A DNA stretch of 64,000 bases. Origin: Actinophytocola xinjiangensis (lineage in GTDB: Bacteria > Actinomycetota > Actinomycetes > Mycobacteriales > Pseudonocardiaceae). Below the pieces are notes generated by a model, which worked only from the letters and a program-made list of their open reading frames with translations, made no database searches and was not told the DNA's origin. The stretch is from assembly GCF_001921215.1 (NCBI RefSeq), contig NZ_MSIF01000002.1, forward strand, positions 248,001 to 312,000, given 5' to 3'. Numbering within the stretch: position 1 is the stretch's first letter; each line of letters begins with the position of its first letter. Shown here in pieces: positions 1 through 64,000 of the stretch. The position numbers and the translations under genes are program-made.

Positions 1-670
1 CGATCACCCGGATGGCGTCGTCGACCCGTTGGGAGCGTTCGAGGTTCCACGCGTAGCCGTGCCAGGCGAGGATCCGCTCGTAGATCTCCCGGTTGGACGG
101 TGGCCGGGGATAGTCGTCCGACCCGGACAGCCACGGCTCGGTGAGGGCGAGCGCGACGAACCACTCGCGTTCGCCCGGTGTCAGGCCGGGGGCGGTGCCG
201 GTCGCGGCGACGTCGTGCTCCACCCGCCCGGCCGCGACCTCCGGCACGTCGGTCACGTCCTCGGTGACCGTCACCTCGATCATCACCGACAGGTCGGTGA
301 ACGACCCGTCGTCCAGCTCGCGGCCACGGAGCACCTGCAGTTGGTTCTCGCCCTCGTCGAGCAGCGCGGACATGCCCTTGGCCAGGGTCACCCGGCGGGC
401 CCCGCCCGGCGCGTCGAACAGGCTGGACAGCTGGGCGCCGGTGCCGCCGAGCCACCGCAGGCGCACCAGCTCGTCGGCGACCGTGAGCTCGCCGACCACC
501 CGCGACACGTGCGCCGCGCAACGCGGCAGGGTCAGCGCGGTGTAGCGCAACGCGGCGTCGGGGTCCTCGTCCGGCAGACCGGCGGCCGGAGCCCGGCCGA
601 CGAGCAGTTTCTCCCCCGACCCGAGCACCACGGCCGGAACCCCCGACACCCGAACGACGATGCGCAGCAT
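1..670 (-). CDS. FHA-like/winged-helix protein of the type VII locus (partial)
   Basis: This reading frame starts at ATG 670 and runs off the left edge, so only about 223 residues are visible. The first 135 or so residues alternate hydrophobic beta-strands with an FHA-like GRAP and HVSRVVGELTV pattern, which suggests a phosphothreonine-binding FHA fold. A linker follows, then a helical segment containing LTPGEREW and PPSNREIYERI that resembles a small winged-helix domain. The gene lies 21 bp downstream of the EssC-like motor gene on the same strand, so it is probably the last visible member of that operon and an accessory or regulatory component. The function is inferred from the fold pattern and neighbours only. 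Confidence 0.7.
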   Translation of the reverse strand, partial: MLRIVVRVSGVPAVVLGSGEKLLVGRAPAAGLPDEDPDAALRYTALTLPRCAAHVSRVVGELTVADELVRLRWLGGTGAQLSSLFDAPGGARRVTLAKGMSALLDEGENQLQVLRGRELDDGSFTDLSVMIEVTVTEDVTDVPEVAAGRVEHDVAATGTAPGLTPGEREWFVALALTEPWLSGSDDYPRPPSNREIYERILAWHGYAWNLERSQRVDDAIRVI

Positions 671-691
671 CCAGACTCCCTCATTCCACGA

Positions 692-3600
692 TCAGTCGGT
701 TCCCGACACCACCTGGGCGACCTGGGCCTGCCCCTCGGAACACCACAGGCCGCGCCCCGCCCCGGACAACGGCTCGACCGTGTGGGACGGAATCGTAATG
801 CCCAGCCAGGATCCCTCGGCATAGTCCGGTTGGAGCAGGAATCCCCGCCGCCCGCTGGCCGCGACCGGCACCGGGCTGTCGAGGAACCGGTGGTTCTTCG
901 ACTCGTCCGGGTCGGTGGCCACCACCACCCCCAGCCGCAGTTCCGCCGCCCGCGCGGTCAGGTCGGCCAGCGCCGCCAGCGCGGGCTTGGCGTCACCGCC
1001 GGCCTCCGCCGCCTTCTCCCACAGGTGCGTGTCGTCGACGAGCACCAGTCGCCAGTCCGGCGACCGCCCGTCGAGCCGCTCACACCAGCCGGGCAGCCAC
1101 CGCGCCAGCTCGGCGAGATCGTCGATCACCACGTCGTGGTCGCCGGGAACGTCCCGTGCGCGGGGCCCGAGCACCACGACCTCGGCCGGTGGCCGCTCCG
1201 AACGCCGGGCGAGGCCGGCGATTCCCGCCAGGGCACTGGTCTTGCCGGTCTTGGCGCGGCCGGTGAGCAGGACCGGGCAGTCGGTCAGCGGCACGACGAT
1301 CCCGGTGACGAAGTCGGCCTCCACCGCCAGGATCAGGTCGTCGGCGGCCGGCGCGGGCAGCGCCGCCTGCGGCACCCGGTCGGGCATACGCGGCACCGGC
1401 ACCGCGGCCGACCCGGTGTAGCGGTCCGCGACCACCGAGGCCAGCGCCCGCAGCCGGTCCTGCTGGGCGGGGGTTCCCGCACCGCCGAGCGTGGCCACCT
1501 GGATCTCGATCCGGCCGAGCAGACCGCGCCCGGGAGGGCTGTCGGCGGTCACCACCCCGCCGGGCGCGCCGAGCATCAGGTAGTCGTCGTCGGTGGTCAT
1601 CCGCAGCACCAGCCGCTCGCCGAACGACGCCTGCTGCTGGGCGGACACCCCGGAGCGGCGCGGCGTCGTCGCGGTGACGTGCACCCCGCAGCGCCGACCC
1701 TCCTGGAGCACCGTGGCCAGCAACTCGCCGTGGCCACGGTACTTCGCGCCGCTGTCGAGCAGATCGTTGAGCGAGGGCAGGTTGTCGATCAGCACGTGCA
1801 GGCGCGGCAACGGGTGGCCGGCCTCGGCCAGCGCCGCCAGATCCGCCGCGCCGACCCCGGCGAGCGTGGCGTTGCGGTCGTCGATCGTGCGTTTGAGCAT
1901 CCGCAGCAGACGCATCACCCGCTCCGGCTGCTGCTCGCGCACCACCGACCCGACCGACGGCCAGTCGTCCAGCACACCGAGACCACCGCCGGCGAAGTCG
2001 ATGGCGTAGACGTAGGGCGCCGGCTCGCCGGCACCGGGCCCGAGCGTGGCCGACACCGCCACCGTGCGCAGGAACTCGGTCTTGCCGCTGCCCGACGTCC
2101 CGTACACCAGCACATGCCCGACCTGCGGGTAGTCCACCACGATCGGCGGCTGGGACTGCTGGCGCGGACGGTCGGACACTCCCACCGGCACGTGGCCCGG
2201 CGCCGGCGCCAGGCGCAGCACCCTGTCCGTCGAGCCGGGCACCTGCTCCTCGTCGACCGCGTCCGCGCCGACCAGCAGCTCACCCGGAGCCCGGCAGCCC
2301 AGCGCGAGCAGGGCCGGGATGGGCGGCAACCACGGCGGTTTCGGCGCCTGGCGCCCCGACCGGACGAACGCGCCGGCGATCGTGGTGACCAGCCGGTCCA
2401 GGTCGGTCCTACCGTGGCTGCGCACCCCGGCGGTGTCGCCGTAGCCCTCGTCACCGCGCACCTCCACCGCGGTGAACGGGCGGACGTCGACCCGCTGGCC
2501 GGCCGACCGCAGCTCCTCCCGCGCGCCGACCCACGCCGACTGGACCAGCTCGGTCGTGCCGTGCCCGGTGCGCCGGATCCACGCCCGGCCCGGGGTGCGG
2601 CGGGAGATCGACACCGCGTCACCGCGTTCGATCACGTCGCTGGAGTCGTCGGTGGAGTTGACCCGCAGCGCGATCCGCAGATCGGTGTTGGCCTTGATCT
2701 GCGCGGTGATCACCCCGGCGGGCCGCTGGGTGGCCAGCAGCATGTGCATACCGAGCGACCGGCCGCGCTGGGCGATGTTGACCATGCCGTCGACGAAGTC
2801 CGGGACCTCGGCGACCAGCGCGGCGAACTCGTCGACACAGATCAGCAGGCTGGGCGGGGCGGCGTCGGGATGCTCACGCTCCAACGCGATCTGGTCCTTG
2901 GCGCCGTAGTGCTCCAGGATCTCCTCGCGGGCGTTGACCTCCGCCGTCAGCGAGGTGAGCGCCCGGTGGACCAGGGCGGGTGTCAGGTCGGTGATGTAGC
3001 CGACGGTGTGCGGCAGGTCGGCGCACTCGCGGAACGCCGCGCCGCCCTTGTAGTCCACCAGCAGGAACGTCATCCGGCTCGGCGGGTTGTTCAGCGCGAG
3101 CGAGCAGATCAGCGTCTGCAACAGTTCGCTCTTGCCGGAACCGGTGGTGCCGGCGACCAGACCGTGCGGCCCGTCCTCGCGCAGGTCGAGCGTGACCGGG
3201 CCGTCCACCCCGAGACCGATCTGCGCGCGCAGACCCCGGCTGCGCCGCCAGCGCTCCAGCACCGGCTCCTCGTCGTCGGGATCGGTGAGGTCGCCGGTGA
3301 TCTCGGGCAGCCGCACCATTTCCGGGATCGCCGTGTCGGCCGGCAGCACGGCCGCCTCGTCGGTGTGGTCGGTCAGGCTCCTGGCCAGCTTCCACGCCGT
3401 GCCCAGGTCGGTGGTGTCCAGGTCGGTCACCAGCGCCACTCCGGCGCGGTCCCGGTGTGCGACCGTGGCGACCGCGTGCGGCGGCTGTTCGCCGGGCCGG
3501 GTCATCGCCGAGGTGACCATCGTCGCCGGGACCGACGCCGTCAGGTCGACCAGCACGTCGGTTCCCGACGGCACCTGCCGGGGTTCGCCGCCCAGCCACA

Positions 3601-5122
3601 GCAGCCGCAGCCGGCGCTCCACGGCGATCGCGGCGACCGCCTCCACCACCCGGCGGGGAACCCCCGCCTGCTCGTCGACGACGCACAGCGTCTCGCCGGT
3701 GCCGTTCTCGGCGGCGGCCAGCAGGTCGAGCAGCGCCTGACCGTCGGTGGCGCCGATGGCGACCGGGGCCCGCCCGCCGACCCGGCGGGTGACCTGCGGC
3801 AGCCACCGCAGCCAGGTCTCGTGGTGCGCGGTGTTCCTGCCGAGCACGGCGGCCACCGACAGGTCGGCGGGGGAGTGGTCCACGCACAGCCGCAGCACCA
3901 TCGCCCGCGCCACCGCGTCCACCCGTTCCCGGTCCCCGGCGATCGCCACCAGGGCGATGTCCGAGGCCGGCAGGCTGACCGGCATGTCCGCCAGCACCTT
4001 GCGCAGCGCCAGTTCCCGGCGCGCCGAGGACACCACCTCGCGCTCGCCGCCGTCCTTGAGCTCACTGTCCAGTGTGGCCGTCACGGGACCGAGACCGATG
4101 CGGTAGCTGAGGAAGTCGGGGTCGGCGCTGCGGCGGTTCCACAGCGCCGGGTGGCCGGTGAGGACCCGCCGGGGCAGCACGGCGAAGTCGGGATGGTCGT
4201 CGAAGGCCCGCTCGCGCTGCGCGGCGTTGTGCAGGTCGAGCTGGTCCAGGATCTCCTCGAAGTCCTCGCGCCAGGCGGCGAGCTGGCGCTCGTAACGCTT
4301 CTTGTCCATGCGCTGCTGGAAGAAGTGCGTCCCGGCCATCGCGAACGGGGCGATCACCAGGTAGAGCATGCCGTAGCCGCTCCGGCTGCTGAACAGCATG
4401 CCGATCGCCATCGCCAGCGGCATCAGCATCATCGCCCAGATCGGCATGTGGTAGTCGTTCCTGGTCGGCGGGCTCGGCACGTCGAGGGTGTCCTCGCGCA
4501 GCGGCTCACCGAACCTGGGTGGGCGCAGCACCGCCGCGCCGTGCTCCTGGTCCCCGACCGGTTCGAGCACCACCGAGGTGTCGCCGAGCTCGACCGGCGC
4601 GCCCCAGCGCAACGGCGTCGGCCGGCGCACCTGGACACCGTCCACACTGGTCCCGTGGGCCGAGCCGTCGTCGACGACGACCGGCGTGGGGGTGAGCAGG
4701 ACCCTGGCGTGCACCCGGGAGATCAGCGGGTCGGTGAGCACGACCGTGCAGCCGGGGTCCCGGCCGATCGTGGCCGAGTCACCGGACACGGGGACGACCA
4801 GGCCGGTGTCCGGACCGGACACCACACGCGCCATCGCCCGGCGCCGCCCGGGAATCCCCGGCCGGTGCGCCCAGCTGGCCGGGACGGTGGCGACGTCCAG
4901 CAGCGTCCCGGGCCGCAGGCCGCACTCACCGAGCTTGCGGTCGGCCGGCCAGGACGTGCCGTTCTCCACCGGCACGACGAGCAGACCGGCGCCGTCGGGA
5001 CGCAGGTGCCGGCCGAGGGCACCGGCGAGGTCGAGAACCGTCGCGTCGGGCTGCGCGCGGACCAGCACGTCCACCGGCGCGAGCCCGCTGTCGCGGGACG
5101 GCCGCACACTGATCGTCCACAT
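692..5122 (-). CDS. EssC/EccC-like FHA-FtsK/SpoIIIE secretion ATPase
   Basis: This is the motor protein of a type VII (WXG100) secretion system, 1476 residues long. ATG 5122 (MWTISVRP) is chosen because GAGAGGAG lies just upstream. In order it has a ubiquitin/YukD-like N-terminus (residues 1-80), an FHA domain with GRDPGC and SRVHARV (about 105-175), two membrane helices (about 227-268), and three FtsK/SpoIIIE ATPase modules. The Walker A lysines are K664 (GTTGSGKS), K1014 (GTSGSGKT) and K1294 (GRAKTGKT). Walker B-like strands LLVDYKGG, YAIDFAGG and LVLVDDTH are present. The single-chain FHA plus three-ATPase layout and the length resemble EssC of type VIIb systems more than mycobacterial EccC, whose family usually lacks the FHA part. 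WXG100 genes lie directly upstream. Confidence 0.93.
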   Translation of the reverse strand: MWTISVRPSRDSGLAPVDVLVRAQPDATVLDLAGALGRHLRPDGAGLLVVPVENGTSWPADRKLGECGLRPGTLLDVATVPASWAHRPGIPGRRRAMARVVSGPDTGLVVPVSGDSATIGRDPGCTVVLTDPLISRVHARVLLTPTPVVVDDGSAHGTSVDGVQVRRPTPLRWGAPVELGDTSVVLEPVGDQEHGAAVLRPPRFGEPLREDTLDVPSPPTRNDYHMPIWAMMLMPLAMAIGMLFSSRSGYGMLYLVIAPFAMAGTHFFQQRMDKKRYERQLAAWREDFEEILDQLDLHNAAQRERAFDDHPDFAVLPRRVLTGHPALWNRRSADPDFLSYRIGLGPVTATLDSELKDGGEREVVSSARRELALRKVLADMPVSLPASDIALVAIAGDRERVDAVARAMVLRLCVDHSPADLSVAAVLGRNTAHHETWLRWLPQVTRRVGGRAPVAIGATDGQALLDLLAAAENGTGETLCVVDEQAGVPRRVVEAVAAIAVERRLRLLWLGGEPRQVPSGTDVLVDLTASVPATMVTSAMTRPGEQPPHAVATVAHRDRAGVALVTDLDTTDLGTAWKLARSLTDHTDEAAVLPADTAIPEMVRLPEITGDLTDPDDEEPVLERWRRSRGLRAQIGLGVDGPVTLDLREDGPHGLVAGTTGSGKSELLQTLICSLALNNPPSRMTFLLVDYKGGAAFRECADLPHTVGYITDLTPALVHRALTSLTAEVNAREEILEHYGAKDQIALEREHPDAAPPSLLICVDEFAALVAEVPDFVDGMVNIAQRGRSLGMHMLLATQRPAGVITAQIKANTDLRIALRVNSTDDSSDVIERGDAVSISRRTPGRAWIRRTGHGTTELVQSAWVGAREELRSAGQRVDVRPFTAVEVRGDEGYGDTAGVRSHGRTDLDRLVTTIAGAFVRSGRQAPKPPWLPPIPALLALGCRAPGELLVGADAVDEEQVPGSTDRVLRLAPAPGHVPVGVSDRPRQQSQPPIVVDYPQVGHVLVYGTSGSGKTEFLRTVAVSATLGPGAGEPAPYVYAIDFAGGGLGVLDDWPSVGSVVREQQPERVMRLLRMLKRTIDDRNATLAGVGAADLAALAEAGHPLPRLHVLIDNLPSLNDLLDSGAKYRGHGELLATVLQEGRRCGVHVTATTPRRSGVSAQQQASFGERLVLRMTTDDDYLMLGAPGGVVTADSPPGRGLLGRIEIQVATLGGAGTPAQQDRLRALASVVADRYTGSAAVPVPRMPDRVPQAALPAPAADDLILAVEADFVTGIVVPLTDCPVLLTGRAKTGKTSALAGIAGLARRSERPPAEVVVLGPRARDVPGDHDVVIDDLAELARWLPGWCERLDGRSPDWRLVLVDDTHLWEKAAEAGGDAKPALAALADLTARAAELRLGVVVATDPDESKNHRFLDSPVPVAASGRRGFLLQPDYAEGSWLGITIPSHTVEPLSGAGRGLWCSEGQAQVAQVVSGTD

Positions 5123-5185
5123 GGAACGGTGCTCCTCTCGCACGGCCGGTGGGCCCCCGGCGCCGGCCAGGGGGCCCACCGACGG

Positions 5186-5476
5186 TCAGTGGCTCGCGCT
5201 GTGGGTGGTGGCGCCGGAGACGGCTTCCTGGTCGGCGACGTGCTTCATCAGGTCCATGGCCTGGTTGGTCAGCACCTCCTTGAGCGAGTCGAACAGGCGC
5301 TTGATGTCGCTGGCCCAGGTCTGGCGGAACGCCTCGCTGTCCGGGCCCTCCCACTCGAACCCGGTCATCAGACCGTTGTACTTGGTGTACAGCTGGAGGA
5401 ACTCGCTCTCGGCCAGGTTCTCCAGCGTCTTCGCGGCGACCCGACCGTTGTCGATGTCCATACCCAGACGTGCCAT
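5186..5476 (-). CDS. WXG100 (ESAT-6-like) protein, middle copy
   Basis: This 96-residue helical-hairpin protein has the WXG turn at W42 (FEWEG) and the N-terminal GMD signature common in actinobacterial WXG100 proteins. A strong AGGAGG sits just before ATG 5476. It ends 63 bp upstream of the EssC-like gene and starts 30 bp after the gene above it, so it is co-transcribed with both. It is probably a secreted substrate or co-substrate that is exported as a dimer. The C-terminus is His/Ser-rich and lacks an obvious YxxxD/E signal, so the partner carrying the export signal may be another protein of the locus. Confidence 0.93.
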   Translation of the reverse strand: MARLGMDIDNGRVAAKTLENLAESEFLQLYTKYNGLMTGFEWEGPDSEAFRQTWASDIKRLFDSLKEVLTNQAMDLMKHVADQEAVSGATTHSASH

Positions 5477-5506
5477 GATGTCCTCCTGTTGTGGTGATGT
5501 CGATCG

Positions 5507-6493
5507 TTACGTGATCTGTTGGCCGAGCCGCATGTCCGGCTCGTCCGGCTGGCCGATCCTGTTGGCCAGAGCGTTCTTCGCGGCCAGTCCGCCGCCGGCG
5601 AGCAGCAGCCCGCCCGCGGCCACGGCGGCCGCCGTTCCCAGTGCCGGTTCCGGCGGATCGACGGCGATCCGGGACGTGGGCACCACCTCGCCGCGGTCGA
5701 TGGCACCGGCGGCGATCGCGCCACCGCCGAGCCCGGTGCGGTCGACCCGCAGGTCGCCCGCGTTGTCCGCGACCCCGCCGCTTCCACCGCCGAGCCCACC
5801 GCCGCTTCCGCCGCTTCCGCCGCCGAGCCCGCCGCCCGCGCCGCCGAGTCCGCTGCTGTCGCGGGCCGCGGACGCCGTCAGACCGGCCGGTTCGGCCACG
5901 GTCGGTTCCCTGCCGGCCACCGGGTCGGTGGCCGGCTTCGGCGCGGTGGACCCGTCGAGCGAGGGCGCGGAGGTCTCGGGCAGCGGCTGGGCCGGCGCCA
6001 CCGTCGCGGTGGAGGTGTTCTCGTCGGTGAACAGGTCGCCGAACTTGCCGAGCTCCTCACCGAGCTTGCGTGCCTCGCCGACCAGCGTGCCCAGCTTCTC
6101 CAGGGCGCTGCTGTCCTTCTTGTCGCTGTCCTTCCTGCCGTCGTTCTTCGCGGCACCGCCGCCACCGGCACCGCCGCTGCCGGTGCGACCGCTGCCACTT
6201 CCGCTGCCGGTCGCCGTGGTGCCCGAGGACTTCGTGTCGCTGACCTGGTCCTGCTCGTCGGCGTTGCGGGTCAACACCTCGGTGAACGTGCGCAACGTTT
6301 CGACGATCTTCTTCAACGCGGCGATCAGCACCCGGAGGTACTGCTTGAACGCGTTCGCCCACGGCCCGGCGGCCGACAGCGCGTCGAGCGTGCGCTGCGC
6401 GACCTGGAGGAACCGTTCGGCGATCGTGACGGCGTTGGTGAGCATCGCCGCCACAGCACGCATTCCCTTGACGTTCGCGCCCTGAAAGGACAT
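5507..6493 (-). CDS. WXG100-like domain fused to disordered region and C-terminal membrane segment
   Basis: This 328-residue protein starts at ATG 6493 behind AAGGAGGAG. Residues 1-85 look like a WXG100 hairpin. They end in NADEQDQVS, as WXG100 proteins usually do, but the turn reads PWANAF, so WXG has become WAN. Residues 95-250 are Gly/Ser/Thr/Pro-rich with long GSG and GGGSGG tracts and look disordered. A hydrophobic stretch (AAVAAGGLLLAGGG, about 290-310) near the C-terminus could anchor the protein in the membrane. It sits between two ordinary WXG100 genes in the same operon. It may be a substrate or a structural component; no catalytic domain is visible. Confidence 0.85.
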   Translation of the reverse strand: MSFQGANVKGMRAVAAMLTNAVTIAERFLQVAQRTLDALSAAGPWANAFKQYLRVLIAALKKIVETLRTFTEVLTRNADEQDQVSDTKSSGTTATGSGSGSGRTGSGGAGGGGAAKNDGRKDSDKKDSSALEKLGTLVGEARKLGEELGKFGDLFTDENTSTATVAPAQPLPETSAPSLDGSTAPKPATDPVAGREPTVAEPAGLTASAARDSSGLGGAGGGLGGGSGGSGGGLGGGSGGVADNAGDLRVDRTGLGGGAIAAGAIDRGEVVPTSRIAVDPPEPALGTAAAVAAGGLLLAGGGLAAKNALANRIGQPDEPDMRLGQQIT

Positions 6494-6520
6494 TCCCGGT
6501 CTCCTCCTTCCCCGTTGGGA

Positions 6521-6781
6521 TCAGCGGCTCGCGTCGCGTTGCCGCTGGGCCCGGCGCCACAGCTGCGTGGCCTTGTCGCCGGTGCCCTCGGTCTCGGTGA
6601 GCACGGCGGGCGCGAACTGTCCCCAACTGCCGCGAAAGGCGGTGGCGTCGGCGCCCTGCCAGTCCAGCTGGTCCAGCAGCCCGCTGATGTTCCGGGTGAC
6701 CTCGCCGAGGTCGGCCGAACTGCTTGCCAGATCGAAGGACGCGGTCTCCGACTCGTCCGGATCCATTCCCTGCCAGGCCAT
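6521..6781 (-). CDS. WXG100 protein, first gene of the operon
   Basis: This 86-residue protein has WXG at W41 (LDWQG) and an N-terminal GMD, with a Shine-Dalgarno AAAGGA before ATG 6781. It is the promoter-proximal gene of the leftward type VII operon and is preceded by an upstream element shared with the third WXG100 gene at 8507-8782. It is likely a small secreted partner for one of the larger WXG100-domain proteins of the locus. The C-terminus is basic (RRAQRQRDASR), which is unusual for the export-signal arm. Confidence 0.9.
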   Translation of the reverse strand: MAWQGMDPDESETASFDLASSSADLGEVTRNISGLLDQLDWQGADATAFRGSWGQFAPAVLTETEGTGDKATQLWRRAQRQRDASR

Positions 6782-6816
6782 CGCGGTCGTCCTTTGCCGT
6801 CGTTCACTGTTCGGGA

Positions 6817-6867
6817 ACGACGTTAGGACGGCAGGCCGGCCGTGGTCGAGAGAAGACGACCCGGAAG
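6817..6867 (-). promoter_or_regulatory. Shared upstream element of the type VII operon
   Basis: On the minus strand, CTTCCG (6867-6862) is followed after exactly 35 bp by CTAACGTCGT (6826-6817), which ends 35 bp before ATG 6781. The same two boxes with the same 35-bp spacing precede the WXG100 gene starting at 8782. The flanking sequence is also alike (GCCG-AA-CTTCCG, and CTCG within the spacer). The downstream box could be a promoter -10 and the upstream box a regulator site; both roles are inferred. Confidence 0.5.
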
Positions 6868-6908
6868 GTTACGGCTTGTCCGGCATCGACGGCGAACCGC
6901 CGCGCTCC

Positions 6909-6917
6909 CTACCGTCG
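6909..6917 (+). promoter_or_regulatory. Possible promoter box before the WXG100-SGNH gene
   Basis: CTACCGTCG matches the CTARCGTYG box of the two WXG100 promoters. It lies at almost the same distance (34 bp) from its ATG at 6952. The partner CTTCCG box is not found at the 35-bp spacing, so this is weaker evidence. Confidence 0.3.
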
Positions 6918-6951
6918 AGGCGACACGACGACACCACCGGAAAGGCGCGCG

Positions 6952-8463
6952 ATGTCAGGTTTTCACGGCATGAACCCGGCCACGGTCAAGGACACCGCCG
7001 AGACCTTGTGGCTGGCCAACCAGGCGGCGACCGGGGCGCTGGCCGCGCTCAGCGCCGTCAGGGCGAGGAACGACGCGGTGACCGGCCCCGACGCGGATCG
7101 ACTGCGGCACGCCCTCGGCCCGGAGATCCGGCGCACCGGCACGTCCGTCCAGGTCGCCAACGCGCTGTACCTCGACCTGTGCAACCAGATCGGTGTGCAG
7201 CACACGGCCAGCGGCGGCGCGGTGACGCCGGTGCGTGGCCGGGCGCTCGCGGCCCCCCGCCGCCTCAAGATCGCCGGTCTCGGCAACTCCTTCGGCGCGG
7301 GCGAGGGCGTCGGCGAGGGCACGGACGCCGGTCTGGCCAAGTACTTCGACGGGCAGGACCGGCGGCACCGCTCACCGTTCGCGGCGCTGCCCCAGGCACT
7401 GGAACGGCTCCAGCGGGCCAATCCGACGGTCGGGGTGGACCTGTACTTCGCCGCGTCCTCCGGGGCGGTCGTGCGCGACCTGGTCTGCGACCAGACCGAG
7501 CAGCACGCGTTCGGCAACAAGCGGATGAACCCACCGACCTGGCAGGTCAACCCGGCCCAGCTGTTCCAGATCCCGGTGGACGCCGACGCGGTCGTCGTGG
7601 ACCTCGGCGGCAACGACGCCGGTTTCGGGCCGATCATCCAGGCCGCCCACTCCTCGGGGTTCGACGAGGAACTGGCCAGGTACCAGCCGCTGCTGGCCGA
7701 CAAGGGCCCGGACGGCAAGCCCTACACCGAGGCCGACTACCGCAAGCAGGCGGCGGAGGCGGAGGTCGGCCTGGCGAAGACGATCGTCGCCCGCTGGTTG
7801 CAGGCGATCGACGAGATCCGCAAGCGAGCGCCCGACGCGCAGATCGTTCTCGCCAACTATCCCGACGCGCTGGTGCCCTCGGTCCTCGCCAGGACCAGCT
7901 GGCTGGTGAACGAGGAGGACGCCAGGAGGATCCAGACCGAGCTGGCGGACCCGTTGAAGGCGGCTCTGGCCAAGGTCGCCGAGCTCGCCGGGCCCGGGGT
8001 GCGCCTGGCCGACGTGTCGACCACCCTGAAGGGACACGAGGTCTACACCGCACAGCCGTGGATCAACGGCCTGGACCCGTTCCTCAGCGACCGGGACACG
8101 CTGGTGGGCCGGGACAACAAGAAGATCGAGCACCCGGACGGGTTCGACACGGTCCGCGAGACCTGGGCGAAGAAGGAACCGTTCCACCCCAACGACAAGG
8201 GCTACGGGGCGATGGCCAACCCGATCGCCGGCGCCCTCGCGTCCTCGCTCGGCCTGACCGTGCCCGCGCCCCCGCCGCCCGGCACGGTCACCGCCCCCAC
8301 GTCGATCACCATCGTCCAGGGCTTCTCCGACCTCGACGGCGACGGAATCCGTGACAAGAACGACCCGTCGCCCGGGAAACCGGCCTTCCAGGGCCTGGTG
8401 AACTGTCCGCCCCAGGCCAAACCGCTGCCGCCGATGTTCCCCAGAAAGGACCGCGACCACTGA
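6952..8463 (+). CDS. WXG100-like N-terminus fused to SGNH/GDSL hydrolase
   Basis: This 503-residue protein starts at ATG 6952 behind GGAAAGG. Residues 1-95 resemble a WXG100 hairpin (GMNPATV near the start, VTGPDADRL where WXG would be, a Q..AS end). The next 320 residues form an SGNH hydrolase with block I nucleophile S113 in GLGNSFGAGEG, block III N221 in GGND, and block V H412 in FHPND. Glu is found three residues before that His where Asp is usual. A C-terminal DLDGDGIRD motif resembles a thrombospondin-3/EF-hand calcium loop. There is no signal peptide. The gene is divergent from the type VII operon, so export through that machinery as an esterase-type effector is a reasonable inference. 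Confidence 0.87.
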   Translation: MSGFHGMNPATVKDTAETLWLANQAATGALAALSAVRARNDAVTGPDADRLRHALGPEIRRTGTSVQVANALYLDLCNQIGVQHTASGGAVTPVRGRALAAPRRLKIAGLGNSFGAGEGVGEGTDAGLAKYFDGQDRRHRSPFAALPQALERLQRANPTVGVDLYFAASSGAVVRDLVCDQTEQHAFGNKRMNPPTWQVNPAQLFQIPVDADAVVVDLGGNDAGFGPIIQAAHSSGFDEELARYQPLLADKGPDGKPYTEADYRKQAAEAEVGLAKTIVARWLQAIDEIRKRAPDAQIVLANYPDALVPSVLARTSWLVNEEDARRIQTELADPLKAALAKVAELAGPGVRLADVSTTLKGHEVYTAQPWINGLDPFLSDRDTLVGRDNKKIEHPDGFDTVRETWAKKEPFHPNDKGYGAMANPIAGALASSLGLTVPAPPPPGTVTAPTSITIVQGFSDLDGDGIRDKNDPSPGKPAFQGLVNCPPQAKPLPPMFPRKDRDH

Positions 8464-8467
8464 GCGA

Positions 8468-8495
8468 AGGGCTCTCGGGTTCTCCCGGGAGCCCT
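8468..8495. terminator. Bidirectional hairpin between convergent genes
   Basis: A 12-bp stem with one mismatch (AGGGCTCTCGGG paired with CCCGGGAGCCCT) and a TTCT loop lies between the stop codons of the SGNH-hydrolase gene and the opposing WXG100 gene. It probably terminates transcription from both sides. Confidence 0.55.
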
Positions 8496-8506
8496 CCCGG
8501 CCCGGC

Positions 8507-8782
8507 TCACCGGAACACGACACCGCCGCTGGCGATGTCCTGGCGCCGCCGAATCGACTCCAACTCGGCCGACCTGGCACGCAACGTGGCCTCGATCGCC
8601 CGCAGCTCGGCCAGGAACGCGAACCGGTCACTGTCGAACCTGGTCCGGTCCTCGCCCGTCCAGTCCAGCGCGGTGGCGCTCTTCTCCACCGCCGTGATCC
8701 CACTGGCCACCGAGTCGGCCGCCGCGGTCAGATCGTCGACGGACCTGCTGACGAACTCGGTGTCCTCGATTCCGGTGAGCAT
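8507..8782 (-). CDS. WXG100 protein, third copy
   Basis: This 91-residue protein starts at ATG 8782 behind GAGGAGG and has WXG at W41 (LDWTGED). The helical arms are rich in Ala, Asp and Glu. The gene has its own upstream region carrying the element also found before the main operon, so the two are likely co-regulated. It converges on the WXG100-SGNH gene and could encode that protein's dimer partner; that pairing is inferred only from position. Confidence 0.88.
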   Translation of the reverse strand: MLTGIEDTEFVSRSVDDLTAAADSVASGITAVEKSATALDWTGEDRTRFDSDRFAFLAELRAIEATLRARSAELESIRRRQDIASGGVVFR

Positions 8783-8816
8783 GAACCCTCCTCGCCTGGC
8801 GCGACTGACATCGAGG

Positions 8817-8867
8817 ACAACGCTAGATCCGGCGGCCCGGCGGCGGCGAGGCGTCGGCACGCGGAAG
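8817..8867 (-). promoter_or_regulatory. Shared upstream element, second copy
   Basis: On the minus strand, CTTCCG (8867-8862), 35 bp, then CTAGCGTTGT (8826-8817), ending 34 bp before ATG 8782. Boxes and spacing match the element at 6817-6867. Confidence 0.5.
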
Positions 8868-8957
8868 ATTCCGGCCTGTGGGCAGGGGCCGGTCACATCC
8901 GTGACGCCGGCGGGTTCACAGGGGTGACAGTGTCCCTTTCCCTCGAGGAGCCCTCCC

Positions 8958-9413
8958 GTGAGCCAACGGATGCCCGACGCGAACACCCACCTGCCCGAGA
9001 TCCAGCAGCTGGCCGGCCTCATGGTCCGGTCGGTCGGCAACGGCTCGGTCCCGGCGACCACGACCAGCCTGGTCTACCTGCGGGCCGGGCACCTCGTGGG
9101 CAGCACCTACCAGGTGATCCGCCACTCCGCCGACCTGCGCAAGGCCGGCGAGTCGGAGCACAGGATCAACGCCGTGGCGACCTGGCCGGACGCCCCCTAC
9201 TTCACCGAACCCGAGCGCGCCGCCCTGGCACTGACCGACGCCGTGTTCACCCCGGCCGCTCCCGGCACCGAACGCGTGCCGGAGGCCCTGTTCACCGAAA
9301 CCACCAAGCACTACGACGACAAGGCGATGGCCACCCTGATGATGACCCTCGCCACCGCCGGTTTCTGGATGAACGTGGCCCTGGTCTCCACACCGGACCC
9401 GCTGCCGGCCTGA
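8958..9413 (+). CDS. AhpD/carboxymuconolactone-decarboxylase family protein without CxxC
   Basis: This 151-residue all-helical protein starts at GTG 8958 behind GAGGAG. The pattern LRAGHLVGSTYQVIRH, DLRKAGESEHRI, FTEPERAALALTDAVF is that of the AhpD-like alkylhydroperoxidase/CMD family. In active members the first segment reads NGCxxC. Here the two cysteines are replaced (GSTYQ), while the following His is kept. The peroxidase reaction of the family is therefore unlikely, and the protein may bind a ligand or act as a scaffold. It is monocistronic, with a hairpin right after the stop. Confidence 0.85.
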   Translation: MSQRMPDANTHLPEIQQLAGLMVRSVGNGSVPATTTSLVYLRAGHLVGSTYQVIRHSADLRKAGESEHRINAVATWPDAPYFTEPERAALALTDAVFTPAAPGTERVPEALFTETTKHYDDKAMATLMMTLATAGFWMNVALVSTPDPLPA

Positions 9414-9423
9414 CCCCCGTCGA

Positions 9424-9472
9424 CCCGGTGGGCCGGCGTCCTCGTCACGACGAGGCCGCCGCGCCCACCGGG
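9424..9472 (+). terminator. Long two-part hairpin after the AhpD-like gene
   Basis: CCCGGTGGGC (9424-9433) pairs with GCCCACCGGG (9463-9472). An inner stem (CCTCGT / ACGAGG) lies within the loop. The hairpin begins 11 bp after the stop codon, and there is no U-tract. It is a likely intrinsic-type terminator. Confidence 0.5.
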
Positions 9473-9647
9473 TGCCGGCGCGGGGTACTGGTCCAGGAAC
9501 TGAACACGCACGCCATGGTCAGCGCGCGGAGTGGTCCTCGCGGAGGTAGTCGCCGACCGGCGCGGCTCCGGCCGAGGATGAGCCGGATTCCGCCCACGAG
9601 CAGCAGGAGCGAGCCGAGGCCGAACCCCGCCCGGAGCCGTTTCGGAA

Positions 9648-10265
9648 TTACTTCTTCGTGTAGAAGCCGCCGTCGACGATCGTCAGGGTTTCGTCGTCGC
9701 AGTAGTACTCGCGGGCGCCCTGGGGGATCATTCTTCTGGGGTCGTGTCGCGGGTCGTCGGGCTGTTTGACGGTCCCTTTGAACAACTCCCTCGTCGCCTT
9801 GCCGTTCGGTTCGGAGGTGACGGTGAGAACGTGTCTGTCGTCGGCCTGTTCGGAGGTTTCGTAGTCCACGTTGAGGGTTCCGGACAGGCGCACGCTGTAC
9901 GCCCCGTCCTCCGGGCGGCTGTACAGGCGCAGGTCCAGTGTCCAGATGGCTTTCGCCTTGGCGAAGGTCACCTCGACGGTCCCGGCGGCGTCGGCCTTGA
10001 CCGACGTGTCGGCCTCCAGGCCGATGGAGCGTCCCGTCACGTCCTCGACCCAGGTGCCCTCCAGGCACTCGTCCGCCGCCGGCTGGTCGTCCTGGAGCAG
10101 GATCGGGATCACGATGCCGCCGGCCACCGCGACGACCAGGCCCGCCACGCCCAGCCACTTCGTGGTCCCGCGCGAATCGTCCTCGCCCACGCGCACGCTC
10201 CCCCTGACCGGTTGACCAACCCCAGTATCCCGTCCGGGAGGAGCCGCTGTCCCGGATTCAGACAC
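9648..10265 (-). CDS. Hypothetical single-pass membrane protein
   Basis: This protein of up to 205 residues has a polar N-terminus (1-35), one membrane helix (WLGVAGLVVAVAGGIVIPILL, about 37-57), and an extracellular beta-rich domain of about 145 residues with two cysteines (DECLEGTW and YYCDDETL). I do not recognise the family. The start is uncertain: GTG 10265 lies close to the arsR promoter, and an internal GTG (VRVGEDDS) about 25 residues later is also possible. It is divergent from the arsR-like operon, with no sign of a functional link. Confidence 0.7.
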   Translation of the reverse strand: MSESGTAAPPGRDTGVGQPVRGSVRVGEDDSRGTTKWLGVAGLVVAVAGGIVIPILLQDDQPAADECLEGTWVEDVTGRSIGLEADTSVKADAAGTVEVTFAKAKAIWTLDLRLYSRPEDGAYSVRLSGTLNVDYETSEQADDRHVLTVTSEPNGKATRELFKGTVKQPDDPRHDPRRMIPQGAREYYCDDETLTIVDGGFYTKK

Positions 10266-10321
10266 TTAAGTGTCGACTTGACTTTCTGGGGGCGTGAGCT
10301 ACAGTTAAGTGCATGCTTAAC
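10264..10321 (+). promoter_or_regulatory. Leaderless arsR promoter with operator-like dyads
   Basis: TTGACT (10278-10283) and TACAGT (10300-10305) are separated by 16 bp. The ATG lies 7 bp after the -10 box and no ribosome site is present, so the transcript is probably leaderless. A palindrome ACTTAAGT (10264-10271) and a dyad GTTAAG-TGCATG-CTTAAC (10304-10321) flank the promoter; the second covers the start codon. This arrangement would suit autorepression. Confidence 0.55.
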
Positions 10322-10663
10322 CATGAGCCGGCGGACCGGGTGTTCCACGCCCTCGCCGACGCCAACCGGCGGGCGATCATCGAGCGGCTGACCGCCGGCC
10401 CGGCCGCGGTCAGCGAGCTGTCGCGCCTGCTGGGCGTGACACTGGCCGCCACGGTCCAGCACCTGCGGGTGCTGGAGGACAGCGAACTCGTCCGGTCGGA
10501 GAAGGCCGGCCGCGTCCGCACCTGCCAGATCGATCCGGTCGGCCTGCGCCGCGCCGAGCACTGGCTGCACGCCCAGCGCACCACCTGGGAACACCGCCTC
10601 GACCGTCTCGGCGACATCCTCGGGGAGCCCGACCCGACCACCTTCAAGGAGCCAACGACATGA
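10313..10663 (+). CDS. ArsR-family winged-helix repressor
   Basis: This 116-residue protein opens with DRVFHALADANRRAIIERL and continues with a helix-turn-helix (AVSELSRLLGVTLAATVQHLRVLEDSELV), the standard ArsR layout. No metal-binding CxC motif is visible, so it belongs to the non-metal group that commonly regulates AHSA1/START-domain genes. Its stop overlaps the next start (ATGA at 10660-10663), which couples it to the START-domain protein. A dyad covering its own start codon suggests autorepression. Confidence 0.93.
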   Translation: MLNHEPADRVFHALADANRRAIIERLTAGPAAVSELSRLLGVTLAATVQHLRVLEDSELVRSEKAGRVRTCQIDPVGLRRAEHWLHAQRTTWEHRLDRLGDILGEPDPTTFKEPTT

Positions 10664-11103
10664 ACACCGTCAAGCACAGCACCTTCACGCTGGAACGGAC
10701 CTACGCCGCACCTCCCGCGCGGGTGTTCGCGGCCTGGGCCGACCGCGACACGAAGGCGAAGTGGTACGCCGCCCACGACACCGACTACACCCTCGACTTC
10801 CGGGTCGGCGGCACCGAGGCCACCCACGGACAGACCGACGACGGCGCGCGGATCGTCGCCACCTCGGTCTACCGCGACATCCGCGCCGACGAACGCATCG
10901 TCTACACCACCCTGCTCCACGGCCGCGACGTGCTGGCGACCGTGTCGGTGACCACCGTCGAGTTCGTGCCAGAGGGCACCGGCACACACCTGGTGCTCAC
11001 CGAGCAGGACACCTTCCTCGACGACCAGGAACTGCCCGACTGGCGCCAGCAGGGCACCCGCGATTGGCTGGACGCGCTCGGGCGCGAGATCACCGGAGCA
11101 TGA
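10660..11103 (+). CDS. AHSA1/START-like (SRPBCC) domain protein
   Basis: This 147-residue protein has the helix-grip pattern of the SRPBCC/AHSA1 family: TLERTYAAPPARVFAAWAD at the N-terminus, a central beta-sheet, and a C-terminal helix (WRQQGTRDWLDALGREI). Members bind small hydrophobic ligands, and pairing with an ArsR repressor is very common. It is translated by coupling to the upstream repressor gene. The ligand is unknown. Confidence 0.92.
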   Translation: MNTVKHSTFTLERTYAAPPARVFAAWADRDTKAKWYAAHDTDYTLDFRVGGTEATHGQTDDGARIVATSVYRDIRADERIVYTTLLHGRDVLATVSVTTVEFVPEGTGTHLVLTEQDTFLDDQELPDWRQQGTRDWLDALGREITGA

Positions 11104-11117
11104 TCTGGACCGCCGGG

Positions 11118-11145
11118 CAATCCGGGACCGCCCGCTGCTCCGAAC
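11118..11145 (+). promoter_or_regulatory. SigK-like promoter before sigK
   Basis: CAATCC (11118-11123), 16 bp, then CCGAAC (11140-11145) resembles the mycobacterial SigK promoter (CCATCC, about 16-17 bp, CCGAAT). A related pair precedes the FAS1 lipoprotein gene. It would give sigK autoregulation. Confidence 0.45.
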
Positions 11146-11190
11146 AACCCGGGACAGGACAGCTGGGCGGGCCGGTAGGGACAGGTGGGC

Positions 11191-11784
11191 ATGGGTGATC
11201 GGGCGCGGCGAACGCACGGGACCGGCGCCGGAGCGGGCGGTCCGGACGTGGGGGAACTCCTGGTCCGGGTCGGCCGGGGCGACGAGGCGGCCTTCGAACA
11301 GCTCTACGACGTGCTGAGCAAACCGCTCTACGGCGTGGTGCGCCGGCTCGTCCGTGACCCCGGCCAGTCCGAGGAGGTCACGCAGGAGGTGATGGTCGAG
11401 CTCTGGCGCTGCGCCGGCCGCTACTCCCCGGACCGGGGCAGTGGCCTGGCCTGGGCGATGACGGTGGCCCACCGCCGGGCGGTGGACCGGGTCCGCTCCG
11501 CGCAGGCGTCGGCCGACCGCGAGGACTACGTCGGCCGCCGCGACGTCGCGCGCCCGTTCGACGAGGTCACCGAGCAGGTCACCAGCCGCCTGGAACAGGA
11601 GCAGGTGCGGCGCTGCCTGCGGACGCTGACCGAGGCGCAGCGCGAGTCGGTACTGCTGGCCTACTACGGCGGGCGCACCTACCGGGAGGTCGGGGAGCTG
11701 CTCGCCACCCCGCTCGGCACGATCAAGACGAGAATGCGTGACGGCCTGATCCGCCTGCGCGACTGCCTGGGGGTGGCCGGATGA
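11191..11784 (+). CDS. sigK: ECF sigma factor, SigK type
   Basis: This extracytoplasmic-function sigma factor of about 197 residues has a sigma-2 region (DEAAFEQLYD to AWAMTVAHRRAVDRVRS) and a sigma-4 region (LTEAQRESVLLAYYGGRTYREVGELLATPLGTIKTRMRDGLIRLR). ATG 11191 is favoured over GTG 11185 because AGG lies about 5 bp upstream. Its stop overlaps the anti-sigma start (ATGA), the standard sigK-rskA arrangement. The adjacent FAS1 lipoprotein corresponds to the MPT70/MPT83 type of gene that SigK controls in Mycobacterium tuberculosis, which supports the SigK assignment. Confidence 0.93.
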   Translation: MGDRARRTHGTGAGAGGPDVGELLVRVGRGDEAAFEQLYDVLSKPLYGVVRRLVRDPGQSEEVTQEVMVELWRCAGRYSPDRGSGLAWAMTVAHRRAVDRVRSAQASADREDYVGRRDVARPFDEVTEQVTSRLEQEQVRRCLRTLTEAQRESVLLAYYGGRTYREVGELLATPLGTIKTRMRDGLIRLRDCLGVAG

Positions 11785-12515
11785 ACACCCGTCCCGACGC
11801 CGAGATCCACGCGCTGACCGGCGCGTACGTCCTGGACGCGCTGTCGGACCAGGAACGCGCCGCCTTCGAGGAGCACCTCGGCGCGTGCGAGACCTGCGCG
11901 GTGGAGGTGAGCGAGTTCCGGGAGACCACGGCCCGGTTGGCGCTGGCCGCGTCGGCCCAGCCGCCCGCCGGCCTGCGGGACGCGGTGCTGGCCAGGATCG
12001 CCGACGTCCGCCAGGAAGGGCCGGGCACCGGCGAGAACGTCGTGCCACTGCCGAGATCCCGCGCGCGCCGGTGGCCGCTTCGGCTCTCGGTCGCGGCGGC
12101 CGCCGTGTTGTTGCTGGTCTCGACCACGCTCGGGGTGCTGCTGGCCCGCGAGCGGCAGAACTCCGACGACCTCCAGCAGCAGGCCCAGGCGGTGGCGGCG
12201 GTGCTGCGTTCCGGGGATGCCGACATCTCCACCAGCGTCTCGGGGGACACCCGGATGACGATGGTCAGTTCCCGTGACCAGGACCTGGTCCTCCTGCTGG
12301 CCGACGCCCTCCCGCCGGCACCCAGCGGACACGACTACCAGGCCTGGACCATCGGCGACGGCGTCCGGGCCGCCGGGCTGCTCGTTCCCCGCGACGGCAG
12401 GGCTTTCCTGGCGGTGCACGGGATCGACACGGCCACCGAGATCGGTATCACGGTCGAACCGGCGGGCGGTTCCGAGCGGCCGACGACCGATCCGATCATG
12501 CAGTTGGAGTTGTAG
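11781..12515 (+). CDS. rskA: RskA-type membrane anti-sigma factor
   Basis: This 244-residue protein has an N-terminal cytoplasmic zinc-associated anti-sigma domain with H32, C36 and C39 (EEHLGACETC), one membrane helix at about 100-122, and an extracytoplasmic RskA beta-domain ending in PTTDPIMQLEL. It holds SigK inactive until it is cleaved by regulated proteolysis; that mechanism is known for the family and not seen here. It overlaps the sigK stop by 4 bp. Confidence 0.93.
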   Translation: MNTRPDAEIHALTGAYVLDALSDQERAAFEEHLGACETCAVEVSEFRETTARLALAASAQPPAGLRDAVLARIADVRQEGPGTGENVVPLPRSRARRWPLRLSVAAAAVLLLVSTTLGVLLARERQNSDDLQQQAQAVAAVLRSGDADISTSVSGDTRMTMVSSRDQDLVLLLADALPPAPSGHDYQAWTIGDGVRAAGLLVPRDGRAFLAVHGIDTATEIGITVEPAGGSERPTTDPIMQLEL

Positions 12516-12555
12516 GGCGCGAAATATCACGAAGTGATCACGGCTGTGGATTGAC

Positions 12556-12583
12556 CAATCCGGAGGACGCGACCCGACGAATT
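12556..12583 (+). promoter_or_regulatory. SigK-like promoter before the FAS1 lipoprotein gene
   Basis: CAATCC (12556-12561), 16 bp, then CGAATT (12578-12583). The -35 box is identical to the one before sigK, and a CGAA core sits at nearly the same spacing. It lies about 70 bp before ATG 12652. A second CCGAAT at 12612-12617 has no good -35 partner. Confidence 0.45.
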
Positions 12584-12651
12584 ACGGGTAGTTGTCGCCT
12601 CGCAGGGCGAACCGAATCGGTCGAAACACACGGGAACGGGAGATCACTGAG

Positions 12652-13311
12652 ATGAAGCGCAGTATTCGCCGGGGAGCCCTCGCCATCGGCGTCGTCGCCG
12701 TCGCCTTCCTCGGCACGGCCTGCGGCGAGGACGGTGGCAGCGGGGCCGGGGCCGACCCGGCACCGGCCACGACGACCACCACCGAGTCCGAGATGGACAC
12801 CGCGACGGCCGACCCGGCCGCCGACCTGGTCGGCCCCGGCTGCGCCGCCTACGCCGAGGCCAACCCGGACGGCGCCGGCTCGGTGTCCGGGATGGCGCAG
12901 GACCCGGTGGCCGTCGCGGCGGGCAACAACCCGCTGCTCACCACGCTCGTGCAGGCGGTGTCCGGGCAGCTGAACCCGAAGGTCGACCTGGTCGACACCC
13001 TCAACGGTGACGAGTTCACCGTGTTCGCCCCGGTGGACGACGCGTTCGCCAAGATCGACGCGGCCACCATCGAGAAGCTCAAGTCCGACGCCGACCTGCT
13101 GACCACGATCCTGACCTACCACGTCGTGCCGGGGCAGACGGCTCCCGACGCGATCGCCGGCGACCACACCACCGTCCAGGGCGGCACGGTCAGCGTGACC
13201 GGATCGGGTGACCACCTGAAGGTCAACGACGCCAACGTGATCTGCGGCGGCGTGACGACCGCGAACGCGACCGTCTACCTGATCGACTCGGTGCTCATGC
13301 CGCCGGCCTGA
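12652..13311 (+). CDS. Fasciclin (FAS1) domain lipoprotein, MPT70/MPT83-like
   Basis: This 219-residue protein has a lipoprotein signal (basic start, hydrophobic core, lipobox FLGTAC), a Thr/Ala-rich linker, then a single FAS1 domain with [25 protein letters not shown] and LTYHVVPGQ motifs. It would be a surface-anchored adhesion-type protein. The size and architecture match mycobacterial MPT83/MPT70, and its place next to sigK-rskA behind a SigK-like promoter fits the known regulon. A strong terminator follows. Confidence 0.93.
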
Positions 13312-13325
13312 TCACCGGAACATCA

Positions 13326-13365
13326 CGCCGCCGGGGGATTCCACCCCGGCGGCGTTCTTCTTTCT
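13326..13365 (+). terminator. Intrinsic terminator after the FAS1 gene
   Basis: A perfect 11-bp stem (CGCCGCCGGGG with CCCCGGCGGCG) and a 7-base loop are followed by TTCTTCTTTCT. It lies 15 bp after the stop codon. Confidence 0.85.
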
Positions 13366-13402
13366 CCCCAAACTCTTACCCCGCCGGCAACGAATACCTC
13401 AC

Positions 13403-14935
13403 ATGGACGACGAGAACTCCCCGGCCGTGCTGTCCCGGTGGACGGCGATCCTGATCGCCGTCCTGGCGATGGTCACCGCGCTGGCGGTGGGCCACCTGGT
13501 CGCCGCCCTCACCGACCCGGACGCGTCACCGTTCGTCGCCGTCGGCGACAGCGTGCGGGACCTCAGCCCGCCGGCGGTCACCGAGTTCGCCATCAGCGAC
13601 CTGGGCGAGGCGAAGAAACCGTTGCTGTTCGGCGGGATCGCCGCGATGCTGCTGGTGCTCGCCACGGTCGCCGGGCTGCTCTCCCGGCGCCGCCCGTGGC
13701 CGGGCCTGGCGCTGGCGACCGTCGTCGGCGTCGTCGGCCTGCTCGCCGTGCTCGACCAGTACGACGTCGACACGGTTGGCCTGCTGGCCCCGGTGTCGAG
13801 CCTGGTGGCCGGCGCCGCCACCTTCGGCTGGCTGCACCGCCTGGCCGCCAGCGGCCTCACGCGGCCGGCCGACACCTCCCGCCGCCGTTTCCTGTGGACC
13901 GGCGCGGGAGTCGCGGTCGGCGCCGCCGCCTTCGGTGGCCTCGGCCAGGTTCTCGCCGGCCGCGTCGACGTCGAGGCGTCCCGCGCGGGCGTCGGTGCGC
14001 TGACCCCCAGCGTCCCCGCGCCGCCCATCCCCGCCACCGCCGACTTCGGCACGCCACGGTTCATCACCAGCAACCGCGACTTCTACCGGGTGGACACGGC
14101 GCTGCTGGGCGTGCCGCAGGTCCGGGCGCAGGACTGGCTGCTGCGCGTGCACGGCCTGGTCGACGAGCCGAGGACGTTCACGTTCAACGACATCCGGGCT
14201 CGTCGGCTGGTCGAACGCACCATCACCATGACCTGTGTGTCCAACCAGGTCGGCGGCGGCTACGTCTCGACGGCGAACTTCGTCGGTGTCCCGCTGCGCG
14301 ACCTGCTCGACGAGACCGGTGTGCGGTCCGGGTCCGACCAGCTGTTCTCCACCAGCGTCGATGGCTGGACCGCCGGCACCCCGGTCGAGGCGGTGCTGGA
14401 CCGCGACCGGGGCGCCCTGCTGGCGATCGGCATGAACGGCGAACCGCTGCCCACCGAACACGGCTTCCCCGCCAGGATGGTCGTCCCCGGCCTGTACGGG
14501 TTCGTCTCCGCCACGAAATGGGTGGTGGACCTGGAACTGACGACCTTCGACGCCAAACGGTCGTACTGGCTCGAACGGGACTGGGCGCGGGAGGCACCGA
14601 TCAAGACCCAGTCCCGCATCGACGCCCCCCGCTCCTTCGCCACCGTCCCCGCCGGCCCGGTGACGATCGCCGGCACCGCCTGGGCCCAGACCGTCGGCAT
14701 CGACCGCGTCGAGGTCCGCGTCGACGGCGGAGCCTGGCGTCCCGCGACCCTGGCCACCAAGGTGAACGACCAGACCTGGCGCATGTGGCGCGTCGAGATC
14801 ACCCTCGGGCCGGGCACGCACACCGCCGAGGTCCGCGCCACCGACCGCACCGGCCGAACCCAACCCCGGCAACGGGTCGCGCCGATCCCCGACGGCGCCA
14901 CCGGCTGGCACTCCCGCCAGTTCACCGTCGGCTGA
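13403..14935 (+). CDS. Membrane-anchored molybdopterin oxidoreductase (sulfite-oxidase family)
   Basis: This 510-residue protein has four or so N-terminal membrane segments, a twin-Arg-like RRRF before a hydrophobic helix at about 160-180, then the sulfite-oxidase fold. C278 in TMTCVSN is the molybdenum ligand. The C-terminal 100 residues match the Mo-co dimerisation domain (VEVRVDGGAWRPA). The substrate is unknown; such proteins often serve methionine-sulfoxide or oxidative-damage repair. ATG 13403 has no ribosome site. A CGAAT box 7 bp upstream suggests a leaderless, possibly SigK-driven transcript. Confidence 0.9.
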   Translation: MDDENSPAVLSRWTAILIAVLAMVTALAVGHLVAALTDPDASPFVAVGDSVRDLSPPAVTEFAISDLGEAKKPLLFGGIAAMLLVLATVAGLLSRRRPWPGLALATVVGVVGLLAVLDQYDVDTVGLLAPVSSLVAGAATFGWLHRLAASGLTRPADTSRRRFLWTGAGVAVGAAAFGGLGQVLAGRVDVEASRAGVGALTPSVPAPPIPATADFGTPRFITSNRDFYRVDTALLGVPQVRAQDWLLRVHGLVDEPRTFTFNDIRARRLVERTITMTCVSNQVGGGYVSTANFVGVPLRDLLDETGVRSGSDQLFSTSVDGWTAGTPVEAVLDRDRGALLAIGMNGEPLPTEHGFPARMVVPGLYGFVSATKWVVDLELTTFDAKRSYWLERDWAREAPIKTQSRIDAPRSFATVPAGPVTIAGTAWAQTVGIDRVEVRVDGGAWRPATLATKVNDQTWRMWRVEITLGPGTHTAEVRATDRTGRTQPRQRVAPIPDGATGWHSRQFTVG

Positions 14936-15364
14936 TCATCCCCGCGCGTAGTACTTCGTCGCCCCGTCGCGGCAGCTGTTCCACGCCGGCCGGTCGGCGT
15001 CGTAGGCGCAGCTCTGGTACTCGATGTAGGTGTCCTCCGGCATGTCGAAGTTGACGTCCAGGCAAGTGTAGACGCCGTGGGTGTTGTCGATCCGGGTGAA
15101 GTACTCGTCGTCCGAGCCCCGGTACCAGGCGGACGCGCGGGCGCCGTCGGCCTTCGTGTCGCACACGAACATGTGCTCGCCGGTCGGGTTGAAACAGACC
15201 AGCGAGCGGTACTCCAGGTCCCACCGCTTGCTGTTGTCCGGACAGTTGGGCGGGTAGCCCACCACACTCGTCGGCGCGGCGACGGCTTCGGTGGCGACGA
15301 TCGCGGACACACCACCCCAGGCCAACAGCCCCACAGCGGCGGCGATCGGGAACAGGGCTCTCAT
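14936..15364 (-). CDS. Small secreted cysteine-rich protein
   Basis: This 142-residue protein starts at ATG 15364 behind GGAGG. A signal peptide (residues 1 to about 30, ending TEAVAAPTS) is followed by a mature domain of about 110 residues with six cysteines, consistent with three disulfides, and many Tyr/Trp/Asp residues (NCPDNSKRW, FVCDTKADG, QSCAYD). I do not recognise the family. Its stop directly abuts the stop of the converging oxidoreductase gene. Confidence 0.8.
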   Translation of the reverse strand: MRALFPIAAAVGLLAWGGVSAIVATEAVAAPTSVVGYPPNCPDNSKRWDLEYRSLVCFNPTGEHMFVCDTKADGARASAWYRGSDDEYFTRIDNTHGVYTCLDVNFDMPEDTYIEYQSCAYDADRPAWNSCRDGATKYYARG

Positions 15365-15431
15365 GACTGACCTCCGTACTCCGTCAACAGGAGTCCACAG
15401 TGTCGTGATCACCGCTTTCGCCGCGCTGTGC

Positions 15432-16235
15432 TCACCCTTGCCCGGACCGGTGATCGCGGGGCAGGCCGTGGAGGTGGCCGACCTGGATCGTGGTGCCGGT
15501 GTGGGTGCCGCCGCTGATGGTGTTGTTGACCCCCGCGGGCGGCGGTGCCGGCGGCGCCGGTTCCGGACCGGGCCGCCCGTCGACCCCGTGCGCGAGCAGC
15601 TCACCGCTGGGCGTGGGCACGTACAGATGAACCGTGTCGGCGAACTCCTTGACCCGCACCGCCACCGGGACCAGCCGCGACGTGGACAGCCGCGCGTACC
15701 CACTGGCCACCACGTCGTGGAACACCCGCTGGGACAGCGCGACCGCCAGGAAGGTCACCTCCGGATCCGAACGCGTCAACACGTCCCGGACGGCCGAAGC
15801 GTCCAGCATCCGGTGGGTCGCGATGACCGCCTGCCCCACGACACCGGCCCGGCCGCGCGGATCCGGCTCACGAACCGGACCGATGTTCAGACTGGCCCGC
15901 AACCGCAGTCGCAACCCCCGGCCACGCGCCCGCAACGCCCGGTCCCGCTCGGCCAGCACCGCCTGCAACGCGTCGAAGACATGGCTGACGACCCCGGGAA
16001 GATGCCGGGTGTCGAACCCGATCCCCAGCCCGTCACCGCTGTTGTGCGGGAACAACGCCTCCCGGAACACCTGTCCCAGACCGGCCCGTTCAAAGGCCAG
16101 GGCCACGACACCTGGGACGGCCTCGGCCAGAAGTTCCTGATCAGGATCGGAATTCCCACCGAAATCCTTGGCGTCCACCACCAGCACCGCTCGGTACGGC
16201 GGCAGTTCGGTCACCTCGCCGGGCTGGTCGGCCAT
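15432..16235 (-). CDS. Degenerate class III nucleotide-cyclase-like protein with SGG...VQ-type tail
   Basis: This 267-residue protein starts at ATG 16235 behind GGGAGG. Residues 14-200 follow the class III cyclase/GGDEF-like order: D21 in VLVVDAKDF, D68 in SGDGLGIGFD, LRASLNIGPV (the usual IGIHTGPV strand), then GQAVIATHRML, where R142 is kept but the usual Asn is Ile. A Pro-rich linker leads to a C-terminal tag with NTISGG and TIQVGHLHG, a motif type I recognise from many actinobacterial NTPase and protease signalling proteins. It could be an active cyclase with altered specificity or an inactive sensor. The only close neighbour on its strand is the secreted protein downstream. Confidence 0.75.
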   Translation of the reverse strand: MADQPGEVTELPPYRAVLVVDAKDFGGNSDPDQELLAEAVPGVVALAFERAGLGQVFREALFPHNSGDGLGIGFDTRHLPGVVSHVFDALQAVLAERDRALRARGRGLRLRLRASLNIGPVREPDPRGRAGVVGQAVIATHRMLDASAVRDVLTRSDPEVTFLAVALSQRVFHDVVASGYARLSTSRLVPVAVRVKEFADTVHLYVPTPSGELLAHGVDGRPGPEPAPPAPPPAGVNNTISGGTHTGTTIQVGHLHGLPRDHRSGQG

Positions 16236-16667
16236 GGCACACCTCCCTGAACCACCGGACCACACGGCCCGCCGCGCCGAACGTCGCTCGATATCGTATC
16301 CGACCAGGGCCTCTTCACCCGGCGACAGGCGCGCGGGAATGCGCGGCAGGCCGGCTTGACAAGAATCCGCTAGCTCATATCCCACTGGTTGATTGGCTGA
16401 AATGGTCGGATCTGCTCGGTAAAGATTTCGTGTCGTCGAGCGGGATCGGTGCTCGTGGGGTTCGCGGCACCGATGTCCGAGCGCGTCGCCAACAGGCTGC
16501 CGGCGGATGTGGTGACGTGACCGTGACGATGGTCCCTACCGCGCGTCGGAACTACTTGGTCGGGCAGCTGCCTATGGCCAACTCGTGGTACGGATCCCGT
16601 TTCCGGTGGAACTGCTGCCCGAGCCCGTGTACACCGGCACGGCCGAGCACGCCGATGCGGGGCGAGG
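16236..16667. other. Intergenic region without a supported gene
   Basis: About 430 bp of lower GC than its surroundings (for example around 16270-16300 and 16365-16440). A TTGACA at 16356-16361 has no convincing -10 at normal spacing. The open frame at 16430-16699 on the plus strand lacks a start site and protein-like composition. The region probably holds the promoter of the cyclase-like gene, and may be decayed coding sequence. Confidence 0.4.
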
Positions 16668-17201
16668 TCAGTCGTCGGTGGGGACCGCGATCAGACTGAT
16701 CATTCGCTGAGTGCGGCCGGGGGCGGGGTCGTTGCCGCTTCTGGCGGTGACCGCGGTGCGCAGTTCGGTGAGCAACTCGGCCAGTTCGTCGTCAGTCAGC
16801 CAGATGGCCGCCTGACGGTAGGTCACGCCGTCGGTGGTCGGGTCGGTCGGCTGGCCGGCGAGGTAGTGGTCGAAGTCGGCCAGCAGCCCGCCGACGAACG
16901 CGGTGAACGCCCGCCGGTGGTCGTCGGTGGTCATGGCGGCGCGGTCGGCCGGCGCGAGCTCGGCGCGGTCGAAGCGCACCTGGTAGGTCCGCTCCATGGT
17001 GCCGCGCACCCGCTTCTCGTCCACGACCTCCAGGATCCCGGCGGCGGTGAGCGTCGCGATGTGCCGGTACATCGTGGCCGGCGCGATGTCGGGCAACCGC
17101 TCGCGCAGTTGGGCCGTGGTGCCGGGTCGACCGTCCAGCAACGCGCGCAGGATGCGCAGCCGGACGGGGTGCAGGAGGAGGTCCAGGGTCGCCATGGACA
17201 C
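16668..17201 (-). CDS. Winged-helix transcriptional regulator (ArsR/PadR-like)
   Basis: This protein of up to 177 residues has an N-terminal winged helix (DLLLHPVRLRILRALLDGRPGTTAQLRERLPDIAPATMYRHIATLTAAGILEVV) and a C-terminal helical domain of about 100 residues. GTG 17201 is supported by AGGA 5 bp upstream; ATG 17195 is the alternative. It is divergent from an alpha/beta hydrolase gene with only 53 bp between them, so it probably represses that gene and itself. Confidence 0.88.
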   Translation of the reverse strand: MSMATLDLLLHPVRLRILRALLDGRPGTTAQLRERLPDIAPATMYRHIATLTAAGILEVVDEKRVRGTMERTYQVRFDRAELAPADRAAMTTDDHRRAFTAFVGGLLADFDHYLAGQPTDPTTDGVTYRQAAIWLTDDELAELLTELRTAVTARSGNDPAPGRTQRMISLIAVPTDD

Positions 17202-17254
17202 ATGATTCCTACATCTGATACTTTTCTCAAAACTGATAACAATGGAGGTATGGG
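17202..17254. promoter_or_regulatory. Divergent operator region with repeated CTGATA
   Basis: This AT-rich stretch between the regulator and hydrolase starts contains two direct CTGATA repeats (17215-17220 and 17233-17238). They are a candidate operator for the adjacent regulator. GGAGG at about 17245 serves the hydrolase. Confidence 0.4.
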
Positions 17255-18190
17255 ATGACCGGCCGATCCACTGTCGGAACCACCCACTCGCGGGAGCTGG
17301 AGATCACGGCGACCGCGGATGACGGCGTCCCCCTCGGCGGCACCCTGACCCTGCCTGCCGGTCAAGGACCGCATCCGGCCGTGGTGTTCCTGCCGGGGTC
17401 GGGCCGGCTGGACCGCGACTCCAACGCGGGCCGGGTGCGCATGTGCCTCGGCCGGCCGCTGGCCGACGCTCTGGCCGCCCACGGCGTCGCGTCCCTGCGC
17501 TACGACCGGCGCGGCGTCGGCGCCACCCCCGGCGACTGGCGCGCGGTCGGTTTCCACACCAACCGCGCCGACGCGGCCGCCGCGCTCCGCGCCCTGCGCG
17601 CCCACCAGGAGATCCGGGCCGAGACCGTCGGCGTGGTGGGGCACAGCGAGGGCGCGGTGCACGCGATGTGGCTGGGCGCCCACGAGCCCCTCGCCGCGGT
17701 GGTGCTGCTCGCCGGCTACGCCCGGCCCGGGGTCGAGGCCGTGGAGTGGCAGTTCAGCCAGTTGGCCGGGAGCCTGCGCGGTCCGGCGCGGGTGCTGCGT
17801 CCGGCGCTGCGCCGGCTCGCCGCCCGCCATCTCGCCCGGCTGGCGGACACCACCGGCGACGTGGCCAGGGTCGGCGGCCTGCGGCTCAACGCCCGGTGGT
17901 GGCGCGAACAGCTCGCCCACGACCCGAGGGCCGACCTGGCCCACATCCAGGCTCCCGTGCTGGCCCTCACCGGTGAGAAGGACCTCCAGGTTGATCCCGA
18001 CGACCTGGAGGTCATCGCCCGGCTGGTCCCCGGTGGGGCCGAAACCCACCGCGTCCCCGACCTCACCCACATCCTGCGCCGCGACCCCGGCCGGCCGTCG
18101 GTGTTGGCCTACCGCCGGCAACTGCGCAAGCCGGTGGAACCCGACGTGCTCAGCGGCGTCGCGCGCTGGCTGGCCGACCGGCTGCGCTGA
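17255..18190 (+). CDS. Alpha/beta hydrolase (dienelactone-hydrolase/BAAT-like)
   Basis: This 311-residue serine hydrolase has an N-terminal beta-region, an oxyanion strand (VVFLPGSGRLDRD), nucleophile S131 in GHSEGA, a probable catalytic Asp in LTGEKDLQVD and a His in VPDLTHILR. There is no signal peptide, so it acts in the cytoplasm, probably on an ester or lactone. The substrate is unknown. It starts at ATG 17255 behind GGAGG and is divergent from its likely repressor. Confidence 0.9.
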   Translation: MTGRSTVGTTHSRELEITATADDGVPLGGTLTLPAGQGPHPAVVFLPGSGRLDRDSNAGRVRMCLGRPLADALAAHGVASLRYDRRGVGATPGDWRAVGFHTNRADAAAALRALRAHQEIRAETVGVVGHSEGAVHAMWLGAHEPLAAVVLLAGYARPGVEAVEWQFSQLAGSLRGPARVLRPALRRLAARHLARLADTTGDVARVGGLRLNARWWREQLAHDPRADLAHIQAPVLALTGEKDLQVDPDDLEVIARLVPGGAETHRVPDLTHILRRDPGRPSVLAYRRQLRKPVEPDVLSGVARWLADRLR

Positions 18191-18207
18191 CACGTCACCA
18201 TTCCCCG

Positions 18208-18545
18208 ACCCGCGCCACGTTACTGATCGATCTTGCCGGCAGCGCGCCCCTGGTCGCGGTGATGCCGATGGTGGTGGTGACCGACGACCCGGGTGGGGCA
18301 CGAGACCGGGTCGCGGCGAAGTACGGCGCGGCGGCCGACCTTCCCGTCTACCGCGCGATGCTTGACCGCGGCGGCCTCGCCGGACCCGCCGACGTCGCCG
18401 GCGACGAGGAAACCGTGCTGTGCGAAACTGCGCCGTTACCGGGACCCGGGGTGCGACCGATCTGATCGAACATCCGTTGGCACGGAGGCGGAACGGGAAC
18501 GGACCCTGGCGACGCTGGTGGGTGTGGCGCGGAGGTGGTTCTGTG
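18208..18545 (+). pseudogene. Decayed 3' end of an LLM F420-dependent oxidoreductase
   Basis: The three forward frames together spell the tail of a luciferase-like oxidoreductase. VMPMVVVTDDPGGARDR, LPVYRAMLDR and GPADVAGDEETV lie in one frame, KLRRYRDPG in a second, GATDLIEHPLA in the third, and ERERTLATLVGVARR back in the second. Several frameshifts and loss of everything before the C-terminal third show it is dead. It starts right after the alpha/beta hydrolase gene. Confidence 0.75.
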
Positions 18546-18551
18546 GGTGAG

Positions 18552-19388
18552 TTACGTCGTTGCGGGCCGCGCGCCGTGGATGGCCTCGGCGAAAGTCCGG
18601 GGTGGGCGGCCGAGGGCGCGCTGTACGCCGTCGGACAGGTGTGCGTCCTTTCCCCGGCGAAGTGACTCGGCCAGGGTGGCGAACGCCTCGGCGTCGGTGA
18701 CCGGTAGGCCCTGCTCGACGAGTTCGGCGATGTACTCCCGTGTGGAGAGCGGCACGTAGCGGACGGTGCGACCGGTGGCCCTGGTGAGGGTGGCGGCCAC
18801 TTCGGTGAGGGTGACGGCTTGAGGGCCGGACAGTTCGTAGGTCGCGCCGGCGTGGCCCTGCTCGGTGAGGGCCGCGACCGCGACCGCGGCGACGTCGTCG
18901 GCGTCGACGAAGCTGGCGGCGCCGTCACCGGCGGGCAGGCGAAGCTCACCGGCGCGGACGGCGGCGGCGTAGACGCCCTCGGTGAAGGTCTGTGCGAACC
19001 AGCCGGGGCGGCTGATCGTCCAGTCCAGTCCGCTGTCGCGTACGGCGGCCTCGCTGTCCAGCGCCGCGGCCCGGATTCCGTCGGTGTCGGTGATGTGGTC
19101 GGGATCGTCGAGGCCGCGGCCCGAGGCCAGGACAACGCGCCGCACTCCGTGGCGTGCCGCGCTGTCCAGGAACGGGCGAACGAGCCGGCTTCCGTTGAGC
19201 TGCACCAGGTAGAGCGCTCGCACACCGTCGAGTGCGGCGTCCCAGGTGCCGGGGTCGGTCCAGTCGAACGGGTGCTCGCCGGTGCGGGACGCGGCACGCA
19301 CCGGAATCCCGAGGAGGCGCAGGCGGGCGACGATGCGGCGTCCGGACTTGCCGGTGGCGCCGGTGACGAGGATCGGTTGTGCGTTCAT
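18552..19388 (-). CDS. NmrA-like NAD(P)-binding protein
   Basis: This 278-residue Rossmann protein has the N-terminal dinucleotide loop ILVTGATGKSGRRI, followed by RPFLDSAARHGVRRVVLASG and RPGWFAQTF, as in the NmrA/atypical SDR family. The YxxxK catalytic pair is not in the usual place, so it could be an oxidoreductase or a redox sensor. ATG 19388 follows GGGGA. It is divergent from an AraC-type regulator gene, a common pairing in which the regulator controls the NmrA gene. Confidence 0.9.
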   Translation of the reverse strand: MNAQPILVTGATGKSGRRIVARLRLLGIPVRAASRTGEHPFDWTDPGTWDAALDGVRALYLVQLNGSRLVRPFLDSAARHGVRRVVLASGRGLDDPDHITDTDGIRAAALDSEAAVRDSGLDWTISRPGWFAQTFTEGVYAAAVRAGELRLPAGDGAASFVDADDVAAVAVAALTEQGHAGATYELSGPQAVTLTEVAATLTRATGRTVRYVPLSTREYIAELVEQGLPVTDAEAFATLAESLRRGKDAHLSDGVQRALGRPPRTFAEAIHGARPATT

Positions 19389-19470
19389 TCCCCGAGCCAA
19401 CCGGCACCCGGCGCGTGGATCCATGCTCGGGACGATTCAGCCGATGTCGCGACGTCTACCCTTCGGGTTC

Positions 19471-20388
19471 GTGGATGCTGTGTCCGAACTGCTCGCGGAC
19501 GTGTGGGGCCGGGGGGCGGTGTTCCGGCCGACAGTCCTGCGGCCGCCGTGGGCGTTGCGGATGTCAACCGGCGCTCCGCTGATGCTGGCCACGATGCTGC
19601 GCGGTCAGGCCTGGGTGGTGGCCAACGGGCGGGATCCGGTGCGCATCGCCGAGGGCGACATCGCCGTCGTGCGCGGCGACGTGCCCCATGCCGTGGCCGA
19701 CACCCCGTCGTCGGCGCGGTCCTCGGCGCCGACGTGGACGGTCACCGCGGCCGACTACTGCCCCGGCGGCACCGGGCCCACGCGTTCCTGCGGCAGGACG
19801 ATGGACGACACCCCGGACGACGGCCCCGTGCTGCTCAGCGGCGCGTTCGAACGTCGCGGCGGCCTCAGCGGACGCCTCCTGCACGCCCTGCCCGCCGTCC
19901 TGGTCACGACCGCCGAGGGAAGCGCCGTTCCGTCCGCGGCGGCGATGGCCGAGGAGGTGACCCGCACCCGGCCGGGGCAGACGCTGGTGATGGAACGGTT
20001 GCTGGACCTGATCCTTGTCTCGGTGCTGCGTGAATGGTTCGTCGACGCCCCCGGCTGGTGCCGCGCCATGGACGACCCGTTGGCGGGCAGTGCCCTGCGG
20101 CTGATGCACGACAGCCCGGCACAGCCGTGGACGGTGGCCGAACTCGCCGCGAGGACCGGGGTGTCGCGGGCCGCGTTCGCCCGCCGTTTCACCGGACTGG
20201 TCGGCGAACCGCCGATGACCTACCTGACGGGCTGGCGGATCGCCCTCGCCGCCGAACTGCTGCGCGACACCGACCTGACCGTTGACGCGATCGCCCGGCG
20301 GGTCGGCTACTCCGGTGCGTTCGCGTTGAGCGTGGCCTTCAAACGGGTGCGGGGATCGCGGCCAAGCGACCACCGCCGATTCCGATGA
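19471..20388 (+). CDS. AraC-family regulator with cupin N-terminus
   Basis: This protein of about 305 residues has a cupin-type sensor half (residues 1-180, RGAVFRPTVLRPPWALR) and a C-terminal AraC domain with two helix-turn-helix motifs (WTVAELAARTGVSRAAFARRF and DLTVDAIARRVGYSGAFALSVAFKR). GTG 19471 (VDAVSELL) fits the usual family start; ATG 19444 is an alternative, and neither has a good ribosome site. It is divergent from the NmrA-like gene, its likely target. Confidence 0.9.
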   Translation: MDAVSELLADVWGRGAVFRPTVLRPPWALRMSTGAPLMLATMLRGQAWVVANGRDPVRIAEGDIAVVRGDVPHAVADTPSSARSSAPTWTVTAADYCPGGTGPTRSCGRTMDDTPDDGPVLLSGAFERRGGLSGRLLHALPAVLVTTAEGSAVPSAAAMAEEVTRTRPGQTLVMERLLDLILVSVLREWFVDAPGWCRAMDDPLAGSALRLMHDSPAQPWTVAELAARTGVSRAAFARRFTGLVGEPPMTYLTGWRIALAAELLRDTDLTVDAIARRVGYSGAFALSVAFKRVRGSRPSDHRRFR

Positions 20389-20877
20389 GGGACGTGCGCG
20401 ACGGGTGGTGATGCACGTAGCCACCTGGCGTGGGCTCAGTTTCCAGGTTTACCGGTTCCGTACCACGGGTTCTTGAGGATTCGGATCGGAACCATCGCCG
20501 GTGATCTCGACGAGGTCGCCCACCGTCATGACGGGGCAGGTCAGTCCGTGGAGGCCAGGCGCAGTGAGAGGGAGTTGATGCGGTAGCGCTGGTCGGTGGG
20601 GGGTGTCGTAGCCCTCGCCCTCGACGTTGTCCATGTGTTGTGGGGCTTCCACCAGAACGCCGAGGGCCTCGCCGCGCGCGACGCGAACCAGCCAGCGGAT
20701 GCCGCTGACTCCACGTTCATCCGGGGATCCGGCACCAGGTCACCCACAGGCACGCCGAACCACACAGGCCACAGCATGACTTCATGACCTTGCCGGGTCC
20801 CCAGCCACGCGGAGTGGGTCGATCGTGATCGCCGTACGGCAGGATTGTGCCAGGGGTCCACGACGACGAGGAGCGAC
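20389..20877. other. Intergenic region holding an msrB remnant
   Basis: No intact gene lies between the AraC regulator and the RCC1-repeat protein. The only recognisable content is a truncated msrB 3' end (20541-20640, minus strand). Minus-strand frames on either side (for example WLGTRQGHEVMLWPVWFG around 20770-20800) look protein-like but were not identified. The ribosome site of the next gene (GAGGAG) ends the region. Confidence 0.5.
20541..20640 (-). pseudogene. msrB 3'-end remnant
   Basis: About 85% identical by eye to the last 90-100 bp of the intact msrB at 26176-26589, in the same orientation. It reads VEGEGYDTP, then after one extra G in a G-run continues as TDQRYRINSLSLRL in another frame. 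The catalytic Cys of RYCINS is Arg here. Only the last quarter of the gene remains. Confidence 0.8.
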
Positions 20878-23178
20878 ATGCGACGTACAGGAGCATCCGC
20901 GGCGGTGATCGGCATGGTGATGTCGGTGACTGCCGCGGTGGCACAGGCAGAGGACGGACGAAGAACCGCGGCACCCGCCGCGGCACCGGCCCCCGCGGCG
21001 TTCGCCGTGGTGGCACCGCAGCGGGTGCTGGACACCAGGGAAGGTCTCGGGGCGACCGGCCCGGTCGGTCCCGCACGGACGGTCACAGTGGACCTGTCGG
21101 CGAAGGTGCCGGCGTCGGCGACCGCGGTGGTGCTGAACGTGACCGGAACCGCGCCTACCTCGGCCACGTTCGTGACCGTGTTCCCCGCGGGTACCGCACG
21201 GCCGACCGCGTCGAACGTGAACCTGGTGGCCGGTGAGACCCGGCCGAACCTGGTGACCGTCGCGGTAGGAGCGGACCGGAAGGTCTCGCTGTACAACAAC
21301 TCCGGCTCGGTGCACCTCATCGCCGACCTCGCGGGCCACTACTCCACGGACCCGCAGGCGGCGACCGGCCGGTTCACCCCGTTCACCCCGGTGCGCGTTT
21401 TCGACACGCGGGAGCACTTCGATATCAGGCCGCCGGGGCCGATTGGGCCCGGCGGTGTCGAGACGCTCGACCTGAGCGTCCGCGTGCCCCCCACGGCCAC
21501 CGCTGTCGTCCTCACCCTGACCGGCACCGGCGCCACGGCGGGCACGTTCCTCACCGCGTGGCCGGGCGGCACGCCGCGACCCACCGCGTCGAACGTGAAC
21601 CTGGCTCCCGGCGCGACCACACCGAACCAGGTCGTGGTGGCGCTCGGAGCGGACCGGACGGTCAACCTGTACAACAGGAACGGGACCGCGCACGCGATCG
21701 TGGACGTGGCGGGCTTCTACTCCACCGACTACGGTGCCCTGTTCACCGCCGTGGCACCGACGCGGGTGCTGGACACACGGGCGGGCGCGGGACCGGTGGG
21801 TCCGGTGCGGTCGGTCGCGGTCGCGCTCGGCGCGAGCGTGCCGAGGAACACGACCGGCGTCGTGCTGAACCTGACCGGCACCCTCGGCACGGCGGGCACC
21901 TACGTCACCGCCTGGGCGCCGCCGGAACCGCGGCCGGACGGGTCCAACCTGAACCTGACCCGCGGACAGACCGCCGCCAACCACGCGACGGTCGGCCTCG
22001 GCACCGGCGCGACCGTGTCGCTGTACAACAACACCGGTTCCGTGCATCTGATCGCGGACCTCGCCGGGTTCTTCTCGCTGCCGCCGGTGACGTGCGCGGC
22101 GGACTGCGTGCTCGCGTGGGGAAACAACTGGTGGGGCAACCTCGGCACCGGCGACTACGAACCGTCCGCGGCCGTGGCCAAGCCGGTGTACGGGCTCTCC
22201 GGGGTGACCGCGCTGTCGAGCGGCACCGCGAACCTCGCGCTCACCGCCGACGGACAGGTGTGGGCGTGGGGCGCGAACTTCAGTGCCGAGCTCGGCAACG
22301 GCTGGTACGGCAGCGAGTCCTCGGTGCCGGTGCCGGTCCTCGGGCTCCACGACGTGGTCGCGATCGACGATCTGATCGCCCTCAGGGGCGACGGCACGGT
22401 GTGGACGTGGGGCACCCTGCTGGGCGGCGGTTTCACCGTGCCGGAGCAGGTCCCCGGGGTGACCGGCGCGGTCGCGGTCGCGGGCGGTGGCGGCTCCGCG
22501 TTCGCCCTCAAAGGCGACGGCACGGTGTGGGCCTGGGGAAGCAACTACGGCGGCGCGCTCGGGATCGGTGGGGACGACGCCTTCTTCACGGAGCCGACCC
22601 AGGTGCCCGGGCTGTCGGGTGTGCGGGAGATCGTCACGAGCGGCCAAGGCACCTTGGTGCGCAAGGACGACGGCACGGTCTGGGGCTGGGGCAACAACCG
22701 GCACGGCCAACTCGGCCACGGCACTGTCGGTGGCGAGGGCTGCATCGATTTCCCCCCGGTCGGGGAACACTGCCAGTACCGCACCCCGGTCCAGGCGGTC
22801 GGACTCACCGACGTGACCGCGCTTGACTTGAACGGCGTGCGGTCCTTCGCGGTGCGCGCGGACGGCACCGCCTGGGCATGGGGAAACAACCATGAGGGCA
22901 GCCTCGGCACCGGTGAGGACTGCCGGTACTGCGGGACCGGCACGCCGACGCGGATCACCGGTCTCCCCGCCGTCACCCAGGCCGTGGCGGCGAACGCGGG
23001 CGGGTACGCCCTCGGCGTCGACGGCCGCGTCTGGGCGTGGGGGACGAACGACGAGGACGCGCTCGGCGAGGTCGAGGGAACCGCACCCGCGTATTCGACC
23101 GTCCCGTTGCGCCTGCGGGCACCGGTCGGGGTACGGAAGCTCGAGGGCGGCTCCAACACCGGGTTCGCACTGAAGTGA
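20878..23178 (+). CDS. Exported RVLDTR-repeat/RCC1 beta-propeller protein
   Basis: This 766-residue protein starts at ATG 20878 behind GAGGAG. It has a signal peptide (residues 1-25, ending VAQAEDG), then three repeats of about 125 residues, each beginning RVLDTR or RVFDTR and ending with LYNNSGSVHLIADLAG-type motifs. The last 350 residues hold RCC1-type repeats (VWAWGANFS, VWAWGSNYG, VWGWGNNRHG, AWAWGNNHEG, VWAWGTND) that would form a seven-bladed propeller. It is extracellular; binding or adhesion is more likely than catalysis. A strong hairpin follows the stop. Confidence 0.9.
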   Translation: MRRTGASAAVIGMVMSVTAAVAQAEDGRRTAAPAAAPAPAAFAVVAPQRVLDTREGLGATGPVGPARTVTVDLSAKVPASATAVVLNVTGTAPTSATFVTVFPAGTARPTASNVNLVAGETRPNLVTVAVGADRKVSLYNNSGSVHLIADLAGHYSTDPQAATGRFTPFTPVRVFDTREHFDIRPPGPIGPGGVETLDLSVRVPPTATAVVLTLTGTGATAGTFLTAWPGGTPRPTASNVNLAPGATTPNQVVVALGADRTVNLYNRNGTAHAIVDVAGFYSTDYGALFTAVAPTRVLDTRAGAGPVGPVRSVAVALGASVPRNTTGVVLNLTGTLGTAGTYVTAWAPPEPRPDGSNLNLTRGQTAANHATVGLGTGATVSLYNNTGSVHLIADLAGFFSLPPVTCAADCVLAWGNNWWGNLGTGDYEPSAAVAKPVYGLSGVTALSSGTANLALTADGQVWAWGANFSAELGNGWYGSESSVPVPVLGLHDVVAIDDLIALRGDGTVWTWGTLLGGGFTVPEQVPGVTGAVAVAGGGGSAFALKGDGTVWAWGSNYGGALGIGGDDAFFTEPTQVPGLSGVREIVTSGQGTLVRKDDGTVWGWGNNRHGQLGHGTVGGEGCIDFPPVGEHCQYRTPVQAVGLTDVTALDLNGVRSFAVRADGTAWAWGNNHEGSLGTGEDCRYCGTGTPTRITGLPAVTQAVAANAGGYALGVDGRVWAWGTNDEDALGEVEGTAPAYSTVPLRLRAPVGVRKLEGGSNTGFALK

Positions 23179-23183
23179 CCCGG

Positions 23184-23222
23184 GGCTACCGCCGCCCGCG
23201 TCTCCCGCGGGCGGCGGTAGCC
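23184..23222 (+). terminator. Strong hairpin after the RCC1 gene
   Basis: A perfect 17-bp stem (starting GGCTACCGCC, closing GGCGGTAGCC) with a 5-base loop begins 6 bp after the stop. There is no U-tract, as is common in actinobacteria. Confidence 0.75.
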
Positions 23223-23799
23223 GGGCACACCCGAGCGGATCGTCGTCGAACGCCGTGGTGGTCCAAGCGGTGCAGGACGTAGGCGAGCGCGCACGAGTTG
23301 GTCTGGTCGATCGGGTGGGGTAGTGGTCTGGGATGGAGGCGAGGTGGCTCCAGGTCGTCCGTGGCCAGACCGCGTCAGCGGTTTCGAGCCGCAGCAGGTT
23401 GTTGGCCAGTTCGGGCCAGAGCGCGGTCATCTGGTCGCCGGCACCGGGTGATCTTGAGGCCGACGGCGATGGTGCAGGCAGCTCGACACGCGGCCTGGTC
23501 CACGGCCGCGACGCCACGGATCGCATCGCTCGGCCTCCGACGGAATGCCGCCGTACACCTGGTCGGCCACCGGCCTGCCGAATGCACCACGCACCGCCGA
23601 GACGGCGGCCTGGCTCGGAGGACACGGCAGCTACGGCCGCCGCCGCACCGGCACCCTTGGGCAGACGACTTGGCCGGGACCTGGCAACGGGACCACGACG
23701 TTCGTGTCTTGAGCCGACGCCGGAAATGGTGACGGCGAGCCTCTGCCCGGCGCCGGCGTCACCTTCAGGCAGGCAGATCCAAGTGCCGGTGCCGAGACG
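23223..23799. other. Degraded region without a gene
   Basis: Frames on both strands are short or lack protein-like composition and start sites. On the minus strand, phrases such as HPIDQTNSCALAYVLHRLDHHG (about 23260-23330) and QMTALWPELANNLLRLETADAVW (about 23370-23440) look like broken pieces of a protein, which I could not identify. Together with the GlxA remnant next to it, this looks like a graveyard of decayed genes. Confidence 0.4.
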
Positions 23800-24141
23800 G
23801 GACGGAGACCGCCTGGCCATCGCGTCCACGGTGAGCGGCTGGTCGAGGGTGCTCGCGGCCCAGTCCATCGCCAGGGTGTCGTCGTCGCCCTCGGGCACGG
23901 ACAGGTCGACGAACTGCGCCTGCCCTCCTGGGCGGTGGCCGGCCACGACCATCCGTCGGGCCAGCTGACCGGCCACGTAGGCGCCCAGGTCGCGGCGAAC
24001 CTGGTGCGGGCACAGGTCCAAGCCCGCGGTCAATGCCCGCGCTGGTGACAACGTCGCCCTCGTCGACGTAGAGCACGGCGTCCTCAACCTCGACCCGCGG
24101 GCAGCGCGCGGCCAGGTCGGAGGTGTGCATCCAGTGCACCT
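23800..24141 (-). pseudogene. GlxA/FtrA-type regulator remnant (DJ-1/PfpI-AraC family)
   Basis: The minus strand reads VHWMHTSDLAARCPRVEVE, VLYVDEGDVVTSAG, then, after a one-base frameshift near 24035, TAGLDLCPHQVRRDLGAYVAGQLARRMVV and DQPLTVDAMARR. This is the end of the amidotransferase-like domain and the beginning of the AraC domain of GlxA-family regulators. The N-terminal half and the DNA-binding helices after DAMARR are missing. Confidence 0.75.
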
Positions 24142-24281
24142 CGGTCGACGACGCGTTCGGGGCACGGTAGGTCCACTTCGGATCGCGGACACGCACGTCC
24201 CACCGGACGATGGTGGTCAGACGTCAGAGACGGCCACGCCGCTGACGGCGTTGGTCACCCACCTGATCGGGTGTCCGGGCA

Positions 24282-25211
24282 GTGGGCAGGCATCGGAAAC
24301 GGACTGTCGTGGTGACGATCGAACGGTGTTTCCCGGTACCGGCCCCCGGCTGGTACGGGGCCGTGGACACCCTGGTTCTGCCAGGGTCCGACGGGACCGG
24401 CCGGGCCGCGCCCGGGCGCTGTTGCCGTCCGGTGAACCGCGAGCTCGCGCTGCTGCGCCACGCCGCGAGAGGGGACTGGCCCGGTGTCCTCGCCCCGCCG
24501 GAGGAACCCGAGCGGTTGGCGAGCTACCGGTGGTGGATCGGGCACCAGGCCACGTTCGCCGTGTGGTGGCTACTGGCCGAGACGTTGGAGGCCGTCGGGC
24601 GTTTCCGTACGCCACCGGACGGTGCGGTCACCGCCGCGGTGGAGTTGTTCGACTGCTCCACGCTCCTGTTCCTGTACACCGGCAGCTGCACCGCGGCGCA
24701 TTACCACGCGGTGATCCGCCCGGCCATGCGGGCGTGCCACCCGGCCTTCAGCGGGACGTGGGCCAGGGACTACGCACCCATCCCGTCGCTGCTGCTCCGG
24801 ATACGGCGCGTCGGGTCGAGGAACCTGGTCGACACCCTGACCGAGGCCGCCCGGCGCAGCGGCCGGGTCCACGTCGCGGTCGCCGCGCGACTCGTCCCCG
24901 AGGGCACGTCCCTGTTGAGGGCGGCGGGTCACCTGCCCGCGCGCGAGGTCGATGCCGCGCTGCGGGACCGCTACGACGCGTTCTTCCACGTGTCCCGGGG
25001 CGCGGTGTGCCGCCCGTCGGTCACCGCGCAGTTCCTCCGGCGGCTGTCCCAGATCGTCTCCGACCTGGCGGTCAACGGCGCGGCGTCGCTGGAGGTCCCG
25101 GCGCCGGGACGAGGCGGTCACCAGGCCGACGCGACCGTCGCGGCTCTCGTCGAACACCCCGCCCGGGCACTGTCCCGACTCGCCAACCGAGTGGCCGGCG
25201 ACACCGACTGA
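24282..25211 (+). CDS. Hypothetical protein, family not recognised
   Basis: This protein of up to 309 residues is mostly helical and rich in Ala, Arg and Leu. It has a Trp-rich segment (YRWWIGHQATFAVWWLLAE), FDCSTLLFLYTGSCTAAHYHAVIRPAMRACHP in the middle, and RDRYDAFFHVSRGAVCRPSVTAQFLRRL towards the end. The clustered His and Cys residues in the middle could bind a metal or heme. No signal peptide is present. The start is uncertain (GTG 24282, or GTG 24309 giving MTIERCFPV). The upstream region is decayed sequence, so the gene may lack its original context. Confidence 0.6.
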   Translation: MGRHRKRTVVVTIERCFPVPAPGWYGAVDTLVLPGSDGTGRAAPGRCCRPVNRELALLRHAARGDWPGVLAPPEEPERLASYRWWIGHQATFAVWWLLAETLEAVGRFRTPPDGAVTAAVELFDCSTLLFLYTGSCTAAHYHAVIRPAMRACHPAFSGTWARDYAPIPSLLLRIRRVGSRNLVDTLTEAARRSGRVHVAVAARLVPEGTSLLRAAGHLPAREVDAALRDRYDAFFHVSRGAVCRPSVTAQFLRRLSQIVSDLAVNGAASLEVPAPGRGGHQADATVAALVEHPARALSRLANRVAGDTD

Positions 25212-25221
25212 GCCGCGTCCC

Positions 25222-26064
25222 TCAGCCGCACCAGTGCTCGGCGTCGGCGCGCAGACGTTCCGGTGACCAGCGCCCCACGAGCGCCATGGCCTCGGCCACC
25301 TCCCGCGCCGAGGGCAGAACGTCGACGACCTCCGCTCCCGCCTCGTGCGGTGACGTCACGACCGGCAGCACCTCGTCCACCGGCAGCACCACCACCGCCC
25401 GGTCGCGCAGGACCTTCCGGTACACCGCCACGAACACGTCCCGGCGGTATCCCGGCTCGTCGCCGGTCCCCGGCTCGTCGGCCAGCCCCGCGATCTCCTG
25501 CCACAGGTGATCCACGACCGCCGGCGCCGCGCACGCCCTCTCCCGCACGTGCCAGGGCTCGCGGGACTCCCGGCGCCGACTGTCCTCGATCACCCGCCGC
25601 ACCCGCTCCGACGGCGCGGGCACCACGAACACCCCGCACCGCCGTCCCAGCAGCGCCTCGGCATCGTCGGGACGCACCCTGGCCAGCTCCGCCAACCGGT
25701 TGCCCACCAACGGCGCCTCCACCACCATCAGGTGCTGCTCACCCGGATGCGCGCGACCCCACGCGCCCATCGCCCGTCGCGCCCACCACCCCACCCCCGC
25801 CCTGACCCCCACATGGGTGACCCCGTCCACCGGCGGAAAACGCCGAGCGGCCGCACTCGACTCGAACACCTCGCACACGACGTCCCACTGCAACAGATGC
25901 ACCCGGCGCCCCTCGGCCTCGGCGAGCAGCGAGACCTGCTGCACCCACAACGACTTGCCGGTACCCGGGATCCCGGCGAACACCACACACCGCCGCCCCC
26001 GCACCAGTTCCCGACACCGACACGCCAACGCCGAATCCGCTGCCAGCACAAGCCGCGACACCAT
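25222..26064 (-). CDS. P-loop NTPase/kinase-like protein
   Basis: This 280-residue protein starts at ATG 26064 behind GGGGAGG. Walker A is GIPGTGKS at residues 31-38, followed by VQQVSLLAEAEGRRVHLLQWD and LMVVEAPLVGNRLAELA, the order expected of a small-molecule or nucleotide kinase-like fold. An RR-rich segment (VRRVIEDSRRRES) may act as the lid. I do not recognise a specific substrate. It stands alone between the unknown gene and msrB. Confidence 0.8.
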   Translation of the reverse strand: MVSRLVLAADSALACRCRELVRGRRCVVFAGIPGTGKSLWVQQVSLLAEAEGRRVHLLQWDVVCEVFESSAAARRFPPVDGVTHVGVRAGVGWWARRAMGAWGRAHPGEQHLMVVEAPLVGNRLAELARVRPDDAEALLGRRCGVFVVPAPSERVRRVIEDSRRRESREPWHVRERACAAPAVVDHLWQEIAGLADEPGTGDEPGYRRDVFVAVYRKVLRDRAVVVLPVDEVLPVVTSPHEAGAEVVDVLPSAREVAEAMALVGRWSPERLRADAEHWCG

Positions 26065-26175
26065 CGCACCTCCCCGGCAGACGACGCGGTGCCCTGGCCC
26101 CACCTTCCCCCTCAGCCACGGGATCGGGCGACCCCAACCCCTGAACGGCTGACCGTGCCGTCGCGGCGGGGTCCG

Positions 26176-26589
26176 TTACTCCGTCGGCTCCAGGCGCAGC
26201 GAGATCGAGTTGATGCAGTAGCGCTGGTCGGTGGGGGTGTCGTAGCCCTCGCCCTCGAAGACGTGGCCGAGGTGGCTGTGGCAGTTGGCGCACAGGACCT
26301 CGACGCGGGTCATGCCCAGGGAGCTGTCCCGGCGCAGGATGACGTGGTCGGCGGCCAGTGGGGTGAAGAACGACGGCCACCCGCAGTGGCTGTCGAACTT
26401 GGTGTCGCTGCGGAAGAGTTCGGCGTCGCAGGCTCGGCAGTGGTAGACGCCGACGGTCTTGGTCTCGTTGTACTCGCCGGTCCAGGGGCGTTCGGTGCCT
26501 GCCTGGCGCAGGACGGCGTACTCGTCGGGGGTGAGCTGCGCCCGCCATTCCTCGTCGGTCTTCTGCACGTGGGGAGCCTCGGAACTCAT
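26176..26589 (-). CDS. msrB: Peptide-methionine (R)-S-oxide reductase
   Basis: This 137-residue MsrB reduces methionine-R-sulfoxide in proteins. The zinc site is complete (C51/C54 in YHCRACD and C100/C103 in LCANCH). Catalytic C125 lies in QRYCINSIS. C69 (SHCGWPSF) may serve as a resolving cysteine. It is full length and cytoplasmic. A truncated, frameshifted copy of its 3' end lies at 20541-20640 in the same orientation. Confidence 0.97.
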   Translation of the reverse strand: MSSEAPHVQKTDEEWRAQLTPDEYAVLRQAGTERPWTGEYNETKTVGVYHCRACDAELFRSDTKFDSHCGWPSFFTPLAADHVILRRDSSLGMTRVEVLCANCHSHLGHVFEGEGYDTPTDQRYCINSISLRLEPTE

Positions 26590-26604
26590 GGTTCCACGGT
26601 AGCT

Positions 26605-26925
26605 CTACTTGGTGAACGTGGTGACCACGTACACCAACGCGTCCCACGCGGCGACGATCACACCGAGCAGGATCAGCAGCGCCAGCAGGCTCGCCATCAG
26701 CTTGCGGTGACCACCCAGGCGGTTCGCCGACGCGGCGAAGTCGCCCATGCCGGTGATGTAGCCCTCGACGGTGTAGCTCGGCTGCACCCGCTGTTGACGC
26801 TCCAGGTGCTCGGCGAACGCCCTGACCTCCGGGTCGGTGGGGTCCAGGCCCAGCAACTCGTCGTCGAGCCGGTCGGCCGCGGAGTCCGCGGGCCGGCGGT
26901 CGTCGTCGGGAGTCTGGAGGGGCAT
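26605..26925 (-). CDS. Small membrane-anchored hypothetical protein
   Basis: This 106-residue protein has an acidic N-terminal half with DELLGLDPTDPEVRAFAEHLERQQRVQ and a single C-terminal membrane helix (SLLALLILLGVIVAAWDALVYVV). ATG 26925 has no ribosome site, so translation may be leaderless. It is divergent from the PrimPolC gene, with 57 bp between starts, and is followed by msrB 15 bp downstream. Confidence 0.75.
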   Translation of the reverse strand: MPLQTPDDDRRPADSAADRLDDELLGLDPTDPEVRAFAEHLERQQRVQPSYTVEGYITGMGDFAASANRLGGHRKLMASLLALLILLGVIVAAWDALVYVVTTFTK

Positions 26926-26982
26926 AGCACAACGGTAACCGCTGCGGGCGGTGATCGGGGGGTAGGTCGGTAGGCTGGCGCG

Positions 26983-28038
26983 ATGGCCGAGGCGACGGAG
27001 ATCACGGTGGACGGGCCCGACGGGCCCAGGTCGGTGCGGGTGTCCAACCCCGGCAAGGTGTACTTCGCCGACAAGGGGGTCACCAAGCTCGACGTGGTCC
27101 AGTACTTCCTGTCGGTGGGGGACGGGATTCTGGGCGCGTTGCGTGACCGGCCGACCACTCTGGAGCGCTGGCCCGGCGGCGTGTTCGAGGGCGCGCGACT
27201 CGTCACCCGCGCCAACCAGCGCGGCGACGCCTTCTTCCAGAAGCGGGTACCCCAGGGCGCACCGGACTTCGTGCACACCACGCGGGTCACCTTTCCCAGC
27301 GGGCGCCCGGCCGACGAGGTCTGCCCCACCGAACTCGCCGTGGTCGCGTGGGCGGCCAACCTCGGCACGCTGACCTTCCACCCGTGGCCGGTGCGCGACC
27401 CGAACGTCGACCACCCCGACCAGCTGCGCGTCGACCTCGACCCCCAGCCCGGCACCGACTTCCGGGACGCGGTCGTGGTGGCCGCCGAACTGCGCGGGCT
27501 GCTCGACGAACTCGGCCTGACCGGCTACCCGAAGACCTCCGGCGGGCGCGGCCTGCACGTGTACGTGCCGATCGAGCCGAGATGGACGTTCGTGGAGACC
27601 CGGCGGGCGCTGATCGCGCTGGGTCGCGAACTGGCGCGACGACTGCCTGAACGGGTGACCGTCGACTGGTGGAAGGAAGAACGCGGGGAGCGGATCTTCA
27701 TCGACTTCAACCAGGCCGCCCGGGACCGGACCATCGCCTGCGCCTACTCGATCCGGCCCACCCCGCGCGCCCTGGTCTCCGCACCGCTGACCTGGGACGA
27801 ACTCGGCGACATCACCCCCGAGGACTTCGACGTGCACTCCATGCCGGCACGGTTCGCCGACGTCGGCGACCTGCACGCGGCCGTCGCGACCGAGGCCTAC
27901 TCGCTGGAGCCGCTGCTGGAGATGGTCGCCCGCGACGAACGAGACGGGCTTGGTGACCTTCCGTATCCGCCCGAGTACCCGAAGATGGCGGGGGAGCCCA
28001 AACGGGTACAACCGAGCCGGGCTCGTCCAGAGGACTGA
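26983..28038 (+). CDS. Prim-PolC/LigD polymerase-domain protein
   Basis: This 351-residue stand-alone LigD-type primase-polymerase has metal ligands D151 and D153 (RVDLDPQPG) and D241 (IFIDFNQ). SGGRGLHVYVP is the conserved triphosphate-binding segment. The size matches mycobacterial PrimPolC (Rv3730c), which sits beside ligC, as this gene does here (LigC at 30038). In mycobacteria that pair fills and seals short gaps in excision repair. No Ku gene is visible, so this is not the full end-joining set. Confidence 0.93.
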   Translation: MAEATEITVDGPDGPRSVRVSNPGKVYFADKGVTKLDVVQYFLSVGDGILGALRDRPTTLERWPGGVFEGARLVTRANQRGDAFFQKRVPQGAPDFVHTTRVTFPSGRPADEVCPTELAVVAWAANLGTLTFHPWPVRDPNVDHPDQLRVDLDPQPGTDFRDAVVVAAELRGLLDELGLTGYPKTSGGRGLHVYVPIEPRWTFVETRRALIALGRELARRLPERVTVDWWKEERGERIFIDFNQAARDRTIACAYSIRPTPRALVSAPLTWDELGDITPEDFDVHSMPARFADVGDLHAAVATEAYSLEPLLEMVARDERDGLGDLPYPPEYPKMAGEPKRVQPSRARPED

Positions 28039-28193
28039 ACCTCAGGTCTCCCACCCTGCTCCGAGGATGCGCTGACCTCGGATTTCCACCGCCGCACGAC
28101 CGGATTGCCAGCCCGCGCGGTTGATTTCCACCAACACAGCAGGAAGCATCGGAAGGGTCCGGACGCGAACCGAGCGGGAAGGACCGAGGTCAC

Positions 28194-28400
28194 GTGACGA
28201 AGTCGTACGTCGTCCGCTATGTCGGCGGTCCACTCGACGGCCGGGTGGACACCCTGCCCGACCTGCCCGACGAGCCGCGCTCCACGGTCACCCACGTCCA
28301 CCTGCACGAAGGTCCGAAGATCGTGCACCACTACGACCTGTGCTACGCCGTGGAGTACGGCTGCGAGTATCGCCTGCGGGCCGACGCCGACGCCGAGTGA
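28194..28400 (+). CDS. Small conserved-looking hypothetical protein
   Basis: This 68-residue protein starts at GTG 28194 with GAGG upstream. It has a compact beta pattern: SYVVRYVGGPLDGRVDTLPDLP, THVHLHEG, HHYDLCYAVEYGCEYRL. The GGPLDG motif recurs in small phage- and actinobacterium-type proteins of unknown role. It lies between PrimPolC and a converging hydrolase gene. Confidence 0.65.
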   Translation: MTKSYVVRYVGGPLDGRVDTLPDLPDEPRSTVTHVHLHEGPKIVHHYDLCYAVEYGCEYRLRADADAE

Positions 28401-28404
28401 CCGG

Positions 28405-29949
28405 TCACGGAGGGCACACCGTTCCACTTCGGGGGACCTTCGCGTCCCTCAGGAACGCCAACGACGCCTCCGTCGCGCACGGCGAGTAGCCAAGGGCCCC
28501 GTGCCCGCCGCCCTGCCAGGACACGAACACCCCGGTCGCCAGCTGCTGCGCCGCCCGCTCCGAACCCTCGTGCGGAGTCACCGCGTCCGCCGCCGTCCCC
28601 AGCACCACGATCGGCGGCGCGTTGTTGGCCGTCGGCGTCGGCAGCGGCTGGTCGGGCACCGTCCACGGACCGCAGACAGCCAGCCAGCGCGCGGCCAACG
28701 GCCCGAACGTCGGGTACTTGTCCTGCCAGTCCGTGCCCAGCCGCTCGATCTGCTCGGGCGAGAGGCGAGTCCTGGTGTCGTTGCAGGTGATCACCAGCTC
28801 GGCGTCCATCGACGGCGGCACGCTGCGGCCCCCGCCGACCACCACCGGGTCCAGCAGCGCCGCCAGCCCGGACCCGTCACCGGTGCGGACCTTCGCCAGA
28901 CCCGTCGCCAGCGCCGCCCACCGCGACCGGTCGGCCAGCCCGATCCGCACGGCCTGCAGCGCCGCGCCGGCCGTCAACTCGCCGGTCGCCACCTCCAGCG
29001 GCCGTTCGCGCAGCTGGCCGAGCAGTTCGAGCAGCGCCCGCTTCGGGTCCGGCGCCAGCTCGCAGTCACGCAGCACGCACTCGTCGGCGAACGCGCCGAA
29101 CGCCGCCTCCGCACCCTTGGCCACGCCCTCCAGCGCGATCGCCGCGTCCTGGGTCGGGTCGGGCAGGCCGTCGAGGACCATCCGGCCGACCCGGTCCGGC
29201 CAGCGGTCGGCGTAGACCGACAGCACCCGCGAACCCTCGCCGTGCCCGATGCCGTTGAGCCTGGACTGGCCCAGCGCCTGGCGCAGCGTCTCCAGGTCGG
29301 CGGCCGTCCGCCACGAGTCCAGCGCCGGCAGCTGCTCCTCCAGCGTGATCGAGCACTGCTGGCCCGCGGTCTGCGCGTTCTCCAGCCACACGTCGATCGG
29401 CAGCTGGGCGGGGTCGGTCTCGATCAGCGACGCCCGGATCTCCGAGGGCAGGCACGAGGCCGGCTCGGAGCGGCCGGTTCCCCGCCGGTCCACGCCGATC
29501 AGCGAGAACTTGTCGAAGAACTCCTCGGGCAGGGTCGAGGCGAGCCGCGCGGCGTAGATCGTGCCGGGCAGGCCGCCGACGTCGTTGAGCACCGCGACCG
29601 GCACCGGGCCGTCGCCGGCGCGCAGCAGCTGGACCTTGGCGCTGCCCATGCCGGGCGCGTACGGCGAGTCCAGGACGGTGGTGATCTGCCCGCACTCGAT
29701 CGGCAGCCACGGCGGCAGCGGCTGGTCGGTGAACTGGTCGGTGATCTCCTCGTCGCAGGAACGCCAGCCGCCGTCGGTGGCCATGTCCTCCAGCGGGGGA
29801 ACCTTCGCTGGCCGCTCCTGGGGGGTTTCCTCGACGCGCGGCCCGTCGTTGACCACGATCTCGGGCCGCAGCGACGGCCCGGCGGTGCAGGACGTGACCA
29901 GCCCCGCGAGGACGCACAGCACGGCCGTTCGCCTACGCCAGCCCGTCAC
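28405..29949 (-). CDS. TAP-like alpha/beta-hydrolase lipoprotein lacking the nucleophile serine
   Basis: This 514-residue protein starts at GTG 29949 behind AGGAG. It has a lipoprotein signal (lipobox LVTSC) and then the tripeptidyl-aminopeptidase-type alpha/beta-hydrolase fold: LIGVDRRGTGRSEP, nucleophile elbow, GTAADAVTP (acid) and GGGHGALGYSPC (His), with the usual cysteines. The elbow reads GIGHGEGSRV where family enzymes have GxSYG, so the Ser position is Gly. It may be a surface pseudo-enzyme, unless the Ser two residues later is used. Confidence 0.88.
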   Translation of the reverse strand: MTGWRRRTAVLCVLAGLVTSCTAGPSLRPEIVVNDGPRVEETPQERPAKVPPLEDMATDGGWRSCDEEITDQFTDQPLPPWLPIECGQITTVLDSPYAPGMGSAKVQLLRAGDGPVPVAVLNDVGGLPGTIYAARLASTLPEEFFDKFSLIGVDRRGTGRSEPASCLPSEIRASLIETDPAQLPIDVWLENAQTAGQQCSITLEEQLPALDSWRTAADLETLRQALGQSRLNGIGHGEGSRVLSVYADRWPDRVGRMVLDGLPDPTQDAAIALEGVAKGAEAAFGAFADECVLRDCELAPDPKRALLELLGQLRERPLEVATGELTAGAALQAVRIGLADRSRWAALATGLAKVRTGDGSGLAALLDPVVVGGGRSVPPSMDAELVITCNDTRTRLSPEQIERLGTDWQDKYPTFGPLAARWLAVCGPWTVPDQPLPTPTANNAPPIVVLGTAADAVTPHEGSERAAQQLATGVFVSWQGGGHGALGYSPCATEASLAFLRDAKVPRSGTVCPP

Positions 29950-30037
29950 CTGCTCCTGCCTCGCCTTCCGCCGCGGTCGGTCGTCGCACGCAGCGTCGCA
30001 TGCCACGGGTATGGCGTGCGTGAGTAAGAATGGCCAG

Positions 30038-31099
30038 GTGCAGCTGCCTGTGATGCCCCCAGTGCCGCCGATGCTGGCCAAGTCCGTCTCCGGGATCCCG
30101 GCCGGGATGTTCTACGAGCCGAAGTGGGACGGCTTCCGGTCGATCATCTTCCGCGATGGTGACGAGGTCGAGATCGGCAGTCGCAACGAACGCCCGATGA
30201 CCAGGTACTTCCCGGAGGTGATCGAGGCCGTCAAGGCCAATCTGCCGACCCGGTGCGTGATCGACGGCGAGATCGTGGTCGCCAGTCCGGGCAAGCAGGG
30301 CCTGGACTGGGACGCGCTCGGCCAGCGGATCCACCCGGCCGCGAGCCGGGTGGCGTTGCTCTCCGAGCAGACCCCGGCCAGCTTCGTCGCCTTCGACCTG
30401 CTGGCGCTGGGCGACGAGTCCTATCTGGACCGGCCGTTCGGCGAACGCCGCGCCGCGTTGGAGAAAGCGCTTGCCCCAGCCAGGGCGCCGATCCACCTGA
30501 CCCTGGGCACCACCGACCCGGCGGTCGCCGCCGAGTGGTTCCAGCTGTTCGAGGGCGCCGGGCTGGACGGGCTGGTCGCCAAGCCGCTCGACGAGCCCTA
30601 CCAGCCGGACAAGCGGGTGATGAAGAAGGTCAAGCACGAGCGCACCGCGGACTGTGTCGTCGCCGGCTACCGGGTGCACAAGTCCGGGCCGGACGCGATC
30701 GGCTCGCTGCTGCTCGGCCTCTACGGCGAGGACGGCAAGCTCGCGTCGGTCGGCGTCGTCGGCGCGTTCCCGATGGCCCGGCGCAAGGAGCTGATGGTCG
30801 AGCTGCAACCGCTGGTCACCACGTTCGACGACCACCCGTGGGCGTGGGCGGCGCACGAGGCCGGCGAGCGCACGCCCCGGCGCAACGAGGTCAGCCGGTG
30901 GAACTCCGGCAAGGACCTCTCGTTCGTGCCGCTGCGACCCGAACGGGTGGTCGAGGTGCGCTACGACCACATGGAGGGCGCGCGTTTCCGGCACACCGCG
31001 CAGTTCGCCCGCTGGCGCCCGGACCGCGACCCGCACTCGTGCACCTACGCGCAGCTGGAGCAGCCGGTCCGGTTCGACATCGCCGACATCCTGACCTGA
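30038..31099 (+). CDS. ligC: ATP-dependent DNA ligase, LigC type
   Basis: This ATP-dependent ligase of about 353 residues has all nucleotidyltransferase motifs: K29 in EPKWDGFR (adenylated lysine), IGSRN, VDGE-like IDGEIV, FVAFDLLA, DGLVAKP and KVKHERTADCVVAG, followed by an OB-fold. The length fits LigC (about 358). GTG 30038 is preferred (VQLPVMPP) because TAAGAAT lies 6 bp upstream, which suggests a leaderless start. ATG 30011 is possible. It works with the PrimPolC encoded 2 kb upstream. Confidence 0.93.
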   Translation: MQLPVMPPVPPMLAKSVSGIPAGMFYEPKWDGFRSIIFRDGDEVEIGSRNERPMTRYFPEVIEAVKANLPTRCVIDGEIVVASPGKQGLDWDALGQRIHPAASRVALLSEQTPASFVAFDLLALGDESYLDRPFGERRAALEKALAPARAPIHLTLGTTDPAVAAEWFQLFEGAGLDGLVAKPLDEPYQPDKRVMKKVKHERTADCVVAGYRVHKSGPDAIGSLLLGLYGEDGKLASVGVVGAFPMARRKELMVELQPLVTTFDDHPWAWAAHEAGERTPRRNEVSRWNSGKDLSFVPLRPERVVEVRYDHMEGARFRHTAQFARWRPDRDPHSCTYAQLEQPVRFDIADILT

Positions 31100-31103
31100 T
31101 CCG

Positions 31104-31799
31104 GTGGACCGCATCCTGCCCGACCGGTCGGTTGGCGTCGACCTGCTCGACGCGTTCGCGCCGACCGGGGAAAGCCAGGTACGGCTGGGAATGGTGATGA
31201 GCGTCGACGGCTCGGTCACCGACGAGGAGGGCTGGACGAGCAAGCTCGGCGGCCCGGCCGACCGGCGGATGCTGCGCGCGCTGCGCGGCACCGCCGGGGT
31301 GATCCTGGTCGGCGCCGGCAGTGTCCGAACCGGACGCTACCCGCCGCACCGGCCGACCGCCGCGATCCGCGGGTGGCGCCGGCGGGCGGGTCTGCCGGAG
31401 GTGGCGCCGCTCGCCGTGATCACCAGATCGGGGGACCTCGACCGGGCGTTGCCGGTGTTCACCGAGGCGGAGGTGCCGACGCTCGTGGTGGGCGCGGACG
31501 GCCTGCGGTCGACGGTCGCCGGCCTGCGGGAGCGCTTCGGCGACGTGCTGTGCGAGGGCGGCCCGGGGCTGGCCACGGCGTTGTTCGACGCCGGGCTGGT
31601 CGACGAGGTGGTGCTCAGCGTCGCGCCGTCGCTGCTGCCCGGCGACAACGGCCGGCTGGTGACCGGCCTGACCACGCGGCGTGAGCTGACGCTGCGTGAG
31701 GTCTACGAGGAGGGCGGCGAGGTCTTCCTGCGCTACGGGATCTCCAGCAGCAGCGTGCCGGGGTCGGGGAAGTCGGGGGACACGACGCCGGCCACGTAG
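31104..31799 (+). CDS. RibD C-terminal/dihydrofolate-reductase-like reductase
   Basis: This 231-residue pyrimidine-reductase-type Rossmann-like protein has RLGMVMSVDGSVTDEEGWTSKLGGPADRRMLRALR, VILVGAGSVRTGRY, VLCEGGPGLATALFDAGLVDE and LSVAPSLLPG, all typical RibD_C motifs for NADPH-dependent reduction of a pteridine or flavin precursor. It starts 4 bp after ligC and is probably co-transcribed with it. The last 20 residues (Ser/Gly/Thr) are encoded opposite the end of the converging SDR gene. Confidence 0.9.
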   Translation: MDRILPDRSVGVDLLDAFAPTGESQVRLGMVMSVDGSVTDEEGWTSKLGGPADRRMLRALRGTAGVILVGAGSVRTGRYPPHRPTAAIRGWRRRAGLPEVAPLAVITRSGDLDRALPVFTEAEVPTLVVGADGLRSTVAGLRERFGDVLCEGGPGLATALFDAGLVDEVVLSVAPSLLPGDNGRLVTGLTTRRELTLREVYEEGGEVFLRYGISSSSVPGSGKSGDTTPAT

Positions 31800-32419
31800 G
31801 CGCCGACCTGTTCGCCGGTGAGCCAGTCCGGTCGGGGCGGGTCGCCGTCCCAACGGTCTGTCACCACCGGGGTCATGATCGCCACTTCGTGGAGCCGGAT
31901 CGTGCGACCGAGGTCACTCACCGCGATCGTCCGCAGCATCATGCGCTGCGCGGCCCCGGTGATCGAGATCGGCGCGGCGAACGGCTCCGGATGGTCGGCG
32001 GCGATACCGGCGAGCGTCACGTACACCGGCGCCGCGTCCTGGTCGAGCACCGGCAGGAAGGTGCGGGCGACCAGGAAGTGCGCCGTCAGGTTGTCGTGCA
32101 GGACCCGTTCCCAGGTGCTCGTCGGCAGGTCGGCGAACTGCTCGCCCTCCCACCAGCCGCCGAGCGAGGCGACGACCCCGCGCGGCCGGCCGTAACGCTC
32201 GACGATCTCGTCACGCAGTCGGGTGACCCCCTCCTCGGTGCCGACGTCGCCGAGCGCCAGGTGCAGCCGGTCCCGGACGGCCGGGTCGGTGCGGTCGGCC
32301 AGCGCCGTGAGTCGCGCGGGGGCGCGGGACGGGACGACGACGTGCGTGCCGAGGGCGAGCAGGGCCCGTACGACACACTCACCGGCGACGCCCGCGCCGC
32401 CCGCGACGAGAACGGTCAA
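31733..32419 (-). CDS. Short-chain dehydrogenase/reductase
   Basis: This protein of about 228 residues starts at TTG 32419, which overlaps the TGA of the upstream small gene (TTGA). The N-terminus has VLVAGGAGVAGECVV, a GxxxGxG cofactor loop, then VVASLGGWW (the NNAG position) and VYVTLAG. The YxxxK pair is not found; SITGAAQRM takes its place. It may be a non-classical or inactive member. Its 3' end overlaps the RibD-like gene by 67 bp in the opposite strand. Confidence 0.8.
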   Translation of the reverse strand: MTVLVAGGAGVAGECVVRALLALGTHVVVPSRAPARLTALADRTDPAVRDRLHLALGDVGTEEGVTRLRDEIVERYGRPRGVVASLGGWWEGEQFADLPTSTWERVLHDNLTAHFLVARTFLPVLDQDAAPVYVTLAGIAADHPEPFAAPISITGAAQRMMLRTIAVSDLGRTIRLHEVAIMTPVVTDRWDGDPPRPDWLTGEQVGAYVAGVVSPDFPDPGTLLLEIP

Positions 32420-32652
32420 TGACTCTTGCCGGTGCGGTGCTGATTGACCAACGACCACACCGAGACTGTCTGGCTGGGTTCGTCGGCGGCTCGGGATCGT
32501 CGAGCGGTCGGCCGTTCGGCGCGTGCGCCGCCGGCCTCGAGCTCCTGGCGGATCTGGTCGTAGATCGGGGTGTCGGTCAACGCCATCCCTTCCCGTCGCA
32601 GGTAGCCCTCGCAGACTACGCAGCGTACAGCTTCGAATTCGTAGCGACGCAC
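32416..32652 (-). CDS. Small hypothetical protein with CVVC motif
   Basis: This 78-residue protein starts at GTG 32652 behind AGGGAG, a strong site. It begins MRRYEFEAVRCVVCEGYLRRE, where the CxxC pair could bind metal or be redox-active, and continues with LTDTPIYDQIRQELEAGG. It is coupled to the SDR gene by a 4-bp overlap. The function is unknown. Confidence 0.7.
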   Translation of the reverse strand: MRRYEFEAVRCVVCEGYLRREGMALTDTPIYDQIRQELEAGGARAERPTARRSRAADEPSQTVSVWSLVNQHRTGKSH

Positions 32653-32719
32653 CGGCTCCCTACAACCTTTGGGCGAAATCCGTTCGCGTGACGGCGTCAC
32701 ATGCCGCACGATTTGTCGT

Positions 32720-34345
32720 ATGGGCGCGGGTTTCCTTGAGGCGAACGGTGTCGGCTACCGACTCGACGACGGCCGGCGCCTGTTCGCCGACGCCACGTTC
32801 CGGGTCGGCGCCGGGCAGGTGGTGGCGCTGGTCGGCGCCAACGGCGCGGGGAAGACCACCCTGCTGCGGATCCTGGCCGGCGAGCTGACCGCGCCCGAGG
32901 GCGGGCTGACGGTCCAGGGTGGACTCGGCGTGATGCCGCAGTTCATCGGCTCGGTGCGCGACGACCGGATGGTGCGCGACCTGCTGCTGGCCGTGGCCCC
33001 GACGCCCGCGCGGGCCGCCGCCGCCGAGCTGGACGCCAGCGAACTGGCCATGATGGACACCGACGACGAGCCGACCCAGCTGCGGTACGCCAACGCGCTG
33101 CACGCGTGGGGCGAGGCCGGCGGCTACCAGCTGGAGGTGCTGTGGGACACGGTCACCGTCGCCGCGCTCGGCGTTCCGTACGACCGGGCGCGTTTCCGCG
33201 AGGTGCGCACGCTGTCGGGCGGCGAGCAGAAGCGGCTGGTGCTGGAGGCGTTGCTGGCCGGGGCCGAGCAGGTGCTGCTGCTCGACGAGCCCGACAACTA
33301 CCTCGACGTGCCGGGCAAACGCTGGCTCGAACAGCGGCTGTCCGAGTGTTCGAAGGCGGTGCTGCTGGTCAGCCACGACCGTGAGCTGCTGGCGGCGGCC
33401 GCCACCCAGGTCGTCACCGTCGAGGGCGGGACGACGTGGGTTCACGGCGGCGGGTTCGGCACGTGGCACGAGGCTCGGGTGGCCCGGTGGGAGCGGATGG
33501 CCGAGCTGCGTCGCCGGTGGGACGAGGAGCATCTCAAGCTCAAGGAGCTGGTCCGCAACCTGCAACAGGCGGCGATGATCAGCGACGCGATGGCGGCGCG
33601 GTACAAGGCGTCCCAGACGCGGTTGCGCAAGTTCGAGGAGGCGGGCGCGCCGGCGTTGCCGCCTCGGGAGCAGTCGGTGCGCCCGAGACTGCGCGGCGGC
33701 CGGACCGGCCTACGGGCGATCACCTGCGAGAACCTCGAACTGACGGGGCTGATGAAACCGTTCGACCTGGAGGTCTTCTTCGGCGACCGGGTGTGCGCGC
33801 TGGGCTCCAACGGCTCCGGCAAGAGCCACTTCCTCCGCCTCCTGGCCGGTGACGATGTGACCCATGAAGGTGTCGCCCGATTGGGGGCGCGAGTGGTGCC
33901 CGGCCTGTTCGCCCAGACCCACCAGCACCCCGAGTGGACCGGCCGAACCCTGATCGACATCCTCTGGCAGGGCGACGACGAACGCGAGGGCCTCGACCAG
34001 GGCCGCGCCGCGGCGGCCCTGTCCCGCTACGGCCTGGCCCCGTCCCGCGAACAGCGGTTCGAGACGTTGTCGGGCGGTCAGCAGGCCCGGTTCCAGGTCC
34101 TGCTGCTGGAACTGTCCGGCGCGACCCTGCTCCTGCTGGACGAGCCGACCGACAACCTGGACCTGACCTCGGCGGAGGCGCTGCAGGACGCGCTGGAGGA
34201 GTTCACCGGAACCGTCGTCGCGGTCACCCACGACCGATGGTTCGCGAAGTCCTTCGACCGGTACCTGGTCTTCCGCTCAGACGGCATCGTCACCGAAACC
34301 GACACCCCCGTCTGGGACGAGACCCGGGTCCGCCGGGACCGGTAA
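32720..34345 (+). CDS. ABC-F family ATPase
   Basis: This 541-residue soluble protein has two ABC domains (Walker A GANGAGKTT and GSNGSGKSH; signatures LSGGEQKR and LSGGQQAR; Walker B LLLDEPDN and LLLDEPTDN). A charged helical linker (WERMAELRRRWDEEHLKLKELVRN) separates them. No membrane domain is present, so it belongs to the ribosome-acting ABC-F group, as a translation factor or in antibiotic protection. The second Walker A ends in SH instead of ST. ATG 32720 lacks a ribosome site, which suggests a leaderless start. Confidence 0.93.
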   Translation: MGAGFLEANGVGYRLDDGRRLFADATFRVGAGQVVALVGANGAGKTTLLRILAGELTAPEGGLTVQGGLGVMPQFIGSVRDDRMVRDLLLAVAPTPARAAAAELDASELAMMDTDDEPTQLRYANALHAWGEAGGYQLEVLWDTVTVAALGVPYDRARFREVRTLSGGEQKRLVLEALLAGAEQVLLLDEPDNYLDVPGKRWLEQRLSECSKAVLLVSHDRELLAAAATQVVTVEGGTTWVHGGGFGTWHEARVARWERMAELRRRWDEEHLKLKELVRNLQQAAMISDAMAARYKASQTRLRKFEEAGAPALPPREQSVRPRLRGGRTGLRAITCENLELTGLMKPFDLEVFFGDRVCALGSNGSGKSHFLRLLAGDDVTHEGVARLGARVVPGLFAQTHQHPEWTGRTLIDILWQGDDEREGLDQGRAAAALSRYGLAPSREQRFETLSGGQQARFQVLLLELSGATLLLLDEPTDNLDLTSAEALQDALEEFTGTVVAVTHDRWFAKSFDRYLVFRSDGIVTETDTPVWDETRVRRDR

Positions 34346-34406
34346 CCGCCAACCGAACCAGGCGTCCGTGTCGTGACACGCGGGGATCTCTCGACCCTTC
34401 GGCGAC

Positions 34407-34426
34407 GACCGCTCGCGCGAGCGGTC
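34407..34426. terminator. Palindromic hairpin between convergent genes
   Basis: A perfect 20-bp palindrome (GACCGCTCGC and its complement) lies between the ABC-F stop and the rocD stop. It probably terminates both transcripts; no U-tract is seen. Confidence 0.5.
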
Positions 34427-34463
34427 AGGATCCGAACCCGCGACCGGATTGTTCCGTAACGCG

Positions 34464-35666
34464 TCAGCCGGCGAGGACTTCGGCGAAGGTGTCGATGCCG
34501 TGGTCGAGGTCGGACCGGGAGATGACCAGGGGTGGGGCGATGCGCAGGGTGGTGTCCTGGGTTTCCTTGCACAGCACGCCCCGGTCCATGAGCTTCTCGC
34601 TGAGGGTGCGGGCGTTGCGGCCGGGGGCGATCTCCACGCCGGCCCACAGGCCCCGGCCTCGGACCTCGGCCACGCCGTGGCCGACGAGGGCGTTGAGGCG
34701 GCGGTGGAGGTGGGCGCCCAGCGTCGTCGACCGCTCCTGGAACTCGCCGGTGGACAGGAGGCGGATGACGGCCCGGCCCACGGCGCAGGCCAGGGGGTTG
34801 CCGCCGAAGGTTGAGCCGTGTTCGCCGGGGCGCAGGACGCCCAGGACGGCTCGGCTGCCGACCACGGCCGACACCGGGAGGATGCCGCCGCCCAGGGCCT
34901 TGCCGAGGGTGTACAGGTCGGCCCGGATGCCGTCGTGGGTGGACGCCAGGAGGGTGCCGGTGCGGGCCAGGCCGGACTGGATCTCGTCGACGATGAGCAG
35001 GGCGTTGTGGGTGTCGCACAGGTGGCGGACCTCGCGGAGGTACCCGGTGGGGGGAACCAGGACGCCGGCCTCACCCTGGACGGGTTCGATCAGGACGGCC
35101 GCGGTGTGCGGGGTGATGGCCGCCTCCAGCGCCTGCGCGTCTCCGTACTTCACCACCTGGAAGCCGGGGGTGAAGGGGCCGAAGTCGTTGCGGGCCACCG
35201 AGTCCGTGGAGAACGAGATGATCGTGGTGGTGCGGCCGTGGAAGTTGGAGCCGGCGACGATGATCTCGGCCCTCCCGTCCGGGACGCCCTTGACCTGGTA
35301 GGCCCACTTGCGGGCCACCTTGATCGCCGACTCGACGGCCTCCGCGCCGGAGTTCATCGGCAGGACCATCTCGGTGCCGGTCAGCTCCGCCAGTTCCTGG
35401 CAGAACAGGCCCAGCTGGTCGTGGTGGAACGCCCGGCTGGTCAGCGTCAGCGTGTTCAGCTGCTCGACGGCCGCCGCGACCAGCGCGGGATGCCGGTGGC
35501 CGAAGTTGAGCGCCGAGTAGCCGGCCAGGAAGTCGAGATAGCGCTTGCCGTCCACGTCGGTCACCCACGCGCCCTCCGCCTCGGCCAGGACGACCGGTAG
35601 CGGATGGTAGTTGTGCGTGCTCCACGTCTCGTCGAGCGCGATCAGGTCCGCAGCGGAAAGCGACAT
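34464..35666 (-). CDS. rocD: Ornithine aminotransferase
   Basis: This 400-residue class III PLP aminotransferase has the PLP lysine K256 in LYTLGKALGGG, the substrate motif STHNYHPLPVVL at the N-terminus, and LPMNSGAEAVE and IVDEIQSGLARTG. These match ornithine-oxo-acid transaminases, which convert ornithine to glutamate semialdehyde. It lies downstream of the pyrimidine-type cluster on the same strand but 141 bp away, so it probably has its own promoter. Use of another omega-amino acid such as beta-alanine cannot be excluded. Confidence 0.9.
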   Translation of the reverse strand: MSLSAADLIALDETWSTHNYHPLPVVLAEAEGAWVTDVDGKRYLDFLAGYSALNFGHRHPALVAAAVEQLNTLTLTSRAFHHDQLGLFCQELAELTGTEMVLPMNSGAEAVESAIKVARKWAYQVKGVPDGRAEIIVAGSNFHGRTTTIISFSTDSVARNDFGPFTPGFQVVKYGDAQALEAAITPHTAAVLIEPVQGEAGVLVPPTGYLREVRHLCDTHNALLIVDEIQSGLARTGTLLASTHDGIRADLYTLGKALGGGILPVSAVVGSRAVLGVLRPGEHGSTFGGNPLACAVGRAVIRLLSTGEFQERSTTLGAHLHRRLNALVGHGVAEVRGRGLWAGVEIAPGRNARTLSEKLMDRGVLCKETQDTTLRIAPPLVISRSDLDHGIDTFAEVLAG

Positions 35667-35807
35667 GTAAACAGATTAGGTCCAGCCGGCGGCGGAATCA
35701 TCCGCAGACCATTGCGCAGAACGTCCAATCGTTGCGCACATCGCGGGTGGGGACCACGAAACGTTGTGCCGACCTCGGTTCTGACGTCCGATTCCGCCGC
35801 CGATGGC

Positions 35808-36800
35808 TCAGAGCGCGGGGATGATCTCCTGCCCGTACGCGCGCAGCGTGTCCTCCTTCGCGTCGTGCATCAGGTAGATCGAGAACTGGTCGACGCCCAA
35901 CTCGGCCAGCTCGGTGAGCCGCTTGACGTGCGCCTGCGCCGGTCCGACCAGGCAGAACCGGTCGACGATCTCGTCAGGCACGAAGTCGGTCGACGGGTTG
36001 CCGGCCTTGCCGTGGTGGGCGTAGTCGTAGCCCTCGCGCCCCCGGATGTAGTCGGTCAGCTCGTGGGGGACCGGCCCGGACTCGCCGTAGCGGGCCACCA
36101 GGTCCGCCACATGGTTGCCGACCATGCCGCCGAACCACCGCAGCTGGTCACGCTGATGGGGGATGTTCTCACCCACATAGGCGGGGGCGGCGACACACAT
36201 GGTGATCCCGCCGGGATCGCGGCCGGCGTCCCGCGCCGCCGCCCGCACCGACTCGATCGTCCAGCGGGCGATCGCCGGGTCCGCTGTCTGCAGGATGAAC
36301 CCGTCCGCCTGCTCGCCGACCAGCCGCAGCGCCTTGGGCCCGTAGGCCGCCATCCAGACCTCCAGCCGCCCGTCGCGCACCCACGGGATCCGCACCGGCG
36401 CGTCGTGGTGGACGACCTCCCGACCCTCGGCCAGCTCGCGGATCACGTGCATCGACTCGCGCAGCACCGCCAGCGACGCCGGCCGCTGACCGATCACCCG
36501 CCTGGCCGAGTCGCCCCGCCCGATCCCGCACACCGTCCGGTTGCCGTACATGTCGTTGAGCGTGGCGAACAGCGACGCGATGACCGACCAGTCCCGCGTG
36601 GACGGGTTGGTCACCATCGGCCCGACGACCATCTCCCGTGTGGCCGCCAGGATCTGCGAGTAGATGACGAACGGCTCCTGCCACAGCACGTGCGAGTCGA
36701 ACGTCCAGCCGTACCGGAAGCCGAGGTTCTCGGCCTCGGTCATCAGCCGGACCACCTCGCTGGCCGGCGGGTCGGTCTGCAGTACCACCCCGAAGTCCAT
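35808..36800 (-). CDS. Luciferase-like (F420/FMN) oxidoreductase of the pyrimidine-type cluster
   Basis: This 330-residue TIM-barrel LLM protein begins MDFGVVLQTDPP and has FDSHVLWQEP, VGPMVTNPSTRDW, TVCGIGRGDSAR and VWMAAYGPKALRLVGE. These fit the CPS_4043-type subfamily (TIGR03842), known to me as a frequent neighbour of hydantoinase genes. ATG 36800 is preceded by a G-rich site. It is the last gene of a tightly spaced operon (14 bp after the dihydropyrimidinase). The cofactor, F420 or FMN, cannot be read from the sequence. Context makes it the candidate for the missing redox step on the pyrimidine or hydantoin ring. Confidence 0.88.
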   Translation of the reverse strand: MDFGVVLQTDPPASEVVRLMTEAENLGFRYGWTFDSHVLWQEPFVIYSQILAATREMVVGPMVTNPSTRDWSVIASLFATLNDMYGNRTVCGIGRGDSARRVIGQRPASLAVLRESMHVIRELAEGREVVHHDAPVRIPWVRDGRLEVWMAAYGPKALRLVGEQADGFILQTADPAIARWTIESVRAAARDAGRDPGGITMCVAAPAYVGENIPHQRDQLRWFGGMVGNHVADLVARYGESGPVPHELTDYIRGREGYDYAHHGKAGNPSTDFVPDEIVDRFCLVGPAQAHVKRLTELAELGVDQFSIYLMHDAKEDTLRAYGQEIIPAL

Positions 36801-36813
36801 CCTGGGCACCCCC

Positions 36814-38199
36814 TCAGACGAGATACTGCGACAGGTCCCTGGCCAGGAACTTCCCGTGGCCGGCCTTGCCGTGGAACTGGCCGTCGGCGATGACCACCGA
36901 CCCCCGCGACAGCACCGTCGACACCCCACCGGTGATCGACAGGCCCTCGTAGGCCGAGTAGTCGACGTTCATGTGATGCGTGTCGGCCGACAGGGTCTGG
37001 CGCAGCGCCGGGTCGTAGACCACCACGTCCGCGTCGGCGCCCGGCGCGATCACACCCTTGCGCCCGTAGAGGCCGAACATCCGCGCCGGGGTCGCCGACG
37101 CCACCTCCACCCAGCGGGCCAGGGTCAGCTCACCGGCGACCACGCCCTGGTGCAGCAGGTCCATCCGGTGCTCCACCCCCGGCATGCCGTTGGGGATCTT
37201 GGAGAAGTCGCCCCGCCCCAGCTGCTTCTGGTCCTTGAAACAGAACGGGCAGTGGTCGGTGGACACCACCGACAGGTCGTTGGTGCGCAGCCCGCGCCAC
37301 AGGTCGGCCTGGTGGTCCTTGGTGCGCAGCGGCGGCGACGCGACGTACTTGGCGCCCTCGAAGTCCGGTTTGGCCAGGTCCTCGATGGACAGGTACAGGT
37401 ACTGCGGGCAGGTCTCGGCGAACACGTTCTGCCCGGTGTCCCTGGCCTGCGCGACGGCCTCCAGGGCCTGGCGGGCCGACAGGTGCACGATGTAGAGCGG
37501 CGCGCCGGTGACCTTCGCCAGCTGGATGGCCCGCGAGGTCGCCTCGCCCTCCAGCTCCGGCGGGCGGGTGAGGCCGTGCTCGACCGGGTCGGTGCGCCCG
37601 GAGGCGATCGCCTGGGCCACCAGCTCGTCGATGGCGATGCCGTTCTCCGCGTGCATCATGATCATCGAGCCGGTCTCGGTGGCCTTGTTCATCGCGCGCA
37701 GGATCTCGCCGTCGGTGGCGTAGAAGACGCCGGGGTAGGCCATGAACATCTTGAAGCTGTTCACCCCGGCCGCGATGCAGGACTCCATCTCCTTGAGCGA
37801 CTGGTCGTTCACGTCGGAGACGATCATGTGGAAGCCGTAGTCGACGGCGCAGTTGCCGTCGGCCTTCTCGTGCCACTTGTCCAGTGTGGACAGCAACGAG
37901 GTGCCCTTGGCCTGCACGGCGAAGTCGATGATCGTCGTCGTGCCGCCCCACGCGGCGGCGGTCGTGCCGGTCTCGAAGGTGTCCGCCGAGAACGTGCCGC
38001 CGAAGGGCATCTCCATGTGCGTGTGCGCGTCGATGCCGCCGGGCAGCACGTACTTCCCGTCGGCCTCGATGATCCGGTCGGCCTCGGTGAACACCCCCGG
38101 CGCGGTCACCGCGGCGATCGTCTCGCCGTCCACCAGCACGTCGGCGGCCAGCGCGCCACCGGCGTTGACCACCGTCCCGTTGCGGATCAGGGTGCGCAT
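36814..38199 (-). CDS. hydA: Dihydropyrimidinase/hydantoinase
   Basis: This 461-residue amidohydrolase opens 5,6-dihydropyrimidine rings to N-carbamoyl-beta-amino acids. The binuclear metal site is complete: H59 and H61 (DAHTHMEMP), K150 (NSFKMFMAYPG, the carbamylated lysine, at the same number as in bacterial hydantoinases), then MMHAENG, YIVHLS and VSTDHCPF. ATG 38199 follows GAGG. The gene lies 5 bp after the amidohydrolase for the next step and 14 bp before the LLM gene. Confidence 0.95.
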   Translation of the reverse strand: MRTLIRNGTVVNAGGALAADVLVDGETIAAVTAPGVFTEADRIIEADGKYVLPGGIDAHTHMEMPFGGTFSADTFETGTTAAAWGGTTTIIDFAVQAKGTSLLSTLDKWHEKADGNCAVDYGFHMIVSDVNDQSLKEMESCIAAGVNSFKMFMAYPGVFYATDGEILRAMNKATETGSMIMMHAENGIAIDELVAQAIASGRTDPVEHGLTRPPELEGEATSRAIQLAKVTGAPLYIVHLSARQALEAVAQARDTGQNVFAETCPQYLYLSIEDLAKPDFEGAKYVASPPLRTKDHQADLWRGLRTNDLSVVSTDHCPFCFKDQKQLGRGDFSKIPNGMPGVEHRMDLLHQGVVAGELTLARWVEVASATPARMFGLYGRKGVIAPGADADVVVYDPALRQTLSADTHHMNVDYSAYEGLSITGGVSTVLSRGSVVIADGQFHGKAGHGKFLARDLSQYLV

Positions 38200-38204
38200 C
38201 GGCC

Positions 38205-39047
38205 TCACGCCCCGGTCAGCGAGTCGTAGGTGTCGGGGCGGCGGTCGCGGTAGAACTGCCACAGGTCGCGGACCTCGGTCAGCACGCCCATGTCCAGGTC
38301 GCGCACGACGACCTCGTCCTCGCCGTCGGAGGCCGCCTCCCCGACCAACTGCCCGCGCGGGTCGGCGAAATAGGACTGGCCGTAGAAGTCGTTCTCGCCC
38401 AACGGTTCCACGCCGACCCGGTTGATCGCGCCGACGAAGTACTCGTTGGCCACGGCCGCCGCCGGCTGCTCAAGGCGCCACAGGTACTGGGACAGGCCCC
38501 GGCTGGTGGCCGACGGGTTGAACACGATCCGCGCGCCGCCAAGGCCCAGTGCGCGCCAGCCCTCCGGGAAGTGCCGCTCGTAGCAGATGTAGACGCCGAT
38601 CTTGCCCACGGCCGTGTCGAACACCGGGTAGCCCAGGTTGCCCGGCCGGAAGTAGAACTTCTCCCAGAAGCCCTTGACCTGCGGGATGTGGTTCTTGCGG
38701 TGCTTGCCCAGGTAGGTGCCGTCGGCGTCGATGACCGCCGCGGTGTTGTAGTAGACGCCCGGCTGCTCCTGCTCGTACATCGGCACGACCAGCACCATGT
38801 TGTGCTGGTCGGCCAGCTCGCACATCAGCTGGGTGGTCGGCCCGTCGGGGATCTGCTCGGTGTAGGAGTAGTAGTCGGCGTCCTGCACCTGACAGAAGTA
38901 CGGGCCGTAGAACAGTTCCTGCAGGCACAGGACCTGGGCGCCCTGCGACGCGGCGGTGGCGATGTGGGCCACGGCGGCCTCGATCATCGAGTCCTTGTCC
39001 CCCGTCCAGCGCTGCTGGACCAGAGCGGCCCGAACGATCTCGGACAT
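38205..39047 (-). CDS. Beta-ureidopropionase/N-carbamoyl amide hydrolase (nitrilase family)
   Basis: This 280-residue nitrilase-superfamily amidase has the triad E44 (LQELFYGPYF), K118 (KHRKNHIP) and C155 (YICYERHFPE). It should release ammonia and CO2 from N-carbamoyl-beta-alanine, giving beta-alanine, the step after dihydropyrimidinase. Its ATG overlaps the transporter stop (TGATG at 39047), so the two are translationally coupled. Confidence 0.95.
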   Translation of the reverse strand: MSEIVRAALVQQRWTGDKDSMIEAAVAHIATAASQGAQVLCLQELFYGPYFCQVQDADYYSYTEQIPDGPTTQLMCELADQHNMVLVVPMYEQEQPGVYYNTAAVIDADGTYLGKHRKNHIPQVKGFWEKFYFRPGNLGYPVFDTAVGKIGVYICYERHFPEGWRALGLGGARIVFNPSATSRGLSQYLWRLEQPAAAVANEYFVGAINRVGVEPLGENDFYGQSYFADPRGQLVGEAASDGEDEVVVRDLDMGVLTEVRDLWQFYRDRRPDTYDSLTGA

Positions 39048-40624
39048 CAGCGTTCTCCTTCCGTTCGCTGCCCGGCGGCAGCCTCGTCGCGCCGGCCTGC
39101 GGTCAGCACCAGGTACACGAGGAATGCTGCCACGAAACCGACCAGCCAGCTGTAGTCGTACAGGTCCTTGAGGAACGGGATCAGGCCGTCCACCGGGAAC
39201 GGTCCGGACTTGACTCCCTGGTCGTCGACGGTGGAGTAGGCGCCGCCGACGGCCAGCAGCGCGCCGACGACCGCGGCCACCAGCGCCGCCCAGTTCCATC
39301 CGCCGCGGTACCAGTACCGCCCCCGTTCGGCGTACAGGTCGGCCAGGTCCAGGTGGGTGCGGGCGCGCACCCAGTAGCCGGCGGCCAGCACCCCGGCGAT
39401 CGGCGCGAGCAGCCCGCCGTAGGTGTTGAGCCAGGCGAAGATGTAGATGTCGGGGTCCTCGTAGAGCTTCCACGGCAGGATGACGACCCCGATGATCCCG
39501 GTGATCAGCCCGCCGACCCGGAAGCTGATCCGCTTCGGGAAGGCGTTGGAGAAGTCGTAGGACGGGCTGACGACGTTGGCCGCGATGTTGGTCGACACCG
39601 TCGCCAGGATGACCACCAGCAGGCCGACGAACACCGCCAGCCCGCTGTCGAACCGGTTGATCAGGTTCACCGGGTCGAACAGCGAGTTCAGGTTGTCGCC
39701 GAGCTCGTCGCCGTAGACCTCGACGGCGCTGGACGTGATGATGATCGACAGCAGCGCGATGAACGCCATGCTGGTCGGCAGCCCGAGGATCTGGCCGATG
39801 GTCTGCTTGCGCTGGCTGGCGGAGAAGCGGGAGAAGTCGGGGATGTTGAGCGAGAGCGTCGCCCAGAACGCGATCATCCCCATCAGTGAGGGCGCGAACA
39901 CCTTCCAGAAATCAGCGCCCCAGCCCAGTCGGGACTCCTGGGAGAAGATCGAGCCGATGCCGCCGGCCTCGCCGACGATCCACACGGCCACCGCGATCAG
40001 GCTCAGCGCCAGGATCGGCGCCGCCCAGTTCTCCAGCCACCGGACCGCGTTCATACCGCGCCAGATGAACACCATCTGGCCGAACCAGAACAACGCGAAG
40101 CACAGCCACAGCGTCCACGGCTTGCCGGCCAGCGACGCGGCCTCGGTCCAGCCGTCGCCGGTCATCCTGCCGATGATCGAGTACATCGCCGAGCCGCCGA
40201 TCCAGGTCTGCACGCCGAACCAGCCGCAGGCGACCAGGGCGCGCAGCAGGGCGGCCAGGTTGGCGCCGTGCATGCCGAAGAAGGCGCGGGCGTAGACCGG
40301 GAACGGGATGCCGTACTTGGTGCCGGCGTGGCTGTTGAGCAGCATCGGGACCAGGACGATCAGGTTGGCCAGGGTGATCGTCAGGAACGCCTGGAGCCAG
40401 TTCATCCCGAACAGGATCAGCCCGGCGGCCAGCGAGTAGCTGGGCACGCAGAACGCCATGGCCATCCACAGCGCCGTGTAGTTGTAGGTGTTCCAGGTGC
40501 GTTTCTCGATCGGCACGGGGGCCAGCTCGGAGTTGTAGAACCGGCTGTCGCTGATGCCCGAGTGGTCGGCGAGGTCGACCCGGCCGTCGGGATGGGTGGT
40601 GGCGGTGCTGCTAACCGGTGCCAT
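39047..40624 (-). CDS. NCS1-family nucleobase/hydantoin permease
   Basis: This 525-residue membrane protein has about 12 helices and the NCS1 N-terminal motif ELAPVPIEKRTWNTYNYTALWMAM. The inner helices contain NSHAGTKYGIPFPVYARAFFG and ACGWFGVQTWIGG, as in Mhp1, PucI and cytosine permeases. It is the first gene of the operon, and its neighbours point to uracil, thymine, dihydropyrimidine or hydantoin as the cargo. The upstream region carries a 9-bp word shared with the pucR promoter region. Confidence 0.94.
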   Translation of the reverse strand: MAPVSSTATTHPDGRVDLADHSGISDSRFYNSELAPVPIEKRTWNTYNYTALWMAMAFCVPSYSLAAGLILFGMNWLQAFLTITLANLIVLVPMLLNSHAGTKYGIPFPVYARAFFGMHGANLAALLRALVACGWFGVQTWIGGSAMYSIIGRMTGDGWTEAASLAGKPWTLWLCFALFWFGQMVFIWRGMNAVRWLENWAAPILALSLIAVAVWIVGEAGGIGSIFSQESRLGWGADFWKVFAPSLMGMIAFWATLSLNIPDFSRFSASQRKQTIGQILGLPTSMAFIALLSIIITSSAVEVYGDELGDNLNSLFDPVNLINRFDSGLAVFVGLLVVILATVSTNIAANVVSPSYDFSNAFPKRISFRVGGLITGIIGVVILPWKLYEDPDIYIFAWLNTYGGLLAPIAGVLAAGYWVRARTHLDLADLYAERGRYWYRGGWNWAALVAAVVGALLAVGGAYSTVDDQGVKSGPFPVDGLIPFLKDLYDYSWLVGFVAAFLVYLVLTAGRRDEAAAGQRTEGER

Positions 40625-40771
40625 CGCTACTCCGCAGGTGTCTGGGCCGATGGTGCGACAACGGGCATCGTTGAGTGTCCGGCTCGGACCAGGGGAGTGT
40701 CAGAGTGTCGGCCGTTGGCGGGTTCTGTTGACAGTCTGCCTCTTGACGATCTGTCCTGTGTAGACAGCGAA
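40625..40771 (-). promoter_or_regulatory. Operon promoter region with dyads and a GACAGTCTG word
   Basis: This 147-bp region precedes the permease start. It holds a dyad CTGTC-N7-GACAG (40751-40767), CTGT-TG-ACAG (40725-40734), and GACAGTCTG (40730-40738). The last also occurs, inverted, between pucR and the aminotransferase gene (43245-43253). These are candidate PucR sites. Confidence 0.4.
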
Positions 40772-41611
40772 TCAGAGCTGGTGCAGCAGCCAGCGGGGCC
40801 CGGTCACCTCGGCGCCGGCGGCCCGACAGCGGGCCTTGAGCTCCCGGTCGGCGGTCACCACCAGACACAGCGCGCCCGGGTCCTCGGCCAGGATCCCGCG
40901 GACCGAGGCGACGATCTGGTCGTCGCCGTCCCCGGCCGCCGACACCACGTCGACCGACGTCCCACCAGCGCCGATTCCACGCGCCTTACCCTCCACGACC
41001 AGCACCTTCTCCGGGAACGCCCGGTCGAACGGGCCCATCCCGGTGACCCCGCCGACGGCCGCCACCTCGTCCCGCAGCCGCGCCGCCGCGCCCGCCCGGT
41101 CCCGCCACCAGCCGTCGGCCCGCGACCCCATCACGTTCGCCACGTCCACCACCAGCACCGGCCGGCGCAGACACGGCCGCAGCCGGGGCCAGGCGTCGGC
41201 GAACGGCCCGAACAGGTCCTGGTCGGCCACCTCGTCCACCGGGACCCAGGCCGCGCCGGCCGACTCCCACGACGCCGGCCCGACCTCCGCCCGCCCGGCC
41301 ACCGTGCCGATCACCGTGTCGTAGGCCCAGCCGCCGTGGTCCTCGTGCATCACCGCCCGCACGGTCACCGTCGAGACCTCCAATGTGGACTCCTCGGAGG
41401 TCTCCCGCAGCGCCGCCTGGACCGGGGTCTCGTCGCTGTCGCGGGCCCCGCCGAACACCCCCCAGGTGTCGCCGCCGATCGTCAGCTTCGCCCGGTGCTG
41501 GAGCAGCACGAACCCGTCGTGGTGAACCAGCAGCCCGGCCGCGCCGAAACGCCCCCAGTGGGTGTGCCCCTGTCCACACTCGACGAGGCCGTCACCGTCC
41601 CGCCTGGTCAT
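40772..41611 (-). CDS. Nudix hydrolase fused to NYN/PIN-like domain
   Basis: This 279-residue two-domain protein has a complete Nudix box in residues 1-150 (GGARDSDETPVQAALRETSEE). Residues 150-279 resemble a NYN/PIN nuclease fold with conserved acids in LVVDVANVMG, AAGDGDDQIV and LVVTADRELKA. Linking nucleotide-diphosphate cleavage to a probable RNase-type domain suggests a role in RNA or nucleotide turnover. The ATG at 41611 overlaps the pucR stop (ATGA), so it is made together with PucR. Confidence 0.85.
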   Translation of the reverse strand: MTRRDGDGLVECGQGHTHWGRFGAAGLLVHHDGFVLLQHRAKLTIGGDTWGVFGGARDSDETPVQAALRETSEESTLEVSTVTVRAVMHEDHGGWAYDTVIGTVAGRAEVGPASWESAGAAWVPVDEVADQDLFGPFADAWPRLRPCLRRPVLVVDVANVMGSRADGWWRDRAGAAARLRDEVAAVGGVTGMGPFDRAFPEKVLVVEGKARGIGAGGTSVDVVSAAGDGDDQIVASVRGILAEDPGALCLVVTADRELKARCRAAGAEVTGPRWLLHQL

Positions 41612-43215
41612 GGCGCTCCGCTCTCGTGCACAAGCAGTGCCACGTGCAGCGACAGCACCGACTCCGGGTCGTCCAGGGACACGCCGAGCACCTGCTCGAC
41701 CCGCGCCAGCTGCTGGTAGTAGGCCGTGCGGGACATGTGCGCGGCCGACGCCGCCGCCGACTTGTTGCCGCCGTGCTCACAGAAGTGTCGCAGGGCCGCC
41801 AGCAGCCTGCTCGCGTGCGCGGCGTCCCTGGCCAGCAGCGGCCCTAGCTCCCGCGCGGCGAACGCGCTCACCCGGTCGTCGTCGGCCAGCAGGTGCAGCA
41901 GCCCACGCAGCCGCACGTCGTCGAGCCGGTGGTAGGGCCGCTCGGCGGCCGACCGCAGCGCCGCCTTCGCCACGTGCGCCGCCTCGACCAGGCTGCGCCG
42001 CGCGTCGGTCACCGACTCGACGGTCGTGCCCACCGCCACCACCACCGGCGGCACCGAACTGGCCGTCTGGTGGATCTCCCTGGCCAGCCGGCAGACCACC
42101 GACGACTCGTCGGCCTGCGGGGTCAGCGACAGCAGCGCCCGCACCGAGATGTCGTCAACCACCCCGACCAGCGCCGCCACCCTGGCCCGGCGGGCGGCCA
42201 GCGCCGTCGCTTCCGCCAGGTCACGCAGCACCTCCTGGGTGGCCATCGCCGGCGACGCGGCCACCGTGCTCGGCCGCACCGACACGCCGATCAGCCGCCG
42301 CCGCAGCAGCGGCACGCCCAGCGCCCCGGCCCGCGCGTTCAGGTCGGCCGGGGTGGTCGGCGAGGACAGCAGCTCGGTGAGCAGCGTGCGGTGCGCGTGG
42401 CGCTCCAGGCTCTCCCGGTCGCGGGCCACCAGCCGGTGCACGGCCAGCGCCGAGGCCGCCCGCTCGGCGATCACCACCACCCGGTGCGGCGGCTCGGACG
42501 GGCACACCAGCACCAGCCGGCCCCAGTCGTTGCCGCGCGCGCCGACCACCGTGACCAGCCAGCCGGCGTCGGGGTCGTAGCTGGTGCGGGTCGTCGGGGT
42601 GACCGTGCGGGACCGCCCCGCCCAGTCGGCGACCAGCTCGCCGGGGTCGGCGCCGGCCGCGTCGTAGGCCAGCACGTCGTGGCCCAGGGTCTCCAGCACC
42701 ACCGGCAGCCCGCACGAGCGGGCCACCTCGCGCAGCACCTCCGGCGGCTCGGCGCCGGCCACCGTCAGCGCGGTGAACGTCTCGTGCACCCGTTCGGCCG
42801 CCCGCAGCTCGGCGACCTGGGCGTCCACGATCAGCCCGATGACCGCCTCGGTGACCGCCACGAACCGGGTCTCGCGCGAGAGCGTCACCAACGGCAGCTC
42901 GTGCCGGTCGGCGGCGGCGACCAGCGCCGGCGGCAGCTCGCGGCTCCAGTGCCGGATCAGCTCGACGACCACCCCGACCACACCCGCCTCGGCCAGCTCG
43001 TCGACGTAGCGGGTCAGCTCGTCCGGGTCGTCGGACAGTGCGATGCCGGTGGTCAGCACCAGCTCGCCGCCGCGCAGCAACCCGGCGATGTCGGCGACCT
43101 CGGCGATGTGCACCCAGCGGACCCGCCGCTCCAGCCCGTCGGCGCCGGCGACCACGGTCGCCAAGCCCTGCCGGATCACCGGCAGCGCGAGCACGTCGGC
43201 CATGGTCGGGTACAT
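41608..43215 (-). CDS. pucR: PucR-family transcriptional regulator
   Basis: This regulator of about 535 residues has an N-terminal PucR domain (TMADVLALPVIRQGLATVVAGADGLERRVRWVHIAEV, LVLTTGIAL), a central GGDEF-like region, and a C-terminal helix-turn-helix (HGGNKSAAASAAHMSRTAYYQQLARVEQVLG). PucR proteins sense purine or pyrimidine breakdown intermediates. It lies between two halves of the catabolic cluster and is divergent from the aminotransferase gene. ATG 43215 is preferred; GTG 43224 and ATG 43203 are possible. No ribosome site is seen. Confidence 0.92.
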   Translation of the reverse strand: MYPTMADVLALPVIRQGLATVVAGADGLERRVRWVHIAEVADIAGLLRGGELVLTTGIALSDDPDELTRYVDELAEAGVVGVVVELIRHWSRELPPALVAAADRHELPLVTLSRETRFVAVTEAVIGLIVDAQVAELRAAERVHETFTALTVAGAEPPEVLREVARSCGLPVVLETLGHDVLAYDAAGADPGELVADWAGRSRTVTPTTRTSYDPDAGWLVTVVGARGNDWGRLVLVCPSEPPHRVVVIAERAASALAVHRLVARDRESLERHAHRTLLTELLSSPTTPADLNARAGALGVPLLRRRLIGVSVRPSTVAASPAMATQEVLRDLAEATALAARRARVAALVGVVDDISVRALLSLTPQADESSVVCRLAREIHQTASSVPPVVVAVGTTVESVTDARRSLVEAAHVAKAALRSAAERPYHRLDDVRLRGLLHLLADDDRVSAFAARELGPLLARDAAHASRLLAALRHFCEHGGNKSAAASAAHMSRTAYYQQLARVEQVLGVSLDDPESVLSLHVALLVHESGAP

Positions 43216-43244
43216 GTTGTGCACACTCTACGGGCGTGCGGATA

Positions 43245-43253
43245 CAGACTGTC
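43245..43253 (-). promoter_or_regulatory. GACAGTCTG word in the pucR/aminotransferase region
   Basis: The 9-mer GACAGTCTG (minus strand) lies between the divergent starts at 43215 and 43292. The same word is in the permease promoter region at 40730-40738. It is a candidate site for PucR; with two occurrences the support is modest. Confidence 0.35.
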
Positions 43254-43291
43254 CATGGCGCGCCAACGATCGCGCCGCCACACTCGGGACC

Positions 43292-44590
43292 ATGGCCGAA
43301 CCGCGTCTGATCGACCGCCACCGAGCCGTCATGCCCGACTGGCTCGCCCTCTACTACGACGACCCGCTGGAGATCGTGCACGGTCACGGGCGCCGGGTCA
43401 CCGATGCGACCGGCAAGTCCTACCTGGACTTCTTCGCCGGCATCCTGACCAACGCCATCGGCTACGACGTCGCCGAGGTCAGCGACGCCGTGCGCAAACA
43501 GCTGGACTCGGGGATCCTGCACACCTCCACGCTGTACCTGATCCGCAGCCAGGTGGAACTCGCCGAGCAGATCGCGCGCCTGTCCGGCATCCCGGACGCG
43601 AAGGTGTTCTTCACCAACTCCGGCACCGAGGCCAACGAGACCGCGCTGATGCTGGCCACCCAGTACCGGCGCAGCAACCAGGTCCTGGCCCTGCGCAACT
43701 CCTACCACGGGCGGGCGTTCGCCACCGTCGGCGTCACCGGCATCCGAGGCTGGTCGGCCTCGGCCCTGTCGCCGGTCAAGGTGTCCTACGTGCACGGTGG
43801 CTACCGCTACCGGGGGCCGTTCGCCGGCTACTCCGACGCCGACTACGTCAAGGCGTGCACCGACGACCTGCGTGACGTGCTGCTCACCGGCACCTCCGGC
43901 GACGTCGCCTGCATGATCGTCGAGCCGATCCAGGGCGTCGGCGGGTTCACCTCCCCGCCCGACGGGCTGTTCGGCGCCTTCCACGAAGTCCTTGCCGAGC
44001 AAGGGATCCTGTTCGTCTCCGACGAGGTGCAGACCGGCTGGGGCCGCACCGGCGACACGTTCTGGGGCATCGAGGCGCACGGCGTCACCCCGGACATGAT
44101 GACCTTCGCCAAGGGCCTGGCCAACGGCCTGGCGATCGGCGGCGTCGTCGCCCGCGGCTCGATCATGGACACCATCGCGTCCAACTCGATCTCCACCTTC
44201 GGCGGCAACCCGGTGTCCACCGCGGGCGCCCGCGCCGCCCTGGACTACCTGCTCGACCACGACCTCCAGGCCAACGCGGCGAGGCTGGGCGCGCGGCTGC
44301 TGGCCGGGCTGCGCGCCGTCGCGCAACGGCACCCGGTGGTCGGCGACGTGCGCGGCAAGGGCCTGATGGTCGGCATCGAACTGGTCGAACCCGGCGGCAC
44401 CACACCCGCGCCGGCCGCGGCGGTCACCGTGCTGGAGGAATGCCGGCGGCTGGGCCTGCTGGTCGGCAAGGGCGGCCTGCACAACAACGTCATCCGGCTC
44501 GCCCCGCCGATGACCCTGACCGCCGAGGAACTCGACGAGGCGCTGGGCATCCTGGGCGAAGCCGTCGCGGCGGCGGACGGAGGTCGGTGA
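43292..44590 (+). CDS. Class III aminotransferase, probable beta-alanine transaminase
   Basis: This 432-residue PLP enzyme has the PLP lysine K274 (MTFAKGLANG). VFFTNSGTEANE and FVSDEVQTGWGRTG match the alanine-glyoxylate aminotransferase 2/beta-alanine group. It is followed without a gap (TGATG) by a malonate-semialdehyde dehydrogenase, so its product is most likely malonate semialdehyde, or methylmalonate semialdehyde from beta-aminoisobutyrate. ATG 43292 has GGGA upstream. Confidence 0.9.
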   Translation: MAEPRLIDRHRAVMPDWLALYYDDPLEIVHGHGRRVTDATGKSYLDFFAGILTNAIGYDVAEVSDAVRKQLDSGILHTSTLYLIRSQVELAEQIARLSGIPDAKVFFTNSGTEANETALMLATQYRRSNQVLALRNSYHGRAFATVGVTGIRGWSASALSPVKVSYVHGGYRYRGPFAGYSDADYVKACTDDLRDVLLTGTSGDVACMIVEPIQGVGGFTSPPDGLFGAFHEVLAEQGILFVSDEVQTGWGRTGDTFWGIEAHGVTPDMMTFAKGLANGLAIGGVVARGSIMDTIASNSISTFGGNPVSTAGARAALDYLLDHDLQANAARLGARLLAGLRAVAQRHPVVGDVRGKGLMVGIELVEPGGTTPAPAAAVTVLEECRRLGLLVGKGGLHNNVIRLAPPMTLTAEELDEALGILGEAVAAADGGR

Positions 44591-46083
44591 TGGGCCGGAT
44601 CAGCCACTGGATCGACGGCAAGCCCTGGGACGGCGTGCCGGCCCGGCACGGCGAGGTGTACGACCCGGCCACCGGCGAGGTCACCGGCCAGGTCGACTTC
44701 GCCGGCCCGACCGAGGTGGACCTGGCGGTCGACTCGGCCGCGCGGGCCTTCCCCGGCTGGCGCGACACCTCACTCGCCGCCAGGTCCCGCGTCCTGTTCG
44801 CGTTCCGTGAACTGCTCAACACCCACCGCGACGAGCTGGCGGCGATCGTCACCGCCGAACACGGCAAGGTGCTCGACGACGCGGCCGGCGAGGTCGGCCG
44901 GGCGCTGGAGAACGCCGAGTTCGCCTGCGGCATCCCGGCGCTGCTCAAGGGCGGTTTCTCGGAGAACGCCTCCACCAGGGTCGACGTGTACTCGCTGCGT
45001 CAGCCGCTGGGGGTCGTCGGCGTGATCTCGCCGTTCAACTTCCCGGCGATGGTGCCGCTGTGGTTCGTGCCGATCGCCATCGCCTGCGGGAACACGGTGG
45101 TGCTCAAGCCGTCGGAGAAGGACCCGTCGGCGTCGAACTTCGTCGCCGAGCTGTGGGCGCGGGCCGGGCTGCCCGACGGCGTGCTGAACGTGCTGCACGG
45201 CGACAAGGTGGCCGTCGACGGGCTGCTGACCCACCCGACCGTGCGCGGCATCTCCTTCGTCGGGTCGACGCCGGTCGCGCGGTACGTGTACGAGACCGCC
45301 ACCAGCCACGGCAAACGCGTCCAGGCCCTCGGCGGGGCCAAGAACCACATGGTCGTGCTGCCCGACGCCGACCTCGACCTGGCCGCCGACGCGGCCGTCT
45401 CGGCCGGTTTCGGCTCGGCCGGCGAGCGGTGCATGGCCGTGTCGGTGGTCGTGGCCGTCGACCCGGTCGGCGACGAGCTGGTCGAGAAGGTGCGGGCCAG
45501 GATCGCCGACCTGCACGTCGGCGACGGCCGCCGGCCAGGCTGCCAGATGGGTCCGCTGGTCACCGGCGCGCACCGGGACAAGGTGGCGTCCTATGTGGAG
45601 ACGGGGGTCGCCGAGGGCGCGTCGCTGGTCGTCGACGGTCGAGGCCACCCGATCGACGGCGAACCCGGCGGCTTCTGGCTCGGCCCGACCCTGTTCGACC
45701 ACGTCAAACCCGAGATGACGGTGTACACCGACGAGATCTTCGGCCCCGTGCTGTCGGTGGTACGCGCCTCCAGCTACGCGGCGGCCGTCGACCTGGTCAA
45801 CGCCAACCCGTACGGCAACGGCACCGCGATCTTCACCAACGACGGCGGTGCCGCGCGACGGTTCCAGAACGAGATCGAGGTCGGGATGGTCGGCGTGAAC
45901 GTGCCGATCCCGGTGCCGGTCGCCTACTACTCCTTCGGCGGGTGGAAGGCGTCGCTGTTCGGTGACAGCCACGCCTACGGCCCCGATGGCCTGCACTTCT
46001 ACACCAGGACGAAGGTGGTGACCAGCCGCTGGCTCGACCCGTCGCACGGCGGCGTCAACCTCGGTTTCCCCCGCAACGACTGA
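44590..46083 (+). CDS. mmsA: CoA-acylating (methyl)malonate-semialdehyde dehydrogenase
   Basis: This 497-residue aldehyde dehydrogenase of the MMSDH group has catalytic C281 in GSAGERCMAVS, the cofactor region ISPFNFPAMVPLWFVPIAIACGNT, and the C-terminal YSFGGWKASLFGD. It oxidises malonate semialdehyde to acetyl-CoA, or methylmalonate semialdehyde to propionyl-CoA, with CoA, NAD and CO2 release. It shares its start with the stop of the aminotransferase and closes the proposed pathway from uracil or thymine to central metabolism. Confidence 0.95.
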   Translation: MGRISHWIDGKPWDGVPARHGEVYDPATGEVTGQVDFAGPTEVDLAVDSAARAFPGWRDTSLAARSRVLFAFRELLNTHRDELAAIVTAEHGKVLDDAAGEVGRALENAEFACGIPALLKGGFSENASTRVDVYSLRQPLGVVGVISPFNFPAMVPLWFVPIAIACGNTVVLKPSEKDPSASNFVAELWARAGLPDGVLNVLHGDKVAVDGLLTHPTVRGISFVGSTPVARYVYETATSHGKRVQALGGAKNHMVVLPDADLDLAADAAVSAGFGSAGERCMAVSVVVAVDPVGDELVEKVRARIADLHVGDGRRPGCQMGPLVTGAHRDKVASYVETGVAEGASLVVDGRGHPIDGEPGGFWLGPTLFDHVKPEMTVYTDEIFGPVLSVVRASSYAAAVDLVNANPYGNGTAIFTNDGGAARRFQNEIEVGMVGVNVPIPVPVAYYSFGGWKASLFGDSHAYGPDGLHFYTRTKVVTSRWLDPSHGGVNLGFPRND

Positions 46084-46146
46084 CCTGATCGCCGCGTGCC
46101 GGCCGGCCGGGCGTCGTAAGGTGCCACCGTGAGACGAGGGGGCACC

Positions 46147-46305
46147 ATGACTGATGCGATGACCGACGCCCGCCGCCGGGCGGCCGAGGCGGCGGCCCGC
46201 ACCGCGACCGGGGCGGAACCGGACGCCGACACCGTCGACGGCCAGGAGCCGACGGCGCCGCCGCCACACGCCCCGCCCCGCCCGGCCCGGCGGGCGAGGC
46301 GGTAG
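46147..46305 (+). CDS. Small hypothetical protein upstream of PPE-like gene
   Basis: This 52-residue frame starts at ATG 46147 with a strong GAGGGGG 4 bp upstream. Its composition is Ala/Arg/Pro-rich (MTDAMTDARRRAAEAAARTATG, then a Pro-rich basic tail). It ends 6 bp before the PPE-like gene, so it would be in the same operon. The good ribosome site and the position are the only support; no family is recognised. Confidence 0.5.
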   Translation: MTDAMTDARRRAAEAAARTATGAEPDADTVDGQEPTAPPPHAPPRPARRARR

Positions 46306-46311
46306 CTGTCC

Positions 46312-48879
46312 GTGTTCACATCAGTCGGGGCGGGTTTGACCGGCGCGGAGATCTACCGCACCTTCCACAACGACACCCTGGCCATCGGCGCCGCCGACGC
46401 GTTCGAGGACGCGCGCCAGGCGGTCCGCGAGGTGCCGCCGGTGCCGGGCAGACCCGGACTGTGGGACAACCTGACCTCGGCGGCGGGTGCCACCCGCAGC
46501 CACGAAACCCTCCTCAACCAGATCAACGCGGCGAACGAGTTCAACGTGTCCGTGATGGAGCGTTACGAGGCGGCGTCCCGGCCGGTCGACAGTCCTGGTG
46601 GGACGCCCCCGCCCGCCCCGGCCTGGCCCGACCCGCCGGGGGACGGGGCCGGCGGGTCCGGCGGCGGGCCTTCGGTGGGGTGGCCCGAGGCGCCGGGTGG
46701 TTGGCCGTCCGGTCGGGACCTGTCCGATGTGGCTGGTGGACGAGGTGCGCCGGGTTCGTCCGGTGGCTGGAACGTGCCTGACGCGTCGGGTGGGTCGCCC
46801 AATGGCTGGCCTGAGGCGTCCGGTGGTGGGCAACCGCCTGATTCGCATGGTGGTCGTGGTTCGTCTGGTGGCCGGATCGTGCCTGATGCGTCGGGTGGGG
46901 CGTCCAACGGTTGGCCTGAGGCGTCTGGTGGTGGGCCGTCGTCTGATTCGCACGGTGGTCGTGGTCCGTCCGAGGTCCCTGGCGGTCGGCCTGTGCCGGA
47001 TCCGTCCGGTGGCTTTTCTGAGCAGTCCGGCAGGTGGACCGCGTCCGATCGGCCTGGTGGCGGGAATCTGCCTGGGGCGCCGGGGAATCGGAGCGTTCCT
47101 GAGCCGTCGGGTGGGCGGAACTGGCCGGAGCCGGCCGGTGGTCGGAACGCGACCGAGGTGGCGGGCGGCCGGAACGGTCCGTCCGGTGGCTGGAACGCGC
47201 CTGGTCCGAACGGTCGTGGTGTGCCGCAGGGGAACGGAGTTCCCGGCGGCTGGCCCGACGCCTCGGGAGGCCGGGGCCGGCCGGGGCCGCCTGACGGCAG
47301 GAACGGTCCGACCAGGCCCGACCCGTCCGACGGACGTGGTCTCCCGAATGCGCCGGGCGGTCAGTTCCGGCCCGATTCCCAGAGCGGTCAGGGTTTTCCC
47401 GCGGTGCCGGGCGCGCGGACACTGCCGGAGTCGTCGAACGGCGCGCCGGCTGGCGGGAATCCGCCGGCCCGTCGACAAGCGCCGGGCGGCTTTCCCGAGG
47501 CGCCCGCGCCCGGTCGGGGATTACCTGATTCCCCGGCGGGGCCGAGTGCGCCGGCTGCCCGAGGCAGGCTTGACCGGCCGGGCAACCAGGGCCCGCCCGA
47601 CGGTGCCCGTGCGGTGCCGGGCACCGGCGCCCCGGACCTGGGCGGCAGCCGGCCTCACCCTGATCCGGCGGCCGGCCGAGGCGGGCAGAATCCGCCAGGT
47701 GGCTGGAACTCACCCGCCGGTCCGGATGGCAGCGCCCGGAACCTGCCCGCGATGCCCGACGCGTCCGGCGATCGGAACCGTCCCCCGGACCCGCGCGGCG
47801 GACTGGGCGCGGCCGGTGGCGTGACTGGGCCGGGCCGTGCCCCGGCCGAGGGTGGACCCGGCGGCCTGAGCCGGCCCGAGTGGCCGGACCGGAACTTGCC
47901 CGAGTCGCCTGGTGGGCGTGGTGTGCCGGAGGTGTCTGGTGGCCTGAATCGGCCCGATGCGTCGGGTGGGTGGAACCTGCCGGAGTCCCCAGGTGGGCCG
48001 GATGGCCGTGGCGCGCCGGAATCGCCCGGTGGGCGTGGTGTGCCTGATGCGGCGGGCAGTGGGAACGAGGGGGCGTCGCGGGGTGGGCGGGGTGTGCCTG
48101 AGCCACCTGGTGGGCGGGGTCCGTCCGATGTGGTGGATGGTCGGGGCGTGCCGGGCGTGCCGGGCGTGCCGGGTGGGGCTGGTGGGGTGAATCGGGCCGA
48201 TGGGACGGGTGGTCGGCTGGAAGTGCCTGGTGGGCCTCGTGGTCGGACCTTGCCTGAGCCACCTGGTGGGCGGAACCAGCCTGAGATGCCTGCCCGACAA
48301 GGCATCGGCGGTGTGAATCGGCCGGAGATGGCTTCGGGCGGCGGTGGGCGGAACGTGTCTGGGCCGGGTGGCGGACGGAATCCGGCTGGGCCGCCGCCTG
48401 GGTCGCCGGCTGGGTCGCCGCCTGGGCCGCCGCCTGGGTCGCCGGCTGGGCAGGGTTGGAACCGTGCGGGTGGGCAGCAGCCTCCGTCCATGCCGTTGCC
48501 TGTTCAGGCGGGGCCGGGTGCGTCTCAGTCGGCTTCGTTGGCGCAGTTGGATTTCGGGCCGGGGTCGCCGGCTCCCGTGCCCCCGTCGCCGCCACCGCCA
48601 CCGCCGCCGGTGGTTCGGGCGGTGGCGCCGCCGCCCACGCCGATGGACTTCTCGGGCGGGTTCGGGCCTCAGGGGAGTGGGGGGTTCGGGCCGGGAGGTA
48701 GCAGCAGTTTCGTCGGCGGGTACGGGCCGTTGGAGACGACGCCGGCCGCCGACGCCGCTGACGGCGGGCAACCTCCGCAGCGGGTGGAGCAGGAGCGGCC
48801 CAGTTTCCTGCTCGAACCTGAACATCACGAGACCTTTGGCACCGACGCGGTCACCTCGCCGCCGGTGATCGGTGAGTAG
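46312..48879 (+). CDS. PPE-like protein with long Gly/Pro-rich repeat region
   Basis: This 855-residue protein starts at GTG 46312. Residues 1-90 are helical and end in NQINAANEFNVSVMERYE, resembling the second half of a PPE domain. Residues 95-700 are low complexity, built of short units such as PSGGR, ASGGW and PGGRG at about 8-20 residue steps, and look disordered. Proline tracts (PPGSPAG) and a tail with EPEHHETFGTDAVTSPPVIGE follow. The downstream EspG-like chaperone, which in mycobacteria binds PPE proteins, supports a type VII substrate. The DNA repeats make this stretch prone to length variation. Confidence 0.75.
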   Translation: MFTSVGAGLTGAEIYRTFHNDTLAIGAADAFEDARQAVREVPPVPGRPGLWDNLTSAAGATRSHETLLNQINAANEFNVSVMERYEAASRPVDSPGGTPPPAPAWPDPPGDGAGGSGGGPSVGWPEAPGGWPSGRDLSDVAGGRGAPGSSGGWNVPDASGGSPNGWPEASGGGQPPDSHGGRGSSGGRIVPDASGGASNGWPEASGGGPSSDSHGGRGPSEVPGGRPVPDPSGGFSEQSGRWTASDRPGGGNLPGAPGNRSVPEPSGGRNWPEPAGGRNATEVAGGRNGPSGGWNAPGPNGRGVPQGNGVPGGWPDASGGRGRPGPPDGRNGPTRPDPSDGRGLPNAPGGQFRPDSQSGQGFPAVPGARTLPESSNGAPAGGNPPARRQAPGGFPEAPAPGRGLPDSPAGPSAPAARGRLDRPGNQGPPDGARAVPGTGAPDLGGSRPHPDPAAGRGGQNPPGGWNSPAGPDGSARNLPAMPDASGDRNRPPDPRGGLGAAGGVTGPGRAPAEGGPGGLSRPEWPDRNLPESPGGRGVPEVSGGLNRPDASGGWNLPESPGGPDGRGAPESPGGRGVPDAAGSGNEGASRGGRGVPEPPGGRGPSDVVDGRGVPGVPGVPGGAGGVNRADGTGGRLEVPGGPRGRTLPEPPGGRNQPEMPARQGIGGVNRPEMASGGGGRNVSGPGGGRNPAGPPPGSPAGSPPGPPPGSPAGQGWNRAGGQQPPSMPLPVQAGPGASQSASLAQLDFGPGSPAPVPPSPPPPPPPVVRAVAPPPTPMDFSGGFGPQGSGGFGPGGSSSFVGGYGPLETTPAADAADGGQPPQRVEQERPSFLLEPEHHETFGTDAVTSPPVIGE

Positions 48880-49633
48880 AACCGTGGTTATCGCCAGTCC
48901 ACTGACCCTGTCGGCCGACGCGTTGGGGCGGCTTGTCCGCGCCGAGCGGCTCGGGGACCTGCATGTCACGCTGCGGCCGTTGGCGCGGTGGCGGCCCCGA
49001 CCCGACCAGGAGCAGCTCGAGGCCGACGAACGTGACGAGTTCCTCGGGCTCGGCCTCATCGACGACAGCGGCCGGCTCGACCCGGACGTCGCCGCGACGT
49101 TCGGGCTGTTGTGCCGGCCGGGGGCCGAGTTCTACGGGTGGATCAGCGAGGGCGAGCGGACCCGGGGGGTGCTGGCGGCCGCCTCCGGGCGGGACGCGGT
49201 GCTGGCCATCCGGGACCGGGACACCGTCACGATCAACCAGATCAGGGCGGACGCCTTGCCCGACGTCCTGGTCGCGCAGGCGCCGGACGTGCTGCCGGCC
49301 AGAGGCGACACGTTCGCGTTCCTGCGGTCGGAGGTGTTCGCCGCGTCCGGCGGGAGGCACCGCACCGACGACGACGGGCCGGTCCGCTCGGTCCACCAGA
49401 TCATGGCCCAGCCCACCACCGGCGGCGGTGAACTCAACGTCGCCGTCCGTGACCGCACCGGGCGGCGACGGACCGCGCCCTACCCGCTGCGCTACGTCGA
49501 CACCGACGCCGGCCGCTGGCTCAACCACATGACCGACGCCGGCGGCGGCGAACACAACGTCCTCGTCGCCCCCGCCACCCGCACCGACCTGGTCAGACGC
49601 CTCCAGGACATGCACCGGGCCCTCCTCGGCTGA
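48872..49633 (+). CDS. espG: EspG-like type VII secretion chaperone
   Basis: This 253-residue cytoplasmic protein overlaps the end of the PPE-like gene by 8 bp. The pattern LTLSADALGRLVRAERLGDLHVTLRPL, GLIDDSGRLDPDVAATFGLL, EFYGWI and RRLQDMHRALLG fits the ESX secretion-associated EspG family of actinobacteria. It would hold the PPE-like protein soluble and deliver it to a secretion ATPase. No EccC gene of the EspG-dependent type VIIa kind is next to it. The only motor in the window is the EssC-like one 43 kb away. Confidence 0.88.
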   Translation: MSRTVVIASPLTLSADALGRLVRAERLGDLHVTLRPLARWRPRPDQEQLEADERDEFLGLGLIDDSGRLDPDVAATFGLLCRPGAEFYGWISEGERTRGVLAAASGRDAVLAIRDRDTVTINQIRADALPDVLVAQAPDVLPARGDTFAFLRSEVFAASGGRHRTDDDGPVRSVHQIMAQPTTGGGELNVAVRDRTGRRRTAPYPLRYVDTDAGRWLNHMTDAGGGEHNVLVAPATRTDLVRRLQDMHRALLG

Positions 49634-49700
49634 CCGGGTTCTTGGGCGACCCTTCGGCGGCGCACAGCTGATTCCCAGACAACGCGCCCACCGTGGAGGC

Positions 49701-50582
49701 ATGACCAGCTACGAGCCACCCCAGCCCCACCAGCCGCCCTGTGAGCAACCGCCGCCGTGGTGGTCCGCCCAGCAGCCACCGCACCAGCCGGCGAGGTCCC
49801 GCCGGTTGAGTCGCAACGTCGTCGTTGTGGTGGCGGCCGCCGTCCTGGCCGGGGGCGGGGTCGGCGGCGTCGTGGGGGCGACGCTCGGCGGCGGCGACAC
49901 CACCGCCACCCCGACCACCGCCACCGCCACGACCGCCAACGCGCCGACGGACGTCAGCTCCGTCGTGGCCAAGGTCCAGAACAGCGTCGTCCAGATCTCG
50001 GGGCGCACGGCCGGCGGCGAGGTCATCGGGTCGGGGGTGATCGTCAGCGGTGACGGCCGGATCCTGACCAACAACCACGTCGTCGCGGGCGCGGGGGAGC
50101 TGACCGTGACCCTGTCGGACGGGCGGACGGCCGGCGCGACCGTGCTGGACACCGCGCCCACCTCCGACCTCGCGGTCATCCAGGTGCACGGCCTGTCCGG
50201 GCTCACCGCCGCCGAGTTGGGGAACTCGGACGACGTCCGGGTCGGCGACGAGGTCATCGCGATCGGGTCGCCGGACGGCCTCCAGGGCACGGTCACCACG
50301 GGCATCGTCAGCGCGGTGGACCGGGAGGTTCAGGTGCCGGCGGGGCATGGGCAGAACAACCGGGTGAGCGACCAGTCGGTCAGCTATCGCGCGATCCAGA
50401 CCGACGCGTCGATCAACCAGGGCAACTCCGGCGGTCCGCTGTTCGACGCCAACGGCCGGGTCATCGGCATCAACTCGGCGATGTACTCGCCGGTCGTCGG
50501 CGCCGACGGGTCAGCGGGCAGTGTCGGGATCGGGTTCGCCATCCCCAGCAACGATGCCCAGCAGGTGCTCGACCAGAGCTGA
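49701..50582 (+). CDS. HtrA-like serine protease without PDZ domain
   Basis: This 293-residue S1C protease has a Pro/Gln-rich cytoplasmic N-terminus, one membrane helix (about 38-60), then a trypsin-like domain facing outward with triad H126 (TNNHVV), D156 (TSDLAVI) and S243 (GNSGGP). The protein ends at AIPSNDAQQVLDQS, exactly where a PDZ domain would normally begin. It is therefore a PDZ-less member or one truncated at the 3' end. The last 72 bp overlap an opposing gene. Confidence 0.92.
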   Translation: MTSYEPPQPHQPPCEQPPPWWSAQQPPHQPARSRRLSRNVVVVVAAAVLAGGGVGGVVGATLGGGDTTATPTTATATTANAPTDVSSVVAKVQNSVVQISGRTAGGEVIGSGVIVSGDGRILTNNHVVAGAGELTVTLSDGRTAGATVLDTAPTSDLAVIQVHGLSGLTAAELGNSDDVRVGDEVIAIGSPDGLQGTVTTGIVSAVDREVQVPAGHGQNNRVSDQSVSYRAIQTDASINQGNSGGPLFDANGRVIGINSAMYSPVVGADGSAGSVGIGFAIPSNDAQQVLDQS

Positions 50583-50744
50583 CCCGCCGGCCACCACGCT
50601 CGCCCGCCGCGCCTCGGCGGCCGCCACCTCGGCCCGGGTGAGCAGCCACGAGGCCCGCCGCACCCGCGCCCGCATCCGCCGCGCCGCCACCAGCAGCGCG
50701 GCGGCGCCGGCGGTCAGCACACAGCTAAGGACGACGGTCAGCAC
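50511..50744 (-). CDS. Small membrane-associated hypothetical protein
   Basis: This 77-residue frame starts at GTG 50744, inside the end of the gene above it. It has one N-terminal membrane helix (LTVVLSCVLTAGAAALLVAA) followed by a basic/alanine helix (RRMRARVRRASWLLTRAEVAAAEARR). It overlaps the 3' end of the protease gene on the other strand by 72 bp. It is plausible as a coupled partner of the next gene, but only modestly supported. Confidence 0.5.
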   Translation of the reverse strand: MLTVVLSCVLTAGAAALLVAARRMRARVRRASWLLTRAEVAAAEARRASVVAGGSALVEHLLGIVAGDGEPDPDTAR

Positions 50745-51105
50745 GGTGCAACCGCACGTCCGCCCGCACCCCGGCGCCGGACAGCGCCGCCCGCACCCGG
50801 TCGATCAGCTTGCGGTGCACCACATCCCGCACGAGCCTGGGGGTCAGTGCGGTCAGCGGACGGGTCAGGGCGCTGTGCTGGTGAGCCAGCTCGAACAGGT
50901 TCAGCAGCTCCACGGTGATCAGGTGCCGCGCCCCGGTGCCGAACGCGCCGCGCAGCTCCGGCGGCAGCGCCTCGATCCGCTCGGCGACCTCCGAGGCCCG
51001 CGTGGTGAGCGTCGCCACCTCGCGGCGCAGCGCCAGCACCTCCCGCACGGCGATCGCCAGCACCCCCAGCCCGATGAGCACCAGAACCAGCCCGACGACC
51101 TCCAT
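50725..51105 (-). CDS. Small membrane-anchored hypothetical protein
   Basis: This 126-residue protein has an N-terminal membrane helix (VVGLVLVLIGLGVLAIAVREVL), a coiled-coil-like stretch (LRREVATLTTRASEVAERIEAL) and a basic C-terminal helix (VRDVVHRKLIDRVRAAL). It overlaps the start of the 77-residue gene by 20 bp, so the pair is probably co-translated. It is divergent from the S9 peptidase gene. Confidence 0.65.
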   Translation of the reverse strand: MEVVGLVLVLIGLGVLAIAVREVLALRREVATLTTRASEVAERIEALPPELRGAFGTGARHLITVELLNLFELAHQHSALTRPLTALTPRLVRDVVHRKLIDRVRAALSGAGVRADVRLHRADRRP

Positions 51106-51135
51106 GCCCGGACACGCTACGGGACATAGGGTGCG

Positions 51136-53244
51136 GTGGTGACCAACGAGAGCTCATTCCTGCGCAGGCAGGCCAGAACACAGCGGTTCACCCTCGGCAC
51201 CCCCCGTGGTTTCCAGGTCTCACCCGATGGCCGGCGGGTGCTGTTCCTGCGTTCGGCCTCCGGCGAGGACCGCCAGCACCTGCTCTGGCGACTCGACCTC
51301 ACCACCGGTGAGGAGTCCCGCCTGGCCGACCCGGCACGGCTGCTCGGCGGCGACGGCGACGAGCAGCTCCCGCTGCAGGAGCGCGCGCGTCGCGAACGCA
51401 GCCGCGAGCAGGCCGGTGGCGTGGTCGGCAACGCCACCGACGCCGCCGTGCGCACGGTCGCGTTCGCCCTGTCCGGCAAGCTGTTCGTGGCCGACGCCGT
51501 CGACGGGACCGCGCGGGAGCTGCCGGCGGCGGCCGGGGTGATCGACCCCCGGCCCGACCCGACCGGCACGCACGTCGCCTACGTGTCCGGCAACGCGCTG
51601 CGGGTGATCGGGGTCGACGGCACCGGTGACCGGGCACTGGCCGAGCCGGCCGGACCCGACCAGGCGTGCGGGGTCGCCGAGTTCCTGGCGGCCGAGGAGA
51701 TGGGGCGTTCGCGCGGGTACTGGTGGTCACCGGACGGGACCCGACTGCTGGTGGCGTTCACCGACGCCAGCCCGGTGCGCCGCTGGTACATCGCCGACCC
51801 GGCCAACCCGGAGGCCGAGCCGGCGGTGGTGTCCTACCCGGCCGCCGGCACCGACAACGTCGAGGTGCGGCTGGCGGTGCTGGGCCTGGACGGGTCCCGC
51901 GTGGACGTCGACTGGGACCACGCCGACCTGCCGTACCTGGTCGAGGCGCACTGGTCGGCGGGCGGGCCGCCGCTGCTGGCGTTGGCGCCCCGGGACCAGA
52001 AGCGGATGCAGGTCCGGTCGGTCGACCCGGACACCGGCGCCACCGAGGTCCTGGCGCAGGAGACCGACGAGCACTGGGTGGAGGTCGTGCCCGGGGTGCC
52101 GGCCTGGACGCCGGACGGGCGGCTGGTGCGGGTGGCGGTGGTCGACGGCGCGAACCGGATCGTGGTGGACGGCAAGGAGATCACGCCGCCGGACCTGTTC
52201 GTGCGGGCGGTGCTCGACGCCGGTGACGACATCCTGTTCACCGCCTCGGCGCACGACCCGACCCAGGTTCACGTCTACCGGGCCGGCGACACCGTCACTC
52301 GTGTGTCCACATCGGACGGTGTGCACGGCGCGTCCCGGTCCGGTGCGCACACCGTGCTGGCCTCGTGGTCGCTCGACCGGTCGGGGCCGGTGGTGCGGGT
52401 GCTGCGCGGTGACCAGGGAGGTGACGAGGAGATCGCGCGGATCGCCTCGCACGCCGTGGATCCCGGCGTCGCCCCCGAACCGCACCTGATGGTGCTCGGC
52501 GAGCGGAAGCTGCGCGCGGCGCTGCTCTACCCGGCCGGGCACGTGCCGGGCAGCGGCAAGCTCCCGGTGCTGCTCGACCCCTACGGCGGCCCGCACGCCC
52601 AGCGCGTGCTGTCCTCGCGCAACGCCTACCTTGGCGCGCAGTGGCTGGCCGACCAGGGTTTCGCCGTGCTGATCGCCGACGGCCGGGGCACGCCGGGCCG
52701 GGGATCGGTGTGGGAGCGGGAGATCGCGTTCGACTTCGCCGGCGCGACGCTCGACGACCAGGTCGACGCGCTGCACGCCGCCGCCGAACACCACCCCGAC
52801 CTCGACCTGTCCACGGTGGCCATCCGGGGCTGGTCCTACGGCGGCTACCTGTCCGCGCTGGCCGTGCTGCGCCGCCCGGACGTGTTCCACGCGGCGATCG
52901 CCGGCGCACCGGTCATCGACTGGCGCCTCTACGACACCCACTACACCGAGCGCTACCTCGGCCATCCCGACGAGTACCCGGAGGTCTACGCGCGCAACTC
53001 GCTGGTCGACGACGCGCCGAACCTCAAGCGCCCGTTGCTGATCATCCACGGGCTGGCCGACGACAACGTGGTGGTGGCGCACTCGGTGCGGATGTCGGCC
53101 GCGCTGGTGGCCGCCGGCCGGCCGCACGCGCTGCTGCCGCTGCCCGGCGTCACCCACATGACCCCGCAGGACGACGAGGTGGCGGAGAACTTCATGACGA
53201 TGCAGGTCAGCTGGCTCAAGGACGCGTTGGGGGTGGCGCGGTGA
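51136..53244 (+). CDS. S9 family peptidase (prolyl oligopeptidase/DPP-IV-like)
   Basis: This 702-residue protein has an N-terminal beta-propeller region (about 20-440) and a C-terminal alpha/beta-hydrolase peptidase domain with triad S567 (GWSYGGY), D642 (GLADDN) and H674 (GVTHMT). The AEEMGRSRGYWWSPDG motif in the propeller recalls the Glu-containing substrate site of DPP-IV-type dipeptidyl peptidases. No signal peptide is present. It is coupled to the LLM gene by GTGA at its stop. Confidence 0.94.
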   Translation: MVTNESSFLRRQARTQRFTLGTPRGFQVSPDGRRVLFLRSASGEDRQHLLWRLDLTTGEESRLADPARLLGGDGDEQLPLQERARRERSREQAGGVVGNATDAAVRTVAFALSGKLFVADAVDGTARELPAAAGVIDPRPDPTGTHVAYVSGNALRVIGVDGTGDRALAEPAGPDQACGVAEFLAAEEMGRSRGYWWSPDGTRLLVAFTDASPVRRWYIADPANPEAEPAVVSYPAAGTDNVEVRLAVLGLDGSRVDVDWDHADLPYLVEAHWSAGGPPLLALAPRDQKRMQVRSVDPDTGATEVLAQETDEHWVEVVPGVPAWTPDGRLVRVAVVDGANRIVVDGKEITPPDLFVRAVLDAGDDILFTASAHDPTQVHVYRAGDTVTRVSTSDGVHGASRSGAHTVLASWSLDRSGPVVRVLRGDQGGDEEIARIASHAVDPGVAPEPHLMVLGERKLRAALLYPAGHVPGSGKLPVLLDPYGGPHAQRVLSSRNAYLGAQWLADQGFAVLIADGRGTPGRGSVWEREIAFDFAGATLDDQVDALHAAAEHHPDLDLSTVAIRGWSYGGYLSALAVLRRPDVFHAAIAGAPVIDWRLYDTHYTERYLGHPDEYPEVYARNSLVDDAPNLKRPLLIIHGLADDNVVVAHSVRMSAALVAAGRPHALLPLPGVTHMTPQDDEVAENFMTMQVSWLKDALGVAR

Positions 53245-54194
53245 AGGTCCAACGCTGGGGCATCACGCTGCCGCTGACCGGGATCCCGCTGGCCGCGCAC
53301 CGCGAGCTGGTGCGCGAGCTCCAGGGCCTTGGCTACACCGACGTCTGGTCGGCCGAGACCGCCGGCACCGACGCGTTCACCCCGCTGGCGCTGACCAGCG
53401 AGTGGGCGCCGGGGCTGCGGCTGGGCACGGCGATCGCCCCCGTCTACACCCGGGGGCCGGGCCTGCTGGCGATGCAGGCGGCGACGATCGCGGAGCTGGC
53501 GCCGGGTCGGTTCGTGCTCGGTGTCGGCACCTCGACGCCGACGATCGTCACCGGCTGGAACGCCGTGCCGTTCACCGACCCGTACGCGCGGGCCAGGGAC
53601 ACCCTGCGGTTCCTGCGCGCGGCGCTGGTCGGGGACAAGGTCAGCGAGGACTACCCGACGTTCGCGGTGTCGAAGTTCCGGCTGGAGCGTCCGCCGACAC
53701 CGCCGCCGCCGATCCTGCTGGCCGCGCTGCGTCCCGGGATGCTGCGGCTGGCCGCGCGGGAGGCCGACGGCGCCATCACCAACTGGCTCGCGCCCGGCGA
53801 CGTGCCCCAGGTGCGGGCCGAGCTGGGGGCGGCCGGTGAGCTGGTCGCCAGGGTGTTCGTCTGCCCGACCGAGGACGCGGAGGCGGCGCGCGGCCTGGGC
53901 CGGATGCTGATCAGCAGCTACCTGACGGTGCCGGTGTACGCGGCGTTCCACGACTGGCTTGGCCGGGGCGAGGTGCTGGCGCCGATGCACGCGGCGTGGG
54001 CGGCGGGCGACCGGGCGGGGGCCAACGCGGCCATCCCGGACTCGGTGGTCGACGACCTGATCGTGCACGGTCCGGTCGAGTACTGCCGCGAGCGGGTGGC
54101 CGCCTACCTGGAGGCCGGACTGGACACGCCGGTGATCTCCGTGCTGCCGACCGGCGCTGATCCACTGGAGCTGGTGCGGTCGCTGGCTCCGTGA
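53241..54194 (+). CDS. F420-dependent LLM-class oxidoreductase
   Basis: This 317-residue luciferase-like TIM-barrel protein contains RWGITLPLTGIPLAAHRELVRELQGLGYTDVWSAETAGTDAFTPLAL, LGVGTSTPTIVTGWN and ILLAALRPGMLRLAAREADGAITNW. These are typical of actinobacterial F420-using LLM enzymes; the substrate is unknown. GTG 53241 overlaps the S9 peptidase stop. It lies just upstream of, but is not part of, the iron-regulated operon. Confidence 0.9.
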   Translation: MKVQRWGITLPLTGIPLAAHRELVRELQGLGYTDVWSAETAGTDAFTPLALTSEWAPGLRLGTAIAPVYTRGPGLLAMQAATIAELAPGRFVLGVGTSTPTIVTGWNAVPFTDPYARARDTLRFLRAALVGDKVSEDYPTFAVSKFRLERPPTPPPPILLAALRPGMLRLAAREADGAITNWLAPGDVPQVRAELGAAGELVARVFVCPTEDAEAARGLGRMLISSYLTVPVYAAFHDWLGRGEVLAPMHAAWAAGDRAGANAAIPDSVVDDLIVHGPVEYCRERVAAYLEAGLDTPVISVLPTGADPLELVRSLAP

Positions 54195-54218
54195 ACGCCG
54201 GCCGTATTCTGGCTCTGG

Positions 54219-54232
54219 TTAGGCAAACCTAA
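54219..54232 (+). promoter_or_regulatory. Iron box (DmdR/IdeR operator)
   Basis: TTAGG-CAAA-CCTAA, a perfect dyad with the arms of the IdeR/DmdR iron-repressor site, lies 14 bp before the TTG start of the siderophore operon. It overlaps the likely transcription start behind a TATTCT box at 54205-54210. Confidence 0.85.
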
Positions 54233-54245
54233 GAATGGGGTCAGC

Positions 54246-55619
54246 TTGTTCGAATCGGGCACCTCCACCGACCCGGCGTTGGCCGGTGGAGCCGCCGGCG
54301 CCCAACGGGTGCGGGAACTGGTGGGCGTGGCGCTGGACGCGGTGACCCGAGCCTCGGGGGAGCGCCCCGGCCCGATCCCGGCCGGCGGCCCGCGTGCCGT
54401 CGCGAACGTGCTGGCCGGGGCGCTGGCCGACACGGGAGTGTTGCCGGAGCAGGGGATCGGGTCGGCCTCGGCGCTCGGTGAGCTGACCGGGCTGCTCACC
54501 GCCGGCTCGGTCGACCCGGCCCACCCGTGGTGCGCCGCGCACCTGCACGGGCCGACGCTGGCCGTGGCCGCCGCCGCCGACCTGGTGGCCAGCATGCTCA
54601 ACCCGTCGATGGACTCCTGGGACCAGGCGCCGGTGGCCAGCGAGCTGGAGCGGGAGCTGACGGCCGCGTTCGCCCGGCTGTGCTACCCCGACGCCGCCGT
54701 GCCCGACGCGGTGGTCACCAGCGGCGGCACCGAGTCCAACCTGCTTGGCCTGCTGCTGGCCAGGGAGGCCGGCGTCCGGCACGTGGCGCGCGGGCGGAAC
54801 GCGCACCACAGCGTCGACCGGGCCGCGTGGCTGCTCGGCCTGCCGGCCCCGACCGTCGTGGACACCGAGGACCCGGACGGGATCCGGCTGCCGGCCGGCG
54901 CGGTGCTGGTCGCCACGGCCGGCACCACCGACACCGGCGCCATCGACCCGCTGCCGGCGCTGGCGGACGTCGCCGAACGGGCCGGGGCGTGGCTGCACGT
55001 GGACGCCTCCTACGGCGGCGCGCTGCTGTTCAGCCGCCGGCTGGCGCCGCTGCTCGACGGGCTCACCCGCGCCGACTCGGTGGCCGTGGACCTGCACAAG
55101 TTCGGGTGGCAGCCGATCGCCGCCGGGCTGCTGGCCACCCGCGAGCCGATCACCGCGCTGGACGTGCGTGCCGACTACCTCAACCCGGACGACGACATGG
55201 AGGCCGGCCTGCCCGACCTGCTGGGCCGGTCGCTGCGCACGTCCCGCCGGCCGGACGCGTTCAAGATCGCCGTGACGCTGCGGGCGCTGGGCCGCGCGGG
55301 CGTCGGCGCGCTGGTCGAGCGGTGCTGCCGCCGGGCCACCGACCTCGCCGAGGCCATCGACCGGCATCCCGGCCTGCGGCTGTGGGGGCGCCCGGCGCTC
55401 TCGACGGTGCTGTTCCGCCCGGCCGGCGCCACCGACGACCAGGCCGGCGACACGGCCGTCGCCGGGATCCGCCGCGACCTGCTCGACGATGGCCGCGCGG
55501 TGCTGGGCCGGGCGACGGTCGACGGTCGGGTGTGGCTGAAGCTGACCCTGCTCAACCCCGAGGCCGACGAGGCGGCGCACGTCGAACTGCTCGATCTCGT
55601 GGCCTCGGTCGCGACGTGA
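54246..55619 (+). CDS. PLP-dependent amino-acid decarboxylase of the siderophore operon
   Basis: This 457-residue group II decarboxylase has the PLP lysine K285 (AVDLHKFGW), HVDASYGG (aspartate on the pyridine nitrogen) and TSGGTESNLLGL. The family decarboxylates lysine, ornithine or diaminobutyrate. Lysine to cadaverine, as in DesA, is the likely reaction given the following N-hydroxylase. TTG 54246 is the start, with GGGG upstream. It heads four genes, each overlapping the next by 4 bp, under an iron box. Confidence 0.88.
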   Translation: MFESGTSTDPALAGGAAGAQRVRELVGVALDAVTRASGERPGPIPAGGPRAVANVLAGALADTGVLPEQGIGSASALGELTGLLTAGSVDPAHPWCAAHLHGPTLAVAAAADLVASMLNPSMDSWDQAPVASELERELTAAFARLCYPDAAVPDAVVTSGGTESNLLGLLLAREAGVRHVARGRNAHHSVDRAAWLLGLPAPTVVDTEDPDGIRLPAGAVLVATAGTTDTGAIDPLPALADVAERAGAWLHVDASYGGALLFSRRLAPLLDGLTRADSVAVDLHKFGWQPIAAGLLATREPITALDVRADYLNPDDDMEAGLPDLLGRSLRTSRRPDAFKIAVTLRALGRAGVGALVERCCRRATDLAEAIDRHPGLRLWGRPALSTVLFRPAGATDDQAGDTAVAGIRRDLLDDGRAVLGRATVDGRVWLKLTLLNPEADEAAHVELLDLVASVAT

Positions 55620-56911
55620 CGGACCCGCCACTGGACCCACCGCTGGACCTCGCCGGGGTGGGGATCGGCCCGGCGAACCTGTCGCTGGCGGCGCTCGCGG
55701 CCCCGGTCGATGGCCTGCGCACGGCGTTCTTCGAGCAGTCCCCACGGTTCCGCTGGCACCCGGGGCTGATGATCGACGGCACGACGTTGCAGGTGCCGTT
55801 CCTGGCCGACCTGGTGTCGCTGGTGGACCCGGTGAACCCGCTGTCGTTCCTGGCCTACCTGCGCGACCGGGAGCGGCTGTTCCCGTTCTACCTCGCGGAG
55901 AACTTCCACATCCCGCGCGCCGAGTACGACGACTACTGCGCCTGGGCCTCGGCGCGGCTGCCGGCCTGCCGGTACGGGCAGCGGGTGCGTTCGGTGCGCT
56001 GGGCCGGGGACGTGTTCGAGCTGGACGTCGAGCCGGCGGGCGTGGTGCGGGCGCGCGCGGTGGTGCTCGGCGTCGGCACCGAGCCGGTGCTGCCCGCGCC
56101 GCTGGAACCGTTGGCCGGCAACGGGGTCGTGCACTCGGCGGACTACCTGCCGGCCCGGAGGCGGCTGTTGGCCGCGCCGGACGTGACGGTCGTGGGTTCC
56201 GGGCAGTCCGGGGCGGAGGTGTTCCTGGACCTGCTGCGGGCCAGGCCGTCCGGCCACGGCACGCTGCGCTGGCTGACCCGCACGCCGGCGTACGCGCCGA
56301 TGGAGTACTCGAAGCTGGGGTTGGAGCAGTTCACCCCGGACTACGTGCGGTTCTTCCACGGCCTCGACGAGCCGACCCGTGACCGGCTGGTGCCCGCGCA
56401 GTGGCAGCTGTACAAGGCGATCAGCGCGGAGACCATCGCCGAGATCCACGACGAGCTGTACCGGCGCACGGTCGGCGGCGGCTGGCCGAACACCGCCCTG
56501 CTGCCCGGCGTCGAGGTCGTGGCGGCCGGCGAGGGAGACGGGCGGATCGAGCTGTCGCTGCGGCACGTCGCTCAGGGCGCCGCGGCGAGCGTGCGCACCG
56601 ACGCGGTGGTCTGCGCGACCGGCTACCGCGAACGGGACACCGCCGCACTGCTCGCGCCGCTGGCCGACCTGGTCGAGCGGGACGCCGCCGGGCGCCTGGC
56701 GGTCGACGCCGACTACCGGGTACGGCTGCGGGCCGGCGGCCCGCTGTTCGTGCAGAACGCCGAGCGGCACACCCACGGGGTCGGCGCGCCCGACCTGGGG
56801 CTGGTGGCGTGGCGTTCGGCGCGCATCCTGAACACCGTGTGCGGGCGGGAGGTCCACCGGCTGCCGGCCCGCACGGCGTTCACCACCTTCGGACTCGGGG
56901 AGGTTCCATGA
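55616..56911 (+). CDS. Lysine/diamine N-hydroxylase (siderophore monooxygenase)
   Basis: This 431-residue FAD/NADPH N-hydroxylating monooxygenase of the IucD/DesB family has an FAD loop GVGIGPANLSLA, FEQSPRFRWHPGLMIDGTTLQVPFLADLVS, an NADPH loop VVGSGQSGAEVF, and ATGYRERD near the end. It should hydroxylate the terminal amine of cadaverine or a related diamine, giving the hydroxylamine needed for hydroxamates. GTG 55616 overlaps the decarboxylase stop (GTGA). Confidence 0.93.
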   Translation: MTDPPLDPPLDLAGVGIGPANLSLAALAAPVDGLRTAFFEQSPRFRWHPGLMIDGTTLQVPFLADLVSLVDPVNPLSFLAYLRDRERLFPFYLAENFHIPRAEYDDYCAWASARLPACRYGQRVRSVRWAGDVFELDVEPAGVVRARAVVLGVGTEPVLPAPLEPLAGNGVVHSADYLPARRRLLAAPDVTVVGSGQSGAEVFLDLLRARPSGHGTLRWLTRTPAYAPMEYSKLGLEQFTPDYVRFFHGLDEPTRDRLVPAQWQLYKAISAETIAEIHDELYRRTVGGGWPNTALLPGVEVVAAGEGDGRIELSLRHVAQGAAASVRTDAVVCATGYRERDTAALLAPLADLVERDAAGRLAVDADYRVRLRAGGPLFVQNAERHTHGVGAPDLGLVAWRSARILNTVCGREVHRLPARTAFTTFGLGEVP

Positions 56912-58641
56912 GTTCCTGGCGCGCGGCCGGCTCGCTCGTGGTGCACAAGATGCTGGGCGAGCTGAGCTACGAGGGCCTGTTCGAGCCGGTGCCCGACGGC
57001 GACGGCTGGCTGCTGGAGTTCCCTGGCGCCCGCTACCGCTTCCTGGCCAGGCGGGGCGCGTTCGAGTCCTGGCACGTCGAGCCGGGCAGCGCGACCCGTG
57101 ACGGCGAGCCGGCGCACGACCCGCGCGTGCTGGTGGTCGACGCGCGCCAGCGCCTCGGCCTGACCGGCCTGCGCCTGGCCGACGTGCTCGCCGAGCTGAC
57201 CGCCACGGTCACCAACGAGGCCACCCGGCTGGCCACCGCCCCGAACGCCACCGAGCTGTCCACACTGGACTACAACGTGGCCGACGGGATGCTCACCGGT
57301 CACCCCCGGCTGGTGCTCAACAAGGGCCGGGTCGGGTTCTCGGCGTCCGACCGCGACCGCTACGCGCCCGAGTCCGGCCGGGAGTTCCCGCTGCGCTGGT
57401 TCGCCGTGCACCGCGAGCACGCCTCGTTCCGCGCCGTCGCCGGGCTGACCGAACAGGGCCTGCTGACCGAGGAGCTCGGCGAGGACCTGGCCCGGTTACG
57501 CGCACCGCTGGCCGACCCGGACTCCTACGTCCTGGTCCCGGTGCACCCGTGGCAGGCCGACGAGATCATCGGCACCCTCTACGCCGGTGAGCTGGCGAAC
57601 GGCGTGGTCGTGCCGCTGGGCGAGGGCACCGACCACTACCGTCCACACCAGACGATCCGGACGCTGGCCAACCGCACCTCGCCGCACCGCCGCGACGTCA
57701 AGACCGCCGTGTCGGTGCGCAACACGCTGGTCTACCGGGGGCTGGCCCAGGCGGCGACGCTGGCCGCGCCGTCGGTCACCACCTGGCTGCGGCGCATCGA
57801 CGCCGCCGACCCGCTGCTGGCGCGGCGCTACCGGTTCGAGCTGCTCGGCGAGGTCGCCAGCGTCTCGGTGCGCCACCCGCTGCTGGGTCATCTCGACGAG
57901 TTGCCCTACCGGTTCCACGAGACGCTCGGCGCGTTGTGGCGCGAGCCGATCGGCGCGCGCCTGGCGCCGGGGGAGCGGGCGATCTCCTTCGCCGCGTTGC
58001 CCTACCGGGGCCCCGACGGCGAGGCGGTGCTCGTCCGGTTGATCCGCGAGTCCGGAATGGACACCGGGGTGTGGCTGGTGAGGCTGCTGGACCTGCTGCT
58101 CACCCCGCTGCTGCACTGGCTGCTGCGCTACGGCGTCGGGTTCTGCCCGCACGGCCAGAACCTGATCCTGATCGCCGACGAGCACGGCACCCCCCTGCGG
58201 GTGGCGATCAAGGACTTCGCCCAGGGCGTCGACCTGCTCGACGAGGACCTTCCGGAATACGCTTTCCTCGACGGCGACGCCAACGCCGACATGCTCCGCT
58301 GGCCCGGCCGGCTGCTCGCCCAGTCGCTGTTCAGCTCGGTGTTCGCCGGCCAGCTGCGGTTCTGGGCCGAACTGCTGCTCGACGACCTCGGCCATCCCCG
58401 GGCCGGCCTGTGGACGCCGGTCCGCGAGATCGTCGGCCGCTACCGCGACGAGCACCCCGACCTGGCCGCCCGCTTCGACGCCTGCCAGCTGTTCGCCCCC
58501 GACGTGGAGCGGGTGACGCTCAACCGCGAACACCTCGCCGGCCAGGGCTTCGACAAGGTCGACCGCGACGACGAGTTCGACGTCCGGTACGGCCGCGCCC
58601 GCAACCCGCTGGCCGGCGCCGACCCGGACGGCGCCTGGTGA
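56908..58641 (+). CDS. IucA/IucC-type NIS siderophore synthetase
   Basis: This 577-residue NRPS-independent siderophore synthetase contains GHPRLVLNKGRVGFS, VPVHPWQ, TDHYRPHQTIRTLAN, VKTAVSVRNTLVYRGL, and CPHGQNLILI with KDFAQG. It builds amide bonds between carboxylates and hydroxylated diamines with ATP, as DesD does. ATG 56908 overlaps the monooxygenase stop (ATGA). Confidence 0.94.
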   Translation: MSSWRAAGSLVVHKMLGELSYEGLFEPVPDGDGWLLEFPGARYRFLARRGAFESWHVEPGSATRDGEPAHDPRVLVVDARQRLGLTGLRLADVLAELTATVTNEATRLATAPNATELSTLDYNVADGMLTGHPRLVLNKGRVGFSASDRDRYAPESGREFPLRWFAVHREHASFRAVAGLTEQGLLTEELGEDLARLRAPLADPDSYVLVPVHPWQADEIIGTLYAGELANGVVVPLGEGTDHYRPHQTIRTLANRTSPHRRDVKTAVSVRNTLVYRGLAQAATLAAPSVTTWLRRIDAADPLLARRYRFELLGEVASVSVRHPLLGHLDELPYRFHETLGALWREPIGARLAPGERAISFAALPYRGPDGEAVLVRLIRESGMDTGVWLVRLLDLLLTPLLHWLLRYGVGFCPHGQNLILIADEHGTPLRVAIKDFAQGVDLLDEDLPEYAFLDGDANADMLRWPGRLLAQSLFSSVFAGQLRFWAELLLDDLGHPRAGLWTPVREIVGRYRDEHPDLAARFDACQLFAPDVERVTLNREHLAGQGFDKVDRDDEFDVRYGRARNPLAGADPDGAW

Positions 58642-59930
58642 TCACCAACCGGCGCCCGCGCGGCCCGCGTACCCTCGCCGACCGCGCGGCGACCGCCGCC
58701 GACCTGGCCGACGCCCTGCGCTCCGAAGTGGACAGTGGGGCGGTGCGGTCGCTGGTGCTGCTGGTGCCCGACCCGCACGCCCGGTTCGCCTCGGTGGAGC
58801 TGGGCGCGCGGTTCTTCGTCGACACCGTGCTGGCCGGCGGATACGGGGTGTGCTCGTACGTGTTCGCCTGGAACCCGGCCCGCGAGGCGGTGAGCGCCGA
58901 GGTCTTCGCCCCCTACACCGCGACCTACGGCGACCTGCTGATGCGCCCCGACCTGGCCACGCTCACCCCGCTGCCCGGCGAGCCCGGGACCTGGCTGGTG
59001 GTCTGCGACGTCGAGTGGCCCGGCGGCGAACCGGTGCCGATCGCCCCGCGCACCGCGCTGCGCGGCCAGCTGGCGGCCGTCGAGGAACTCGGCCTGGTGC
59101 CGTCGGTGGGCATCGAGCACGAGGTCACCTTCACCGACGCCGCCGGCGAGCCGCTGGTCACCGACGGCCTCGACTACGCCACCCTGGACCGGCTGCGTCC
59201 CCTGCTGAACGCCGTCGGGTCCGAGGTGGACGAGGCGGGCCTGGACGTGGAGTCCCGGCGCGGCGAGTGCCACCCCGGCCAGTACGAGAGCGTGCTCGGC
59301 CACCGCGACGCCCTCGCCGCCTGCGACGACGCGATGCTCCAGCAGCTGCTCATCCGCCGGGCGGCGACCGCGCGCGGCGTGCGGGCCGGCTACCTGGCCG
59401 CCGAGACCGCCGGCGCCGGCAGCTCCTGCCACGTCCACCTCTCGCTGTCGCGGCGGGACGGTTCACCGGCCGACCTGGACCGGTTCGTCGCCGGCGTCCT
59501 GGCCGCCGCGGCCGACCTGACCGCGATCTGGGCGCCCACCTGGAACTCCTACGTCCGGCTGCGCACCGCCCCGTTCGCCCCCCGCGACCTGCGGGTCGGT
59601 GTCGACGACCGCACCGCGGCCCTGCGCCTGGCCGGCACCGGCGCGAACCGCCGGGTCGAGGTGCGGCTGGCCGGTGCGGACGCCCCACCGCACCTGGTGG
59701 TCGCCGCCCTGCTGGCCGCCGGCCGGCACGGCCCGACCGGCACTCCACCCGGGCGACTGCACGACACCCCGTGGGCCGCCCGCGCCGCCCTGCACGGCTC
59801 GGCCCTGGCCCGCACCCTGCTCGGGGACGCCATGGTCGACGCCCGGGTCGCCCTCCTGGACGAGGAGATCGCCGCCGGCCTGGACACGGTCACCGACTGG
59901 CAACGCCACCGGGGTGACCTGCGCGCCTGA
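58638..59930 (+). CDS. Glutamine-synthetase-like ligase in the siderophore operon
   Basis: This 430-residue protein has the glutamine-synthetase fold: [32 protein letters not shown], and [26 protein letters not shown]. It resembles gamma-glutamylpolyamine/GlnA-like ligases more than true glutamine synthetase. It is coupled by GTGA to the NIS synthetase gene and is the last gene of the iron-controlled operon. It may ligate an acyl group to the diamine, or act in recycling of polyamine; both are inferences. Confidence 0.88.
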
Positions 59931-59967
59931 GTGTCCAGAACGCGGCCGGGACGTCGGTGGAGAAAAA

Positions 59968-59985
59968 AAGCATGCACGCTTGCTT
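59968..59985 (+). promoter_or_regulatory. TetR-type operator candidate
   Basis: AAGCA-N8-TGCTT, an imperfect dyad, lies 30 bp before the GTG start of the Atu-type operon, in a clear intergenic space. No regulator gene is in the window. Confidence 0.4.
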
Positions 59986-60015
59986 GGAACTGGTCCGGCG
60001 TGCCAGGGTGGAACC

Positions 60016-60813
60016 GTGGTTGAGCTGACAACGCTGGTCGCTGACCTGCGCGCCGAGGGGACCGAACTGGACGGTCTGGTCCGTGACCTGCCCGCCGCCG
60101 GCTGGGCGCGGCCGACACCCGCTCCCGGGTGGACGGTCGCCCACCAGATCGCCCATCTCGCGTGGACCGACCAGCGGTCCCTGCTGGCCATCACCGACCC
60201 GGACGCCTTCCACGCCGAGTTCGCCGAGATCGCCGCGACCACCCCGCTCGACCAGCTGGACAAGGTCGTCGACCAGGGCGCCGACGAGGGCGCGACGCTC
60301 CCGCCCGCCGACCTGCTCGCGCACTGGCGCCAGGGCCGCGAGGACCTGGCCACCGCCATCGAGGGCGTTCCCGCCGGCTCGAAACTGCCCTGGTACGGCC
60401 CGCCGATGTCCCCGGCGTCGATGGCCACCGCCCGGCTGATGGAGACCTGGGCACACGGCAACGACGTCGCCGACGCGCTCGACCACACCCGCACCCCGAC
60501 CGGGCGGCTGCGCCACGTCGCGCACATCGCCGTGCGCACCCGGGACTGGGCCTACCTCGTACGCCAGGAACCCCCGCCCGGCGAGCCGTTCCTGGTCGAG
60601 CTGACCGGCCCGGCCGGCGACACCTGGACCTGGGGCCCGGCCGACGCCGCCCAGCGGGTCACCGGGCCGGCGCTGGACTTCTGCCTGCTCGCCACCCAGC
60701 GGGTGCACCGCGCCGACACCGCGCTCATCGCCACCGGCGCCGATGCCGACCGGTGGTTGGACATCGCCCAGGCCTTCGCCGGGCCGCCCGGTCAGGGACG
60801 GACACCGCGATGA
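60016..60813 (+). CDS. TIGR03084-like (maleylpyruvate-isomerase/DinB-type) metal-binding protein
   Basis: This 265-residue protein has an N-terminal DinB/MDMPI four-helix domain with [34 protein letters not shown] and a C-terminal SCP2-like domain ([28 protein letters not shown]). It matches TIGR03084-type proteins that usually head acyclic-terpene/acyl-CoA operons in actinobacteria. The exact reaction is unknown. GTG 60016 is the start, and its stop overlaps atuA (ATGA). Confidence 0.88.
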
Positions 60814-62468
60814 TCCGTATCGGCAACGCCTCCGGCTTCTACGGCGACCGGTTCGACGCCGTGCGCGAGATGCTCACCGGCGGCGACCTGGACGTGCTCA
60901 CCGGCGACTACCTCGCCGAGCTGACCATGCTGATCCTGGGCCGCGACCGGCTGCGCGACCAGAACCTGGGCTACGCCAGGACCTTCCTGCGCCAGCTGGA
61001 GGAGAGCCTGGCCCTGGCGGTCGAGCGGGGCGTGCGGATCGTCACCAACGCCGGCGGGCTCAACCCCGCCGGGCTGGCCGCCGCGATCCGGGAGCTGGCC
61101 ACACGCCAGGGCCTGGACGTGCGGGTCGCCCACGTCGAGGGCGACGACCTGCTCGGTGACGGGTTCCCCGGCGCGCTGACCGCCAACGCCTACCTCGGCT
61201 GCTGGGGCATCGTCGAGTGCCTCAACGCCGGGGCGGACGTCGTGGTCACCGGGCGGGTCACCGACGCGTCGCTGGTCGCCGGCCCGGCCGCCGCGCACCA
61301 CGGCTGGACGCGCGCGGACCTCGACGCCCTGGCCGGGGCCACCGCCGCCGGGCACGTCATCGAGTGCGGAACCCAGGCCACCGGCGGGAACTTCGCGTTC
61401 TTCACCGAGATCGGCGACCTGACCCACGCTGGCTTCCCGATCGCCGAGATCGCCGCCGACGGCTCGTCGGTGATCACCAAGCACCCCGGTACGGGCGGCG
61501 CGGTCACCGTCGAGACGGTCACCGCGCAGCTGCTCTACGAGATCGCCGGCCCGCGCTACCTCGGCCCGGACGTCACCACCCGGTTCGACACGATCACCCT
61601 GGCGCCCGAGGGCCCCGACCGGGTCGCGTTGACCGGCACGCGCGGCGAGCCGCCACCGGAGACCGTCAAGGTCTGCGTGAACACCCTGGACGGCTTCCGC
61701 AACTCCATGACGTTCGTCCTGTGTGGACTCGACATCGAGGAGAAGGCCGCCCTGGTCCGGCGTCAGCTCGACGCCGCCGTCGGCCCCGACGGCCTGCACT
61801 GGACCCTGGCCCGCACCGACCACCCCGACGCCGACACCGAGCAGGCCGCCAGCGCCCTGCTGCACGTGACGGTCAAGACCCCCGATGCCAAGCGCGCCAA
61901 GGCGTTCTCCCGCGCGTCGGTCGAGCTGGCCCTGGCCTCCTATCCCGGCGCGACGCTCACCTCCCCGCCCGGCGACGGCACCCCCGTCGGCGTCTACCGC
62001 CCGGAGTTCGTGCCCCAGAGCCGGATCGACCAGGTCGCCGTGCTCCCCGACGGCACCCGCCGGCCGGTCGAGCCACCGACGGTCTTCGCCGGCCCGGTCG
62101 CCGACACACCCGCCGACCCGGCGTTCACCCCGGGCCCCACCCGCCGAATCTCGCTCGGGACGATCGTCGGCGCCCGCTCGGGCGACAAGGGCGGCGACGC
62201 GAACCTGGGCGTCTGGGTCCGTGACCCGGCGGCCTACCCGTGGCTGGTCCACGAGCTGACCGTCGAGCGCCTGCGGGAACTGCTGCCCGAGGCCGCCGGC
62301 CTGGACATCGACCGCCACCCGCTGCCCAACCTGGGCGCGATCAACTTCGTCCTGCACGGCCTGCTCGGTCAGGGCGTCGCCGCGTCGACCCGCTTCGACC
62401 CGCAGGCCAAGTCCCTCGGCGAGTGGCTGCGCTCCCGCCACGTCGACGTCCCGGAGGCTTTCCTGTGA
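60810..62468 (+). CDS. atuA: Acyclic terpene utilisation AtuA family protein
   Basis: This 552-residue protein begins [21 protein letters not shown] and has [44 protein letters not shown] and [16 protein letters not shown]. These match AtuA (DUF1446) of the citronellol/geraniol pathway and related leucine-type operons. The reaction is not firmly known. It is coupled on both sides by 4-bp overlaps. Confidence 0.93.
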
Positions 62469-63613
62469 GCGACCCGTTCCGGACCCCCGAGCGCATCGCG
62501 TTGCGGGAGACCACCCGCCGGTTCGTCGAGCGGGAGATCCGGCCGCACCTCGACGAGTGGGAGCGCGCCGGGGAGCTTCCGCGCGCGCTGCACCGCCGGG
62601 CCGGGGAGCTCGGCCTGCTCGGCGTCGCCTTCCCCGAGTCGGCCGGCGGCGGGGGCGGGGACGTCCTGGACGCGCTGACCGTCACCGAGGAGGTGCACTA
62701 CGCCGGTGGGTCCGGCGGGGTGGTCGCCGGGCTGTTCACCTCCGGGATCGCGCTGCCGCACCTGGTCACGGCCGGCGACCGGCGCCAGCTCGACCGGTGG
62801 GTGGTGCCCACGCTGGCCGGTGAGCTGATCGGCTCGCTCGCGGTCACCGAGCCCGACGGCGGCTCCGACGTGGGCAGCGTCCGCACCACCGCCACCCGCG
62901 ACGGCGACCACTACGTCGTCAACGGGGCCAAGACGTTCATCACCTCCGGGGCCCGCGCGGACTTCGTCACCACCGTCGTGCGCACCGGTGGGCCCGGCGC
63001 GCAGGGGCTGTCGCTGCTGGTCGTCGAGCGCGGCACGCCAGGGTTCACCGTCACCCGCACGCTGGACAAGATGGGGTGGCTCTGCTCGGACACCGCAGAA
63101 CTGTCCTATGTGGACTGTCGGGTGCCGGTCGGCAACCTGGTCGGCGAGGAGGGCACCGGGTTCGCCCAGGTCGCGACCCACTTCGTCGGCGAACGGCTCG
63201 CGCTGGCGGTGCAGGCCTACGCCACCGCCCAACGCGCCCTGGACCTGACGCTGGACTGGTGCCGGCTGCGGGAGACCTTCGGCCGGCCGCTGATCTCCCG
63301 CCAGGTCGTGCGGCACCGGCTCACCGAGATGGCCCGCCGCACCGACGTCGCCCGCACCTACGTCCGGGACGTCGCCGTGCGGCACGCCGCCGGGGAGCAG
63401 GTGATCGCCCAGGCGTGCTTCGCCAAGAACACCGCCGTCGAGGCCGGCGAGTGGGTGGTCGACCAGGCCGTGCAGCTGCACGGCGGCCTCGGCTACACCC
63501 GCGAGTCCGAAGTGGAGCGCCACTACCGCGACATCCGGATACTGGGCATTGGTGGCGGCACCACCGAGATCCTCACCGACCTGGCAGCGAAGGTACTGGG
63601 ATACACCGCATGA
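62465..63613 (+). CDS. Acyl-CoA dehydrogenase (AtuD/isovaleryl-type)
   Basis: This 382-residue FAD acyl-CoA dehydrogenase has AVTEPDGGSDVGSVRTTA, FITSGARADF, HFVGERLALAVQAYATAQ, RETFGRPL and LHGGLGYTRESEVERHYRD. The last motif reads GIGGGTTEI, where medium-chain enzymes have the base Glu. The Glu in GERLALA would be the base instead, as in isovaleryl-CoA and long-chain dehydrogenases. This fits a branched substrate such as citronellyl-CoA. GTG 62465 overlaps the atuA stop. Confidence 0.92.
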   Translation: MSDPFRTPERIALRETTRRFVEREIRPHLDEWERAGELPRALHRRAGELGLLGVAFPESAGGGGGDVLDALTVTEEVHYAGGSGGVVAGLFTSGIALPHLVTAGDRRQLDRWVVPTLAGELIGSLAVTEPDGGSDVGSVRTTATRDGDHYVVNGAKTFITSGARADFVTTVVRTGGPGAQGLSLLVVERGTPGFTVTRTLDKMGWLCSDTAELSYVDCRVPVGNLVGEEGTGFAQVATHFVGERLALAVQAYATAQRALDLTLDWCRLRETFGRPLISRQVVRHRLTEMARRTDVARTYVRDVAVRHAAGEQVIAQACFAKNTAVEAGEWVVDQAVQLHGGLGYTRESEVERHYRDIRILGIGGGTTEILTDLAAKVLGYTA

Positions 63614-64000
63614 CGACCCTCCGATCCACACTGGACACCCAGTCGGCCGAGTTCGGCGAGAACCGGCAGGCCATGATCGTCAAACTGGCCGCGCTCGACG
63701 ACGAGTTCGCCAACGCCGTCGCCGGCGGCGGCGAGAAGAAGGTCGAACGCCACCGCGCCCGGGGCAAGCTGCTGGTCCGCGAACGGATCGAGCTGCTGCT
63801 CGACCCCGACTCGCCGTTCCTTGAGCTGTCCCCGCTGGCCGCCTGGGGCAGCGACTACACCGTCGGCGCCAGCGTCGTCACCGGCATCGGTGTCGTCGAG
63901 GGCGTGGAGTGCATGATCTGCGGCAACGACCCGACGATCAAGGGCGGCTCCAGCAACCCCTGGACCGCCAAGAAGTGCTTCCGGGCGGCCGACATCGCCG
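63610..64000 (+). CDS. Acyl-CoA carboxylase carboxyltransferase subunit (partial)
   Basis: ATG 63610 overlaps the dehydrogenase stop, and the frame continues past the right edge. About 130 residues are visible: KVERHRARGKLLVRERIELLLDPDSPFLELSPLA, then VVTGIGVVEGVECMICGNDPTIKGGSS. This is the start of the biotin-dependent carboxyltransferase beta subunit (AtuC/MccB/GnyB group), which carboxylates geranyl-CoA or methylcrotonyl-CoA. A biotin carboxylase gene should follow outside the window. Confidence 0.93.
   Translation, partial: MTTLRSTLDTQSAEFGENRQAMIVKLAALDDEFANAVAGGGEKKVERHRARGKLLVRERIELLLDPDSPFLELSPLAAWGSDYTVGASVVTGIGVVEGVECMICGNDPTIKGGSSNPWTAKKCFRAADIA

Follow-up and report, generated by a model that had tools for sequence, protein, structure and literature searches.

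In the reductive Pyd pathway of pyrimidine breakdown, PreTA/PydA converts uracil to dihydrouracil beside PydB and PydC. Passages of one study describe PydA as combining iron-sulfur clusters with an FMN domain that belongs to the DHO-dehydrogenase family, and as drawing on NAD(P)H or ferredoxin as donor, and place the hydrolysis of the pyrimidine ring by dihydropyrimidinase after its reduction (PMC7332683). RutA, which has a luciferase-like fold, also acts on uracil. Sections of a report on NpsU/SSGG-03002 present this putative F420/FMN oxidoreductase as needed to reduce the uracil C5=C6 bond, as judged by deletion and NMR, and state that SSGG-03002 could not be assayed successfully in vitro; its target is an antibiotic or a precursor of that antibiotic (PMC10714638). 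In Chloroflexota uric-acid clusters, a putative F420-dependent yanthine reductase of the F420/luciferase family is described in parts of another paper as standing where others have YgfK or a PF01180 protein; its substrate is purine-derived and its cluster a different one (PMC12507026). Both are parallels in proposed role to the TIGR03842 protein described below. In the titles and abstract openings of the open-licence PMC literature, we found no report of an F420-dependent dihydropyrimidine dehydrogenase, or of TIGR03842 together with a dihydropyrimidinase. The locus described here has, in the pathway place of PydA and with the same proposed reaction, a 330-aa luciferase-family protein, the LLM oxidoreductase (LLM).

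The window, a stretch of 64,000 nt, comes from the Actinophytocola xinjiangensis genome (99.3% complete, 72 contigs). On its minus strand, LLM (35808..36800) matched TIGR03842 (CPS_4043) over its full length with 590 bits against a cut-off of 295.45, which agrees with the family named in the preliminary description. Its start is a conserved Met at 36800, and the listed ORF reaching to 36929 begins too early. The gene is separated by 13 nt, rather than the 14 bp given earlier, from a dihydropyrimidinase gene of the PydB/HydA type (36814..38199, minus; TIGR02033, 602 bits, cut-off 393), the closest solved chains of which are the D-hydantoinase 1yny and the dihydropyrimidinase 3sfw. On the same strand lies a CN-hydrolase gene (38205..39047; PF00795), a candidate for the beta-ureidopropionase PydC. 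Its closest solved chain was 2vhh (CG3027-PA), followed by the N-carbamoylputrescine amidohydrolase 5h8i and the beta-ureidopropionases 8pt4/6ftq, and its top NCBIfam match, N-carbamoylputrescine amidase, stayed under the cut-off. By homology, dihydropyrimidinase and beta-ureidopropionase genes thus co-occur in the window, as in the Pyd pathway. An NCS1 nucleobase permease (39047..40624, minus; TIGR00800, 385 bits, above cut-off; PF02133) and a PucR-type regulator (41608..43224, minus; PF07905 and PF13556) are also present. Two genes on the plus strand encode a class III aminotransferase (43292..44590; PF00202), probably a beta-alanine/beta-aminoisobutyrate transaminase in the PydD role, and a CoA-acylating (methyl)malonate-semialdehyde dehydrogenase (MMSDH; 44590..46083; TIGR01722, 710 bits). 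All of the genes named in the preliminary description are present.

Two further minus-strand genes were considered. A NUDIX-domain protein (40772..41611; PF00293) is encoded between pucR and the permease, with a 4-nt overlap at the pucR stop; its membership of the system is doubtful, and in some relatives, such as L059, the spacing between the PucR and NCS1 genes is too small for a NUDIX gene. An ornithine aminotransferase downstream of LLM (34464..35666; TIGR01885, above cut-off) probably lies outside the system, since a homologue was present in the flank of just 6 of 80 related loci. A promoter scan found none, and a terminator scan found three, compared with 2.2 in shuffles.

A dihydropyrimidine dehydrogenase of known type, a mark of the Pyd pathway, was not found in the window genome: the best match to the PreA family NF006183 reached 27 bits against a cut-off of 335. 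For PF01180, one match exceeded the cut-off (a 346-aa frame, 263 bits) and another fell below it (22 bits). No match to RutA (TIGR03612, cut-off 498.3 bits) was obtained at E 1e-60 across the genome, LLM included. The host is predicted to make F420, as both cofH (529 bits) and cofD (399 bits) scored above cut-off; for npdG, no match did so (best 79 bits versus 149.8), which weighs against the F420 reading below.

LLM itself scored 589.6 bits in the genome-wide TIGR03842 search, and PF00296 was its sole Pfam match at E 0.001. Lacking PF01180 and the iron-sulfur domains of PreA/PydA, it is not a member of that family and resembles it at most in function. In profile comparison with solved chains, the top ten were all F420 enzymes by molecule name, with the F420-dependent methylenetetrahydromethanopterin reductase Mer nearest. 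The same enzyme was nearest when the LLM model was compared with solved structures, where the top 15 rows by Z were F420-type enzymes. Both lines of comparison suggest that the closest relatives of LLM are F420 enzymes and not FMN monooxygenases. LLM is nevertheless distinct from Mer: identity is 22–28%, the scores fall far below the Mer equivalog cut-offs (104 versus 348.7 bits for TIGR03555, 119 versus 276 for NF002619), and the NHVxD and YDYxxH motifs, kept in 15 TIGR03842 members, are missing from the two Mer chains compared.

We consider it very probable, judging from gene content, linkage, the failure to find PreA or RutA, the F420 genes, the Leisingera plasmid swap described below and the Mer-like fold, that the cluster encodes a complete reductive pyrimidine-degradation pathway with LLM carrying out step one using F420H2. 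The NCS1 permease would bring in uracil or thymine, and LLM would reduce their C5=C6 bond by hydride transfer from F420H2, yielding dihydrouracil or dihydrothymine. The ring would then be opened by dihydropyrimidinase, the CN-hydrolase would free NH3 and CO2, the aminotransferase would produce malonate or methylmalonate semialdehyde, and MMSDH would convert these to acetyl- or propionyl-CoA. A cellular F420 reductase would regenerate F420H2; in the Leisingera version, this would be npdG. LLM would thus be isofunctional with, but unrelated to, dihydropyrimidine dehydrogenase and would need no iron-sulfur clusters. The substrate, the cofactor used in catalysis and the direction of the reaction are what we infer for LLM within this scheme.

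Across the phylum, TIGR03842 was carried by 62 of 296 sampled genomes, and the named loci with the family include Streptomyces. PreA was detected in none of the 62 carriers and in none of the 48 genomes behind named loci, a set that may overlap the carriers. Exclusion between PreA and LLM within the phylum is weak evidence by itself, because PreA is so rare there (2/296). A supposed PreA beside LLM in the Rubrobacter locus L110 was withdrawn, as the query turned out to be the neighbouring M20 ORF. Among the 80 related loci, a class III aminotransferase homologue was present in the fetched flank of 46 and an MMSDH homologue in that of 24, and LLM stood alone at only one (L127); given these linkage counts, the cluster association is not due to chance. 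TIGR02033 was present without TIGR03842 in 28 genomes, of which we viewed 21, namely G196 (locus L154) and 20 others; in 3 of these 20 (G290, G202 and G266) a CN-hydrolase match lay near the dihydropyrimidinase. In G155 a contig end cuts the locus behind an aminotransferase, and in G032 and G083 the sole LLM match within 10 kb was a distant one (26% and 33%). The dihydropyrimidinases of G119 and G264 group in the clade of LLM-linked ones although LLM was not found in these genomes, which speaks against the pathway reading; neither has a CN-hydrolase match nearby.

Further evidence came from Leisingera plasmids, on which hydA has no adjoining PreTA; instead, it is adjoined by a cof operon that ends in LLM and includes an NADPH:F420 reductase (npdG). 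LLM thus sits in the place where other clusters carry PreA, next to a RutR-like regulator. This swap covers 10 plasmids from two species, which may represent a single event, and the search for PreA there covered the plasmids. In Paracoccus, too, the LLM operon contains cof genes and an F420 reductase; however, no hydA is annotated within 12 kb, which counts against the pathway reading. Together, the absence of PreA from the window genome, the carriers and the named-locus genomes and the Leisingera swap support the reading, already put forward in the preliminary description, of LLM as a putative stand-in for dihydropyrimidine dehydrogenase.

A different substrate is the alternative that fares best, although we regard it as improbable: LLM could be an F420-dependent reductase in this type of pathway that acts on another cyclic ureide or substituted pyrimidine, such as hydantoins, modified pyrimidines or rings derived from purines. 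Dihydropyrimidinases also accept hydantoins, as the D-hydantoinase match recalls, and the Chloroflexota yanthine reductase proposal concerns a different protein of the F420/luciferase family. Moreover, another contig of the window genome encodes a further TIGR03842 protein, next to an M20 hydrolase of an allantoate-amidohydrolase subfamily and without a dihydropyrimidinase. However, MMSDH and the aminotransferase suit beta-alanine or beta-aminoisobutyrate, and the RutR-like regulator and PreA position of the Leisingera LLM argue for pyrimidines. Hydantoin oxidation, raised in the preliminary description, is disfavoured in particular, as the three plasmid hydA loci that lack both PreA and LLM resemble hydantoin clusters.

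The preliminary description had left the donor as F420H2 or FMNH2. Reduction of uracil by LLM with FMNH2 or a flavin reductase is very unlikely in our view, so that only the F420H2 part of that suggestion is retained for uracil/thymine reduction. The LLM fold does bind FMN too, and cofH was unmatched at E 1e-50 in 9 of the 62 carriers. This does not imply that F420 genes are absent, since 7 of the 9 have cofD; the other two, G115 and G224 (220 and 370 contigs), showed neither marker. In both Leisingera and Paracoccus, LLM lies in one operon with cof genes and an F420 reductase, which also speaks against FMNH2. F420 enzymes likewise outranked FMN enzymes by profile and, save for one low row in which the F420 oxidoreductase 9g64 was placed under RutA by Z, by fold. 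F420 genes are also frequent in non-carriers (134/234), which tempers the case for F420. An npdG match above cut-off was found in 13 of 28 carriers tested and in 0 of 12 non-carriers, which says little because the latter were chosen among genomes without a cofH match. Proximity of cofD to the cluster in two genomes (G206 and G237) was not counted as linkage, given the unrelated intervening genes in G237.

LLM and RutA share the luciferase-like fold, and a RutR-like regulator adjoins the Leisingera LLM. That LLM is a RutA-like monooxygenase opening the ring oxidatively is hardly credible, because RutA was absent from the solved chains matched by profile at E 0.01 and above cut-off in 0 of the 62 carriers, and oxidative opening would bypass the post-reduction step (PMC7332683) of the adjoining dihydropyrimidinase. 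Equally slim is the chance that LLM serves another step or an accessory role, with an unrecognised enzyme elsewhere reducing uracil: LLM went undetected in G266 (390 contigs, 91% complete), a genome with close homologues of PydB and PydC, and L127 is a lone LLM, but the cluster holds candidates for every step except the reductase, and the LLM operon replaces PreTA in Leisingera.

We think it likely that TIGR03842 represents a new, iron-sulfur-free and F420H2-driven class of dihydropyrimidine dehydrogenase found in about one-fifth of the genomes sampled from this phylum, and that the F420 operon of Leisingera, and perhaps of Paracoccus, is kept mainly or only for this enzyme. If true, a family still listed as a hypothetical equivalog in NCBIfam would gain a substrate and a reaction, and the first step of reductive pyrimidine breakdown would be filled in genomes without detected PreA. 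F420H2 would join NAD(P)H and ferredoxin as known donors, and F420 would have a concrete physiological role in some alphaproteobacteria.

All the genes attributed to the cluster in the preliminary description were placed: NCS1 permease, dihydropyrimidinase, CN-hydrolase, aminotransferase, MMSDH, luciferase-like oxidoreductase (LLM) and PucR, with four families above curated cut-offs. The minus strand carries the permease (39047-40624; TIGR00800, 385 bits), the CN-hydrolase (38205-39047; nearest solved chain 2vhh), the dihydropyrimidinase (36814-38199; TIGR02033, 602 bits) and the LLM (35808-36800; TIGR03842, 590 bits). The permease stop and the CN-hydrolase start share 1 nt, and gaps of 5 nt (CN-hydrolase/dihydropyrimidinase) and 13 nt (dihydropyrimidinase/LLM) make this stretch operon-like; the adjacency of the last two genes thus stood, with the earlier figure of 14 bp corrected to 13 nt. 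Divergent from pucR (41608-43224, minus strand), the class III aminotransferase (43292-44590) and MMSDH (44590-46083; TIGR01722, 710 bits) overlap by 1 nt on the plus strand. Among solved chains, the CN-hydrolase matched 2vhh (CG3027-PA), a Drosophila beta-alanine synthase, first, then N-carbamoylputrescine amidohydrolase, with beta-ureidopropionase 8pt4/6ftq close; its best NCBIfam match, N-carbamoylputrescine amidase, was under cut-off. The window LLM shares 88% identity with its Actinophytocola algeriensis counterpart. The last 4 nt of pucR, at its stop, also belong to a NUDIX-domain ORF (40772-41611, minus strand), and in some relatives the spacing is too tight for an ORF at that place. 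A long, repetitive, glycine- and proline-rich ORF of 855 aa (46312-48879, plus strand) had no match in Pfam (E 0.001) or NCBIfam (E 1e-10).

The reported absence of a PreA-type first enzyme held genome-wide: across the window genome (9.5 Mb, 72 contigs, 99.3% complete), nothing exceeded the cut-off of the PreA family NF006183, RutA had no match at E 1e-60, and PF01180 returned one protein above cut-off, in a 346-aa frame. We sampled 296 genomes evenly across the phylum (≥90% completeness requested), 62 of which carried TIGR03842 at E 1e-80. None of these carriers had RutA above its cut-off of 498 bits, the match in one of them (G206) reaching 247 bits. PreA was found at E 1e-80 in only two sampled genomes, both non-carriers, one of which (G196) shows the canonical order PreA-M20 hydrolase-dihydropyrimidinase.

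Across the sampled phylum, the LLM is linked to dihydropyrimidinase. TIGR02033 (E 1e-117) was detected in 89 of the 296 genomes, 61 of them with TIGR03842 and 28 among the 234 without it (Fisher p 4e-40, relatedness uncorrected). The two genes lay within 10 kb in 49 of the 62 carriers, these 49 spanning 14 families judged by family codes, and on the same strand with <300 nt between them in 22. Scanning named genomes yielded at least 595 relatives; in the best 80, a set biased toward the window's kin, the flanks held a dihydropyrimidinase at 76 loci (directly upstream, within 400 nt, at 65), CN-hydrolase at 72 (an M20 hydrolase instead at one), aminotransferase at 46, NCS1 at 45, PucR at 27, MMSDH at 24 and PreA at none. 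Nor was PreA found at E 1e-60 in 48 whole genomes drawn from this set. Three of the four loci lacking dihydropyrimidinase have the LLM close to a contig end or on a 3.2-3.5 kb contig; the fourth (L127) is a lone LLM copy.

The window genome holds a second TIGR03842 protein on contig C8 (L011:4906-8778), 65% identical to the first. No dihydropyrimidinase lies at its locus, where an M20 hydrolase assigned to an allantoate-amidohydrolase subfamily is its neighbour and a PucR gene is encoded on the opposite strand. It groups in the LLM tree with a clade where 9 of 10 other genomes have the LLM within 10 kb of dihydropyrimidinase, and it may use the dihydropyrimidinase of contig C12 or have another substrate.

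Some dihydropyrimidinase loci have no close LLM. At L182:7017-9327, a CN-hydrolase and a dihydropyrimidinase near the window type occur in a genome where no TIGR03842 was found, reflecting either an assembly gap or a different first enzyme. Two other genomes without TIGR03842 have a distant LLM match within 10 kb of dihydropyrimidinase (33% at L173:9108-12241; 26% at L169:9046-19511). One cluster in a same-order genome (L164:6572-15652), with several gene names assigned by eye, combines an NMT1-type ABC transporter, CN-hydrolase, SsnA-like amidohydrolase, dihydropyrimidinase, GntR and M20 hydrolase; neither LLM nor PreA was matched nearby, and it is probably another ureide pathway.

Twelve plasmid records carried the LLM at E 1e-60 (10 from two Leisingera species, one Streptomyces, one Paracoccus). 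In the two of ten Leisingera clusters viewed, L. caerulea (L058) and L. aquaemixtae (L184), one arm encodes NCS1, hydA, a Zn-dependent hydrolase, an aminotransferase and NAD(P) transhydrogenase, and the back-to-back arm reads cofG-cofH-cofD-cofC-cofE-npdG-LLM, then a TetR regulator. The L058 regulator matches RutR, a uracil sensor, at 194 bits, under the equivalog cut-off of 368, and RutR is also its nearest solved chain. The Qingshengfaniella locus L160 instead has PreA, preceded by an NAD(P)-dependent oxidoreductase that is PreT by position, with a RutR-like regulator, Zn hydrolase and hydA; identities to Leisingera are 74% for hydA, 74% for the hydrolase and 47% for the regulator. In a 25-sequence tree, Leisingera hydA groups with PreA-linked and hydantoin-type alphaproteobacterial hydA (support 100/100), separate from hydA of LLM clusters in the window's phylum. 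Among 50 hydA records, all from plasmids, PreA was within 13 kb in 37, counting PreA among the matches listed (60 of 62 records); on the same count none had both PreA and LLM and three had neither. The LLM was present in 10, all Leisingera (nine within 20 kb, the tenth spanning the circular origin). All three loci with neither were viewed: PreA and LLM are not among the annotated genes of these stretches, and an N-carbamoyl-D-amino-acid hydrolase adjoins hydA, as in hydantoin use. On a Paracoccus alcaliphilus plasmid (L057:6587-13002), a further F420 operon in an alphaproteobacterium, the LLM terminates a cof-npdG operon; an ABC transporter is next, and the annotation shows no hydA over 12 kb.

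Because the cof-npdG-LLM operon combines F420 synthesis and NADPH-driven F420 reduction with only one F420-type oxidoreductase, the arrangement argues for cofactor and reductive direction jointly. Of the two donors suggested initially, F420H2 or FMNH2, F420H2 is favoured as the predicted one. Related chemistry appears in excerpts of published work: an F420 luciferase-family reductase was proposed for yanthine in Chloroflexota (PMC12507026), and uracil-ring reduction in mureidomycins requires, by genetics, a putative F420/FMN oxidoreductase (PMC10714638). PMC7332683 describes PydA forms that use NAD(P)H and forms that use ferredoxin, and F420 was not found in its excerpts on PydA; excerpts of PMC8097209 and PMC9045290 mention F420 and dihydropyrimidine dehydrogenase unconnected. 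Mycobacterium smegmatis has the reductive route with a gene set only partly identified, according to part of PMC4617892; we do not claim this case as solved, since TIGR03842 (E 1e-80) occurred in none of the 12 same-order genomes sampled.

The finding is real. Linkage, PreA absence and the Leisingera swap bear out the main idea of the preliminary description, and the LLM is well supported as a predicted stand-in for dihydropyrimidine dehydrogenase. The window cluster is a new form of a known pathway, most likely with a non-homologous first enzyme.
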